From: Acrocarpospora catenulata
GTDB taxonomy: Bacteria; Actinomycetota; Actinomycetes; Streptosporangiales; Streptosporangiaceae
Direction of reading: 5' to 3'
Length of the DNA stretch: 44,705 nt
Assembly (NCBI RefSeq): GCF_018476525.1
Contig: NZ_JAHCST010000074.1
Location: forward strand, 1 to 44,705
In this document: positions 1-44,705 of the stretch, in pieces
Position numbering within the stretch: the first letter of the stretch is position 1
Layout of the letters: every line of letters starts with the position of its first letter
Translations under genes and position numbers: made by a program
The notes under the pieces: model-generated
Databases searched by the model: none
Seen by the model: the letters and a program-made list of their open reading frames with translations, nothing else
Told to the model about the DNA's origin: nothing

Positions 1-111
1 GACCCGGAGGGTCACGAGGGTGGGCGGGTGGGAGAAGAACGATAAGCAGGGGGCGAGTGGGAGGTCCACGGCAATCACGGCCGGAAATCCTCGTGACCTA
101 GCCTTGACCTC

Positions 112-1020
112 ATGATTGAACGTTCCGATGAAGTGGCGAGTGCGCTGGCCGAAGGGCGTCCCGTGGTGGCGCTGGAGTCGACGATCATTTCGCATGGCCT
201 GCCGCAGCCACGCAACCTCCAGGTGGCGGCCGAGTTGGAGGAGATCGTCCGAGCGGGCGGCGCCGTACCGGCCACCATCGCGGTGCTGGACGGCGTACCC
301 AGGGCAGGGCTAACCAAGGACGAGTTGGAACGTGTAGCCACCGAACCGGGCCTGAGAAAGCTGGGATTCCGGGACCTGGCCCCAGCAGCGGCCCTACGAG
401 TGAGCGGCGCGACCACCGTCTCGGCCACCGCCTTCCTGGCAGCCCGCGCCGGCATCCGAGTCTTCGCCACCGGCGGCCTGGGCGGAGTACACCGAGGCTG
501 GACCGAGGTCCAGGACGAATCCGCCGACCTGGACACCCTGAGCCGCACAAGAATCACCGTGGTCTGCGCCGGCGTGAAGTCCATCCTGGACGTCCCCGCC
601 ACACTCCAACGCCTGGAGACCAGGCAGGTGACCGTCGTCGGCTACCGCACCGACTGGTTCCCCGGCTTCTACCTGCACAGCTCCGGCGAGCCCGTGGACT
701 GGCGAATCGAGTCCCCAGCAGAGGCAGCGGCCCTCATGCACGCCCAGGACAACCTCGGCGGCCCGGAAACCGCACTGATCATCGCCAACCCAATTAACGT
801 GAACAACCAACTCGACCCGTCCCTACACGACCGAGTCCTGGCCGAGGCCCTGACAGCGGCCGAAACCGCAGGCGTCACCGGCCAAGCGATCACCCCGTTC
901 CTGCTGGACCACCTCGTACGAGCGACCAAAGGCGCATCCCTAGAGGCCAACCTGTCCGCCGTACAAGGAAATGTCCGACTAGCGACCGAAATTGCAACAT
1001 CCTGGTCCCGGAAGAGCTGA
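112..1020 (+). CDS. psuG: Pseudouridine-5'-phosphate glycosidase
   Basis: The 302-residue protein has the usual PsuG length. Its N-terminus carries the family block ALESTIISHGLPQPRN, and the centre has the glycine-rich FATGGLGGVHRG segment. The family cleaves the C-C glycosidic bond of pseudouridine 5'-phosphate to uracil and ribose 5-phosphate, a manganese-dependent cytosolic reaction. The next gene is a PfkB-type sugar kinase starting two bases after the stop codon, which is the standard kinase plus glycosidase pairing for pseudouridine salvage. The ATG at 112 is the first start that leaves the conserved N-terminus intact; no strong ribosome binding site is visible before it. The 111 bases upstream hold no other gene that I can support. 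Confidence 0.93.
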   Translation: MIERSDEVASALAEGRPVVALESTIISHGLPQPRNLQVAAELEEIVRAGGAVPATIAVLDGVPRAGLTKDELERVATEPGLRKLGFRDLAPAAALRVSGATTVSATAFLAARAGIRVFATGGLGGVHRGWTEVQDESADLDTLSRTRITVVCAGVKSILDVPATLQRLETRQVTVVGYRTDWFPGFYLHSSGEPVDWRIESPAEAAALMHAQDNLGGPETALIIANPINVNNQLDPSLHDRVLAEALTAAETAGVTGQAITPFLLDHLVRATKGASLEANLSAVQGNVRLATEIATSWSRKS

Positions 1021-1022
1021 CC

Positions 1023-1946
1023 ATGGGCCTCCTGGTGATCGGCGACCTGGTGACCGACGTGGTAGCCCTGCACAGGGACCCCGTACAACGCGGCACCGAC
1101 ACCACCGCCGACATCGTGGTACGCCCCGGCGGCTCAGGCGCCAACACCGCAGCCTGGGCCGCCCATCTGGGCGCGGACACCCGCCTGCTGGCCCGCGCAG
1201 GCTCCGACACCGCCACCTGGCACATCACCGAACTGAAACGAGCAGGCGTCCACCCCCACGTCACGGTCGACCCAACCCTCCCCACCGCCGTGGTCATCGC
1301 CCTGGTCGACCCGACCGGAGAGCGTTCCATGGTCACCAACCGCGGCGCCAGCAGAAACCTCGGCCCCGACGACTGGTCCGACGACCTCCTGGACGGCGTA
1401 CGCCACCTGCACCTTTCCGCCTACACCCTGTTCGCCGACCCCGGCCTCGCCCTCGCCCGCCTGGCGTTCCAGGCAGCAACCGGACGAGGAGTATCAATCA
1501 GCATTGATCCGGCATCAACCAGATTCCTGCGAGATTTCGGTGTCGCCCGATTCCTCCGCGAGACCGCTGAGGCGAGTATCGTCATCCCCAACCGGGACGA
1601 GGCACTCCTACTGACCGGCGAAACCGAACCGGAGGCCGCGGCCATCGCGCTCAGCGGCCGGTACGGCACGGCCGTCGTGAAACTGGGAGCCTACGGCGCA
1701 CTACTCGCCGAGCACGGCACAATCGTGTCGCGGGCCACGCACCGGGAGTTGACCATGCTTGACACGACTATCGATTCGACGGGCGCGGGAGACGCGTTCG
1801 CGGCGGGATTTCTCGCCGCGAGGCTGGCCGGTTCGCCGGCCCGCGAGTGTGTGGAAGCCGGCTGCCGGGCAGGTGCGGAGGCGGTCGGCGGGGTAGGCGG
1901 ACGGCCACCGGGCCGTTCCGTACCGACGGAAGCTTTACCCTATTGA
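1023..1946 (+). CDS. psuK: PfkB-family kinase, probable pseudouridine kinase
   Basis: A 307-residue ribokinase/PfkB-fold kinase. The N-terminal substrate-binding block GGSGANTAAWAAHLG (about residues 37-51) and the C-terminal PfkB signature DSTGAGDAFAAGF, with the catalytic Asp of GAGD, are both intact. The start lies two bases after the psuG stop codon, so the two are almost certainly cotranscribed. From that pairing the likely reaction is ATP-dependent phosphorylation of pseudouridine to pseudouridine 5'-phosphate, which PsuG then cleaves. PfkB kinases are hard to assign to a sugar by sequence alone, so the substrate comes from context. The stop codon (TGA, 1944-1946) lies inside a TTGACA hexamer that may be the -35 box of the next gene. 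Confidence 0.85.
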   Translation: MGLLVIGDLVTDVVALHRDPVQRGTDTTADIVVRPGGSGANTAAWAAHLGADTRLLARAGSDTATWHITELKRAGVHPHVTVDPTLPTAVVIALVDPTGERSMVTNRGASRNLGPDDWSDDLLDGVRHLHLSAYTLFADPGLALARLAFQAATGRGVSISIDPASTRFLRDFGVARFLRETAEASIVIPNRDEALLLTGETEPEAAAIALSGRYGTAVVKLGAYGALLAEHGTIVSRATHRELTMLDTTIDSTGAGDAFAAGFLAARLAGSPARECVEAGCRAGAEAVGGVGGRPPGRSVPTEALPY

Positions 1947-1974
1947 CACCAATTGATAGCTTGCGGCGTAAGCT
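1943..1974 (+). promoter_or_regulatory. Candidate promoter of the 2021 gene
   Basis: TTGACA at 1943-1948 matches the vegetative -35 consensus exactly. The segment after it is AT-richer than its surroundings. The only -10-like sequence is TAAGCT around 1969-1974, with a spacing of about 20, which is long. The psuK stop codon overlaps the -35 box. This is a motif reading only. Confidence 0.3.
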
Positions 1975-2020
1975 GCACCATTAGCAACAAGCGTCACTCT
2001 CGGGAGGGTGCGGTCAACCG

Positions 2021-3937
2021 ATGGACGCCGAGTCAACGATCTGCCTGAGCGATCTGGTGCCGGCTTTGCGCTGGTCCCGGCCCCAGCAGGTCGCCGAGGT
2101 GCTGGGCGACCCCCGGCTGCCCGGCGGCTGGTGGGGTTCGGTGGCGCTCGGCCGCGCCCTGGGGACGACCGGTCTCGACTGGCTCTGCGACCGGCTGGCC
2201 CGTCTGGCGGTGAGCCGGATGGACCACGTCACGCTGACCGACCTGCTCCCGGCCCTCCAGGTGCACTCGGTGGACCCGGCGCTGCCCGGCTGGCCGGAAC
2301 CGGCCAGGTCGGTCATCACCGGCCTGGGCGGCTGGCACCGCCTCCGCCGCCTCACCCCGGGCGACCTCCAGGGCCCGTCGATCCCGGCCAGCCCGGAAGT
2401 CGTCCTCACGATCGTCTTCCGCGAAATATTCAGCCACATCCGGATCGAGGCTCCCCTTCCGGAAGCTGAGGCCGCCGCCGGATCTTCCACCACCACACCG
2501 GCGGCCCCGGCGATCCCCCAGCAGCCCGGCTACGCAGCACCCCGCACCGGCCCCGCGCCCGCCCAGCAGGCGCCCCTCACCGGCCCGCTACCTCCCCTGC
2601 AGCCCGGCTCCCCCGCCCCGGCAGAGAGCCGCCCCGGCCTCCCCCAGCCCGGCGTCCCCCAGCCCGGCCGCCACACCGGCCCGATGCCCGCCCTGCCCCG
2701 CGCCGGCGCGGCCGGCGACCGCGTGGTCTCCCAGCAGCCGGGCGCGCACACCGGCCCGATGCCGGCCGTACCCGCCTCACGCAACGGCCGCGCCGACACC
2801 GGCTCGATGCCGAGCGTGACCCCGCCGGTCCCGTCGGGCCCGCCGAGCCTCGACCAGCCGCTCGCCGCGCCCGTGTCGGCCAGCGAGGCCCCCATGGTGG
2901 CGCTGCTGGACGGCCTGTTCCGCGAGTGGAACCCGATGGAGCGCGCGGTCGCCGCCGAGCGCCTGTTCGCGGCCGAGCCGGTCAGCCTGCGTACCCTCGC
3001 CCACCAGCTGGGCGTGGACCGGGAGGCGCTCTCGACGGCGCAGCGCGCGGCCGAGGAGCGGGTGCTGCTCTGGCTCCGCTCCCCCGACTCGGCGGCCCTG
3101 ACCGGCCACATGTTCGGCCTCACCGAATGGCTGGGCGCGGCGGCCACCCAGGAGCAGCTGATCGGCGCCGACCCGTCGCACCCGATCGAGGTGCCCTCGC
3201 TCCGTACCCAGCTCTGGCGGGTGCTGGTCACCCTGATGCCGGACCGCCGCCTCCAGGACGGCTGGCTGGTCGTGGGCGACCTGGGCAGCCTGCGGGACCG
3301 GACCCGGCAGATCCTCGCCAACAAGCCCGCCGACGCCGACGTCATCGAAGTGCTCGGCCAGCTCGGCATCCGCGCGCACTCGGCCAAGGCGTGGCTGGAC
3401 TCGATGCCCCCGGCCACCACCCTGCCCCGCCCCGCCGCCCCGGCCGCACCGGGCGCCCCCGCCGACCCCAACGGCTCCCCCCTGCCTCGCCGTACGCCCG
3501 GGGCCAACGGCCACCAGCAGCGCAACGGCGTGCCGATCCCGTCGATGGCCAACGCCGGCCCCGACCCGGCGACCGCGCTGGCGGCGCTGAACGCGCTGAC
3601 CGGCACCCCGCGCCCGCACCTGGTGCCCAGCCCGCGTACCACCTCCAGCCCGTCCGCCGACCCGCGCCGCTGGCAGCGGATCGACGTGACCAGCGGCCAC
3701 CTGCGCGGCGAGCCGGTGGCGGTGCCGGAAGGGTACGCGGCGCAGCTCGGCATGCGCCCAGGCACCCTGCTCTCGGTGACCGGCCCCGGCGACAACGCGG
3801 TCGTCCTGGTCTGGCGGGACCGCCAGCCGGTGTTCGACTCCCTCCAGCCCGTCCTGATGCGCCTCAACGCCCGCCCCGGCGACTCGGTGTACGTCACCGT
3901 GGACGGCTACCGCCTGGACGCCCAGCTGACGTCCTGA
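2021..3937 (+). CDS. Large proline-rich protein of unknown function
   Basis: I do not recognise a named family. The 638 residues divide into an N-terminal globular part (about 1-145, rich in Trp and Leu), and a long Pro/Ala/Gly linker (about 150-285) holding three copies of a TG[PS]MP motif (HTGPMPA, HTGPMPA, DTGSMPS). A helical part follows (about 290-345), containing a helix-turn-helix-like stretch SLRTLAHQLGVDREAL that resembles sigma-factor region 4. Then come a second globular part, a second disordered stretch (about 465-545), and a compact C-terminal domain starting PRRWQRIDVTSGHLRG. There are no membrane segments or signal peptide. GGAGGG at 2003-2008 precedes the ATG at a rather long distance (12 bases). 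It is likely monocistronic, since its downstream neighbour points the other way. A DNA-binding or sigma-like role is only a guess from the HTH-like stretch. Confidence 0.8.
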   Translation: MDAESTICLSDLVPALRWSRPQQVAEVLGDPRLPGGWWGSVALGRALGTTGLDWLCDRLARLAVSRMDHVTLTDLLPALQVHSVDPALPGWPEPARSVITGLGGWHRLRRLTPGDLQGPSIPASPEVVLTIVFREIFSHIRIEAPLPEAEAAAGSSTTTPAAPAIPQQPGYAAPRTGPAPAQQAPLTGPLPPLQPGSPAPAESRPGLPQPGVPQPGRHTGPMPALPRAGAAGDRVVSQQPGAHTGPMPAVPASRNGRADTGSMPSVTPPVPSGPPSLDQPLAAPVSASEAPMVALLDGLFREWNPMERAVAAERLFAAEPVSLRTLAHQLGVDREALSTAQRAAEERVLLWLRSPDSAALTGHMFGLTEWLGAAATQEQLIGADPSHPIEVPSLRTQLWRVLVTLMPDRRLQDGWLVVGDLGSLRDRTRQILANKPADADVIEVLGQLGIRAHSAKAWLDSMPPATTLPRPAAPAAPGAPADPNGSPLPRRTPGANGHQQRNGVPIPSMANAGPDPATALAALNALTGTPRPHLVPSPRTTSSPSADPRRWQRIDVTSGHLRGEPVAVPEGYAAQLGMRPGTLLSVTGPGDNAVVLVWRDRQPVFDSLQPVLMRLNARPGDSVYVTVDGYRLDAQLTS

Positions 3938-3961
3938 CCCGCCCCCAACCGTTCACTCACC

Positions 3962-4046
3962 CCTCCGGACGAGACCCGTCCGCCGGTCCCTCCTCCGGAC
4001 GAGGCCCCGTCTGCTGATCACCCCTCCGGACGAGCCGCCGGAGGGG
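3962..4046 (+). repeat. Triplicated CCTCCGGACGAG element at a convergent gene end, with hairpin
   Basis: CCTCCGGACGAG occurs at 3962-3973, 3992-4003 and 4023-4034, a spacing of about 30 bases. The third copy lies inside the last codons of the minus-strand GNAT gene. That copy also forms a hairpin, CCCCTCCGG at 4021-4029 with CCGGAGGGG at 4038-4046. On the minus strand each unit reads CTCGTCCGGAGG, and in two of the three it continues GGTGA, so the acetyltransferase 3' end including its stop looks tandemly duplicated. The hairpin sits between convergent genes and could help terminate both, although no T-tract follows. Confidence 0.6.
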
Positions 4047-4476
4047 TCAGCATCTTCCGGTAGTACGTCGCCGACACCTCGTACCCCAACGCCCGGTAGA
4101 ACTCCGACGCGCGCCGGGTCGCCAACGCCACATACCCGGCCTCCCGTTCCCGCGCCCACGCCTCGAACTCCTCCAGCAGCAACCGCCCCAGCCCATGCCG
4201 CCGGTACCCACTCTCGATCATGGCCTCCTCCACCCAGGCCACCCGCCCGTTGGCGAACAAGGTCAGATGCGCAAACCCCAGCAAATACCCCCTGACCACC
4301 CCATCCACCGTCGCCACCTTCAAAAACGCATCCTCCTCCCCCAACAGCTGCGGAAACGCCGCATCAAACGCCGCCCGCTCCGGCCGAAACGTCACCGCAA
4401 ACTCCCTGGCCAACGCGAAGATCTCCTCCGCATCACCCACCACGGCCCACCGCAAACAAAGATCATCCGTATCCAT
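4018..4476 (-). CDS. GNAT-family N-acetyltransferase
   Basis: The 152 residues have the normal length for a single GNAT domain. The acetyl-CoA loop is visible as YRRHGLGRLLLEEF (pattern R-x-x-G-x-G/A) at about residues 91-104. It is preceded by the strand ending WVEEAMIESG and followed by the strand and helix ending RRASEFYRALGYEVS. The family transfers acetyl from acetyl-CoA to an amine; the substrate cannot be read. The ATG at 4476 is chosen because it precedes the first strand (LCLRWAVVGDAEEIF). The gene ends in a GC-rich hairpin inside a triplicated element. The upstream gap to 4638 is strongly C/A-rich on the plus strand and holds no other gene that I can see. Confidence 0.88.
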   Translation of the reverse strand: MDTDDLCLRWAVVGDAEEIFALAREFAVTFRPERAAFDAAFPQLLGEEDAFLKVATVDGVVRGYLLGFAHLTLFANGRVAWVEEAMIESGYRRHGLGRLLLEEFEAWAREREAGYVALATRRASEFYRALGYEVSATYYRKMLTPPAARPEG

Positions 4477-4637
4477 AGAAGCACCCTAGGTTTCCGGCAT
4501 CCCACCCGTCCATCACCACACAACCCACAAACCCCTACGCTTGCCCGTAAACCCCCCCACCCCACAACTCTGCCCAGCTCAAACCCCCTGCGACACCCCC
4601 ATCACCAGCCTGCCCACACTGACCGAAAAATCCTGTG

Positions 4638-5516
4638 TCAGCTAATTCGATGCGCCACCCACGCCCGCCCCGCAGCAGCAACCCGGGCACGACGCGCACG
4701 CAGATGTTCAGGCCCGCGCACGGCCAGATAAGCCGAGAACAACGTCCGAAGCGCCGCCAGATCCGTCACGACTTCGGCGGGCGCGTCATGCCAGGCAGGA
4801 ACCCCCGCAGCCAACCGTTCTGCCTGCTCAGGTGTGTGACCGGCCATGATGAACCGGGGCAACAGCAGCACGATGTCCAGCCAGCGCGCGCCCCGGCATG
4901 CCAACGACCAGTCGATGACGTGAGCACGCCCCCCAATGACCTGGAAGTTCTCCTCATGCAGATCAGCGTGCAGAAGCGTGTTTCCCGTCAACGCGTCGGC
5001 GTCCAGACGCTCAAGCGCGGCGGCGTACCGGTGGGGCGCCGGGAAGTCACCGAGGTTGGCCAGCCGCGCATACCCCCGCATTCCATCGATCTTCTCGATA
5101 GCCTCAGGCGCGCCCGGCCAAGGACAGGGCGTCAGCATCTTGCCCAGCTCGGCCACGGTGTCAAGCAGTCCGGGAATGTCTGGTGACCCAGGCGACGGAT
5201 CCGCTGGACGCCCGTCGAGGCACTCAAAAATCAGCAGAAGCCATCCCGCACACCGCCCGCTCCACAGCAGTCGCGGAGCGGGCACCGAGGCCGGAAGCAG
5301 GACATTGACGCGCTGTTCCCGCTCGTAGTGGGCCAAGGAAGGAGAGCGCAGTGGAACCGCCTTCAGAAAGACGACCCCGCTCTCGGTATACAGCCGCGAG
5401 GCGACCCCCCTCGTCAGCCGAGCACCGACGGACGTGACCCGGCTCACGGCCCCGAAACCGCGCTGAATCACGGTTCGGGTCTCATCCGGAAGGTCGTCCC
5501 ATTGCAGCCGCAGCAC
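4638..5516 (-). CDS. APH-fold phosphotransferase family protein
   Basis: A 292-residue protein of the aminoglycoside phosphotransferase/choline kinase fold. The catalytic loop LLHADLHEENF fits H-x-D-x(4)-N, and HVIDWSLACRG provides the metal-binding Asp that normally follows it. Members phosphorylate aminoglycosides, macrolides, homoserine, sugars or other small molecules, so substrate and any role in resistance remain open. The start is GTG at 5516, preceded by GGAGGGGAG at good spacing. The coding frame begins 22 bases downstream of the broken gene at 5539-6005 on the same strand, so the two were probably once cotranscribed. The gene itself appears intact although it borders decayed sequence. 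Confidence 0.87.
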   Translation of the reverse strand: MLRLQWDDLPDETRTVIQRGFGAVSRVTSVGARLTRGVASRLYTESGVVFLKAVPLRSPSLAHYEREQRVNVLLPASVPAPRLLWSGRCAGWLLLIFECLDGRPADPSPGSPDIPGLLDTVAELGKMLTPCPWPGAPEAIEKIDGMRGYARLANLGDFPAPHRYAAALERLDADALTGNTLLHADLHEENFQVIGGRAHVIDWSLACRGARWLDIVLLLPRFIMAGHTPEQAERLAAGVPAWHDAPAEVVTDLAALRTLFSAYLAVRGPEHLRARRARVAAAGRAWVAHRIS

Positions 5517-5538
5517 CGGCGCTCCCCTCCAGAGGCTG

Positions 5539-6005
5539 CTACCGGGGCGAGTCGTAGCAGCCGGCGTGGCACTGATGGCACTTCTGCTCGTTACACGAGC
5601 CCGCCGCGTTCCACAATTCGTCGTCTACCGGCAGCCCAGCCGCCCGCATCGCCGCCAGCGTCCTCGTGATCGCCGGGCGGCCCTCGCGAAGAGCCCGGGC
5701 GCGGGGTCGTCATCAGGCTGATGGTGAATGATCCGACCGGCCACAGTCTGGCAGAAGGCGGCGTAGTCGCGGGTGTACATGAGGAAGGTGTGCCAGCCGA
5801 TGTCCACCCGCTCGGATGGGGCCAGGCCGACGCCGGGTTCTGGGCGCACGCGTACAGGAAGGCGAGCGCCTGAGTCATGATCCGCTCAGCCTCCTCCAAC
5901 GGGAGCCGGTGGTCGACGGTGATCCGGAGTGTGAGCCGGGCGTACAGCTCAGCGGATACCAGGGTTCGCGGGTCGAGAGCTGGCAGGGGTGAGGAGGAGG
6001 CTCAT
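5539..6005 (-). pseudogene. Frameshifted remnant of a small cysteine-motif protein (three frameshifts)
   Basis: Three minus-strand frames join end to end into one recognisable protein of about 155 residues. It starts at ATG 6005 (MSLLLTPA). It continues in a second frame as LDPRTLVSAELYARL through LACAQN-type helix residues to about 5845. It then shifts to a frame reading VDIGWHTFLMYTRDYAAFC (about 5850-5680). It ends in a third frame as AITRTLAAMRAAG and NEQKCHQCHAGCYDSP before TAG at 5541-5539. The start-to-stop distance (467 bases) is not a multiple of three. Intact relatives that I recall from actinomycetes are small proteins with the same IGWHTF...TRDY centre and C-x-x-C tail, encoded beside HTH/TPR regulators. 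Three separate shifts make a true pseudogene more likely than a single sequencing error. Their exact positions are approximate. Confidence 0.8.
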
Positions 6006-6034
6006 GGCGTGCTCCGTTCGTTCGGCGGATTTCG

Positions 6035-6772
6035 TTGGTGATGCACCTCAACGACACCTCTGCCGCAACGGGAAGAACAGCGTTCCTACAGCTCAACCAG
6101 GACGGCATGGCCTGGGTCGCCGCCGACCGGGCCCTCACCGCCGCCAACAGATCGGGTGACCCCATCACTGTCGGAGCCGCCTCCCGCTCCGTGGCCATCG
6201 CCATGCGCAGGCAAGGCCATCACCATGGCGCGGTCGACCTGCTCACCCGCACCGCCCTCGGCCTCGCCGCCGACACCGGCGAACCCGATCCGGACGTGCT
6301 CTCGGTGTACGCGGCTCTTCTGTGCACCGCGGCCTACTCCTGCGCCCAGAACGGTCAGCGGGCGCAGGCCCTCGACCTCATTGGCGAAGCCGAACAGGCC
6401 GCCGCCCGCCTGCCAGACGCCAACCGCCGGGGCAGGCTCCCCACTCCCGCCAACGTCGCGGTGTACCGCATCGGCATCCACACCACACTGGGCGAACCCG
6501 GCATCGCGCTCAACCATGCCCGCACGGTCGACCACCACCTGCTGCCCACTCCCGAGCGGCAGGCCCGCTACCGCATCGACACCGCCCGCGCTTGGGAACA
6601 GTTCGGCCGGCCCACTCAGGCCGTACAGACACTACTGGCCGCCGAACGCATCGCGCCGCAGGAGATCTCGCGCCCCTCGGTGGCGACGCTCGTTTCCGGC
6701 TTGCTGTACGGCCCCGGCCCCACGCCCACGGAACTCCGTGCTCTCGCCGTCCGGGCTGGCGTGGCGCGCTAA
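6035..6772 (+). pseudogene. N-terminally truncated HTH/TPR-type transcriptional regulator
   Basis: The 245-residue frame matches the C-terminal helical-repeat (TPR-like) part of the long actinobacterial XRE-family regulators. Landmarks are GMAWVAADRALTAANRSGDP, the repeat-like helices around YSCAQNGQRAQALDLIGEA, and the tail RIDTARAWEQFGRPTQAVQ. Those regulators normally begin with a DNA-binding helix-turn-helix of 100-150 residues that is absent here. The frame opens only at about 5993, and the neighbouring minus-strand remnant starts at 6005. Possible starts are TTG 6035, GTG 6038 and ATG 6041, none with a clear ribosome binding site. It could still be made as a stand-alone repeat protein. 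With a frameshifted partner on one side and a truncated gene on the other, decay is the simpler reading. Confidence 0.7.
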
Positions 6773-6873
6773 CTGCCGCAGTGCCGCACGCTCCGGCGCA
6801 GGCGGTCCGGGTAGTCGGTGGTGAGGCCGTCGATCCCGAGGTCGATGTCGAGTCCGCCCGGCCGGATCGGCGG
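6769..6873 (-). pseudogene. 3' remnant of a glycerophosphodiester phosphodiesterase gene
   Basis: On the minus strand about 30 codons read GLDIDLGIDGLTTDYPDRLR and continue to a TAG at 6771-6769. The block GIDGLTTDYPDRL is the C-terminal signature of glycerophosphodiester phosphodiesterases (G-x-D-G-[ILF]-x-T-D-x-P-D). No start codon, upstream TIM-barrel or HxD catalytic motif exists; the frame runs straight into the terminator of the exported-protein gene at 6882-6915. Its stop codon overlaps that of the truncated regulator on the other strand. The fragment is too short to function and marks a deletion or insertion boundary. Confidence 0.6.
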
Positions 6874-6881
6874 CAAACAAA

Positions 6882-6915
6882 AACAGCCCGGGGCGTGATG
6901 ATGCCCCGGGCTGTT
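6882..6915 (-). terminator. Rho-independent terminator of the exported-protein gene
   Basis: Perfect 13-base arms AACAGCCCGGGGC (6882-6894) and GCCCCGGGCTGTT (6903-6915) enclose an 8-base loop. Read on the minus strand the stem is followed by TTTTGTTTG. It starts ten bases after the stop codon of the gene ending at 6925. Confidence 0.88.
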
Positions 6916-6924
6916 CGGTAGGGG

Positions 6925-7983
6925 TTAGCGCTTGACCTTTACGTAGTCGCGGGCGCTGGAGGACGGGTCGATGTGCCGTTCGCCGGCGAACACCGCCTTC
7001 CAGTCACCGGACTTGGTGGCCTTGGTCTTGGTGAAGAACTTCCCGGAGCTGTTGGTCCAGGTGGTCTTCACGTACTTCCAGGAGCCACCCTTGGCGCGGA
7101 ACCAGATCGTGATCTTCGCGTCGCCGTAGCCGTCCCAGTCCCAGCGCTGCTCGACCTGGAGCGTGCCGCGCAGGGAGAGGTACTTGCCGTACTTCACCGG
7201 CTCGGGCGAGGCGTTGAAGCGGATGATCCGGCTGTCCTTGTCGGGGATGACGACGACCGGGTCGGGCTTGGTCACGTCGACCTGGTCGCTGTCGCTGGTG
7301 GCCGGGTGCGAGCGCTCGGCCACGCCGTCGAACTCGGCGCGCCACCAGCCCGTACGCCAGGCCTTGATGCCGACGGAGAACTCGCCCCGCCAGTTGGTGT
7401 AGTCGTAGCCGACCCGCTTCCAGCTGTGGCTGCCGGCCTGCTTGAAGGCGATCCAGACCTTCTGGTCGCCGTAGCCGCGCCAGCCCTGCGGGCCGTTCAC
7501 GACGAGTTTGCCGCTCAGGGTGAGCACGTTGCCCGCCTTGATCGGCTCGGGGGAGGCGCCGAAGCGGTTGATGTCGGTCTCCCAGACCTGGACGACCTTG
7601 AAGTCGGCCGAGGACTCGGTGGTGCCGTCGCCGTTGCCCGCCTTGATCAGGAGCTTCCAGGTGCCGGGCTGCTCGCCCCGGCCGAACTCCTTGGTGGCGC
7701 TCCACTGGGTCTTGTCAGGGGAGCTGAGGGTCAGGCTGGACTTGGCGCCGTTGGGCGCCTGGGTCTCGGCCGTGACCTTGGACGCGTCGCTCACGTCCGT
7801 GGTGGTGAACTTGAACGACACGCTGACCTTGGTGGAGCTGGTCACGACCACGGGACTGGGGTTGATCGTGATGCCGCTGATGGTCGGAGCCGCCGTCGCT
7901 GTGGCGTGCGCCGCCGGGGCGGCGACCAGGGCCGCCGAGCCTAAGGCGGCCGCGAGAACCACGGCACTGATGCGTTTCAACAT
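6925..7983 (-). CDS. Exported protein with two SPEP-type beta modules
   Basis: A 352-residue secreted protein of unknown function. Residues 1-28 form a classical Sec signal peptide (Lys-Arg, hydrophobic core, APAAHA cleavage site). The mature part starts with an Ig-like stretch (about 30-140). Two homologous modules follow, beginning INRFGASPEPIKAG and IIRFNASPEPVKYG. Each continues through a Trp/Tyr-rich segment (GYGDQKVWIAFK, GYGDAKITIWFR) and a TNWRGEF or TNSSGKF block to a GxWRAEF or GDWKAVF strand. These modules recur in exported proteins of Streptosporangiaceae-type genomes, from memory only. The ATG at 7983 is preceded by AAGGAAAGG. A larger open frame runs upstream into the divergent E1 gene but is not coding. 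A strong terminator follows. Confidence 0.88.
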   Translation of the reverse strand: MLKRISAVVLAAALGSAALVAAPAAHATATAAPTISGITINPSPVVVTSSTKVSVSFKFTTTDVSDASKVTAETQAPNGAKSSLTLSSPDKTQWSATKEFGRGEQPGTWKLLIKAGNGDGTTESSADFKVVQVWETDINRFGASPEPIKAGNVLTLSGKLVVNGPQGWRGYGDQKVWIAFKQAGSHSWKRVGYDYTNWRGEFSVGIKAWRTGWWRAEFDGVAERSHPATSDSDQVDVTKPDPVVVIPDKDSRIIRFNASPEPVKYGKYLSLRGTLQVEQRWDWDGYGDAKITIWFRAKGGSWKYVKTTWTNSSGKFFTKTKATKSGDWKAVFAGERHIDPSSSARDYVKVKR

Positions 7984-8084
7984 GCGGGTCCTTTCCTTAC
8001 CCGAGGTGCTGAACGCGGCGTTTGAGGGTGCCACGTCTTGTTCCTTACTAATAGACGGATTCGGAGGATGGATGGTTGGAGTGA

Positions 8085-8099
8085 ATGACAAGCTGTCAT
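8085..8099 (+). promoter_or_regulatory. Palindrome upstream of the E1 gene
   Basis: ATGACA-AGC-TGTCAT is a perfect 6-base inverted repeat. It lies in the 210-base gap between the divergent exported-protein and E1 genes, about 95 bases before the E1 start. The gap is clearly less GC-rich than the genes and holds no other frame that I can support. It is a candidate operator, but no binding protein can be named. It does not resemble the TetR-linked sites at 10417 and 11010. Confidence 0.35.
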
Positions 8100-8193
8100 T
8101 AACCCATGTCAAAGACAGCGCTCCGCAACAAGACATCAACAGAGTGAGCAAGCCGGGCGACGGCACCCTGTTCAGGACGACATAATCGGGCAT

Positions 8194-10422
8194 GTGGCGC
8201 GGGACACTAGGGAAGACAAGTGGGACACCGTTGAGACGCACTTCGCGGACGCCGTCGGGGCTCTCCAGCCGGGCGCCTTGAGGGACCCCAGCCTCCCGGT
8301 GCGGGAGGGCACCACCCTGACCGGGGCGCGCTGCCTGGAGCTCTTCGACATCCAGGTGGGCAGCCGGCTGCTGGACATCGCCGCCCGGATCCTCCGCGAG
8401 CGGGGCGAGGGCCACTACACGATCGGCTCCGCCGGGCACGAGGGCAACGCGGCCATCGCGGCGGCGCTGCGGCCCACCGACCCGGTCCTGCCGCACTACC
8501 GCTCCGGCGCCTTCTACCTGGCCAGGTCCGCGCAGGCCGGGCGGCTGCCCGAGGAGGGCCTGCGCGACGTGCTGCTCGGCCTGGCCGCCTCCGCCGAGGA
8601 GCCGATCGCAGGCGGGCGGCACAAGGTGTTCGGCCACCCGGAGCTGGCGATCATCCCGCAGACCTCCACCATCGCCAGCCACCTCCCTCGCGCGACCGGC
8701 GTGGCCTTCGCCATCGAGTGGGCCCGGCAGCTGGGCGTGGCCGGGAAGTGGCCGGAGGACGCCATCGCGATGTGCAGCTTCGGCGACGCGAGCGTCAACC
8801 ACGCCAGCGCGCTGACCGGCCTCAACACGGCAGCGTACGGCACCTACCGTGACCTGCGGCTGCCGCTGCTTTTCGTCTGCGAGGACAACGGCCTGGGCAT
8901 CAGCGTGCGCACCCCGGAGGGCTGGGTCGAGGCCGCCCACCACCCGCTGCTGGAGTACTTCACCGCCGACGGCTGCGACCTGGCCGACATACACGACGCC
9001 GCACAGCGCGCGGTCACGTTCGTCAGGGAGACCCGCACCCCCGCCTTCCTGCACGTCAGGACGGTACGCCTGATGGGTCACGCCGGTTCGGACGTGGAGA
9101 TCGCCTACCGCACCCGCCGCGAGATCGGCGCGGACCTGGCCAGGGACCCGCTGATCGGCACCGCCCGGCTGCTGGTCCAGGCCGGCCTGGCCACCCCCAA
9201 AGAGCTGATCTCCCGGTACGAGACCGAGCGCGACCACGTGCTCAAACTGGCCCTGGAATGCACCCGCCGCCCCCGCCTGCGCAAGGCCGAGGAGGTGATG
9301 GCCCCGCTGGCCCCCCGCCATCCGCACGCCGTGGCGGTGGCCTCGGCCCGGTTCTCCCCCGGCCGGGAGAAGGTCTTCCGTACCCTGCCGGAGCAGGAGG
9401 GCAGGCTGACGCTGGCCCAGGCCGTCAACCGCACGCTGGCCGACGCGCTGGCGCTGGACCCCGGCATGCTGGTCTTCGGCGAGGACGTGGCCCGCAAGGG
9501 CGGGGTGTACGGGGTGACCCGCGGCCTGCTCCGCCAGTTCGGCACCTCACGGGTCTTCGACACGCTCCTGGACGAACAGGCCATCCTCGGGCTCGCGCTG
9601 GGCGCGGGGGTGTCGGGACTGCTGCCGGTGCCGGAGATCCAGTACCTGGCCTACCTGCACAACGCGCTGGACCAGATCCGGGGCGAGGCGTCCACGCTCC
9701 AGTTCTTCTCCCAGGGCGCCTACCGGAACCCGCTGGTGGTGCGGGTGCCCGGGTACGCGTACCAGAAGGGCTTCGGGGGGCATTTCCACAACGACAACTC
9801 GCTGGCCGCGCTCCGCGACATCCCGGGCATCGTGATCGCCTCCCCGGCCCGGCCGGACGACGCCGCCTCCATGTTGCGCACCTGCCTGGCCGCGGCCCGC
9901 AACGACGGCAGCGTGTGCGTGTTCCTGGAGCCGATCGCGCTCTACCACACCAGGGACATGTTCGAGGAGGGCGACGGCGGCTGGATGGCGCCGTACGTGC
10001 CGCCGATGCGGTGGGCCGAGACGCACGTGCCGCTCGGCCGGGCCCGCTCGTACGGCGACGGCCGGGACCTGACCATCGTGACCTTCGGCAACGGAGTGCG
10101 GATGAGCCTGCGCGCGGCGGTCAGGCTGACCAAGGACGAGCAGAGCTGCCGGGTGCTCGACCTGCGCTGGCTCTCCCCGCTGCCGGTGGAGGACCTGCTC
10201 AGGGCGGCCGAGCTGACCGGCAAGGTGCTGATCGCCGACGAGACCCGGCGCACCGGGGGCATCTCGGAGGGGGTCATCGCGGCCCTGATCGACAACGGCT
10301 TCACGGGGCCGATCCAGCGGGTGACCTCGCAGGACAGCTTCATCCCGCTGGGCGCGGCGGCCGATCACGTGCTGCTCTCCGAGCACGACATCGAGCAGGC
10401 CGCACGGAAGATGCTGAGTTAG
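8194..10422 (+). CDS. Fused alpha-beta thiamine-dependent 2-oxoacid dehydrogenase E1
   Basis: 742 residues fuse both E1 subunits of the branched-chain/pyruvate dehydrogenase type. The alpha half (about 1-370) contains GHEGNAAIAAALRPTD and the thiamine diphosphate-binding segment GDASVNHASALTGLN (Gly-Asp at about residue 197). The beta half (about 400-742) begins LTLAQAVNRTLADALA. It contains FGEDVARKGGVYGVT and the PEIQYLAYLHNALDQ region, and ends with the transketolase C-terminal part. E1 decarboxylates the 2-oxoacid and passes the acyl group to a lipoyl E2, which is not in this window. Beside acyl-CoA carboxylase, HMG-CoA lyase and acyl-CoA dehydrogenase genes, the substrate is probably 4-methyl-2-oxopentanoate and its relatives. 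The start is GTG 8194 with only a weak ribosome binding site. The stop overlaps the convergent TetR gene. Confidence 0.9.
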   Translation: MARDTREDKWDTVETHFADAVGALQPGALRDPSLPVREGTTLTGARCLELFDIQVGSRLLDIAARILRERGEGHYTIGSAGHEGNAAIAAALRPTDPVLPHYRSGAFYLARSAQAGRLPEEGLRDVLLGLAASAEEPIAGGRHKVFGHPELAIIPQTSTIASHLPRATGVAFAIEWARQLGVAGKWPEDAIAMCSFGDASVNHASALTGLNTAAYGTYRDLRLPLLFVCEDNGLGISVRTPEGWVEAAHHPLLEYFTADGCDLADIHDAAQRAVTFVRETRTPAFLHVRTVRLMGHAGSDVEIAYRTRREIGADLARDPLIGTARLLVQAGLATPKELISRYETERDHVLKLALECTRRPRLRKAEEVMAPLAPRHPHAVAVASARFSPGREKVFRTLPEQEGRLTLAQAVNRTLADALALDPGMLVFGEDVARKGGVYGVTRGLLRQFGTSRVFDTLLDEQAILGLALGAGVSGLLPVPEIQYLAYLHNALDQIRGEASTLQFFSQGAYRNPLVVRVPGYAYQKGFGGHFHNDNSLAALRDIPGIVIASPARPDDAASMLRTCLAAARNDGSVCVFLEPIALYHTRDMFEEGDGGWMAPYVPPMRWAETHVPLGRARSYGDGRDLTIVTFGNGVRMSLRAAVRLTKDEQSCRVLDLRWLSPLPVEDLLRAAELTGKVLIADETRRTGGISEGVIAALIDNGFTGPIQRVTSQDSFIPLGAAADHVLLSEHDIEQAARKMLS

Positions 10423-10434
10423 TCGGCACTAACT
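10417..10434 (+). promoter_or_regulatory. Palindromic site at the E1/TetR stop-codon overlap
   Basis: AGTTAGT-CGGC-ACTAACT is a perfect inverted repeat with 7-base arms. It sits exactly where the stop codons of E1 and the convergent TetR gene overlap. It shares GTTAG on the left and TAACT on the right with the site at 11010-11027 in front of the carboxylase operon, in the same 18-base register. It may be a second TetR binding site or a compact convergent terminator. Confidence 0.5.
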
Positions 10435-10994
10435 TTCAGGGCGGCTCGGGCCATGCGTTCCAGCAACCCGGCCATCTGTTCCGGGGGGAGCTCGCCGGCC
10501 GTGCGCGGGGTGGAGTTGATCAGGCCGAACACCGCGTGCACGGCCGAGCGCAGCCGGGCGGACGGGGCGTCCGGGTGCAGGTCGCTCAGCACGTTCACCC
10601 ACTCCTCCACGTAGAGGCGCTGCGACCTGCGCACCTGGCGGCGGTCCTGCTCGGGCATGTTGTGCAATTCCCGCTCGTGCAGCCGGATCAGCTCCGGATG
10701 CTGGACCGCGAACGCGATGTGCCCGCTGAGCAGGGCGGACAGCGCCTCGGCCGGGGGCAGCGCGGCGGTCGCCGCGCCCTGCTCGCGCAGCCGCGCGCTG
10801 ATGTCCAGCAGGATCTCGCCGAGCAGCGCCTCCTTGCCGCGGAAGTGCCGGTAGAGGGCGGGCCCGGAGACGCCCACCGCGGCGCCGATGTCCTCGATGG
10901 AGACGCCGTGGAAACCGCGTGCCGCGAACAGCCCGGCCGCAGCGTCCAGGATCTCGGCACGGCGATTGCGGGTAGGGGTGGCCATGGACGCCAT
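10419..10994 (-). CDS. TetR/AcrR-family regulator of the acyl-CoA carboxylase locus
   Basis: 191 residues with a typical TetR N-terminal helix-turn-helix: RRAEILDAAAGLFAARGFHG, then VSIEDIGAAVGVSGPALYRH and FRGKEALLGE (about residues 9-58). The C-terminal ligand-binding part is helical and includes RRQVRRSQRLYVEEWVNVL. Such regulators beside leucine and acyl-CoA genes usually sense an acyl-CoA and repress the divergent operon. Here the gene is divergent from the carboxylase operon (start about 45 bases away) and convergent with E1, overlapping its end by four bases. The candidate operator at 11010-11027 lies in the divergent promoter, so autoregulation and control of the liu-type operon are both plausible. 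ATG 10985 is an alternative start (MATPTRNRRAE). Confidence 0.92.
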   Translation of the reverse strand: MASMATPTRNRRAEILDAAAGLFAARGFHGVSIEDIGAAVGVSGPALYRHFRGKEALLGEILLDISARLREQGAATAALPPAEALSALLSGHIAFAVQHPELIRLHERELHNMPEQDRRQVRRSQRLYVEEWVNVLSDLHPDAPSARLRSAVHAVFGLINSTPRTAGELPPEQMAGLLERMARAALKVSAD

Positions 10995-11009
10995 CGTAGA
11001 CGTTTAGTA

Positions 11010-11027
11010 TGTTAGCGCCGATTAACT
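11010..11027 (+). promoter_or_regulatory. Candidate TetR operator between the divergent TetR and carboxylase genes
   Basis: TGTTAGCGCCGATTAACT has inverted GTTA/TAAC ends. It aligns base for base with the perfect palindrome at 10417-10434 at the outer positions (GTTAG and TAACT). TAGTAT at 11005-11010 immediately upstream could be a -10 box for the carboxylase operon, so a bound repressor would cover the transcription start. Confidence 0.5.
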
Positions 11028-11040
11028 TCGGGAGGTGGCG

Positions 11041-12609
11041 GTGGACGGATGGCCGGTGCTGGCCAGTGGCTGCGATCCGGGGGCGGAGCCGTACAAGCGG
11101 AACGCCGAGGTCAACGCGGGACTGGTGGCCGAGCTGCGGGAGCGGCTGGCGACGGCGGCTCTGGGCGGGCCGGAGCGGTCCAGGGAGCGCCACGTGGCGC
11201 GGGGGAAGCTGCTGCCCAGGGACAGGGTGGACACGCTGCTCGACCCCGGGTCGCGGTTCCTTGAGCTGTCGGCGCTGGCCGCCACGGGGCTGTACGGCGA
11301 CGAGGCCCCGGCCGCCGGGATCATCACCGGTATCGGGCGGGTGTCCGGCCGGGAGGTCGTGGTGGTGGCCAACGACGCCACGGTCAAGGGCGGGACGTAC
11401 TATCCGGTCACCGTCAAGAAACACCTGCGGGCGCAGGAGGTGGCGCTGCACAACCGGCTGCCCTGCGTCTACCTGGTGGACTCGGGCGGCGCGTTCCTGC
11501 CCCGGCAGGACGAGGTCTTCCCGGACCGGGAGCATTTCGGCCGGATCTTCTACAACCAGGCCACCATGTCGGCGCGCGGCATCCCGCAGATCGCCGCCGT
11601 GCTCGGCTCCTGCACCGCCGGCGGGGCGTACGTGCCGGCGATGAGCGACGAGGCGGTCATCGTGCGGAACCAGGGCACGATCTTCCTGGGCGGGCCGCCG
11701 CTGGTGAAGGCGGCCACCGGGGAGGACGTCACCGCCGAGGAACTGGGCGGCGGCGACGTGCACGCCCGGGTCAGCGGCGTCACCGACCATCTCGCCGAGG
11801 ACGACGCGCACGCGCTCCGCATCGTCCGCGACATCGTGGCCACGCTCGCGCCACGCCCGCCCGCCCCCTGGACCACCACGCCGTCCGAGCCGCCGCTGTA
11901 CGACCCGCAGGACCTGTACGGCATCGTGCCGGCCGACACCCGCACGCCGTACGAGGTGCGCGAGGTCATCGCCCGGATCGTCGACGGCAGCCGTTTCCTG
12001 GAGTTCAAGGCCGAGTACGGTCCCACGCTGGTGACCGGATTCGCCCGGATCCACGGCCACCCGGTGGGGATCATCGCCAACAGCGGCATCCTGTTCGCCG
12101 AGTCGGCGCTGAAGGGCGCGCACTTCATCGAGCTGTGCGACCAGCGCGCCGTGCCGCTGGTGTTCCTGCAGAACATCAGCGGATTCATGGTCGGCAAGGC
12201 GTACGAGGCGGGCGGCATCGCCAAACACGGGGCCAAGATGGTCACGGCGGTGTCCTGCGCCCGGGTGCCCAAGTTCACGGTGATCATCGGCGGCTCGTTC
12301 GGGGCCGGGAACTACGCGATGGCCGGGCGGGCGTACTCGCCGCGTCTCCTGTGGATGTGGCCGAACGCCCGGATCTCGGTCATGGGCGGCGAACAGGCGG
12401 CGAACGTGCTCGCCACCGTCGGCAACGCCGATCCCGCCGCGATCCGGGCGCAGTACGAGGAACAGGGCAACCCCTACTACTCCACGGCCCGGCTCTGGGA
12501 CGACGGCGTGATCGATCCCGTGGACACCCGGACCGTGCTCGGCCTCGCGCTCGGCGCCGCCGCCAACGCGCCCCTCGACCCCGTCGGCTACGGCGTATTC
12601 AGGATGTGA
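11041..12609 (+). CDS. liuB: Acyl-CoA carboxylase beta subunit, probable methylcrotonoyl-CoA carboxyltransferase
   Basis: About 522 residues of the biotin-dependent carboxyltransferase family, which moves CO2 from carboxybiotin to an acyl-CoA. The N-terminal half shows the acyl-CoA side ([35 protein letters not shown] and the glycine pair in [16 protein letters not shown]). The C-terminal half shows the carboxybiotin side ([35 protein letters not shown]). The motif [17 protein letters not shown] and the neighbouring HMG-CoA lyase favour methylcrotonoyl-CoA over propionyl-CoA. An upstream GTG at 11035 would overlap the ribosome binding site GGGAGG (11030-11035), so GTG 11041 is the better start. 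The biotin carboxylase subunit follows after five bases. Confidence 0.9.
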
Positions 12610-12614
12610 TCAGC

Positions 12615-14585
12615 ATGTTCGACACGGTTCTGGTGGCCAACCGGGGGGAGATCGCGCTCCGGGTGATCCGGACGCTGCGCGCCCTCGGCGTACGGTCGGT
12701 CGCCGTGTACAGCGCCGCCGACGCCGCCGCGCCGCACGTGGCCGCCGCCGATCTGGCGGTACGGCTGCCGCACGGATACCTCGACACCGAGGCGATCCTG
12801 GCGGCGGCCCGGCGTACGGGGGCGCAGGCGGTGCATCCCGGTTACGGGTTCCTGGCGGAGAACGCCTCGTTCGCGCGGGCCTGCGCCGAGGCCGGGCTGG
12901 CCTTCGTGGGGCCGCCGCCGGAGGCTGTCGAGGCGATGGGCGACAAGATCCGGGCCAAGGAGACGGTGGCCCGCGCCGGGGTGCCCGTGGTGCCCGGGGC
13001 CAGCGGAGACCTGTCCGGGTGGGCGGAGTTCCCCGCGTTGATCAAGCCGTCCGCCGGGGGTGGCGGGAAGGGCATGGTGCTAGTCCGGTCGGCGGCCGAG
13101 TTGCCCGAGGCGGTGGAGTCGGCCCGGCGGACGGCGCTGGCGGCTTTCGGGGACGGCACGCTGCTGATCGAGCGGTATGTCGAGAATCCCCGGCACATCG
13201 AGATTCAGGTGATGGCCGATACGCTCGGGCAGGTCGTCCACCTCGGGGAACGCGAGTGCAGCCTGCAGCGGCGGCATCAGAAGATCATCGAGGAGGCGCC
13301 TTCCCCGTTCCTCGACCCCGCCACCCGAGAGGCCATGGGGTCCGCCGCCGTGGAGGCCGCGCGGTCGGTCGGGTACGTCGGGGCCGGGACGGTCGAGTTC
13401 ATCGTGCCCGGGGGTGGCGCGCCCGGGGAGTTCTTCTTCATGGAGATGAACACCCGGCTCCAGGTCGAGCATCCGGTGACCGAGATGGTCGCCCGGGTTC
13501 GGGGCGTTGCGCCGGATCTGGTGGAGCTCCAGTTGCGGGTGGCGGCGGGTGAGCCGCTCGGGTTCTCCCAAGGCGATGTCGGACTGTTCGGGCATGCCGT
13601 GGAGGCCCGGGTCTACGCGGAGGATCCCTCCCGGGGGTTCCTGCCGACGGGCGGGCGGATCCTGACGCTTCGTGAGCCTGCCGCGGCGTCCCAGTCGAGC
13701 GCGGTCCGGGTGGACTCCGGCATCGCCGAGGGCATGGTCGTGGGCAGCGACTACGACCCGATGTTGTCCAAGGTGATCGCGTGGTCGGCGGACCGGGGCG
13801 GGGCGCTGCGGACGCTGCGGGACGCGCTCGCGGATACCGTCCTCCTGGGAGTCCCCACCAACATCTCCTTCCTCCGGGCCCTGCTCGCCCATCCCGCGGT
13901 CGTCGCGGGCGACCTGGACACCGGCCTGGTAGAACGCCACCTGGACGAACTAATACCGAAATTTCCTGATGTATCGGGAGGAGTGCCGGGGGACGTGCTC
14001 GCCGTCGTGGCCCTGCACACCCATCCCCGGCGCGAGGCCACCGGCGACCCCTGGGAGATCGCCGACGGATGGCGGCTCGGGAAACGCGCCTGGACCCGGT
14101 ACCGCCTGGAATCCGGCGGCCGCATCGCCGAGGTCCGGATCCGGTCCGGCCTGGAGGTCACCGAGGTCGAGGTGGACGGGGTCGTGCTCCAGGCCAGGCT
14201 CGCCACCGGCGACACGGCCACCGTCGACGGCGTGACCAGGCGTTACGTGGTGGCCAGGGACGGCGCCGCGTTCTGGGTGGCGGCCTGTGGGGAGACCTGG
14301 GGCGTGACCCTGCACCGCGTCGGCGATCCCGGCGACCGGTCCGGCGGCAGCCGCAGCGCCGACGGAGTCGTGCGGAGCCCGATGCCCGGAACCGTACTGG
14401 TGGTCAAGGTGGGCGCCGGGGAACGGGTGGCGGCCGGGCAGGCGCTGGTCGTGGTCGAGGCGATGAAGATGGAGCACACGGTGACGGCCCCGCTGGCCGG
14501 GGTGGTCGCCGCGGTGCCCGTGCGCGCTGGACAGCAGGTCGGGATGGACGCCGTGCTGGCCACCGTGACGCCGGAGGAGGCGTGA
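12615..14585 (+). CDS. liuD: Acyl-CoA carboxylase alpha subunit (biotin carboxylase with biotin carrier)
   Basis: 656 residues. The biotin carboxylase domain (about 1-445) starts MFDTVLVANRGEIALRVIR. It carries the ATP-grasp glycine loop KPSAGGGGKGM, the RHQKIIEEAPSPF segment and the catalytic EMNTRLQVEHPVTE. A middle region (about 460-570) links it to a C-terminal biotinyl domain with the acceptor lysine in VVVEAMKMEHTV (Lys 618). It carboxylates biotin with ATP and bicarbonate for the beta subunit encoded just before. It starts at ATG 12615 after a five-base gap, and its stop overlaps the HMG-CoA lyase start as TGATG. Composition agrees with its neighbours. With the lyase gene it points to leucine breakdown through 3-methylcrotonoyl-CoA. 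Confidence 0.93.
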   Translation: MFDTVLVANRGEIALRVIRTLRALGVRSVAVYSAADAAAPHVAAADLAVRLPHGYLDTEAILAAARRTGAQAVHPGYGFLAENASFARACAEAGLAFVGPPPEAVEAMGDKIRAKETVARAGVPVVPGASGDLSGWAEFPALIKPSAGGGGKGMVLVRSAAELPEAVESARRTALAAFGDGTLLIERYVENPRHIEIQVMADTLGQVVHLGERECSLQRRHQKIIEEAPSPFLDPATREAMGSAAVEAARSVGYVGAGTVEFIVPGGGAPGEFFFMEMNTRLQVEHPVTEMVARVRGVAPDLVELQLRVAAGEPLGFSQGDVGLFGHAVEARVYAEDPSRGFLPTGGRILTLREPAAASQSSAVRVDSGIAEGMVVGSDYDPMLSKVIAWSADRGGALRTLRDALADTVLLGVPTNISFLRALLAHPAVVAGDLDTGLVERHLDELIPKFPDVSGGVPGDVLAVVALHTHPRREATGDPWEIADGWRLGKRAWTRYRLESGGRIAEVRIRSGLEVTEVEVDGVVLQARLATGDTATVDGVTRRYVVARDGAAFWVAACGETWGVTLHRVGDPGDRSGGSRSADGVVRSPMPGTVLVVKVGAGERVAAGQALVVVEAMKMEHTVTAPLAGVVAAVPVRAGQQVGMDAVLATVTPEEA

Positions 14586-15496
14586 TGTACCGCATCGACG
14601 GCTTGCCGGAACGGGTGAGCATCTACGAGGTCGGCCCCCGGGACGGCCTGCAGAACGAGCCCGCCGTCGTGCCCCTGGAGGTCAAGGCCGAACTGGTGGA
14701 ACGCCTGGTGGACGCCGGCCTGACCACGATCGAGACGACCAGCTTCGTCCACCCCGACTGGGTGCCCCAGCTGGCCGACGCCTCCGACCTGCTCCGCCGG
14801 ATCGAGCGGCGGCCGGGCATCAGGTACCCGGTGCTGGTGCCCAACCTGCGCGGTCTGGACCGGGCGCTGGAGCACGGGGTCACCGAGATCGCCGTCTTCG
14901 GCAGCGCCACCGAGACCTTCGCCCAGCGCAACCTCAACCGGAGCGTGGACTCCCAGTTCACGATGTTCGCGCCGGTGGTGGCCCGGGCCCTGGAGAACGG
15001 GGTGCGGGTCAGGGCGTACGTGTCGATGTGCTTCGGCGACCCGTGGGAGGGGCCCGTGCCGGTGTCCCAGGTGGTCGAGGTCGGCAGGCGCCTGCTGGAC
15101 CTCGGCTGCTTCGAGCTCTCCCTCGGCGACACCATCGGCGTCGGCACCCCCGGCCACGTCCGCGCGCTGATCGAGGCCTTCCCGTGCGGTCCCTCCCGGC
15201 TGGCGGTGCACTTCCACGACACCTACGGCCAGGCGCTGGCCAACACCCTGGAGGCGCTGCGCTGCGGGATCACCGTGGTGGACGCCTCGGCCGGCGGCAT
15301 CGGCGGCTGCCCCTACGCCAAGAGCGCCACCGGCAACCTCGCCACCGAGGACCTGGTCTGGATGTTGCACGGCCTCGGCATCGAGACCGGCGTAGACCTG
15401 GAATCCCTGGTCGCCACCAGCGGCTGGCTGGCCGACCGCCTCGGCCGCCCCAGCCCCTCCCCTGTCGTCCGCGCCCTCCTCGGTAAGGAATCCTGA
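14585..15496 (+). CDS. liuE: Hydroxymethylglutaryl-CoA lyase
   Basis: 303 residues of the DRE-TIM aldolase family. The metal-binding start VGPRDGLQNEP (about residues 16-26) and the HMG-CoA lyase signature GGIGGCPYAKSATGN with its catalytic Cys are intact. HFHDTYGQALAN supplies the metal-binding His pair. The enzyme splits 3-hydroxy-3-methylglutaryl-CoA into acetyl-CoA and acetoacetate, the last step of leucine catabolism. Start and stop codons both overlap their neighbours by one base (TGATG at each end), so it is translationally coupled in the carboxylase operon. The methylglutaconyl-CoA hydratase needed between carboxylase and lyase is not in the window. Confidence 0.93.
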   Translation: MYRIDGLPERVSIYEVGPRDGLQNEPAVVPLEVKAELVERLVDAGLTTIETTSFVHPDWVPQLADASDLLRRIERRPGIRYPVLVPNLRGLDRALEHGVTEIAVFGSATETFAQRNLNRSVDSQFTMFAPVVARALENGVRVRAYVSMCFGDPWEGPVPVSQVVEVGRRLLDLGCFELSLGDTIGVGTPGHVRALIEAFPCGPSRLAVHFHDTYGQALANTLEALRCGITVVDASAGGIGGCPYAKSATGNLATEDLVWMLHGLGIETGVDLESLVATSGWLADRLGRPSPSPVVRALLGKES

Positions 15497-16644
15497 TGCT
15501 CAACGACGAGTACAGCGAACTGCGCAAATCCGTCGAGTCCTTCGCCCGCGAGGTGGTCGCCCCGGTCATCGGCGACTACTACGAACGCTGCGAGTTCCCG
15601 TACGAGATCGTCCGGAAAATGGGGGCGATGGGCCTGTTCGGGCTGCCGATTCCGGAGGAGTACGGCGGCATGGGCGGCGACTACTTCGCCCTCTGCCTGG
15701 CCCTGGAGGAGCTGGCCCGGGTCGACTCCTCGGTGGCGATCACCCTGGAGGCCGGGGTGTCGCTCGGCGCGATGCCGCTCTACCGGTTCGGCAGCGCCGA
15801 GCAGCGGGCGCAGTGGCTGCCCCGGCTGGCGGCGGGCGAGGCGCTCGGCGCGTTCGGCCTGACCGAGCCCGGCGGCGGCTCCGACGTGCCCGGCGGCATG
15901 CGCACCACCGCCGTGCGGGACGGCGACTCGTGGGTGATCAACGGCTCCAAGGCGTTCATCACCAACTCCGGCACCGACCTGACCGGCTTCGTGGCGGTGG
16001 CGGCCATCACCGGCCGCCGCGCCGACGGCCGCCCCGAGATCTCCACCATCATCGTGCCGTCCGGCACCCCCGGCTTCACGGTCGGCAAGAAGTACTCCAA
16101 GGTCGGCTGGTCGGCCAGCGACACCAGGGAACTCGCCTTCACCGACTGCCGGGTCCCCGCCGCCAACCTGCTCGGCGAGCTCGGCCGCGGCTACGCCCAG
16201 TTCCTGCAGACCCTCGACGAGGGCCGGATCGCCATCGCCGCGCTCTCGGTCGGCCTGGCCCAGGGCTGCGTGGACGAATGCCTCAGGTACGTGCGGGAAC
16301 GGCACGCCTTCGGCCGGGCCATCGGCTCCTACCAGGCCATCCAGTTCAAGATCGCCGACATGGAGGTGCGCACCCACACCGCCCGCCTGGCCTACTACCA
16401 CGCCGCCGAGTTGATGCTCGCCGGGCAGCCCTTCAAGAAGGAGGCCGCCATCGCCAAGCTGGTCTCCTCCAACGCCGCCATGGACAACGCCAGGGACGCC
16501 ACCCAGATCTTCGGCGGCTACGGCTTCATGAACGAGTTCCCCGTCGGGCGCTTCTACCGGGACGCAAAGATCCTGGAAATCGGCGAGGGCACCAGCGAGG
16601 TGCAGCGCATGCTCATCGCCCGCCAGCTCGGCCTGCCGGATTAA
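15496..16644 (+). CDS. Acyl-CoA dehydrogenase (isovaleryl- or other short branched-chain type)
   Basis: 382 residues with the full acyl-CoA dehydrogenase layout. FAD and substrate contacts lie in FGLTEPGGGSDVPG and VINGSKAFITNSG, followed by the C-terminal helical bundle with RHAFGRAIGSYQAIQFK and QIFGGYGFMNEFPVGR. Context suggests oxidation of isovaleryl-CoA. However, the base in IGEGTSEV is Glu 364, the MCAD-type position, while the helix G position used as base by isovaleryl-CoA dehydrogenases is Gly 243 (LDEGR). That fits a short or branched-chain acyl-CoA dehydrogenase better than a classical isovaleryl-CoA dehydrogenase, so I leave the symbol blank. The start codon overlaps the lyase stop. 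It is the last gene of the operon; about 90 bases of mixed sequence follow before the Rieske gene. Confidence 0.88.
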   Translation: MLNDEYSELRKSVESFAREVVAPVIGDYYERCEFPYEIVRKMGAMGLFGLPIPEEYGGMGGDYFALCLALEELARVDSSVAITLEAGVSLGAMPLYRFGSAEQRAQWLPRLAAGEALGAFGLTEPGGGSDVPGGMRTTAVRDGDSWVINGSKAFITNSGTDLTGFVAVAAITGRRADGRPEISTIIVPSGTPGFTVGKKYSKVGWSASDTRELAFTDCRVPAANLLGELGRGYAQFLQTLDEGRIAIAALSVGLAQGCVDECLRYVRERHAFGRAIGSYQAIQFKIADMEVRTHTARLAYYHAAELMLAGQPFKKEAAIAKLVSSNAAMDNARDATQIFGGYGFMNEFPVGRFYRDAKILEIGEGTSEVQRMLIARQLGLPD

Positions 16645-16690
16645 GAAACCATTAGAAAAAAGATCAAGAGGTCAGCGGCACTCTTTCCAG

Positions 16691-16717
16691 GTGGTTGGCT
16701 GTGAGCAGGTCAACCAC
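16691..16717 (+). promoter_or_regulatory. Inverted repeat in the leader of the Rieske gene
   Basis: GTGGTTG (16691-16697) pairs with CAACCAC (16711-16717) around a 13-base loop, just before the AAAGGG ribosome binding site of the Rieske gene. It could be an operator or a leader hairpin. No T-tract follows, so it is not a clear terminator of the upstream operon. Confidence 0.35.
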
Positions 16718-16734
16718 TCGAAAGGGCAGCAACT

Positions 16735-17142
16735 GTGGAGCAGAACGTCACTCGCCGGCACGTACTCGGGGCGGCCGCGCTCGCCGGCGCCGGCGCCGCG
16801 ATGGCCGCCTGTGCCGCCACCACCGAACCCGCCACCGAGGCCACCGCGGCCCCCGCCCCCGGAGCCGCCCTGACCACTACTGCCGAAGTCCCCGTCGGCG
16901 GCGGCGTGATCCTCTCCAACGTGGTGGTGACCCAGCCGGAATCCGGCACCTTCAAGGGCTTCAGCCCCACGTGCACCCATCAGGGCTGCGCCGTCACCAC
17001 CATCACCAACAAGGAAATCATCTGCCCCTGCCACAACTCCCGCTTCTCCATCACCGACGGCTCGGTCACCTCCGGCCCCGCCACCAGCCCCCTCGCCGAG
17101 GTTTCCGTCAAGGTGGACGGCGACAAGATCACCCTTGCCTGA
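16735..17142 (+). CDS. Tat-exported Rieske [2Fe-2S] lipoprotein-like protein
   Basis: 135 residues. The N-terminus has a twin-arginine signal (TRRHVLGAAALAG) followed by a possible lipobox ending at Cys 26 (MAAC). The Rieske domain has both cluster-binding boxes: C80-T-H82-Q-G-C85 and C97-P-C99-H100. These supply two Cys and two His ligands plus the conserved disulfide pair. The mature domain is therefore a small electron-transfer protein on the outer face of the membrane. Its partner oxidoreductase is not encoded nearby. GTG 16735 is preceded by AAAGGG at good spacing. A GC hairpin shared with the convergent ABC permease gene follows. The link to the upstream leucine operon is uncertain. Confidence 0.9.
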   Translation: MEQNVTRRHVLGAAALAGAGAAMAACAATTEPATEATAAPAPGAALTTTAEVPVGGGVILSNVVVTQPESGTFKGFSPTCTHQGCAVTTITNKEIICPCHNSRFSITDGSVTSGPATSPLAEVSVKVDGDKITLA

Positions 17143-17153
17143 CTCAGGTAACA

Positions 17154-17181
17154 GCCCGGGGCGCACGGTGACGCCCCGGGC
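17154..17181. terminator. Hairpin between convergent Rieske and ABC permease genes
   Basis: GCCCGGGGCG (17154-17163) and CGCCCCGGGC (17172-17181) form a perfect 10-base stem with an 8-base loop in the 41-base gap between two convergent genes. No T-tract is obvious on either side, so it may act as a bidirectional terminator with reduced efficiency. The left part AACAGCCCGGGGCG is the same as in the terminator at 6882. Confidence 0.65.
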
Positions 17182-17183
17182 CG

Positions 17184-18041
17184 TCAGTCGGTACGGCGGA
17201 ACTGCGCGATCGCCACCCAGAGCAAGCCCAGGGCCAGCATGGTCACCAGCCCGAGTTCCAGGCCGACCGGGAGGCGCCAGCCGAACCAGACCACGCCCGG
17301 GTTGAGCATCGCGTCAACCTGGGGCGCCACGTCCAGGTGGCTGAAGACGGCGCTGCGCATCGGGTCGACCGCGTACGTGAGCGGGTTGACCGTGGTCAGC
17401 ACGTGCAACCAGGACGGGAGGTTGGCCAGGGGGAACATCGCGCCGGAGAGGAAGACCATCGGCATGATGGCCATCTGCATGACGCCGAAGAAGGACTGCA
17501 TGGACTTCATCCGGGCGGCCAGCAGGGTGCCGAAGGCGGTGATGGTGAAGGCCGCCAGGAACATCTCCCCGAGGAGCGTCAGGAGCAGCCCAGGGGCGTA
17601 CGGGATGCCCACCAGGCCCGCCAGGGCCAGGATGATCACGCCCTGGGCGGTGGCCACCACCGCGCCGCCGAGCACCTTGCCGAGCACGATGGCGCCCCGG
17701 CTGACGGGGGCGACGAGCATCTCGCGGAGGAAGCCGAACTCGCGGTCCCAGACGATGGAGGCCGCCGAGAACATACCGGTCATGATCACGGTCATCGAGA
17801 TCATGCCGGGGAAGATGAACGTGCGGTAGTCCAGGCCGGGGATCGCCCCCTGCACCAGCGAGCCGAGCCCCGTCCCCATCACGAACAGCCAGAGCACCGG
17901 CTGCACCAGCGAGGAGAGCAGGCGGGCCCGGTCGTTGAAGAACCGGAGCAGCTCGCGGTGGAGCACGATACGAATGACGCGCAGGTCGTGCGCGGCGCCG
18001 CCCTTGGGCAGGGTGACGCTTACCACCTCGGTCGCGGTCAT
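17184..18041 (-). CDS. ABC-2 type transporter permease (DrrB-like)
   Basis: About 285 residues with six predicted membrane segments and the ABC-2 permease pattern of drug and lipid exporters. Landmarks are LLSSLVQPVLWLFVMGTGLG, the FPGMISMTVIMTGMFSAAS block, REFGFLREMLVAPVSR, and LPSWLHVLTTVNPLTYAVD near the end. It pairs with the ATPase encoded immediately upstream to export a hydrophobic substrate that cannot be identified. An earlier in-frame start at 18065 exists, but ATG 18041 gives the classic ATGA overlap with the ATPase stop codon, so I chose it. The operon is headed by a PadR regulator, a common arrangement for inducible multidrug exporters. Confidence 0.9.
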   Translation of the reverse strand: MTATEVVSVTLPKGGAAHDLRVIRIVLHRELLRFFNDRARLLSSLVQPVLWLFVMGTGLGSLVQGAIPGLDYRTFIFPGMISMTVIMTGMFSAASIVWDREFGFLREMLVAPVSRGAIVLGKVLGGAVVATAQGVIILALAGLVGIPYAPGLLLTLLGEMFLAAFTITAFGTLLAARMKSMQSFFGVMQMAIMPMVFLSGAMFPLANLPSWLHVLTTVNPLTYAVDPMRSAVFSHLDVAPQVDAMLNPGVVWFGWRLPVGLELGLVTMLALGLLWVAIAQFRRTD

Positions 18042-19009
18042 CGGCGCACCATCGCTCTCATCCACTGGTTGGCGCCGCCTTCGGACTCGGCGTCCCGGAT
18101 GGTGGTGCCGGTGTACTCCATGAACACGTCGTCCAGCGAGGGACGGGAGACGCTGACCGACCGGATGGGCACCCCGAGTTCGGCGAACAGGCGCGGCACG
18201 AACTCCTCGCCGCCGGCCACGCCGAAGGTGACCTGGCCCTCCCGGATCGCGGCCTCAAGACCGAAACGCTCCCGCAGCGCCTCGATGGCGCCCTGGTCGT
18301 CGGCCGTCTGGAGCTGCACCCGGTCGCGGCCCACGCTGGCCTTGAGCGCCTCCGGGGAGTCGATCACCACCAGCTCGCCGTGGTCGATGATGGCGATGCG
18401 GTCGCAGTACTCGGCCTCGTCCATGTAGTGCGTCGTCATGAAGATGGTGATGTCCTCGGTGCGGCGCAGCTTGTTGATGTATCCCCAGATGGCCGCCCGG
18501 GTCTGCGGGTCCAGGCCGACGGTGGGCTCGTCCAGGAACAGCACCCGGGGCGAGTGCAGCAGGCCGCGGGCGATCTCCAGTCGGCGCTTCATGCCCCCGG
18601 AGAAGGTGAGCACCTTGCTGTCCTTGCGGTCCCAGAGGGCGACCATCTCCAGGACCTGGCGGAGACGGGCGTCCACCAGGTTGCGGGGCACGCCGTACAG
18701 TTCGGCGTGGAAGCGGAGGTTCTGTTCGGCGGTCAGGTAGCCGTCCAGCGTCGGGTCCTGGAACACCAGGCCGATGTTGCGCCGCACCTCGTCCCGGTTG
18801 GCGACCACGTCGTACCCGGCCACGGTGGCGGTGCCGCCGGTCGGGGTGGTCAGGGTGCAGAGCATGCTGATCGTGGTGGTCTTCCCGGCGCCGTTGGGCC
18901 CCAGGAAGCCGAACACCTCGCCGGGCGCGACCTCGAAGTCGACCCCTTTGACGGCCTCGACCTTCCCGTACGCCTTCCGGAGCCCACGTACCTCGACGGC
19001 GGAGGTCAC
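18038..19009 (-). CDS. Daunorubicin-resistance-type ABC transporter ATPase (DrrA-like)
   Basis: 323 residues. Walker A is FLGPNGAGKTTTISML (about residues 36-51), the signature is TFSGGMKRRLEIARGL, and Walker B is LFLDEPTVGLDPQTR, followed by the switch His in TTHYMDEAEYCD. The C-terminal extension (about 225-323) with VSRPSLDDVFMEYTG is typical of DrrA/CcmA-like ATPases of ABC-2 exporters. The start is GTG 19009 behind GAGGAGGAAC, overlapping the PadR stop by four bases; a longer upstream frame is only a shadow of PadR. It powers the permease encoded next. The substrate is unknown. Confidence 0.93.
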   Translation of the reverse strand: MTSAVEVRGLRKAYGKVEAVKGVDFEVAPGEVFGFLGPNGAGKTTTISMLCTLTTPTGGTATVAGYDVVANRDEVRRNIGLVFQDPTLDGYLTAEQNLRFHAELYGVPRNLVDARLRQVLEMVALWDRKDSKVLTFSGGMKRRLEIARGLLHSPRVLFLDEPTVGLDPQTRAAIWGYINKLRRTEDITIFMTTHYMDEAEYCDRIAIIDHGELVVIDSPEALKASVGRDRVQLQTADDQGAIEALRERFGLEAAIREGQVTFGVAGGEEFVPRLFAELGVPIRSVSVSRPSLDDVFMEYTGTTIRDAESEGGANQWMRAMVRR

Positions 19010-19584
19010 CGTTCCTCCTCGGGCTCGTCGTCCTCGTCCTGCGCGAGGATCTTGAAGATCTCGCGGCGGGTGTTCTTCAGCAGCTTCTTGGTGGCGGCCA
19101 CCTGCTGGTCGGAGGCCACCCGGGTCAGGTGCAGGAACGCCTCGCCGAGCTGGCCCCAGATCAGGCGCAGCTCGTGCCGGTCCTCGGGGAGGCTGCGGGC
19201 CACCTCGTCCCAGGGGTCGGCGCCGACCCGCTCCTCGGTGTACCGCCGCCCGTCCTCGGTGAGCCGGTAGGTACGGCTTCCGCCGGTCTCCTCCGCACGG
19301 ACCAGGCCCTCGTCCTCCAGTTGCTGGAGCGCCGGGTAGACCGACCCCGGGCTGGGACGCCAGATTCCGGAGCTCCGGCGGGCGATCTCCTCGATCATCT
19401 GGTAGCCGTTCCGCGGCTCCTCGGCCAGCAGGCGCAGCAGCGCCAGCCGTACGTCGCCGCGCCGGACCCGTGGGGGCGGATGGGGGCCGCCGAGCGGGGG
19501 AAGCGGCGGCATCGGAGGCAGGGGCGGTATGGGCGGCATCGGGGCGTAGGGGTCGCCGCGCACCCACATCAGGTTGTCTTCCAT
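19006..19584 (-). CDS. PadR-family transcriptional regulator with proline-rich N-terminus
   Basis: 192 residues. A winged-helix PadR domain (about 40-115) runs from RRGDVRLALLRLLAEEPRNG through YQMIEEIARRSSGIWRPSPG to LQQLEDEGLVRAEE. A C-terminal dimerisation helix ends in an acidic tail (DEDDEPEEER). Before the domain lies an unusual run of Met-Pro-Pro repeats (about residues 15-38). The gene heads the ABC exporter operon, to which it is coupled by a GTGA overlap. The A/T-rich inverted repeat at 19597-19633 directly upstream is the likely operator, so autorepression with induction by the transported drug-like compound is a reasonable model. ATG 19584 is supported by GGTGAGG upstream. Confidence 0.92.
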   Translation of the reverse strand: MEDNLMWVRGDPYAPMPPIPPLPPMPPLPPLGGPHPPPRVRRGDVRLALLRLLAEEPRNGYQMIEEIARRSSGIWRPSPGSVYPALQQLEDEGLVRAEETGGSRTYRLTEDGRRYTEERVGADPWDEVARSLPEDRHELRLIWGQLGEAFLHLTRVASDQQVAATKKLLKNTRREIFKILAQDEDDEPEEER

Positions 19585-19596
19585 GTCCTCACCTTC

Positions 19597-19633
19597 AACT
19601 ATCGAGATACATGAACGATATATCTAGATAGTT
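19597..19633 (-). promoter_or_regulatory. Candidate PadR operator
   Basis: AACTATCGAGATA (19597-19609) and TATCTAGATAGTT (19621-19633) match as an inverted repeat at 12 of 13 positions across an 11-base spacer. TATCTAGATA inside the right arm is itself a perfect palindrome. The A/T-rich block stands out from the surrounding high-GC DNA and directly precedes the PadR gene. The spacer holds ATACAT, so it probably also contains the promoter. Confidence 0.65.
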
Positions 19634-19668
19634 GACCTGACAATGGGATTTGCTGGGGATGCGGTTGA

Positions 19669-20781
19669 CTACAGCCAGTCGCGGCGTTTGAACACGATGT
19701 ACAGGGTGGCGCAGACCACGCCCATCAGGACGATCGCCAATGGATAGCCCAGAACCCAGTGGAGTTCGGGCATGTGGTCGAAGTTCATGCCGTAGATGGT
19801 GCCGACCAGGGTGGGGGCGAACAGGATGGCGGCCCAGGCGGAGATCTTCTTGACCTCGTCGCCCTGGGCGATGCTCGCCTCGGTGAGCTTGGTCATCTCC
19901 TCGTTCTGGGCCTGGCTGACCAGGGTGGAGTTGACGATCAGGATGTCCTGGAGCATCTGCCGGAACCCGGCCACCCGCTCGGTCACGGTGATGGCGTGGT
20001 CGGCCACGTCCCGCAGGTAACGCTGGAGTTCCTCGTCGGCGCCGTATTTGGGAGAGTTCGCGTCGAAGCCCTCCAGCATGGCGATGAGCGGGGTGGTCGC
20101 CCGCTGGAACTCGATGACCTCGCGGGAGAGGCTGTAGATGCGCCGGGGGGCGGCCGGGTCGCCGCCGAAGACCTGGACCTCGATCTCGTCGATGTCGTTC
20201 TGCAGGCCGGCCACCACGGGGGCGTAGCCGTCGACCACGGCGTCCAGGATGGCGTACAGCACCGCCTGCGGGCCCTGCCTGAGCAGTTCGGGGTCGGCCT
20301 CCATGCGGCGGCGCACCTTGGCCAGGTCGGGGGCCTCGCTGTGCCGCACCGTGATGACGAAGTCGGGGCCGACGAACACGTGCAACTCGCCGAAGGCGAC
20401 CTTCTCCGGCTGGTCCAGGTACTGGGCGGCGCGGAGCACCACGAAGAGGGTGCCGCCGTACCGGTCGGCCTTCGGGCGCTGGTGGGCGACAATGGCGTCC
20501 TCGATGGCCAGCTCGTGCAGGCCGAACTCGTCGGCGACCTTGATCAGCTCGTCCTCCTGCGGCCGGTAGAGGCCGATCCAGGCCATGGCGCCGGGGCGGG
20601 AGCGGAGCGCGGCGATGGCGTCGCCGAGCGAGGCCGGGGTGTCGACACGCAGGCCGTCCTGGTAGATGGCATTGTCGATCACGCTCGGCCGGGGGGCCTC
20701 CTCGACGGAACCGCGCGGGTCCATCGAGTGTTCGGGGGCGAGTTCTCGCTTCATCCAGGAACCCAGACGCAGTCTTGCCAC
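19669..20781 (-). CDS. corA: CorA-family magnesium/cobalt transporter
   Basis: 370 residues. The long cytoplasmic N-terminal domain (about 30-300) ends in the stalk helix with VNSTLVSQAQNEEMTKLTE. Two closing membrane helices follow (AAILFAPTLVGTIYGM and LGYPLAIVLMGVVCATLY). The diagnostic pore motif Gly-Met-Asn follows the first helix (YGMNFDHMPEL), and the protein ends in a short basic tail (FKRRDWL). CorA forms a pentameric channel for Mg2+ uptake, gated by Mg2+ in the cytosol. The start is GTG 20781; ATG 20754 (MKRELAPEHS) is an alternative, and neither has a good ribosome binding site. It is divergent from the M50 gene across about 80 bases. Confidence 0.93.
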   Translation of the reverse strand: MARLRLGSWMKRELAPEHSMDPRGSVEEAPRPSVIDNAIYQDGLRVDTPASLGDAIAALRSRPGAMAWIGLYRPQEDELIKVADEFGLHELAIEDAIVAHQRPKADRYGGTLFVVLRAAQYLDQPEKVAFGELHVFVGPDFVITVRHSEAPDLAKVRRRMEADPELLRQGPQAVLYAILDAVVDGYAPVVAGLQNDIDEIEVQVFGGDPAAPRRIYSLSREVIEFQRATTPLIAMLEGFDANSPKYGADEELQRYLRDVADHAITVTERVAGFRQMLQDILIVNSTLVSQAQNEEMTKLTEASIAQGDEVKKISAWAAILFAPTLVGTIYGMNFDHMPELHWVLGYPLAIVLMGVVCATLYIVFKRRDWL

Positions 20782-20863
20782 ATGATGACGTTATCCCGCA
20801 AAACACGACGTATACCTGGGTGTTCGCGGTACGAGACAATGATCGTCGGTTAAGTTTTGGGAG

Positions 20864-21598
20864 GTGACCCCCCTGCGAGCGTTCTGGAACCACCTGACCG
20901 CGACCCAGCCCGCGCCGCCGCTCTGGCTGGTCGGCGTGGCGGCCCTGCTGGCGCTGGTGCTGGTCGGGTACCGGCCCGCCTGGCACCTGTCACGCGGAGT
21001 GATCACGATCGCCCACGAAGGCGGGCACGCGCTGGCGGCGGTGCTTTCCCGGCGGAAACTACGCGGCATCCGGCTCCACTCGGACACCTCCGGCGTGACC
21101 CTGACCAGAGGAAATCCGACCGGCCCCGGAATGATCATCACCGCGGCGGCCGGGTACGTGGCGCCGTCGCTGGTGGGAGTGGGCGCGGCGTGGCTGACCT
21201 CGGCCGGGTACGTGCGGGTGCTGCTGTGGGGCGTGCTGGTCCTGCTCGCCTGCATGCTGCTGCTGATCAGGAACATGTTCGGCGTGGTCTCGCTGCTCGC
21301 GGTGGGCGGGGCGGTGTTCGCGGTCTCCTGGTTCGCCCAGGACGACGTTCAGGGTTTCGTCGCGTACGGGGCCGCCTGGTTTCTGATGCTCGGCGGAGTC
21401 CGGCCGATCCTGGAGTTGCAGGGGAAGCGGCGGCGCGGGCGGGCGCCGGATTCCGACGCCGACCAGCTGGCGCGGCTGACCCGGATCCCCGGAGCGTTCT
21501 GGGTGATGCTCTTCCTGCTGGTCGCGGTGGCCGCCCTCGGATTAGGGGGTTACCTGCTGGTTCAGTCGGAGCTCGGGACATTGTTGGAGCCCAGGTAG
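20864..21598 (+). CDS. M50-type membrane metallopeptidase
   Basis: 244 residues with about six hydrophobic segments. The zinc motif HEGGH (residues 51-55, in ITIAHEGGHALAAVLSRR) lies just after the first membrane segment, as in M50 site-2-type proteases and their DUF-like actinobacterial relatives. The usual second NPDG/LDG motif is not evident, so proteolysis is likely but not certain. The start is ambiguous. GTG 20864 overlaps the ribosome binding site GGGAGG (20859-20864), and CTG 20873 would have better spacing. The condensin-like operon starts 46 bases downstream on the same strand, so cotranscription is possible. I would not treat a shared function as established. Confidence 0.85.
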   Translation: MTPLRAFWNHLTATQPAPPLWLVGVAALLALVLVGYRPAWHLSRGVITIAHEGGHALAAVLSRRKLRGIRLHSDTSGVTLTRGNPTGPGMIITAAAGYVAPSLVGVGAAWLTSAGYVRVLLWGVLVLLACMLLLIRNMFGVVSLLAVGGAVFAVSWFAQDDVQGFVAYGAAWFLMLGGVRPILELQGKRRRGRAPDSDADQLARLTRIPGAFWVMLFLLVAVAALGLGGYLLVQSELGTLLEPR

Positions 21599-21644
21599 CG
21601 GCCGGAGGCCGAGACTGTCGGAGGCAGGCCCTACGGTAGGGCGC

Positions 21645-22844
21645 GTGCTTGAGGAGACGCTGGACGCGGCGCTGACCGACGAGGCGGTGCTGGTCACCTA
21701 CCGGAGGATGTTCGCCGCGCTGGCCAGGGACAGCGGGGCCGTGGTGGACGATCCGGCGCTGGTGGACATCGCCGAGACGCTCTTCGCGGCGTTCGCCGCG
21801 GCGGGCGAGGAGTGGCTGACCCACGAGCAGATGCGCCACGCCTGCCGCGCCTACCCCGCCGACCTGTTCGAGAACCGGCTCCGCGTGCTGCGCGGCCTGG
21901 GCGCGGTGCGGGAGGTGTTCCCCAAGCCCAACCAGTTACGCTACCGGGCCTCGTTCACCTCGGTGGTCGGGCTGATGTTCATCCGGCGCATGATGGACGA
22001 CGGCGGCCAGAGCGAGATGCACCGGCTGCTCGCCCTGGAGGACCTGAACGCCGCCGATCCGCGCACCACGATGGAGCAGGCGCGGCAGTCGGCGCAGAAC
22101 CTGGCGCGGGCGTTCCGGCTCTGGGCGCTGGAACTGATCACGCTGACCACCGGGACCATCGAGGAGCTGCGCGAGCAGGCTCCCAAACTCTGGGGCACCG
22201 CGGAGATCACCCGGCGGGCGCAGAGCCTGCACGGCACCATCCTCGGCCGCTGGCCCGCCCTGGACCGCACCTGCACCGAGCTGCGGACCGCCATCCACGC
22301 CTACAGCGACGCCTCCCGGCGGGCGGCCGGGCGGCTGGCCGACTCGGCGGGCACCACCCGGAACCTGACCCTGCTCCCGGCCGAGACCTGGCGGACCTTC
22401 GCGCAGACCGCGACCAGGGAACGGCTGGCCGCCGTGCTGGACGGTTTCGCCTTCGACGCCGCCGCGCCCTGGCACGACCCGGCCGCGATCGCCCAGGCCG
22501 TCGACGAAGCCCCGCGCCCCACGCCGGTCCGCCCCGCCCCGCCCCGCTCTCCCCTGCCGGACGCGGGCCCCGCCAGTAGGTACGATCCGGTGCAGGCCGA
22601 CCTGGACCGCCTCATCGCCGTGGCCGAACGTGCCCTCGCGGGCCGCGCCGAGGCCCCGCTCGGCGAACTCCTCGTCAACGACTGGCCCGCCATCCGCCGC
22701 CTCCTGGCCGACCTCACCTCCGCCGACCTGCGCCCGGAACTCCCCTACCGCCTCCGCTGGTCCGACACCCTCACCGCCCGCCCGCAGGGCCATCCCAGCT
22801 GGCTGTCCCACGGAACCCTGGAGAGGCGCTCCCCTGATGCCTGA
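21645..22844 (+). CDS. Kleisin-like (MukF/MksF/JetA-like) subunit of a condensin-type operon
   Basis: 399 residues; no family recognised directly. The N-terminal part (about 1-110) looks like a winged helix (WLTHEQMRHACRAYPADLF, RLRVLRGLGAVREVF). Long helices rich in Ala, Gln and Glu follow (about 130-270). A Pro-rich break comes at about 285-310, and a final small helical domain (about 315-390) follows. That order (winged helix, helical neck, flexible linker, C-terminal domain) is the plan of MukF/MksF and of Wadjet JetA. Position supports it, since the gene overlaps the next by eight bases and that one overlaps an SMC-like ATPase gene. GTG 21645 follows GGTAGGG. The kleisin assignment is inference and needs structure comparison. 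Confidence 0.5.
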   Translation: MLEETLDAALTDEAVLVTYRRMFAALARDSGAVVDDPALVDIAETLFAAFAAAGEEWLTHEQMRHACRAYPADLFENRLRVLRGLGAVREVFPKPNQLRYRASFTSVVGLMFIRRMMDDGGQSEMHRLLALEDLNAADPRTTMEQARQSAQNLARAFRLWALELITLTTGTIEELREQAPKLWGTAEITRRAQSLHGTILGRWPALDRTCTELRTAIHAYSDASRRAAGRLADSAGTTRNLTLLPAETWRTFAQTATRERLAAVLDGFAFDAAAPWHDPAAIAQAVDEAPRPTPVRPAPPRSPLPDAGPASRYDPVQADLDRLIAVAERALAGRAEAPLGELLVNDWPAIRRLLADLTSADLRPELPYRLRWSDTLTARPQGHPSWLSHGTLERRSPDA

Positions 22845-24099
22845 GCAAGCACATGTCGCGGCCCGCAGGTCGGGCGTGCTCCGGGTGCCGGCGTCGGAGC
22901 GGGTCCCGCCGGGTTTCGTACGGCTTTCGCAGGGCGATTCGGCCGTGGCGCTCCCCCAGTGGCCGGACGGGGCCACGCCGTCCCTGCTGGAGGAGTACCA
23001 GCTGGCGCCGTTCCCGGTCGAGCGGGCCGGGGAGACCCGGCGCATGCTGGCGGCCTGCCTGCGGGTCTGCTGGCAGGACCTGTCCGCCGACCCCTGGCCC
23101 GGGGTCGCCGTTCCCGCCGAGCAGGCGCTCTCCTGCTACCGGGCGCTGACCGGACGTACCGACGACACCACGCGCAGCTGGTCCATCGGCGCCCTGCGCC
23201 GCCTGAACGAGACCGGCTGGATCAGCCTGGGCGTGCCCGCCGACGGTAACTGGTCGGATCTGCGCCCCGGCAGGGGCCGCCTTGACCTCGCGGGCGCCTT
23301 CGTCCGCCTCGGGCCGCGCTGCGCCCTCTGGCCGGCCGACTCCCACGCCCAGCTCCGCGACGTCGTCCGCCGCATACCGCCGCCCGCCCCCACCGGCGAG
23401 ACGGGGGTGCCGCTGACGGGCCTTCGGGAAGAGGGCGCCAGGGATCTGGAGGATCTCCTGGGCGGGTACGACGAGCGGCGGCGGGCCGAACTGGTCGCCG
23501 CCTTCATGGCGGTGGAACACGCGGCCGAGCCGGTGCCGGAGGCCCGCTTCACGGCCCTGCGCGATCCGGCGCTCCGGCGCACCCTCGCCGAGATGCTGGA
23601 ACGCCGGGGCCGCACGCTCATCCAGCGCCGGGACACCTGGATCTCGGGGTACCGCGACGGTCTGTCCGGGGGTGACGCGTCCGACGCCGGGCGCCTGGGC
23701 GAGGGCGAGCGGGCAGTGCTGACCCTGGTGCTGGTGCATTCGGTGGCGATCCCCCGGGCCGACGGGCTGCTGGGCGAGGACACCTGGCTCTCGCCGTACC
23801 CGGTGGCGGTAGAGGAGCTGCGCAGGCGCACGCTGCTGCCGATCGGCGAGTTGGACGCCGCCCTCCGCACGCTCCGCCAGTGCGGCCTGCTCACCCAGGT
23901 CAAGAGCGCGGAGGAGACCGGCGGCGGTTACGTCCCCGGCCCGCAGTTCCACCGGCTCACCCAGGCCGCCAGAGCCCGCCTCCAGGAGGAACTGATCCTG
24001 GCCGCCGGGCCGCACACGCCGCTGGCCGTGGCGATCCGCTCCCGAAGATCGACCCGCCCGCTCCCCACCGAACCATCAGCTCCAGGAGGAACCGAGTGA
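22837..24099 (+). CDS. Winged-helix (MukE/MksE/JetB-like) subunit of a condensin-type operon
   Basis: 420 residues, no family recognised by motif. It begins MPEQAHVAARRSGVLRVP and has no membrane segments. At least two winged-helix-like units can be read: one around SIGALRRLNETGWISLGV (about residues 108-126) and one near the C-terminus, ELDAALRTLRQCGLLTQ (about 336-352), followed by a beta wing and QFHRLTQAARARLQ. A tandem winged-helix protein between a kleisin-like and an SMC-like gene is the KITE (MukE/MksE/JetB) arrangement. At about 420 residues it is larger than the MukE and JetB proteins that I recall. ATG 22837 lies inside the previous gene, overlapping by eight bases, and the SMC gene starts at the stop (GTGA). 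Assignment is inference. Confidence 0.5.
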   Translation: MPEQAHVAARRSGVLRVPASERVPPGFVRLSQGDSAVALPQWPDGATPSLLEEYQLAPFPVERAGETRRMLAACLRVCWQDLSADPWPGVAVPAEQALSCYRALTGRTDDTTRSWSIGALRRLNETGWISLGVPADGNWSDLRPGRGRLDLAGAFVRLGPRCALWPADSHAQLRDVVRRIPPPAPTGETGVPLTGLREEGARDLEDLLGGYDERRRAELVAAFMAVEHAAEPVPEARFTALRDPALRRTLAEMLERRGRTLIQRRDTWISGYRDGLSGGDASDAGRLGEGERAVLTLVLVHSVAIPRADGLLGEDTWLSPYPVAVEELRRRTLLPIGELDAALRTLRQCGLLTQVKSAEETGGGYVPGPQFHRLTQAARARLQEELILAAGPHTPLAVAIRSRRSTRPLPTEPSAPGGTE

Positions 24100-27000
24100 C
24101 CGGCGACATGACCGGCGAAGTGACGGGCGACGCGGCGGCTCAGACGGCGGCTCAGACGGCGGCTCAGACGGCGGCTCAGACGGCGGCTCAGACGGCGGGC
24201 GGACAGGACGGGTTCCTGGTGGTGGCCGCGGCGGCCGAGCCTGCATCCGCGCCGTCATCTGCGCCGGCGTCCGCAGAGGCGGCGGAGGCCGGGCCGCGGG
24301 TGCCCGCCGGTCCTGTCGAGAACGTGGTGGGCGACCGGGTGCTGATCGCGGTGCAGGCGGTCAACATCTCTCGATTGTCGACCCACCCGGTGCCCACCGT
24401 GCCAGGGACGTTGATCGTGGTGGCGGGAGCCGGGCCGAAGGACTCCAACGGGGCCGGGAAGTCCTCGTTCATCGCGGCGATCACCGCCCTGCTCGGGGAC
24501 GAGCAGTGGCGGTTCGCGTCCGGCGCCAAGGCCGTGTCCGAGCTGCTGTTCAACGCCGAGCTGGCGGCCCACGGCGACCAGCAGTGGGCCAGCGCCGACC
24601 ACGGCTACATCGTGGGCGTCTTCGACGTGCCCTCGGTGGGGTTGCCGGTCACCGTGTGGCTGCGGGTCAACCAGGAGGCGCCCCACCTGGAGATCCGGTG
24701 GACCGAGGGCGTGCGCCTGGCCACCGCCGCCTCCGAGGCCGACCGGGTGACCAGGGCCGACGACATCTGGGCCGAGCTGCCGAAGAGCGCCGGCCGCCGC
24801 GACGTGGTCGCCCGCGACCTGACCCGTGTCCTGTACGGGGACCGGGTGCGCTGCGTGTCGTTCCTGTCCACCTCGGTCCGCAGCAAGGTCGCCACCAACC
24901 TGCTCTCCCAGCCGCTCAACGAGATCTCCCCGGAGCGCATCTTCGAGGCCATCGCCGCGCTGACCGGCCTGGACGCCGAACTCGACCAGGAGCGCGAAGC
25001 CCGGCGGGACGAGCACGGCAAGCTCGTCCGGGCCGCCCAGGCCGAGGGGCGGCTGCGCGAGTTCGAGGCCGAGTCGGCCGCGCTGCTGGCCGTGTTCGAC
25101 CGGCGGGACCAGGCCAGGGAGCGGCTGGCCGAGGCGCTGCACAGCTGGCGCGGCCGCCTGGCCAGGCGCCTGGTGGACGCCGCCGACCGCGACGCGGAGC
25201 TGGCCGCCGAGCTGGCCGCCCACGAGGACACGGCGGAGACCGCCGCCGAGGCCGCCGCCGCCGTGAAGAACGAGATCCTGGCACTGAAGGACGACACACT
25301 CGACCGCGCCCTGGCGGCGGCCCGCCGGGAGCTGGCCGCCGCCCAGGCCCGTGCGGGCAAGCTGGAGACCGAACGGGCGGTCGCTCAGAACACGGCGGAC
25401 GAGCTCCGCGCCCAGATCCCGGCCCTGGAGAACCTCCGCCGCCAGGCCGACGGCCGGGACGTGCCCACCGCGCAGGCCGAGCTCACCGCCGCCCGACGGC
25501 ACCTCACCGAGGCGCTCAAAGCCCAGGGCGTGGCCGACCGCGAGACCGAAACCGCCCGCTCCGCCCTCCAGGACGCCGAGAACGGCCCCGCCGCCGCCCA
25601 GCTCCGCGCGCTGGCCGCCGCGGGCCTGACCGGCGCCAGCCTGCTGGACACCCTCGCGGTCGCCGAACACGCCCGCCCCGCCGACCTCCCGGCCCCGATG
25701 CGCGACGGCTGGCCCCAGGAGTCCGCGATCATCGTGGACGCCCGGGACATGACCCCCGCCGCCGAGGCGCTGCGCGACCTTCCCGGGTCGGTCGTGGTGA
25801 GCCCCGCCGGGGTGACCGTGGTCGGCGTGGCCGAGGAGGCCGTCACCGGACGCGACGCCAGGATCAAGGCGGCCGAGCAGCGGCTCAGCCGCGCCCTGGA
25901 CGCCCAGGAACTGGCGGCGCAGGCCGTCCGGCAGGCGGAGGACGGCGTGGCCACGGCCGAACGCCGCCTGGAGGGCGCCACCGCCGCGATCCGCCTGACC
26001 GAGATCGAGGCCCGGATCACCGCCCAGCGCGACCGGCTGACCACCCTGCGGACCGCCCTCGACGACCTGACGCCGATCCTCGACGCCGCCGAACAGGAGG
26101 TGGCCACCCTGGACTTCCGGGCCCGGACCAGGAACCTGGAGGTCGAACGCCTGGAGTCCCGCCGCCAGCACATGGAATCCGAACGCGCCCAGGCCAAGGC
26201 CCTGGCGTCCCAGGTGACCGCCGAACGCGACGCCCTGGACCTCCCCGGTCTGGCCAGAGACTGGGGCGGCACCCTCGAGAGCACCCGCAGAGCCACGACC
26301 TCCAGAGGCCACCGCAACTCCGCGGTCCCCCACTCCGCAGTCCCCCACTCCGCGGTCCCCCACGACTCCGCGACCCCCCACGACTCCGTGACCCAGCATG
26401 ACCCGGCGGACCACCACGAGACGGGAGCCGTCGCGAGCGCGCGTGCCTGGCTGGCCGAGGCCGACACCCTCACCGCCGACGAATGGTGGCGCGGCGCCGA
26501 ACGTCTCCTGGACAGCGCCCTGCGCGGCACCTTCGCCGACGGCGACGAGATCGCCGAGGAGCTCGACTTCCTGATCAAGGAAAGGCGCGGCGGCCGGACG
26601 GCCCAGGAACTCGCCACCTTCCCGGCCCTCTGCGCCGCCCTGGCGTCCTACCTGCGCGCCCAGGAGGACTACGAACGCCACCAGCGCCTGCAGATCGAGA
26701 CCCAGATCCTCTCCAGGCGCCGCGACCTGGCCGCCGCCACCAAGGGCGCCGAGGAGGCCGCCCAATCCACCGCCGTCCACCGCGCGGCCCTGACCGAGGC
26801 CATCAAGGTGCGCCTCGCCCGGGTCGCCGAGGAGTTCGAGAAACTCGACACCGGTTACGGCGGCTACGGCGCCACCCTGGAGTTCCCCGTCCCCGCCGCC
26901 CCCGCCGACCCCGAACAGCGCTGGGCCTGGCGGGTCATCCCCAAATGGCGCCGCGGCGAAGGCCAGGGCTACGTCCCCTACAACCGCCGCGCCAACACCG

Positions 27001-27392
27001 CCCTGATGGACGAGAAGGCCGTCAAACTCGTCTGCGCCGCCGCCATCGCCTCCTCCGGCGGCGGCCACCTCACCCTGGTCCTGGACGAACTGGGCCGCAA
27101 CCTCGGCAAGGAACACCGCCGCGAAGCCGTGGCCCTGTTCCGCCGAATCGGCGAAACCCACGGCATCACCGTGATCGGCGCCCTCCAGGACGACATGGAG
27201 CCCTACGCCATCGACGCCTGCGGCCAGTACATCAAACTCCGCCGCTCCTCCGACACCATGCCCTACAACGAACCCCCGATCATCCTCGCCCACGACCGCC
27301 ACTCCGAACGAATCCGCCTCCTGTCCACCTCGATCACCCGCCCGCATCCCCAACCGCCCCCCGAGACGACCGCTGAAGCCAGTTGGGCGTGA
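24096..27392 (+). CDS. SMC/MukB-like coiled-coil ATPase of a condensin-type operon
   Basis: 1098 residues. A low-complexity N-terminus (five AAQT repeats, residues 14-33) precedes the head, with Walker A GPKDSNGAGKSS at residues 113-124. Long coiled coils rich in Ala, Glu and Arg flank a globular, hinge-like part (about 500-585, AIIVDARDMTPAAEAL). The second coil is interrupted by a HSAVP-type repeat (about 742-768). The C-terminal head has Walker B HLTLVLDELGRNLG (about 991-1004) and a switch-like ALQDDMEPY. Where SMC proteins carry LSGGE the sequence reads NTALMDEKAVKLV, so the signature is degenerate. GTG 24096 follows AGGAGGAACCGA and overlaps the previous stop by four bases. The closest comparison is MksB or Wadjet JetC; RecF/SbcC-like relatives are the alternative. 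Confidence 0.88.
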   Translation: MTGDMTGEVTGDAAAQTAAQTAAQTAAQTAAQTAGGQDGFLVVAAAAEPASAPSSAPASAEAAEAGPRVPAGPVENVVGDRVLIAVQAVNISRLSTHPVPTVPGTLIVVAGAGPKDSNGAGKSSFIAAITALLGDEQWRFASGAKAVSELLFNAELAAHGDQQWASADHGYIVGVFDVPSVGLPVTVWLRVNQEAPHLEIRWTEGVRLATAASEADRVTRADDIWAELPKSAGRRDVVARDLTRVLYGDRVRCVSFLSTSVRSKVATNLLSQPLNEISPERIFEAIAALTGLDAELDQEREARRDEHGKLVRAAQAEGRLREFEAESAALLAVFDRRDQARERLAEALHSWRGRLARRLVDAADRDAELAAELAAHEDTAETAAEAAAAVKNEILALKDDTLDRALAAARRELAAAQARAGKLETERAVAQNTADELRAQIPALENLRRQADGRDVPTAQAELTAARRHLTEALKAQGVADRETETARSALQDAENGPAAAQLRALAAAGLTGASLLDTLAVAEHARPADLPAPMRDGWPQESAIIVDARDMTPAAEALRDLPGSVVVSPAGVTVVGVAEEAVTGRDARIKAAEQRLSRALDAQELAAQAVRQAEDGVATAERRLEGATAAIRLTEIEARITAQRDRLTTLRTALDDLTPILDAAEQEVATLDFRARTRNLEVERLESRRQHMESERAQAKALASQVTAERDALDLPGLARDWGGTLESTRRATTSRGHRNSAVPHSAVPHSAVPHDSATPHDSVTQHDPADHHETGAVASARAWLAEADTLTADEWWRGAERLLDSALRGTFADGDEIAEELDFLIKERRGGRTAQELATFPALCAALASYLRAQEDYERHQRLQIETQILSRRRDLAAATKGAEEAAQSTAVHRAALTEAIKVRLARVAEEFEKLDTGYGGYGATLEFPVPAAPADPEQRWAWRVIPKWRRGEGQGYVPYNRRANTALMDEKAVKLVCAAAIASSGGGHLTLVLDELGRNLGKEHRREAVALFRRIGETHGITVIGALQDDMEPYAIDACGQYIKLRRSSDTMPYNEPPIILAHDRHSERIRLLSTSITRPHPQPPPETTAEASWA
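24135..24194 (+). repeat. 12-base tandem repeat (AAQT) in the SMC-like gene
   Basis: Five exact copies of GCGGCTCAGACG encode AAQT five times at residues 14-33 of the SMC-like ATPase, before the conserved head. Exact copies imply recent slippage, so copy number may vary between strains. Each unit is a multiple of three, so changes keep the frame. Confidence 0.95.
26319..26399 (+). repeat. SAVPH-type tandem repeat in the second coiled coil of the SMC-like gene
   Basis: Three 15-base units encode SAVPH. Two 18-base relatives encode DSATPH and DSVTQH. The block interrupts the second coiled coil of the ATPase and is rich in Pro and His, so it should form a flexible break in the arm. Confidence 0.85.
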
Positions 27393-27565
27393 CAGCCGAA
27401 GCCGGGCTCCGACCGGTGGGCAAGCCACCCCGAGCCTCTGTCGCGGCCGGCCTCGCCGTCGCCGCGGCGGCCCGGCGTGGCCTGCGCGCGGGACCCGGTG
27501 CCCCGCCCGCCGGACCGCCGGACGCCACAGCCCAGGGCGACGACCGTTCCATCCGGTCCAGGTGA

Positions 27566-30500
27566 TCAAGCTGGTCTGAGCGTCGAGCCGGTGCGGGTCT
27601 TGCGGACCTGGAGTTGGGTGGGGATGCGGATGCGGAGTTCGGCGACGTGGCTGACGATGCCGACGGAGCGGCCGCCGGTGCGGAGGGTGTCGAGGATGTT
27701 GAGGACGTCGTCGAGGGTGTCCTCGTCCAGGGTGCCGAAGCCTTCGTCGACGAAGAGGGTGCCGATTTCGGTGCCGCCGGCTTCGGCGGTGACGACGTCG
27801 GCGAGGCCGAGGGCCAGGGCCAGGGAGGTGATGAAGCTTTCGCCGCCGGAGAGGGTGGCGGGGTCGCGGTCGATGCCGGTCCAGGCGTCCAGGACGCGCA
27901 GGCCGAGTCCGCCGCCCGCGCGGGTGCGGGAGCCCGCGGTGCGGCGTTTGTCGTACTGGAGGAGGTAGCGGCCGCCCGACATGTGGGTGAGGCGGTCGTT
28001 GGCGGCGTCCACGACCTGGCGGAGGCGCTCGCCCAGCACGTACGCGGAGAGCGGCATGTCCCACCGGTTGTCGGTGGAGTTGCCGTTGGTGAGTTCGGCC
28101 ATGCGTCTGGCGAGGCGGTGGCGGTGTTCGGCGGGGCGGAGGGCCTCGACGGCGGTGGCCAGTTCGGCGGCGAGGGCGGTGAGGCGGTCGTGCCGGTGGC
28201 GGGCCTGGTCGCGGGCCGAGGCGCGGTCCTCGTGTTCCTGCTCGGCGCGGGCGCGCTCGGCGGCGAGTGCCGTCAGGTCGGGGACGGGTTCGGCGACGGC
28301 GGCCAGGAGTTCGGGGTCGGCCAGCAGGGCCGTGACGGCGGCGTACTCGTCGCGGAGGAAGGTGAGGCGTTCGCTCATCGCCGTGCGGTCGGCGTCGGTG
28401 CGGACGGCGGCGCGGGCGTCCTCGATGCCGCCGAAACCGGCGTCGAGGGTGGCACGCCGGGCCAGGTCGCGGGCGTTGTCCCGTTCGGCGGCGGCAGCGG
28501 TCGCCTCACGTAGCGCGGTGGCGGCCTGCTGGAGCGCGGTGGCCTCGTCGGTGAGGCGGCGGACCCTGGCGGTGAGGGTGGCGTCGTCGCCCCGGGCCTG
28601 GTCGATGATCTCCGACAGCCGGGTGTCCTCGGCCGCCAGTTGGGCGGCTCTGGTGCGCGCGGTGGCGAGTTCGATGTCGTTGCGGCTGCCGCGTTCGGCG
28701 AGTTCGGTGAGTTCGGTGGTGAGCCGGGCCGTCTCCTGCGCGCCGGACTCCTCGTCGGCGGCGGCGAGCCGCAGGCGGGACAGTTCGGCGGCGGCCTCCC
28801 GCAGGTCTGCCGCGGCGGCGTCCTCGGTGCGGTCGTCGGGGACCGTGCCGCGCAGGTCGTCGTACTTGGCCTGGACGGCGTCGGTTTGGGCGACCGCGTC
28901 GAGGGCGGCGGCGAGCAGGGCGGCTTCGTGGACGATCCGGTCGCGGCGGCCGGCCACGGTGGGGTGCCCGGCCCTGGCGTCGTCCAGGCGGGCGGTGATC
29001 CTGGACTGCTCGTCGTGCAGGCTCCGTTCGTGGGCGCGCAGCTCGGCCAGGGTGGTGCGCAGGTCTTCCGCGCGTTCCCTGGCGGCGTCGCGGGCGACGG
29101 TGAGCTCGTCGACCCTGGTGGCGAGGGCGGTTTCCGGTTCCGCGGCGGCCGTCAGCCGGGTGAGCGTGGACTCGCCCTCGGCGACGGCGGTTTCCGCGTC
29201 GGCGACGGTCAGGCCGTCCGCCCGGTCGGTGGCCTCCTCCAGACGGGCGGCGAGGGCGGCGGCCTCGGATTCGGCGGCTTCCCTGACGCGTTGCGCCGCG
29301 TCGGCCTCGGCCTGGGCCTCTTCCTCGTCCTCAGCGGTGGGCGCGCCGATTCCGGGCTCGGCCGGCGAGGGATGGTCGTCGGAGCCGCAGACCATGCAGG
29401 GCTCCCCCGAGGCCAGGTTGGCCGCCAGTTCGGCGGCCATGCCGTCGATCCGCGTCTGCCGTACGGTGAGCAGCCGGTCGAGGGCGGCCTGGGCCTGGTC
29501 GGTCGCGGCTCGGCGTGCCTCATCGGCGGCGGCCGACTCCGCCACGAGTTCGTCCCGCCGCAGGGCCGCCTCGAACCGCTCCCGCGCGGTGCGGCAGGCC
29601 GCCTCGGCGACCGGGATCTCCGCCGCCGCGGCTCTGGCCTGCTGCAGGCCGGCTTTCGCGGCATCGAGCAGGTCCGGAATCTCCGACACAGACCGGAGCG
29701 CCGTCGCCTCGTCGGCGGCGAGCTTCGTGAGCGAGGCGGCGACCGACTCCGCCTCCGCCTGGACGGCCGCCAGCCGGACCTCCTCCGCCACCAGCTCACC
29801 CAGCCGGGCCGCCTCCTCCCGCCAGGTGCGCTCCCAGGAGGCGACCTGCCCGAGGTCGGGATCCGGCGCGAAGGGCCGGATGGCGGCCAGGGAACTCTCC
29901 CTGAGCTCGACGGCCTCGGCCAGGGCGGCGGCGAGAGTGTCGCGGCGGCGGACGGCGGTCAGGGTGGACTCGGCCGCGCGAACGGCCGCCTCGGCCCCCG
30001 GTAAGGCCGCCTTGGAGAGGCGGGCGTGGGACAGGCGGGATTCGGCCTCCTTGAGCTCGACCGGGAGCACGGCGAGCCGGTCGGTGATCTCGCTCTGGAT
30101 CTTCTCCATCGCGACGATGTCATGGCCGGTCCGATCCCGATCGGCGCGGAGCTGCGCGAGCCGGGACTCCTCGGGCCGGAGCTGCTCGATCCGGGCGATC
30201 TCGTCGCGGCGTTCCTGTTCGAGCGCGGTCAGCTCGGGGGGAGACGCCGCGAGTGAACCGGGCAGGTTCCCGGACGAGCCGAGCCTGGACAGGGCCTGGG
30301 TGGCGTGGTCGTCAGCCAGTTCGGCGGCGGCGGTCCGGGCGTCGTACTGCTGGATCAGGGGCAGCACCCGGTCGGCGTTGGCCGCTTCGGTGAGGAAGGT
30401 CTCCAGGTCAGAGCGTTCCTCGGCGGTGTTCTCCAGCTCGTCGCGGCGGATCAGGGCGGCGGCGTGGCGTTTCTGGCGGTCGGCCAGGTTCTGGGCGCCC

Positions 30501-31306
30501 TCGAGGCGAGTTCGCGCCTCGCGCAGGGCCGTCTCGCCGGCCGTACAGGAGGCGGCGGTTTCGGAGGCGGCGGTGGCCGCGGTGGCGAGCAGGGCGGCGG
30601 ACCAGCCGAGCGGGTCGTCGCCGAGGTCGGCGACGGGCAGGTCACCGGCGGCGCCGTGCATCCTGTTGGCGGCGGCCGCCACGTTCCCGCGCAGGGCGTC
30701 CTCAGCGCGGCCGGTCACGCGGCGGTGCTCGGCGAGCCACTTCTCGACCTCGGTGTAGAGGCGTACGGAGAAGAGACGTTCGAGGAGTTTGCGGCGGTCG
30801 TCACCGTCGGCGCGGAGGAAGCGCGCGAACTCGCCCTGGGGCAACATGGCGACCTGGGCGAACTGGTCGTGGTTCATGCCGAGCAGGCCGCCGATCAGAT
30901 CCCCGGCCTCGTCCAGCCGGGTGGTGAGGGCGACCCAGTCGTGCCGGAGCTCCTCCAGCACGACCTTGGCGTTCTCCTGGACCGTGCCCTGGCCCCGCAG
31001 CTTCGGCCGCGACCAGGACGGGGAACGCTGGATGCGCAGCCGCCGCCCCCGGATGGTGGCCTCCAGCAGCACCTCAGGCCCCCGGCCGGGCGGCGCGTGG
31101 TCGCAGCGGAGGGTGCGGGCGCTGTTGCGCAGGCCGGGCACCATGCCGTACAGGGCGAAGCAGACCGCGTCCAGGACGGTGGTCTTCCCGGCGCCGGTGG
31201 GCCCGTGGATGAGGAACAGGCCCGCCTCGCCGAGCGCGTCGAAGTCGACCTCCTCGACGCCGGGGAAGGACCCGAAGGCGGTCATCCGCAGCCGGTGCAG
31301 CCTCAC
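27566..31306 (-). CDS. sbcC: Exonuclease SbcCD, ATPase subunit SbcC
   Basis: 1246 residues, normal for actinobacterial SbcC. The N-terminal head has FGSFPGVEEVDFDAL and Walker A HGPTGAGKTTVLDAV. Long coiled coils run to a zinc hook, with Cys 637 and Cys 640 in EPCMVCGSDDHP, and back. The C-terminal head has the signature TLSGGESFITSLALAL and Walker B TLFVDEGFGTLDED. With SbcD it forms the Mre11/Rad50-type complex that cleaves hairpins and blocked DNA ends. Translation starts at GTG 31306, overlapping the sbcD stop as GTGA. It converges on the condensin-like operon with about 170 bases between; that gap contains a short GC hairpin (27412-27426) but no gene that I can support. Confidence 0.96.
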   Translation of the reverse strand: MRLHRLRMTAFGSFPGVEEVDFDALGEAGLFLIHGPTGAGKTTVLDAVCFALYGMVPGLRNSARTLRCDHAPPGRGPEVLLEATIRGRRLRIQRSPSWSRPKLRGQGTVQENAKVVLEELRHDWVALTTRLDEAGDLIGGLLGMNHDQFAQVAMLPQGEFARFLRADGDDRRKLLERLFSVRLYTEVEKWLAEHRRVTGRAEDALRGNVAAAANRMHGAAGDLPVADLGDDPLGWSAALLATAATAASETAASCTAGETALREARTRLEGAQNLADRQKRHAAALIRRDELENTAEERSDLETFLTEAANADRVLPLIQQYDARTAAAELADDHATQALSRLGSSGNLPGSLAASPPELTALEQERRDEIARIEQLRPEESRLAQLRADRDRTGHDIVAMEKIQSEITDRLAVLPVELKEAESRLSHARLSKAALPGAEAAVRAAESTLTAVRRRDTLAAALAEAVELRESSLAAIRPFAPDPDLGQVASWERTWREEAARLGELVAEEVRLAAVQAEAESVAASLTKLAADEATALRSVSEIPDLLDAAKAGLQQARAAAAEIPVAEAACRTARERFEAALRRDELVAESAAADEARRAATDQAQAALDRLLTVRQTRIDGMAAELAANLASGEPCMVCGSDDHPSPAEPGIGAPTAEDEEEAQAEADAAQRVREAAESEAAALAARLEEATDRADGLTVADAETAVAEGESTLTRLTAAAEPETALATRVDELTVARDAARERAEDLRTTLAELRAHERSLHDEQSRITARLDDARAGHPTVAGRRDRIVHEAALLAAALDAVAQTDAVQAKYDDLRGTVPDDRTEDAAAADLREAAAELSRLRLAAADEESGAQETARLTTELTELAERGSRNDIELATARTRAAQLAAEDTRLSEIIDQARGDDATLTARVRRLTDEATALQQAATALREATAAAAERDNARDLARRATLDAGFGGIEDARAAVRTDADRTAMSERLTFLRDEYAAVTALLADPELLAAVAEPVPDLTALAAERARAEQEHEDRASARDQARHRHDRLTALAAELATAVEALRPAEHRHRLARRMAELTNGNSTDNRWDMPLSAYVLGERLRQVVDAANDRLTHMSGGRYLLQYDKRRTAGSRTRAGGGLGLRVLDAWTGIDRDPATLSGGESFITSLALALGLADVVTAEAGGTEIGTLFVDEGFGTLDEDTLDDVLNILDTLRTGGRSVGIVSHVAELRIRIPTQLQVRKTRTGSTLRPA

Positions 31307-32394
31307 GCGGTGGTCTCCTTGATGCGGTAGGCCATGATCGCTTCTTCCAGCAGCCGCCGTTCCTCGTCGTCGGCGGGCTCGCCCCTGACCTCTCGGACGA
31401 AGTCCAGGGCCACCTCGACGGGCGGGCGCCCGGCGGTCGTCACGGGCGCGGCGGCGGACTCCGCCCCGCCCTCGGGGGCGAACTGGAGGTCCACGGTGTT
31501 GGGGAAGTGTTCCCGCAGGCGTTCCATCGCGGCCTTGGGCCGTACCGGATCGGTGAGGGTGGCCTGGATCCAGTGGTCGCAGGGGTCGCGGGTGAGCAGG
31601 TCGGCGAGGCGGCCGGTGAGCCGGGTGAGCGGGCGCGGCACGGGGGCGGGCACGAACTCGGCGCCCCCGGCGTCCAGATCGACGAGCCAGGAGCCCTTGA
31701 CGTGGCCGGCCTCGGAGAAGGAGTACGCCAGCGGCGACCCCGAGTAGCGCACGGTGTCGCTCATCCGCTGGCGGCCGTGCAGGTGGCCGAGCGCGACGTA
31801 GTCCACCCCGTCGAAGGCGCCGAGCGGCACGTGCGCCACCCCGCCGACGGTGATGTCCCGCTCGCTGTCGCTGGCCTGCCCGCCGGTCACGAACGCGTGC
31901 GCCAGCACCACCTTGCGCTCCCGCCGGTCGGCCCTGATGCGGTCCATGGCATGGGTGATCGCGGCCGTGTGGGTGCGCTCGGCCAGCTCCCAGGGGCCCT
32001 TGACCAGCTCCGGCTCCAGGTACGGAATGCCGTAGAAACCGACGTTGTTGACGACCACGGGCTGCCAGGCCCGACCAGGATCGGTGCGCAGATGCACCCG
32101 ATCCATGAGATCAGCACCGAAACCCAACCGCACCGGGGAGTCATGGTTGCCGCTGATCAGCACGGTGTGCACCCCCAGCGCCCGCAGCCGGGCCAGCGCC
32201 TCGCCGCACAGCGCCACGGCGTCGACCGGCGGCAGAGCGCGGTCGTACACATCGCCGGAGACCACCACCACGTCCACCCGTTCGGCGCGGACCGTGGCGA
32301 CCAGGTGGTCCACGAAGGCCGCCTGGGCGGTCAGCAGGCTCTCCCGGTGGAACGACCGGCCCAGGTGCCAGTCCGACGTGTGCAGCAGCCGCAT
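31303..32394 (-). CDS. sbcD: Exonuclease SbcCD, nuclease subunit SbcD
   Basis: 363 residues of the Mre11/SbcD phosphoesterase family. The manganese-binding motifs appear in order: SDWHLGR at the N-terminus, VVSGDVYDR, and ISGNHDSPVRLGFG. GHLHGRQ follows further on. The C-terminal capping region ends LLEEAIMAYRIKETTA. It is the nuclease partner of SbcC, whose gene follows with a four-base overlap. The start ATG at 32394 is the only one that keeps the first metal ligand. The 119 bases upstream separate it from a divergent hydrolase gene. Confidence 0.96.
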   Translation of the reverse strand: MRLLHTSDWHLGRSFHRESLLTAQAAFVDHLVATVRAERVDVVVVSGDVYDRALPPVDAVALCGEALARLRALGVHTVLISGNHDSPVRLGFGADLMDRVHLRTDPGRAWQPVVVNNVGFYGIPYLEPELVKGPWELAERTHTAAITHAMDRIRADRRERKVVLAHAFVTGGQASDSERDITVGGVAHVPLGAFDGVDYVALGHLHGRQRMSDTVRYSGSPLAYSFSEAGHVKGSWLVDLDAGGAEFVPAPVPRPLTRLTGRLADLLTRDPCDHWIQATLTDPVRPKAAMERLREHFPNTVDLQFAPEGGAESAAAPVTTAGRPPVEVALDFVREVRGEPADDEERRLLEEAIMAYRIKETTA

Positions 32395-32513
32395 GTCGCA
32401 GGAAGCTAACAGGTCCCGCCGACAAATGTGGCCCCTGCCGCACCGGTAGCGACACGTAATGTCTTAACCTGGCGATCAGCGGGCACAGTAAGGGGGAGGG
32501 CACGACCGGGAAT

Positions 32514-34016
32514 GTGGATCGTCCGTCGGGGAGCGGCATGACGGCTGGCCGGGGCACGTTGAGCGTGGTGGCGGGCGCGCTGGTCGCGGTTCTGGCCGTG
32601 CTGGGCTACCTGCTGCCCCCGCCCGCGTTCGACCCCCCGCCGCTGACCAACCCGCCCGCCTTCCAGGACCTGCCAGAACAGCCGCCCGCCGAGCACCGGC
32701 CGGTCAACACCACCGCGCCGATCAAGGTGCAGGACATCACGGTGCCGGTCAACGGCGAGAAGCTGACGGCCACCATCCGCGCGCCGCAGACCCCCGGCAA
32801 GCACCCCGCCATGGTCTTCGTGCAGGGCTCCGGCTCCGGGACCAGGGACGAGTTCATCTCGCAGGCCGAGTGGCTGGCCAGGTCGGGCATCATCACCCTG
32901 GCCTACGACAAGCGCACGGTCGGGTACTCCTTCCGCAGCAGGGACTTCTCGCTCCTGGCCGACGACGCGCTGAACATGATCCAGGTGCTCCGCGAACGAC
33001 CCGACGTGGACCAGGCCAGGACCGGGCTGTGGGGGGTCAGCGAGGGCGGCTGGGTGGTGCCGATCGCCGCCGCCAAGAGCCGGGACGTCGCCTACGCCGT
33101 GCTGGTCTCCTCGCCGAACGTCTCCCCGATGCGGCAGGTGGCCTGGGCGCTCAACGAACAGCTGCTCCGGCTGCGCGCGCCGGACGGAGTGCGCGACCTG
33201 CTCACCCGGGCGATGGGCGGGGTCGGCTTCAACTTCCTGCGTTACGACAGCGTCCCCGCGCTGCACGGCATCCACCAGCCCACGCTCGCCCTGTACGGGA
33301 CGATGGACCCCTCCATCCCGTTCGTGGAGAGCACCCAGACGCTGATCGACGCGCTGCCCAGAAGCGACTACACGATCCGTTTCCTGGCGGGGGCCGACCA
33401 CGCGATGCGGATCAACGGCGGCCGTTTCGTGCCCGACTACCTGCCGACGCTGGCCAACTGGATCCAGGGCCTGCCCCGGCTGCCGGAGATCCGGATGGCG
33501 GGGGCCACCCCGGTGCAGCGGTTCCAGGCCAGTGACGTGCCCGCCGCGCCCTGGTACGGCGGCACCACCTTCCTCACGCTGACCCTGCTGCTGGCGGCGG
33601 TGGGCTACGTGGCCGCGCCGGTCACCGAGATGGTGGTCCGGCTGCGCGGCCGGGAGCTGCGCCACCAGACCAACGCCCAGCTCTGGCCGGGGCTGCGGCG
33701 GCGGCTGCGGCGCATGGTCTGGACGGGGGTCGGGCTGCTGGCCGCCGTGCTGGCCTTCATCACGCTGATCGTGCTCTTCTCGGTGAACCAGGCGGGTGCC
33801 TGGCCGGCCGTCCAGGCGGGGTGGCTGGTGGTGCGGGTGCTCGCCGTGGTGATCCTGGCGCAGGCGGTGGGCGCGGCCGGAGTGATGATCGCCGGGTTCC
33901 GGGACGGCTGGCAGCCCACCCGGTGGCAGAAGATCACGTTGACCGGGATACTCGGCGGCACGGGATTGCTGCTGGTGACCGCCGCCTATTACGGGCTGTT
34001 CGCGTTCCCTTGGTAG
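32514..34016 (+). CDS. Alpha/beta hydrolase with N-terminal anchor and C-terminal membrane helices
   Basis: 500 residues. A hydrophobic segment near the start (LSVVAGALVAVLAVLGYLL) acts as signal or anchor. An alpha/beta-hydrolase domain follows (about 60-330), with nucleophile elbow GVSEGG (Ser about 176), an acid in YGTMDPSIPF, and a catalytic His in AGADHAM. The C-terminus (about 345-500) adds about four membrane helices, an uncommon extension for this fold. The catalytic domain should sit outside the membrane. The substrate is unknown; bacterial relatives act on esters or peptides. Two starts are possible: GTG 32514 with AGGGGGAGGG at long spacing, or ATG 32538 with GGGGAG close by. I list the longer form without strong preference. 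Confidence 0.85.
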   Translation: MDRPSGSGMTAGRGTLSVVAGALVAVLAVLGYLLPPPAFDPPPLTNPPAFQDLPEQPPAEHRPVNTTAPIKVQDITVPVNGEKLTATIRAPQTPGKHPAMVFVQGSGSGTRDEFISQAEWLARSGIITLAYDKRTVGYSFRSRDFSLLADDALNMIQVLRERPDVDQARTGLWGVSEGGWVVPIAAAKSRDVAYAVLVSSPNVSPMRQVAWALNEQLLRLRAPDGVRDLLTRAMGGVGFNFLRYDSVPALHGIHQPTLALYGTMDPSIPFVESTQTLIDALPRSDYTIRFLAGADHAMRINGGRFVPDYLPTLANWIQGLPRLPEIRMAGATPVQRFQASDVPAAPWYGGTTFLTLTLLLAAVGYVAAPVTEMVVRLRGRELRHQTNAQLWPGLRRRLRRMVWTGVGLLAAVLAFITLIVLFSVNQAGAWPAVQAGWLVVRVLAVVILAQAVGAAGVMIAGFRDGWQPTRWQKITLTGILGGTGLLLVTAAYYGLFAFPW

Positions 34017-34142
34017 GGGTTGTCGGCCTGGCCGAGGTCAAAGACCCGGGATCAACGCGCCGCGCACCGTAAAGCTGAGGGCACCTGGCCGCCGGTGACG
34101 CTTCAATGTAACCGAAGCGACACGGTCGGTAATGGGGTGGAC

Positions 34143-35546
34143 GTGAAGAATCCAGCAGGGGTGATCGGGTGGCTCGTGCTCTCGGCCGTCCTGCCGGGCG
34201 CCGCGCATCTGCGCGCGGGCTGGAAGCGGACCGGTCTGGTCTTGCTCCTGGCCTACCTGGCGATGGTGCTAATGGTCACCGGATTGGTCGTGGAACTGGG
34301 GCCGGCCGCGCTGGCCGGGTGGGCGCTGGGCCGGCTGCCCGCCATCACGGTTACCGCGGGGGTGTTGGCGGCGGCCTGGTGCGCCCTGATCGTGCACTCG
34401 TTCCTGGTGCTCCGGCCGGGACTGGCCTCCCGCCGGTGGCAGGCCGGGACGGGGGTGGTGGCCGCGCTGCTGGCCCTGCTGGTGGCGCTGCCGTTCGCGG
34501 TCACCGCCCGGTACGCGGCGATCTCCCAGCGCACCCTGGACCAGGTCTTCACCGTTCCCGGGAACGGCGGCGACCCGCTGGCCGGCAAGGACAGGGTCAA
34601 CATCCTGCTGCTCGGCGGCGACTGGGACCCCGGCAGGGTGGGCACCCGGACCGACAGCGTCAACGTGGCCAGCATCGACGTGCGCACCGGCAATACCGTG
34701 CTGTTCGGCCTGCCCCGCAACCTGGAGGACGTGCGCTTCCCGCCCGGCAGCCCGATGCGGGCCCGCTTCCCGTACGGCTTCCGCCTGCCGGAAAGCCCCG
34801 GCGGGGACAGGGACGACCTGCTCTACTCGGTCTGGGGGTACGCCAACGAGCACCCGGAAATCTTCGGCGGCCGGCGGAACATGGGCCCCGCCACCCTGAA
34901 GGAAACCGTCGGCTACACCCTGGGCCTGAAGATCGACTGGTACGCGCTGGTCAACATCTGGGGTTTCGCCCGCATCATCGACGCCCTCGGCGGTCTGGTG
35001 CTCAACGTGGAGCGGGATGTCGTCTACGGCCGCTACAACGAGGGCCGGGTCAAGGCAGGTCTGCGGCGGCTGGACGGCGCCCAGGCGCTCTGGTACGCCC
35101 GGTCCCGCACCTTCGCCGATGACTTCACCCGGATGCGGCGGCAGCGCTGCGTGTTCGACGCGCTGCTGCGGCAGGCCGACCCCGGCAAGGTGCTGACCGG
35201 TTTCGACCAGATCGCCCGGGCCACCCAGGGCATGATCTACACCGATCTGCCGCGCGGCACGCTGCCGTACCTGGTGCCGCTGATGGCGAAGATCAAGAAC
35301 GCCTCGGTGCGCAGCGTGCAGTTCGTGCCGCCGCTGATCAACACGGGGTACCCGGACTGGAACCTGATCCGGGAGACCACCGCCCGTGCGCTGAAGGAGT
35401 CCGCCCAGGCCAAACCGGAGACCAAGACCGGCACGCGGGACAAACCCGGCGTCAAGGCCATGGCGGTCCTGCACGCCAACCCCGTCGCGCCGTCGACCGC
35501 CCCCTCCCCCACGCCGGCACCCCGGCTGAGCGCCGACTGCCGCTGA
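34143..35546 (+). CDS. LytR-CpsA-Psr (LCP) family protein with multi-helix membrane anchor
   Basis: About 467 residues. The N-terminal 125 residues contain about four hydrophobic segments; most LCP proteins have one. The LCP domain (about 150-400) shows RTDSVNVASIDVRTG, LFGLPRNLEDVRFPPG, GFARIIDALGGLVLNVE and the YARSRTFADDFTRMRRQRC segment with conserved Arg residues. A Pro/Ala/Thr-rich tail ends the protein. LCP enzymes attach undecaprenyl-linked polymers such as teichoic acid or arabinogalactan to peptidoglycan on the outer face of the membrane. The start could be GTG 34137 or 34143; both precede the same membrane segment. A much longer upstream frame exists but lacks a conserved N-terminus. 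Confidence 0.9.
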   Translation: MKNPAGVIGWLVLSAVLPGAAHLRAGWKRTGLVLLLAYLAMVLMVTGLVVELGPAALAGWALGRLPAITVTAGVLAAAWCALIVHSFLVLRPGLASRRWQAGTGVVAALLALLVALPFAVTARYAAISQRTLDQVFTVPGNGGDPLAGKDRVNILLLGGDWDPGRVGTRTDSVNVASIDVRTGNTVLFGLPRNLEDVRFPPGSPMRARFPYGFRLPESPGGDRDDLLYSVWGYANEHPEIFGGRRNMGPATLKETVGYTLGLKIDWYALVNIWGFARIIDALGGLVLNVERDVVYGRYNEGRVKAGLRRLDGAQALWYARSRTFADDFTRMRRQRCVFDALLRQADPGKVLTGFDQIARATQGMIYTDLPRGTLPYLVPLMAKIKNASVRSVQFVPPLINTGYPDWNLIRETTARALKESAQAKPETKTGTRDKPGVKAMAVLHANPVAPSTAPSPTPAPRLSADCR

Positions 35547-35548
35547 GC

Positions 35549-36556
35549 TCAGCGGAGCAGGAAACTGTCCCTGGCCAGCCGCCGTACCCGGTCCTCGTCC
35601 ACGGTGTGGCCCAGGCCCGGCTGGGTGAGCGGGACCGCGACCACCCCGCCGGAGGCGCCCACCGGCGGGGCGACGATCTGGGCGCTGCGCGGTGGTTCGG
35701 TGACGTCGCTGGGCAGCGTGCACCCGGGCAGGCTGGCCACCGCCACCGTGGCCGCCCGGGCCAGCCCGGCCCCCCGGCCGTCGGCGCAGGTGATGTCCCA
35801 GCCGGCCAGGAGCGCCAGGTCGTGGGCCTGCCGTACCGCGGTGAGGGAGCCGAACAGGGACGGGCGCAGCAACAGGGAGCGGCCCGCGTGCAAGGAGATC
35901 GCGTGGTCCAGCGCGGCCACCGAGCCGACCTCCACCGCGACCGGGGCCGAGACCCGTTCCTGCAGGTCAGCGCTGGTGTACAGGTCGGTGAACGGCCGTT
36001 CGATGCCGGCCAGGCCGTAGGCGTCCAGGGCCTCCAGCTGGGCGGTGTCGGTGTAGGCGCCGTTGCCGTCCACCGCGATGGACAGCACCGGGTAGGCCGC
36101 GCGGACCGCGCGGACCGGCTCCACGTCCCAGCCCGGGCGCACGTCGATGGTCACGTGCCCGTAGCCGGCGCCGACATGCCGGTTGACCCGGGCCACCGTG
36201 CCCTCCGCCGACCCGTCCGGAGCCAGCCGCACGGTCGCGATCAGCGAGGTACGGCTGCCGCCCAGCGCGTGCGCCAGCGGGACGCCGGAGAGCCGGGTCC
36301 ACAGATCCCAGCAGGCCATGTCGGCCGCCGACCCGCCCGGCACGCCGCCGAGCTCGTCGGGATGCTCCCAGTCCACGCCGAGCAGGGCCTGACCCAGCGA
36401 TCCCTCAAGGGTGGTCCAGGTTTTGGGGGCCGGGTGCACGACCTCGCCCCACCCGGCCATGCCGCCGTAGTCCGTCAGCTTGACGAGGATGCTCTCCGGC
36501 CGCCTGCCGTAGGGCAGGAACAGCCGGAACACCTCGATCTCCCGGACACGTGGCAT
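35549..36556 (-). CDS. Enolase-superfamily protein (OSBS/NAAAR-like) without catalytic lysines
   Basis: 335 residues matching the o-succinylbenzoate synthase/N-acylamino acid racemase branch. The barrel shows VRPGWDVEPVRAVR, the metal-ligand strands SIAVDGNGAYT and GIERPFTD, and ASLPGCTLPSD near the end. At the first catalytic position, where the family has a KxK motif before PGWD, the residues are Thr and Asp (VTIDVRPGWD). The second catalytic lysine (IKPGRVGG in relatives) is Arg in LLLRPSLFGS. The third metal ligand region reads VEVGS instead of LDES. It therefore looks like a non-catalytic or rewired member. ATG 36556, with GGGAGA six bases upstream, replaces an earlier in-frame start at 36589. 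It follows the MFS gene by 13 bases. Confidence 0.85.
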   Translation of the reverse strand: MPRVREIEVFRLFLPYGRRPESILVKLTDYGGMAGWGEVVHPAPKTWTTLEGSLGQALLGVDWEHPDELGGVPGGSAADMACWDLWTRLSGVPLAHALGGSRTSLIATVRLAPDGSAEGTVARVNRHVGAGYGHVTIDVRPGWDVEPVRAVRAAYPVLSIAVDGNGAYTDTAQLEALDAYGLAGIERPFTDLYTSADLQERVSAPVAVEVGSVAALDHAISLHAGRSLLLRPSLFGSLTAVRQAHDLALLAGWDITCADGRGAGLARAATVAVASLPGCTLPSDVTEPPRSAQIVAPPVGASGGVVAVPLTQPGLGHTVDEDRVRRLARDSFLLR

Positions 36557-36569
36557 GGAATCTCCCTCG

Positions 36570-37931
36570 CTAGGTCTCCATCGTCGCACGTCCCGCCAAG
36601 GGCACGCCGACCGCGGCCAAGGCCACCAGCAGCGCGAAGCACACCGCGTACGCGGCGGAGACGGTGAGGACGGCCCCGGTCACGGCAACCGCCACAATCG
36701 TCAGCACCGACTCGCCCACGCTCAACGAGGCGCTGTTGTGCCCCTGCTCCCCCGGCTCGGACAGTTCGAGCACCAGCACCGAAAGGGTCGGATAGACCAC
36801 CCCGATGCCCAGCCCGGCCACCGACCAGGCCACGAACGACAGCGCCACCGGCACCACCCCGGCCACCGCCAGCGCGGTCCCGGCGATCCCGGCCGCGATC
36901 AGCGCGCTCCCCGCCCGCAACATGCCCTTCCGCGCGTACGGCTTGCGCCCCTGGAGCCAGGATCCGAACGACCAGGAGACCGCGCCGCCGGTGAGCACCA
37001 GCCCGGCCTGGGCCGGGGAGAGGCCGCGTTCCTGGGCGAGCACCAGCGGGACCAGCACCTCGGCGGCGAAGAACGACCCGGCCGCGACGCCCCGGAGGGC
37101 GACCACGGTGGGCAACCCCCTGGCCGCCCGTACGGTTCCCGGCGGGAGCAGCCGGGGCAGCGCGACGACCAGCACCAGCAGCCCGGCGACCATGAGCGGG
37201 ATGTGCCGGGCGCCGCTGCCGTACTGGAGCAGCCCGGCCCCGATCGCGGCCAGCCCGCCCAGCAGCAACCGGGGCAGGAACGCCCTGGTCTGCTCGGGGG
37301 GCGGTGGCGTCTCGCGGACGCTCGCGCGCAGGCCGCGCCAGAGCACCAGGGCGGCAGGGGCGGCCAGCAGCGGCACGGCCAGGAACACCCAGCGCCAGCT
37401 GAACCGCTCGGTGACCAGGCCGGTGATGGCGGGGCCGATCACCGAGGGGAGCACCCAGGCGGCGGCCAGCAGCGAGAACACCCGGGGGTGCATGATCGCC
37501 GGGTAGACCCGCCCGACCAGGACGTAGACCGCCACGTTGAACATGCCGCCGCCCAGGCCCTGGAGGAAACGGCCGACCAGGAAGATCTCCATGACCGGCG
37601 CCATCCCCGACACCACCAGGCCGAGGGTGAAGGCCAGCAGCCCCGCCCAGAGCGGCGCGTCCGGTCCTCTGCGGTCCCCCCACCGTCCACCGGCCACCGT
37701 GGCGATCACCCCGGCCGCCAGGCCCCCGCTGAAGGCCAGGCTGTACAGGTGGTAGCCGTCGAGCTCCCGGCCGACCACGGGCATCGCGGTCGCCACCGCC
37801 AGGTATTCGAAGGCGACGAGCATGAACAGCGCCACCATGCCCGCGCTCAGTGCCCGGTAGCGCGGGTCGAAGACCCGGGGCACCGTAGGAGGAGAAATCA
37901 CAGTAGTCACATCCTGAACGCTACAAATCAC
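36570..37931 (-). CDS. Major facilitator superfamily transporter
   Basis: 453 residues with about 12-14 hydrophobic segments. Classic MFS motifs are present: GGRWGDRRGPDAPL between helices 2 and 3, and FLVGRFLQGLGGGMFNVAVYVLV in helix 4. The pattern resembles drug/proton antiporters of the DHA type. Substrate and direction are not readable. The stop lies 13 bases before the enolase-superfamily gene, so the two are probably cotranscribed. Several GTG starts are available (37931, 37910, 37901). The last has AGGA at better spacing; I list the longest. Upstream lies the gene-free region 37932-38354. Confidence 0.88.
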   Translation of the reverse strand: MICSVQDVTTVISPPTVPRVFDPRYRALSAGMVALFMLVAFEYLAVATAMPVVGRELDGYHLYSLAFSGGLAAGVIATVAGGRWGDRRGPDAPLWAGLLAFTLGLVVSGMAPVMEIFLVGRFLQGLGGGMFNVAVYVLVGRVYPAIMHPRVFSLLAAAWVLPSVIGPAITGLVTERFSWRWVFLAVPLLAAPAALVLWRGLRASVRETPPPPEQTRAFLPRLLLGGLAAIGAGLLQYGSGARHIPLMVAGLLVLVVALPRLLPPGTVRAARGLPTVVALRGVAAGSFFAAEVLVPLVLAQERGLSPAQAGLVLTGGAVSWSFGSWLQGRKPYARKGMLRAGSALIAAGIAGTALAVAGVVPVALSFVAWSVAGLGIGVVYPTLSVLVLELSEPGEQGHNSASLSVGESVLTIVAVAVTGAVLTVSAAYAVCFALLVALAAVGVPLAGRATMET

Positions 37932-38065
37932 GACATATCACCGAACATCGGGAATTGGTCGTAGGACTTCCGCGCGCCGGCAGTGACCTCGAACCAGGCT
38001 GGCAGGGCCGAGCGGCACCAGGTCTCGGGCAAGCGGGCGAAAACCGCGAGGCTTCGGCGGCCGGG

Positions 38066-38146
38066 GTCGACATCATCCTGTCCAACAACGGCTACGAGAT
38101 GATCAACCTCGGCATCAAGCAGCCGGTCTCGGCCATCCTGGAGGCC
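38066..38146 (+). pseudogene. Fragment of a B12-binding domain (methionine-synthase-like)
   Basis: 27 plus-strand codons read VDIILSNNGYEMINLGIK followed by QPVSAILEA. That is the stretch that follows DxHDIGKN in the cobalamin-binding domain of MetH-like proteins. The cobalamin-binding DxHxxG motif that should precede it is absent, and the homology stops abruptly at 38146, where a fragment of an unrelated gene on the other strand begins. No start codon or domain remainder exists. The wider 37932-38354 region holds no intact gene. Confidence 0.65.
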
Positions 38147-38209
38147 GGCGTCCACGAACTCGCGCTCGCGCAGGGAGAGCGTCTGGCCGCGGATGATGCG
38201 GGCGCACAC
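38147..38209 (-). pseudogene. Fragment of a Dpp/Opp-type ABC permease gene
   Basis: About 20 minus-strand codons read CARIIRGQTLSLREREFVDA. That is the conserved cytoplasmic EAA-loop start of dipeptide/oligopeptide ABC permeases (usual form ARLVRGQxLSLREREFVEAA). It ends at 38147, directly against the B12-domain fragment. Upstream in the same frame a stop follows within a few codons, so no membrane segments or start survive. Confidence 0.65.
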
Positions 38210-38242
38210 CGACCGGCGACGTCACCTAGTGGCCCGTCACGC

Positions 38243-38296
38243 AACCTTGACCCGGCAATTCACGCCCCCGCCCCCGACCGAATCCGGGTCAAGGTT
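38243..38296. repeat. 13-base perfect inverted repeat in a gene-free region
   Basis: AACCTTGACCCGG (38243-38255) pairs perfectly with CCGGGTCAAGGTT (38284-38296) around a 28-base C-rich loop. It lies between the permease fragment and the VWA gene. Possible roles are a mobile-element end, an operator, or a terminator without T-tract for the VWA operon. There is nothing to decide between them. Confidence 0.6.
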
Positions 38297-38316
38297 CGGA
38301 GACGCCCCACTAGCTC

Positions 38317-38344
38317 CCTTCAGCACGCCCTCCTTCAGCACGCC
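38317..38344 (+). repeat. Short direct repeat CCTTCAGCACGCC
   Basis: CCTTCAGCACGCC occurs at 38317-38329 and again at 38332-38344, a 15-base period. A partial third copy (CCTTCAGCGCG) overlaps the stop codon of the VWA gene. On the minus strand this again looks like duplication of a gene 3' end. Confidence 0.6.
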
Positions 38345-38354
38345 AAGCCCCCCT

Positions 38355-39527
38355 TCAGCGCGCGGGCTGGTGGCGTTCGAACCAGGCCGACAGGTCTTTT
38401 CGCTGGATGGCGGCGGCCATCAGGTCGGGGAAGACGTCGGGGGTGCAGGCGAAGGCGGGCACGCCCAGGGCGGCCAGGGCGGCGGCGTTCTCCCGGTCGT
38501 AGGACGGGGCGCCCTCGTCGGAGAGGGCCAGCAGCACGATCACCTGGACCCCGGCGGCCGTCATCGCCGCGACCCGGCGGAGCATCTCCTCCCGGACCCC
38601 GCCCTCGTAGAGGTCGCTGACCAGGACGAAGATCGAATCGGTGGGACGGGTGACCAGCCCCTGGCAGTAGGCGATGGCCCGGTTGATGTCCGTGCCCCCG
38701 CCCAACTGGGTCCCGAAGAGCAGCTCGACGGGGTCGTGCAGCTGGTCGGTGAGGTCGACCACGGCCGTGTCGAAGACCACCAGGCTGGTCCGGAGGGCGC
38801 GCATCGAGGCCAGCGCCGCGCCGAACACGCTGGAGTAGACGACGGAGGCGGCCATCGACCCGCTCTGGTCGATGCAGAGCACGACCTCCCGCTGCACCGA
38901 GCGCTGCTTGCGGGCGTAGCCGATCAGGCGGGACGGCACCACCGTGTTCCGGTCCGGCAGGTAGTTCTTCAGGTTGGCGCGGATGGTGCGGTCCCAGTCG
39001 ATGTCGGCCGGGCGCCGGGGGCGGTGGGTGCGAGCCGCCCGGTCCAGCGCGCCGGTCAGGGCCGCCCTGGTCTTCTGCACCAGGCGCCGCTCCAGGTCCT
39101 CGACCACCTTGCGGACCACCATCCTGGCGGTCTGCCTGGCCTCCTCCGGCATCACCCGGTTGAGCGAGAGCAGCGTGCCGACCAGGTGCACGTCGGGCTC
39201 GACCGCCTCCAGCATCTCCGGTTCCAGCAGCAGGCGGCCCAGGTTGAGGCGCTCGATGGCGTCCTTCTGCATGACCTGGACCACGGTGGACGGGAAGTAG
39301 GTGCGGATGTCACCCAGCCACCGGCTCACCCTGGGGGCCGAAGCACCCAGGCCGGCGCTGCGCACGTTGCGCTCGCCCTGCCCCTGGCCGCCCTGGTCGT
39401 ACAGGGCGGCCAGGGCCGCGTCCATGCCGGCGTCGGCGGCGCCCAGGGCCGGGCAGCCGGACATGCCGTCGGCCTCGCCACCGAGCACCAGCCGCCAGCG
39501 GCGCAGCCGCTCGTCGGTCACGTTCAT
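38355..39527 (-). CDS. VWA-domain protein of the MoxR/DUF5682/DUF5691 operon
   Basis: 390 residues. The N-terminal helical part (about 1-200) is rich in Arg and Leu. The C-terminal von Willebrand factor A domain opens with the MIDAS motif CIDQSGSM (Asp 220) and keeps the TQLGGGTDINRAI threonine region and FVLVSDLYEGG aspartate. VWA partners of MoxR ATPases are thought to bind metal-dependent targets that the ATPase remodels. The start ATG 39527 overlaps the upstream DUF5682 stop as ATGA; a longer upstream frame is a shadow of that gene. It is the last gene of the operon. Its 3' end borders repeats and degraded gene fragments. Confidence 0.92.
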   Translation of the reverse strand: MNVTDERLRRWRLVLGGEADGMSGCPALGAADAGMDAALAALYDQGGQGQGERNVRSAGLGASAPRVSRWLGDIRTYFPSTVVQVMQKDAIERLNLGRLLLEPEMLEAVEPDVHLVGTLLSLNRVMPEEARQTARMVVRKVVEDLERRLVQKTRAALTGALDRAARTHRPRRPADIDWDRTIRANLKNYLPDRNTVVPSRLIGYARKQRSVQREVVLCIDQSGSMAASVVYSSVFGAALASMRALRTSLVVFDTAVVDLTDQLHDPVELLFGTQLGGGTDINRAIAYCQGLVTRPTDSIFVLVSDLYEGGVREEMLRRVAAMTAAGVQVIVLLALSDEGAPSYDRENAAALAALGVPAFACTPDVFPDLMAAAIQRKDLSAWFERHQPAR

Positions 39528-42442
39528 CGCGCCCTCCCCAGGATGGCCAGCACAGTACGGACAGCCCCCGCCGCCTGACCTTCGTCGTAAGTAGTCTCGG
39601 TCCGCGCCGGGGCGCCGGAGGCGATCCGGTTTCCGATCGAGCGCCGTTCCGGTGGCGCGAACGCCCCGAACGTCCGTCTCAGCAGCGGGAGCACGTCGAC
39701 GAACGCCTCCGGCGAGAGCCCGGTGAGCCAGTCGTCGACCATGGCGAGCAGCCGGGCGTCGTGCACCAGCAGCAACCCGCCGCCGGACAGGAAACCCTCG
39801 ACCCAGGACGCCACCCGGGCGGGCGGGTGACCGAGGGAAAGCGCCCGCGACATCCGCGCGTCGGCGTCGTCGATGACCTCCGCGTCGAACAGGATGCGAA
39901 CCAGCCGCCCCTCGATCAGGCCGGGCACGTCGGAACGGTCGGCCACACCACGCAGCGCCGCGAACCAACGATCCCTGGGGATGGCAGCGGCCTCACCGGA
40001 TCCGCCGGACCTGGCTTTGCCGGGCGCGACAGCCTCGCCGGACACGCCGAACCCGGCCTCGCCAGGCGCCACAGCCCCGTCGGACACACCGGACCCGGCC
40101 TCGCCAGGCGCGACAACCTCGTCGGCCTCGCCAGGCGCCACAGCCTCCCCGGGCACACCGGACCCGGCCTCGCCAGGCGCCACAGCCTCGCCGGACACAC
40201 CGGACCCGGCCTCGCCAGGCGCCACAGCCTCCCCGGGCACACCGGACCCGGCCTCGCCAGGCGCCACAGCCTCGCCGGACACACCGGACCCGGCCTCGCC
40301 AGGCGCCACAGCCTCACCAGACACACCGGACCCGGCCTCGCCAGGCGCCACAGCCTCACCAGACACACCGGGGTCGCTCGGCTTCCCCGGCTCGTTCGGG
40401 TCGCCGAGTAGGGCCACCGCTGAGGTGACCGCGTCGATCTGGACCAGCATCTCGCGGGCCGTGTCGTCGTCCAGGCCGGTTACCGCCGGGGAGAGGCCCG
40501 CGCAGCTGCGGGCCAGCAGCGAGGTGATGATCGAGCGCAGGCCGGCGGCCGGGGTGCCGCGGACGTCGCCGTAGCGTTCGGCGCGGACCAGGGCGGGCAG
40601 CGCGGCCATCAGGCGGCGGACGTCGTGGTCAAGGGCCGCCCGGTCGCCGATCGCGCGGAGCAGCGGCGGAAGCGCGTCCGCCAGGTCGGCCAGCAGGGTC
40701 TGTTCGAGCAGGCCGGTGAGGTCGGCCAGGGCGGGACCGGCCGGATCCTCGGCGCGCTCACGGATGCGGGCGACGGCGGCGGCGGGTACGGTGACCCCCC
40801 AGGCGGCGGCCTCGATCAGGGCGACGTCGAACTCCGGCCGCCACTCCAGCGACCAGGACTCCTTGAAGGTGCCCTTGCCGCTGGTCTCCCGGCGCTCCCC
40901 CCACGGGATGCCGATCACCAACAGGCGGTGGAGCAGCCGGCTGCGCTCCAGGTCCAGCGGCTTGCGCAGGTCGAGATCGTGGACCCGGGCCAGCGCCTCC
41001 GGTTTGAGGCGCAGGCGGCGCTGCTCGTCCCGCAGGTGGCGCTGGAGCGGGACCATCGGCGTCGAGTCGGGCACCTGGCCGAGGCGTTCGCCCACCACCA
41101 GGCGGCGCTGGATGAGCTCGACGGGAAGCTCGTCGCCCTCGCAGAGCACGGCCCTGGCCGCCTCGGTCACCTCGGCCAGGCCCGCCAGCGGGCGCCCGCG
41201 CAGCAGCGCCAGGCTGTGCGCGAGCCGTACCGCCTCGATGACGTGGGCGGAGGAGACGGGCAGCCCCTCCTCGCGGAGGGTGTGGGCGGCCCGGGTGAGC
41301 CAGCGTTCGATCGGCCGGTCCTGGTGCTCGAAGAGGTGGCCGTACCAGCCCGGGGAGGTGATCCCGGCGCCGTAGCCGCTCCAGCTGGCCAGGCGGCCGT
41401 GGGTCCAGGGCACCCAGGTCAGCTCGGCCTTGACCTTGGGCAGGCCCTTGAGCAGCTGGGTGTCGGCGACGACCGTGCCCGGTTCGGTGAGGGCCGGCAC
41501 GTGCCAGGCGCCGCAGACCACGGCGATCTCTGTGAAGCCCTCCTTGACCGCGGCCCGGATGGTCCGGCGCATGTACGCCTCCCGCTGGGACTCGTACAGG
41601 TCGGGGGTGTGGCCGTCGCGCACGGCGGCCATCGCCTCGGCGATCACCTCGAAGGGGGTGTCGCCGCGGTGCTCGACCGCGTCCTCCCACCAGCGTTCGG
41701 GGTCGTCGTAACCAGCTGCCTCGGCCAGCGCGCCGATCGGGTCCACCCGGATGCCGGACCGCGTGTCCGGCTCTTCGGCGAGTTCCGGACGCTCCGAGAG
41801 TTCCGGACGTTCCGAGAGTTCCGGGCGTTCGGGGAGTTCCGAGCCTTCGGCGGACTCCGGCGCTTCGGCAGGTTCCGGCTGTTCGGCGGAGTCGGGGTGT
41901 TGGGCGGAGTCGGGGTGTTGGGCGGAGTCGGGGTGTTGGGCGGAGTCGGGGTGTTGGGCGGAGTCGGGGTGTTGGGCGGAGTCGGGGTGTTGGGCGGAGT
42001 CAGGGTGTTGGGCGGAGTCAGGGTGTTGGGCGGAGTCAGGGCGTATCGCCAGGCTGTGGGCAGCGGGCAGGTCGCAGAAGCGGGCCGGGATGCCCGCGCG
42101 GGCCGCGTACTGGAGGGCCTGCCATTCCGGGGAGAAGCCGGCGAAGGGCCAGAAGGCGGCCCTGGACGGGTCGCCCGGCACGTGGGCGAGCAGGGCGACC
42201 GGGGGCTCCATGTCGGGGTCGGCGGCCAGCGGCACCAGCGCGTCGGCCTCCGGCGGGCCCTCGATGAGCACGAGGTCCGGGACGAGCCGCGCCAGCTCAT
42301 CCCGGACGGCCCTCGCCGAGCCGGGCCCGTGGTGCCGGATGCCCAGCACCGTCAGCCCGGCCTCCCTGCCGCCCGCCGAGACGCGCAGGGCGTTGGCCCG
42401 CCGGGGCTCAGCCCGCATCGCGGCAGGCGCGGTAGAAGTCAC
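39524..42442 (-). CDS. DUF5682-family protein with two tandem-repeat linkers
   Basis: 972 residues. The N-terminus shows GIRHHGPGSARAV (about residues 34-46) and LVLIEGPPEAD. A later AVVCGAWHVPAL resembles the TraB/EreA/ChaN-like fold to which DUF5682 has been compared; that link is from memory. The first linker (about 135-210) consists of eight PDSAQH units and acidic Pro/Glu repeats. The second (about 690-810) has nine 14-residue units such as GVSGEAVAPGEAGS. The remainder is helical. The start GTG 42442 has GGGAGGA five bases upstream and overlaps the MoxR gene by 35 bases. It works in an operon with MoxR, DUF5691 and VWA proteins. Its biochemical role is not known to me. Confidence 0.9.
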   Translation of the reverse strand: MTSTAPAAMRAEPRRANALRVSAGGREAGLTVLGIRHHGPGSARAVRDELARLVPDLVLIEGPPEADALVPLAADPDMEPPVALLAHVPGDPSRAAFWPFAGFSPEWQALQYAARAGIPARFCDLPAAHSLAIRPDSAQHPDSAQHPDSAQHPDSAQHPDSAQHPDSAQHPDSAQHPDSAQHPDSAEQPEPAEAPESAEGSELPERPELSERPELSERPELAEEPDTRSGIRVDPIGALAEAAGYDDPERWWEDAVEHRGDTPFEVIAEAMAAVRDGHTPDLYESQREAYMRRTIRAAVKEGFTEIAVVCGAWHVPALTEPGTVVADTQLLKGLPKVKAELTWVPWTHGRLASWSGYGAGITSPGWYGHLFEHQDRPIERWLTRAAHTLREEGLPVSSAHVIEAVRLAHSLALLRGRPLAGLAEVTEAARAVLCEGDELPVELIQRRLVVGERLGQVPDSTPMVPLQRHLRDEQRRLRLKPEALARVHDLDLRKPLDLERSRLLHRLLVIGIPWGERRETSGKGTFKESWSLEWRPEFDVALIEAAAWGVTVPAAAVARIRERAEDPAGPALADLTGLLEQTLLADLADALPPLLRAIGDRAALDHDVRRLMAALPALVRAERYGDVRGTPAAGLRSIITSLLARSCAGLSPAVTGLDDDTAREMLVQIDAVTSAVALLGDPNEPGKPSDPGVSGEAVAPGEAGSGVSGEAVAPGEAGSGVSGEAVAPGEAGSGVPGEAVAPGEAGSGVSGEAVAPGEAGSGVPGEAVAPGEADEVVAPGEAGSGVSDGAVAPGEAGFGVSGEAVAPGKARSGGSGEAAAIPRDRWFAALRGVADRSDVPGLIEGRLVRILFDAEVIDDADARMSRALSLGHPPARVASWVEGFLSGGGLLLVHDARLLAMVDDWLTGLSPEAFVDVLPLLRRTFGAFAPPERRSIGNRIASGAPARTETTYDEGQAAGAVRTVLAILGRAR
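40018..40374 (-). repeat. 42-base tandem repeat in the DUF5682 gene
   Basis: About nine units of 42 bases (one shortened) encode GVSGEAVAPGEAGS-type repeats. Units in the middle are nearly identical while the outer ones diverge, the pattern of recent expansion from the centre. All other frames are open across the block because of its composition. Confidence 0.93.
41889..42035 (-). repeat. 18-base tandem repeat (PDSAQH) in the DUF5682 gene
   Basis: Eight nearly identical 18-base units encode PDSAQH, followed by one PDSAEQ and then degenerate PELSER-type units. The only variation within the units is a G/A change at one silent position in the outer copies, so expansion is recent. Confidence 0.95.
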
Positions 42443-43487
42443 GCCAGTCCTCCCGTTCCCGGACCACGGTCTCCAGGTACTCCTGCCAGACCACCCGGTC
42501 GGAGACAGGATCCTGGACCACCGCGCCGACGATGCCCGCGGCCACGTCGGAGGCCCGGAGCACGCCGTCGCCGAAGTGCGCGGCCAGCGCGATCCCGCTG
42601 GTCAGCACCGAGATCGCCTCGGCCGTGCTGAGCGTGCCGCTGGGCGACTTGACCTTGGTGCGGCCGTCGGCGGTGACCCCGTCGCGCAGCTCGCGGAAGA
42701 CCGTGACCACCCGGCGGATCTCGTCGAGACCGGCCGGGGTCTCCGGCAGTTCCAGGGCGCGGCCGAGCTGGCTGACCCGGCGGGAGACGATGTCCACCTC
42801 CTCCTCGGCGCTGGCCGGGACCGGCAGCACGACGGTGTTGAACCGGCGGCGCAGCGCGCTGGAGAGCTCGTTCACGCCGCGGTCCCGGTCGTTGGCGGTG
42901 GCGATCACGTTGAAGCCCTTGGCCGCCTGGACCTCCAGGTTCAGCTCGGGGATCGGCAGGGTCTTCTCGGAGAGCACAGTGATCAGCGCGTCCTGTACGT
43001 CGGAGGGCATGCGGGTGAGCTCCTCCACCCGGGCCAGCCGCCCCTCCGCCATGGCCCGCATCACCGGGCTCGGGGTGAGCGCCTCCCGGGAGGGCCCCTC
43101 GGCCAGCAGGCGGGCGTAGTTCCAGCCGTACCGCACGGCCTCCTCGGCGGTGCCGGCGGTGCCCTGGACCAGCAGCGTGGAGTCCCCGCTGATGGCGGCC
43201 GCCAGGTGCTCGGAGAGCCAGGTCTTGGCGGTGCCCGGCACGCCGAGCAGCAGCAGCGCCCGGTCGGTGGCCAGGGTGGCCACGGCCACCTCGACGATCC
43301 GGCGGGGGCCGATGTATTTGGGGGTGATCGGGCCCCCGGGATGGTCGGGGTCGCCGAGCAGGTAGGTGGTCACCGCCCACGGAGAGAGCTTCCAGCCGGG
43401 CGGGCGGGGCCGCTCGTCGCCCTTGGCCAGGAGCGCCAGCTCGTCGGCGTACTGGTCTTCGGCGTGCGGGCGTAGCACCGTGGTCAC
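42408..43487 (-). CDS. MoxR-type AAA+ ATPase
   Basis: 359 residues. Walker A GVPGTAKT is at residues 82-89, and a Walker-B-like strand RLARVEELTRMPSDVQDAL carries the acidic pair. Sensor-type NVIATANDRDRGVNEL and arginine-finger region SSALRRRFNTV follow, ending in the helical lid. This is the MoxR/RavA class that acts as an ATP-driven remodelling partner of VWA proteins. Its gene lies between DUF5691 (four-base GTGA overlap, start GTG 43487) and DUF5682 (35-base overlap). The operon order DUF5691, MoxR, DUF5682, VWA is known from other actinomycetes; published work places such MoxR-VWA ternary systems among bacterial conflict systems. Confidence 0.94.
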   Translation of the reverse strand: MTTVLRPHAEDQYADELALLAKGDERPRPPGWKLSPWAVTTYLLGDPDHPGGPITPKYIGPRRIVEVAVATLATDRALLLLGVPGTAKTWLSEHLAAAISGDSTLLVQGTAGTAEEAVRYGWNYARLLAEGPSREALTPSPVMRAMAEGRLARVEELTRMPSDVQDALITVLSEKTLPIPELNLEVQAAKGFNVIATANDRDRGVNELSSALRRRFNTVVLPVPASAEEEVDIVSRRVSQLGRALELPETPAGLDEIRRVVTVFRELRDGVTADGRTKVKSPSGTLSTAEAISVLTSGIALAAHFGDGVLRASDVAAGIVGAVVQDPVSDRVVWQEYLETVVREREDWRDFYRACRDAG

Positions 43488-44705
43488 GAGAACTCCTTGA
43501 TCATGTCGGATCGGAAACGAAGGATGGCCGCCAGGTCTTCCATCTCACCGTGCTCCGCGAACCGCGCGACCTGGTCGTACCAGCCGGGGTCGATCCGCAC
43601 GGCGGCGAGGTTGGCCAGCTCTCCGGCGTTCCAGGGTTGTTTGGCGGCGAGCTCGGTGATCCGGGTCAGCACCGCGCGGGCCAGGGGCTCGCCCCACGGG
43701 CGGGGCACGCCGCCGAGCATCATGATCAGCTGGCCGTCCACCTTGCCGGTGTAGACGAGCTGGGCGGCGCGCTGGGACTGCTCGTCCGGCGGGAGCACGG
43801 CCAGCAGGTCGGTGAGCGGCTCGATGTCCAGCAGCGCGCGGGCCCACTCGGGGTCGCGTTGCAGGATGGCGGCCCTGGTCCAGCCCATGCGGACCTCCCT
43901 GGCCCAGTCGCCGAGGTCCAGCCGGGTGATCTCGGCGACCGTGCCGCCCAGGTGGCCGGGCCAGAAGGCCAGCGGGGTGTGCGAGATCACCTGCTGCAGC
44001 CACCAGCCGCGCTCGCCGCCGCCGGCGGGGGGCCTGGCCCGCAGGCCGTCGCGCTCCATGGCGCTGTCGCACGCCTGGGGCGGCCGGGCCGTCAGGGTGT
44101 CGCCGACCCTGACCAGGGCGCGGGCGGCGCGTTCCGCCATACGGCGCCCGAGCCGGGAGTCGGGCAGGCGGGTGAGCAGGTCGGCCGCGGTCTGCCTGGC
44201 CTCGCGGCGGCGGTCGTCCAGGGCGGACTCGAGGAACGGCTCGTCGGCCATGCTCAAGCCGTCGGCGAAGGCGGCCAGGAAGGCCGCGCGGTCGTCGCCG
44301 GACTCGCTCGCCCAGCCGACCGCGAGCAGTTCGCGGGCCTGGCCGGGGTCGGCGGCCCGCAGCCGGGCCAGGAAGGCGCGCCGGTCGCCGCCGGCGCCGA
44401 ACTCCCAGATGCCATGGTCGAGCGCGTCGCCCGCGCCGGAGCTCTCGCCCAGCAGGTACGCCCAGGCGGGGTTGAGCCCGGCCAGCCAGCGGCCGCGGGC
44501 GCCGGTCAGCACGGCCAGCCGGGCCCGGATCGACCGGTCCCTGGCGCCCAGGTCGAGCAGGGGCGGGATGAGCGGGGCCGGCACCCGGACGCCCCGCTCG
44601 GCGGCGATCTCCAGCCACTCCTCCACCAGCCGGGGGTGCTCGCCGCCGAGCATGCGGGCCAGCCGGTCCCCCGCCCGGCGCGGGGCCGCCGGGCGGGTCT
44701 CCTCC
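43484..44705 (-). CDS. DUF5691-family protein, 5' end outside the window
   Basis: The frame is open from the window edge to the stop at 43486-43484, so about 406 C-terminal residues are present and the true start is missing. The sequence is a helical-repeat type rich in Leu, Ala and Arg (for example DRSIRARLAVLTGARGRWL, TAADLLTRLPDSRLGRRMAE). A conserved-looking WWLQQVISHTPLAFWPGH segment lies in the middle. I assign DUF5691 from its position before MoxR and DUF5682 and its general look; family membership should be confirmed. In similar loci a SWIM zinc-finger gene lies further upstream, which would be beyond this window. It overlaps the MoxR start by four bases (GTGA). Confidence 0.8.
   Translation of the reverse strand, partial: EETRPAAPRRAGDRLARMLGGEHPRLVEEWLEIAAERGVRVPAPLIPPLLDLGARDRSIRARLAVLTGARGRWLAGLNPAWAYLLGESSGAGDALDHGIWEFGAGGDRRAFLARLRAADPGQARELLAVGWASESGDDRAAFLAAFADGLSMADEPFLESALDDRRREARQTAADLLTRLPDSRLGRRMAERAARALVRVGDTLTARPPQACDSAMERDGLRARPPAGGGERGWWLQQVISHTPLAFWPGHLGGTVAEITRLDLGDWAREVRMGWTRAAILQRDPEWARALLDIEPLTDLLAVLPPDEQSQRAAQLVYTGKVDGQLIMMLGGVPRPWGEPLARAVLTRITELAAKQPWNAGELANLAAVRIDPGWYDQVARFAEHGEMEDLAAILRFRSDMIKEFS

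What the first reader, a model, noticed from the sequence alone, without database searches (positions are those of the whole stretch)
21645..27392. Condensin-like three-gene operon that may be a JetABC/MksBEF variant without a nuclease subunit
Seen: three genes coupled by 8- and 4-base overlaps. The third is an SMC-like ATPase with Walker A, hinge-like middle, long coils and Walker B; the second has winged-helix-like units; the first has a winged helix plus long helices plus C-terminal domain. Known: MukF/MksF-JetA, MukE/MksE-JetB and MukB/MksB-JetC have this order, and Wadjet systems add JetD (topoisomerase-VI-like nuclease). Inference: this may be a defence or chromosome-maintenance condensin of a divergent subtype. 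No JetD-like gene is seen in the window; sbcC-sbcD lie next to it on the other strand.
Basis: partly seen in the sequence, partly recalled or inferred. Interest (0 to 1): 0.85.

Follow-up and report, generated by a model that had tools for sequence, protein, structure and literature searches.

The report
Nuclease-free relative of a plasmid-defence condensin
This operon encodes a ring-shaped DNA motor of the condensin kind that, in some related bacteria, comes with a DNA-cutting partner and looks like a plasmid-defence system, but here the cutter is missing and the genes sit as a stable, inherited part of the chromosome, so it may show a defence machine turned into a housekeeping one.

Summary
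In detail: three genes (21645-22844, 22837-24099, 24096-27392) overlap by 8 and 4 bases and are conserved together. By fold, gene 1 resembles the MukF/JetA kleisin (best PDB hit MukF, E 2.8e-4) and gene 2 a KITE (best hit ScpB, E 1.7e-4). Gene 3 is an SMC-like ATPase with intact Walker A and B and a degenerate signature motif. None reaches a Pfam or NCBIfam cut-off; PADLOC gives only weak hits for gene 3. First, gene 2 is a fusion of two genes that lie apart in 67 of 80 named relatives (8 fused, 5 untold). Second, 12 of those 80 carry a JetD-type nuclease gene directly behind gene 3, and 6 a protein kinase joined to the same N-terminal domain; 62 have neither. In Micromonospora, where the 7 named copies all carry an effector, the family is patchy (18 of 151 genomes) and flanks vary. 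Effector-free copies are in 5 of 5 and 12 of 12 held genomes of two genera, mostly keep their neighbours and are under purifying selection. Best reading: a divergent Wadjet-like system whose effector was lost several times, leaving a MukBEF-like condensin. The condensin function is inferred.

The parts
21645..22844 (+). Gene 1, kleisin-like subunit (MukF/MksF/JetA-like): N-terminal winged helix, helical stretch, disordered Pro-rich linker, C-terminal winged-helix-like domain
   Evidence: AlphaFold model m75fdd601628e (mean pLDDT 69.4, pTM 0.36). Foldseek ranks 1-4: MukBEF chain 9gm7_C (440 aa, MukF by length) E 2.8e-4, a Wadjet-II JetABC chain 9qe1_E 0.018, MukE-MukF 3euh_B 0.027 and 3rpu_B 0.046; from rank 5 on mostly generic winged-helix proteins. 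TM-scores about 0.2, so domain arrangement is unsure
22837..23412 (+). Gene 2, N-terminal half (2a, about residues 1-192): small subunit with a winged-helix-like part, a separate gene in most relatives
   Evidence: Separate ORF with a 4-base GTGA overlap to 2b in L026, L029 and L031; of 80 named loci 67 have 2a and 2b apart, 8 fused, 5 untold. Winged helix read from the DSSP string of the model, an inference
23425..24099 (+). Gene 2, C-terminal half (2b, about residues 197-420): two winged-helix-like units, KITE type (ScpB/MukE/JetB)
   Evidence: AlphaFold model m29eface5a261 of all gene 2 (mean pLDDT 84.6). Foldseek of all gene 2: ScpB 6juv_A E 1.7e-4, Wadjet-II JetABC chain 9qe0_D 4.2e-3, ScpAB entries in ranks 5, 6 and 8, ScpB 2z99 in rank 9, E. 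coli JetABC chain 8as8_C 0.052, MukE-MukF chain 3euh_D 0.099; TFIIIC and other winged-helix proteins are also hit, one in rank 4. That the match lies in 2b is inferred from the model's elements
24096..27392 (+). Gene 3, SMC-like coiled-coil ABC ATPase (JetC/MukB/MksB position), 1098 aa
   Evidence: Walker A and B kept in 69 of 69 aligned rows; Walker motifs near the two ends, Gly/Pro-poor arms round a Gly/Pro-richer middle. Not folded
24429..24467 (+). Walker A (AGAGPKDSNGAGKSS region; Lys at residue 122)
   Evidence: Alignment A1
26994..27020 (+). Degenerate ABC signature motif NTALMDEKA in place of the usual SGGE
   Evidence: NTA with close variants in 67 of 69 rows; NSAREKLFT and NTAQEKLFS in the outgroups L058 and L022. 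JetC of the same genome's Wadjet III has SGGE. Naming it the signature motif is by position, an inference
27066..27116 (+). Walker B and D-loop region LVLDELGRNLGKEHRRE

Best explanation
The operon encodes an SMC-kleisin-KITE complex of the MukBEF/JetABC kind. SMC dimers are bridged by the kleisin, which carries the fused KITE subunit, and ATP-driven head engagement presumably moves or loops DNA. The family is a divergent, so far unnamed Wadjet-like system whose full form is kleisin, 2a, 2b, SMC and a Toprim nuclease (JetD). In the window's lineage the nuclease was lost, 2a and 2b later fused, and the motor was kept under selection at a stable chromosomal place. It therefore most likely acts on the cell's own chromosome (compaction, segregation or topology control) and does not destroy plasmids. 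Shown: gene content, fold resemblance of subunits 1 and 2, conserved motifs, a JetD-type gene behind gene 3 in some relatives, several changes between effector-bearing and effector-free copies, contrast in inheritance. Inferred: complex assembly, loop extrusion, direction of change (loss), chromosomal role.
For: Folds of g1 and g2. JetD-type gene behind g3 in 12 of 80 named loci and in the other-class outgroup L058; upstream in the divergent copy L022. No match to this JetD model in the window's genome or in 58 of the other 59 relatives searched; the one hit is a 30-residue fragment in G007. No JetD_C match in the window's genome. On the g3 tree, rooted on two JetD-bearing rows, 'none' needs 7 changes, at least 5 forced by starred branches; one clade for the 15 effector-bearing ingroup rows is rejected, p-AU 6e-5. 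A nuclease-free copy is in 5 of 5 held genomes of the window's genus (G004 has a JetD-bearing second copy too). Gene 3 is in 12 of 12 Jiangella genomes, whose 7 named loci lack an effector. Gene 3 is in 18 of 151 Micromonospora genomes, whose 7 named loci all carry one. Flanking genes are shared in 72 of 80 effector-free pairs at 70-97% identity, 0 of 11 effector-bearing pairs (p 1.6e-9, pairs not independent). dN/dS is 0.25 or less in 26 of 28 values from 7 effector-free pairs.
Against: No sequence-level link to MukBEF or Wadjet III: hhalign probabilities 0.2-9%, so the relation rests on fold, gene order and JetD. The g1 model is weak (pLDDT 69.4, TM about 0.2), and generic winged-helix proteins follow in both fold lists. 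A tree without a proven root cannot tell loss from gain; the outgroup rows sit on long branches. Effector-free copies also occur inside Micromonosporaceae (L110, L113, L116), so lack of JetD does not always go with a core place. The defence-neighbour contrast is soft: 5 of 10 against 0 of 10, but two of the five are SMC-like ATPases whose PADLOC match is hardly better than that of the window's own SbcC; without them 3 of 10 against 0 of 10, p 0.21. Effector-bearing pairs show similar dN/dS (0.04-0.28). The genome also has a full Wadjet III with its own JetD, which could in principle serve in trans. No experiment exists.
Confidence: 0.58

Rival explanations
1. It is still a defence system: the JetABC-like motor recognises plasmid or phage DNA and borrows a nuclease in trans, for example the JetD of the genome's own Wadjet III or SbcCD next door.
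For: The genome has a complete Wadjet III (TIGR02677/TIGR02678/TIGR02680 and DUF2399). sbcC clusters near the operon in 11 of 19 sources compared.
Against: Among the named loci sbcC clustered only in Streptosporangiaceae ones, and no sbcC or sbcD cluster member was called in Jiangella or Kribbella loci (the Kribbella contigs end soon downstream). Effector-free copies are genus-wide in two genera and mostly syntenic. In 12 of 12 named JetD loci the nuclease gene abuts g3. No profile match between these subunits and the Wadjet-III ones.
Confidence: 0.18
2. It is a defence system whose effector was replaced by an unlinked, unrecognised effector, as a kinase stands in for JetD in six relatives.
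For: Six of 80 relatives carry a protein kinase joined to the same N-terminal domain as JetD, directly behind g3, so the effector is exchangeable.
Against: No match to model A9, which includes that N-terminal domain, in the window's genome or in the held flanks of the 62 effector-free loci. No abutting gene shared between effector-free lineages.
Confidence: 0.14
3. A DNA-repair SMC-like complex (RecN/SbcC-like) with accessory proteins.
For: Adjacent to sbcCD; g3 has weak sub-threshold matches to generic SMC/AAA models.
Against: g3 matches no SbcC, Rad50 or RecN model above cut-off while the neighbouring SbcC matches the SbcC family. Kleisin-like and KITE-like folds for genes 1 and 2 are not part of SbcCD or RecN.
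Confidence: 0.04
4. A decaying remnant of a defence system kept by chance.
For: Nuclease missing; low-complexity repeats inside gene 3.
Against: ATPase motifs kept in 69 of 69 rows, dN/dS well below 1, present in 5 of 5 and 12 of 12 genomes of two genera.
Confidence: 0.03

Closest known systems
Wadjet (JetABCD / MksBEFG) types I-III
   Same: Gene order kleisin-KITE-SMC, kleisin-like and KITE-like folds, JetD-type Toprim gene directly behind the SMC gene in 12 of 80 named relatives
   Different: No match to Jet models at E up to 1 for the window's three proteins; KITE part encoded as two genes or as a fusion; SMC signature motif degenerate; JetD absent in the window and no effector in 62 of 80 relatives; a kinase in its place in 6 of 80
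MukBEF (Escherichia coli) and nuclease-free MksBEF
   Same: Three-gene kleisin-KITE-SMC order without nuclease; MukF is the best fold match of gene 1
   Different: No sequence relation (hhalign 0.2-1.1%); SMC of 1098 aa against 1486 aa for MukB; nuclease-bearing relatives of its own
Smc-ScpAB
   Same: KITE: ScpB is the best fold match of gene 2
   Different: The TIGR02168 Smc model scores 18.3 bits against a cut-off of 567.35; the fold search of gene 1 gives MukF first
Smc5/6 with Nse1/Nse3
   Same: Two different small subunits beside one kleisin (2a and 2b); the parallel is from general knowledge and the titles and abstract starts
   Different: 2a and 2b show no significant profile similarity to each other (hhalign 0.8%); two SMC proteins in Smc5/6, one here; parallel only

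Membership tests
Wadjet (JetABCD) | SMC ATPase JetC with Walker A/B | tested here: met
   Motifs kept in 69 of 69 rows; but no JetC model match for the window protein
Wadjet (JetABCD) | Kleisin JetA | tested here: met
   Fold match to MukF and a Wadjet-II JetABC chain; weak model
Wadjet (JetABCD) | KITE JetB | tested here: met
   Fold matches ScpB, Wadjet-II and E. coli JetABC chains, a MukE-MukF chain
Wadjet (JetABCD) | Toprim nuclease JetD in the operon | tested here: not met
   Absent in the window; no match to model A9 or JetD_C in the genome; present in 12 of 80 relatives. So the window operon is not filed as a Wadjet system
Wadjet types I-III | Membership by type-specific profiles (TIGR02677/78/80, PADLOC Jet models) | tested here: not met
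   0 Jet families for g1-g3 at E up to 1, while NCBIfam finds TIGR02677, TIGR02678 and TIGR02680 in L164
MukBEF / MksBEF (nuclease-free) | Kleisin-KITE-SMC operon without nuclease | tested here: met
MukBEF / MksBEF (nuclease-free) | Sequence homology to MukB, MukF, MukE | tested here: not met
   hhalign 1.1%, 0.18%, 1.1%
MukBEF / MksBEF (nuclease-free) | Role in chromosome organisation | not testable with these tools
   Only indirect support: in all held genomes of two genera, mostly stable place, purifying selection
SbcCD / RecN | SbcC/Rad50 or RecN ATPase model match | tested here: not met
   Window g3: SMC_N 12.9 and AAA_23 12.7 bits, both under cut-off; no SbcC model
Smc-ScpAB | SMC_prok model match | tested here: not met
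   TIGR02168 18.3 bits against cut-off 567.35

The most novel reading that the evidence does not exclude
A new Wadjet subtype with a two-gene KITE and exchangeable effectors (Toprim nuclease or protein kinase behind one shared docking domain) has repeatedly shed its effector in Actinomycetes, and the stripped motor was taken over as a core chromosomal condensin. That would be an independent natural instance of the defence-to-housekeeping step that has been proposed for MukBEF.
Probability: 0.44. Interest if true: 0.87.

Novelty: new variant of a known kind. Interest (0 to 1): 0.7.

Why it matters
A review (PMC10586767, its section 7 read in full; [quoted passage not shown] This family holds nuclease-bearing, kinase-bearing and effector-free copies of one motor, with at least five changes of the effector-free state forced on the tree, so that step can be studied directly by comparing close relatives. 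The kinase form suggests that an SMC complex might signal instead of cut. The split and fused KITE gives a bacterial case for comparison with Nse1/Nse3. In eight searches of the open-licence PMC library I saw no listed title or abstract start that describes this family; subscription papers and preprints were not covered, and two papers were looked into.

Tried and rejected
Viral contigs with the g3 alignment: 328 pattern matches, none a relative, so no phage link. Whether 2a and 2b are paralogues: the 2a HMM touched 2b weakly in a few loci, but the profile comparison gave 0.8%; dropped. Whether Kribbella contig ends beside the operon mean chromosome ends: 5S rRNA lies there in 3 of 6 loci searched, with the end of a 23S gene in one, so the breaks are probably ordinary. 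A specific abutting gene shared between effector-free lineages: none seen. Residues kept only in effector-bearing rows as a docking surface: 11 (g1), 2 (2a), 7 (2b), 39 (g3), against 17, 1, 8 and 20 kept only in effector-free rows; g3 leans one way, but the rows are not independent and no site stands out except an N-terminal WW in 2a. PDB sequence searches for g1, 2a and 2b gave no meaningful hit; the best for g3 with a profile was an ABC transporter ATPase (E 0.0017), then mostly coiled coils. Defence neighbours: on recount two of the five hits (L075, L102) are SMC-like ATPases scoring much like the window's own SbcC, so I no longer lean on this contrast and lowered two odds slightly (best explanation 0.60 to 0.58, novel case 0.45 to 0.44).

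Limits: the 80 named loci are the best 80 of 314 by similarity to L026, not a random sample. Of 85 g3 rows, 16 near-copies or short ones were left out of the tree. The genome search scored 2 candidates per genome, against all, so the former are lower bounds. The effector state of most of the 18 Micromonospora genomes and of all 12 Jiangella genomes was not looked at one by one; it is taken from the 7 named loci of each. Lineage labels in scripts (Micromon, Pseudonoc and so on) are mine, set by similarity; record titles of L093, L114, L115, L120 and L122 name other genera. dN/dS values are simple pairwise counts. Alignment A6 for the gene 2 model used 94 of 119 rows, chosen so that MAFFT did not put 2a rows onto 2b. 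The upstream-gene test took 10 of 12 JetD loci (L083 and L103 left out) and 10 effector-free loci that I picked.


Full report
WHAT IS THERE. Three genes on the plus strand overlap by 8 and 4 bases: gene 1 at 21645-22844 (399 aa), gene 2 at 22837-24099 (420 aa) and gene 3 at 24096-27392 (1098 aa). None of the three proteins reaches the cut-off of a Pfam or NCBIfam model, and PADLOC gives only weak hits, for gene 3 alone (mad3 1.4e-5, LmuB 0.01). The same searches recognise the neighbours: SbcC, SbcD, a CorA transporter and an M50B peptidase.

WHERE IT IS. The window is one contig of a 10.3 Mb actinomycete genome of 181 contigs. The family is Streptosporangiaceae in the GTDB sense (inference): relative G031 contig C2 and the Thermocatellispora tengchongensis record behind L145 have the same length and place, and the closest named gene 3 is that of a Microtetraspora (75% identity). 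Gene 3 is matched in 16 of 60 relatives searched, gene 2 in 17 and gene 1 in 18, and in 29 of 394 genomes of the class and 3 of 396 of the phylum, the window's own included and the last two lower bounds. A scan of one genome for each of 84,980 species gave 314 stretches that encode a relative. The best 80 were kept; their titles name Nonomuraea and kin, Actinomadura, Jiangella, Kribbella, Kineosporia, Micromonospora, Actinoplanes, Saccharothrix, Amycolatopsis and others. Viral contigs gave none.

GENE 2 IS A FUSION. In L026, L029 and L031 the two halves of gene 2 are separate ORFs joined by a 4-base GTGA overlap. Among the 80 named loci 67 have them apart, 8 fused, and 5 cannot be told. On the gene 3 tree the six named fused rows that were kept and the window form one group, with the split locus L029 at its base, which fits one fusion in this lineage. 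The divergent second copy L022 is also fused.

FOLDS. The gene 1 model (70 sequences, mean pLDDT 69.4, pTM 0.36) has as best PDB match a 440-residue chain of MukBEF (9gm7_C, E 2.8e-4), which by its length is MukF. Next come a chain of Wadjet-II JetABC (9qe1_E, 0.018) and two MukE-MukF crystal structures (0.027 and 0.046); then mostly generic winged-helix proteins. TM-scores are about 0.2, so this is a domain-level match with the arrangement unsure. The gene 2 model (94 sequences, mean pLDDT 84.6) matches ScpB best (6juv_A, 1.7e-4), then a Wadjet-II JetABC chain (9qe0_D, 4.2e-3), ScpAB entries, an E. coli JetABC chain (8as8_C, 0.052) and a chain of MukE-MukF (3euh_D, 0.099); TFIIIC and RNA polymerase III winged-helix chains also appear. 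ScpB, JetB and MukE are KITE proteins. Which subunit each Wadjet chain is was not stated by the tool. Its Walker A (DSNGAGKSS; DSNESGKTS in the two outgroups) and Walker B (LDELG) are kept in 69 of 69 aligned rows, and the place of the ABC signature holds NTALMDEKA or variants instead of SGGE.

NO SEQUENCE LINK TO KNOWN TYPES. Profile comparison of gene 3 gave 9.0% with JetC of Wadjet III and 1.1% with E. coli MukB. Gene 1 gave 0.4% with JetA-III and 0.18% with MukF. The gene 2 alignment gave 0.4% with JetB-III, and 2b gave 1.1% with MukE (the Wadjet-III profiles had 4 rows and the E. coli ones 1, so sensitivity was limited). A complete Wadjet III (TIGR02677, TIGR02678 and TIGR02680, with a DUF2399 match) lies elsewhere in the window's own genome, so the searches do recognise canonical Wadjet here.

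THE MISSING FOURTH GENE. In 12 of the 80 named loci a gene of about 430 aa begins 3 to 81 bases before the end of gene 3. The three of these that were scanned pass a Pfam cut-off (L075 JetD_C 23.0 against 22; DUF2399 in L117 29.3 and L118 24.0 against 23.4) and match PADLOC JetD models. Glu 298, Asp 345 and Asp 347 (L117 numbering), which I take for the Toprim acidic residues from recall of that fold, are invariant in 10 of 10 aligned rows. In 6 more loci the same N-terminal domain (model positions about 7-202, E down to 2e-54) is joined to a protein kinase domain (Pkinase 2.5e-27 in L122, the one scanned) and followed by a ~350-aa gene; the one scanned has no known domain. In 62 of 80 there is neither. 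The shortest of these still has 741 bases downstream, enough to see an abutting gene. The far relative L058, of another class, has JetD behind gene 3, and the divergent copy L022 has one upstream. The window's genome has no match to this JetD model and none to JetD_C; its one DUF2399 protein belongs to the Wadjet III.

SEVERAL CHANGES. On a tree of 69 gene 3 rows (of 85; 16 left out) rooted on L058 and L022, 'no effector' needs 7 changes, of which at least 5 are forced by starred branches (quick search with long branches noted). One clade for the 15 effector-bearing ingroup rows is rejected (p-AU 6e-5). Because both outgroup rows carry JetD, and the effectors share one N-terminal domain and one place, repeated loss is the simpler reading; the tree alone cannot prove direction.

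TWO MODES OF LIFE. A nuclease-free copy is in 5 of 5 held genomes of the window's genus; one of them, G004, has the JetD-bearing copy L022 besides. Gene 3 is in 12 of 12 Jiangella genomes, and the 7 named Jiangella loci are effector-free. In Micromonospora the 7 named loci all carry an effector (6 JetD, 1 kinase), and gene 3 is matched in 18 of 151 genomes, some only in part. Pairs of effector-free loci whose gene 3 is 70-97% identical share flanking genes in 72 of 80 cases, effector-bearing pairs in 0 of 11. Outside that range the figures are 7 of 43 against 0 of 19 at 60-70%, 24 of 309 against 3 of 88 at 40-60%, and for near-identical effector-bearing pairs 2 of 2. The nearest upstream gene of 200 aa or more matches a PADLOC family at E 1e-10 or better in 5 of 10 JetD loci and 0 of 10 effector-free loci (p 0.033). 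Three of the five are clear (pPIWI_RE, HEC-05, type I restriction); the other two are SMC-like ATPases with a LmuB/mad3 match much like that of the window's own SbcC, and without them the contrast is not significant (p 0.21). In the 7 effector-free pairs tested dN/dS runs from 0.05 to 0.40, 26 of 28 values being 0.25 or less; effector-bearing pairs are similar.

READING. The complex works like MukBEF and JetABC in architecture. By membership it is not Wadjet, because JetD was tested and is absent, and it is not MukBEF by descent as far as sequence shows. It is best called the nuclease-free branch of a new Wadjet-like subtype. That it compacts or segregates the chromosome is inferred from its inheritance, not shown. 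A review (PMC10586767, section 7 read, other passages seen) calls the relation of Wadjet to other SMC complexes unresolved and speculates that Wadjet gave rise to MukBEF. Passages of PMC10123090 describe MksBEFG of Corynebacterium glutamicum, where the kleisin links the nuclease to the complex and MksB is 1111 aa, close to gene 3 in length.

Noticed in passing
L077:7778-9157, L122:13120-14496 and four more loci (L111, L114, L115, L120): Protein kinase joined to the JetD-type N-terminal domain directly behind gene 3, followed by a ~350-aa gene (no known domain in the one scanned): an SMC complex with a possible signalling effector.
   Followed up: partly
G000:C128 (L164:4481-12573): The window's genome carries a complete canonical Wadjet type III operon.
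   Followed up: yes
window 24133-24198 and 26317-26394: Short tandem repeats inside gene 3 (12-base unit 5.5 times near the N-terminus; 15- and 18-base units in the C-terminal arm); the second stretch is missing or different in the relatives of alignment A1.
   Followed up: partly
window 20864-21598: M50B-like peptidase gene ends 46 bases before gene 1 and clusters near the operon in 7 of 19 sources compared; may share the operon.
   Followed up: no
window 27566-32394: sbcC and sbcD lie convergent to the operon; sbcC is nearby in 11 of 19 sources compared but was not clustered in Jiangella or Kribbella loci.
   Followed up: partly
L075:3-7192, L102:1-7159, L103: Distantly related JetD loci share a block of upstream genes, in L075 including an AAA helicase-like protein and an SMC-like ATPase: possibly a jointly moved island.
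   Followed up: partly
L083:9983-14367: Antribacter locus has gene 3 and JetD but no recognisable gene 1, 2a or 2b within 10 kb upstream.
   Followed up: partly
L121:5617-8934 and nine more Actinomadura loci: A ~1100-aa protein (no Pfam match at 1e-5 in L121) lies by the operon, mostly downstream; by eye it looks HEAT-repeat-like.
   Followed up: no
L092:8051-9953: About 1.9 kb separates 2b from gene 3 in this Kribbella locus, unlike its relatives.
   Followed up: no
L154 / L165 (G007:C124:2909-2998): A 30-residue match to the JetD model (E 2e-5) in a genome with a nuclease-free operon, perhaps a fossil of the lost nuclease.
   Followed up: no
2a N-terminus (L102 residues 9-10): A WW pair is kept in at least 12 of 13 effector-bearing rows compared and replaced in some effector-free rows; possible docking site, by analogy with the JetB N-terminal motif that contacts JetD in type I.
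   Followed up: partly
L090, L093, L143 (Kribbella): The operon lies about 1-1.3 kb from a 5S rRNA gene, which explains the contig ends there.
   Followed up: yes
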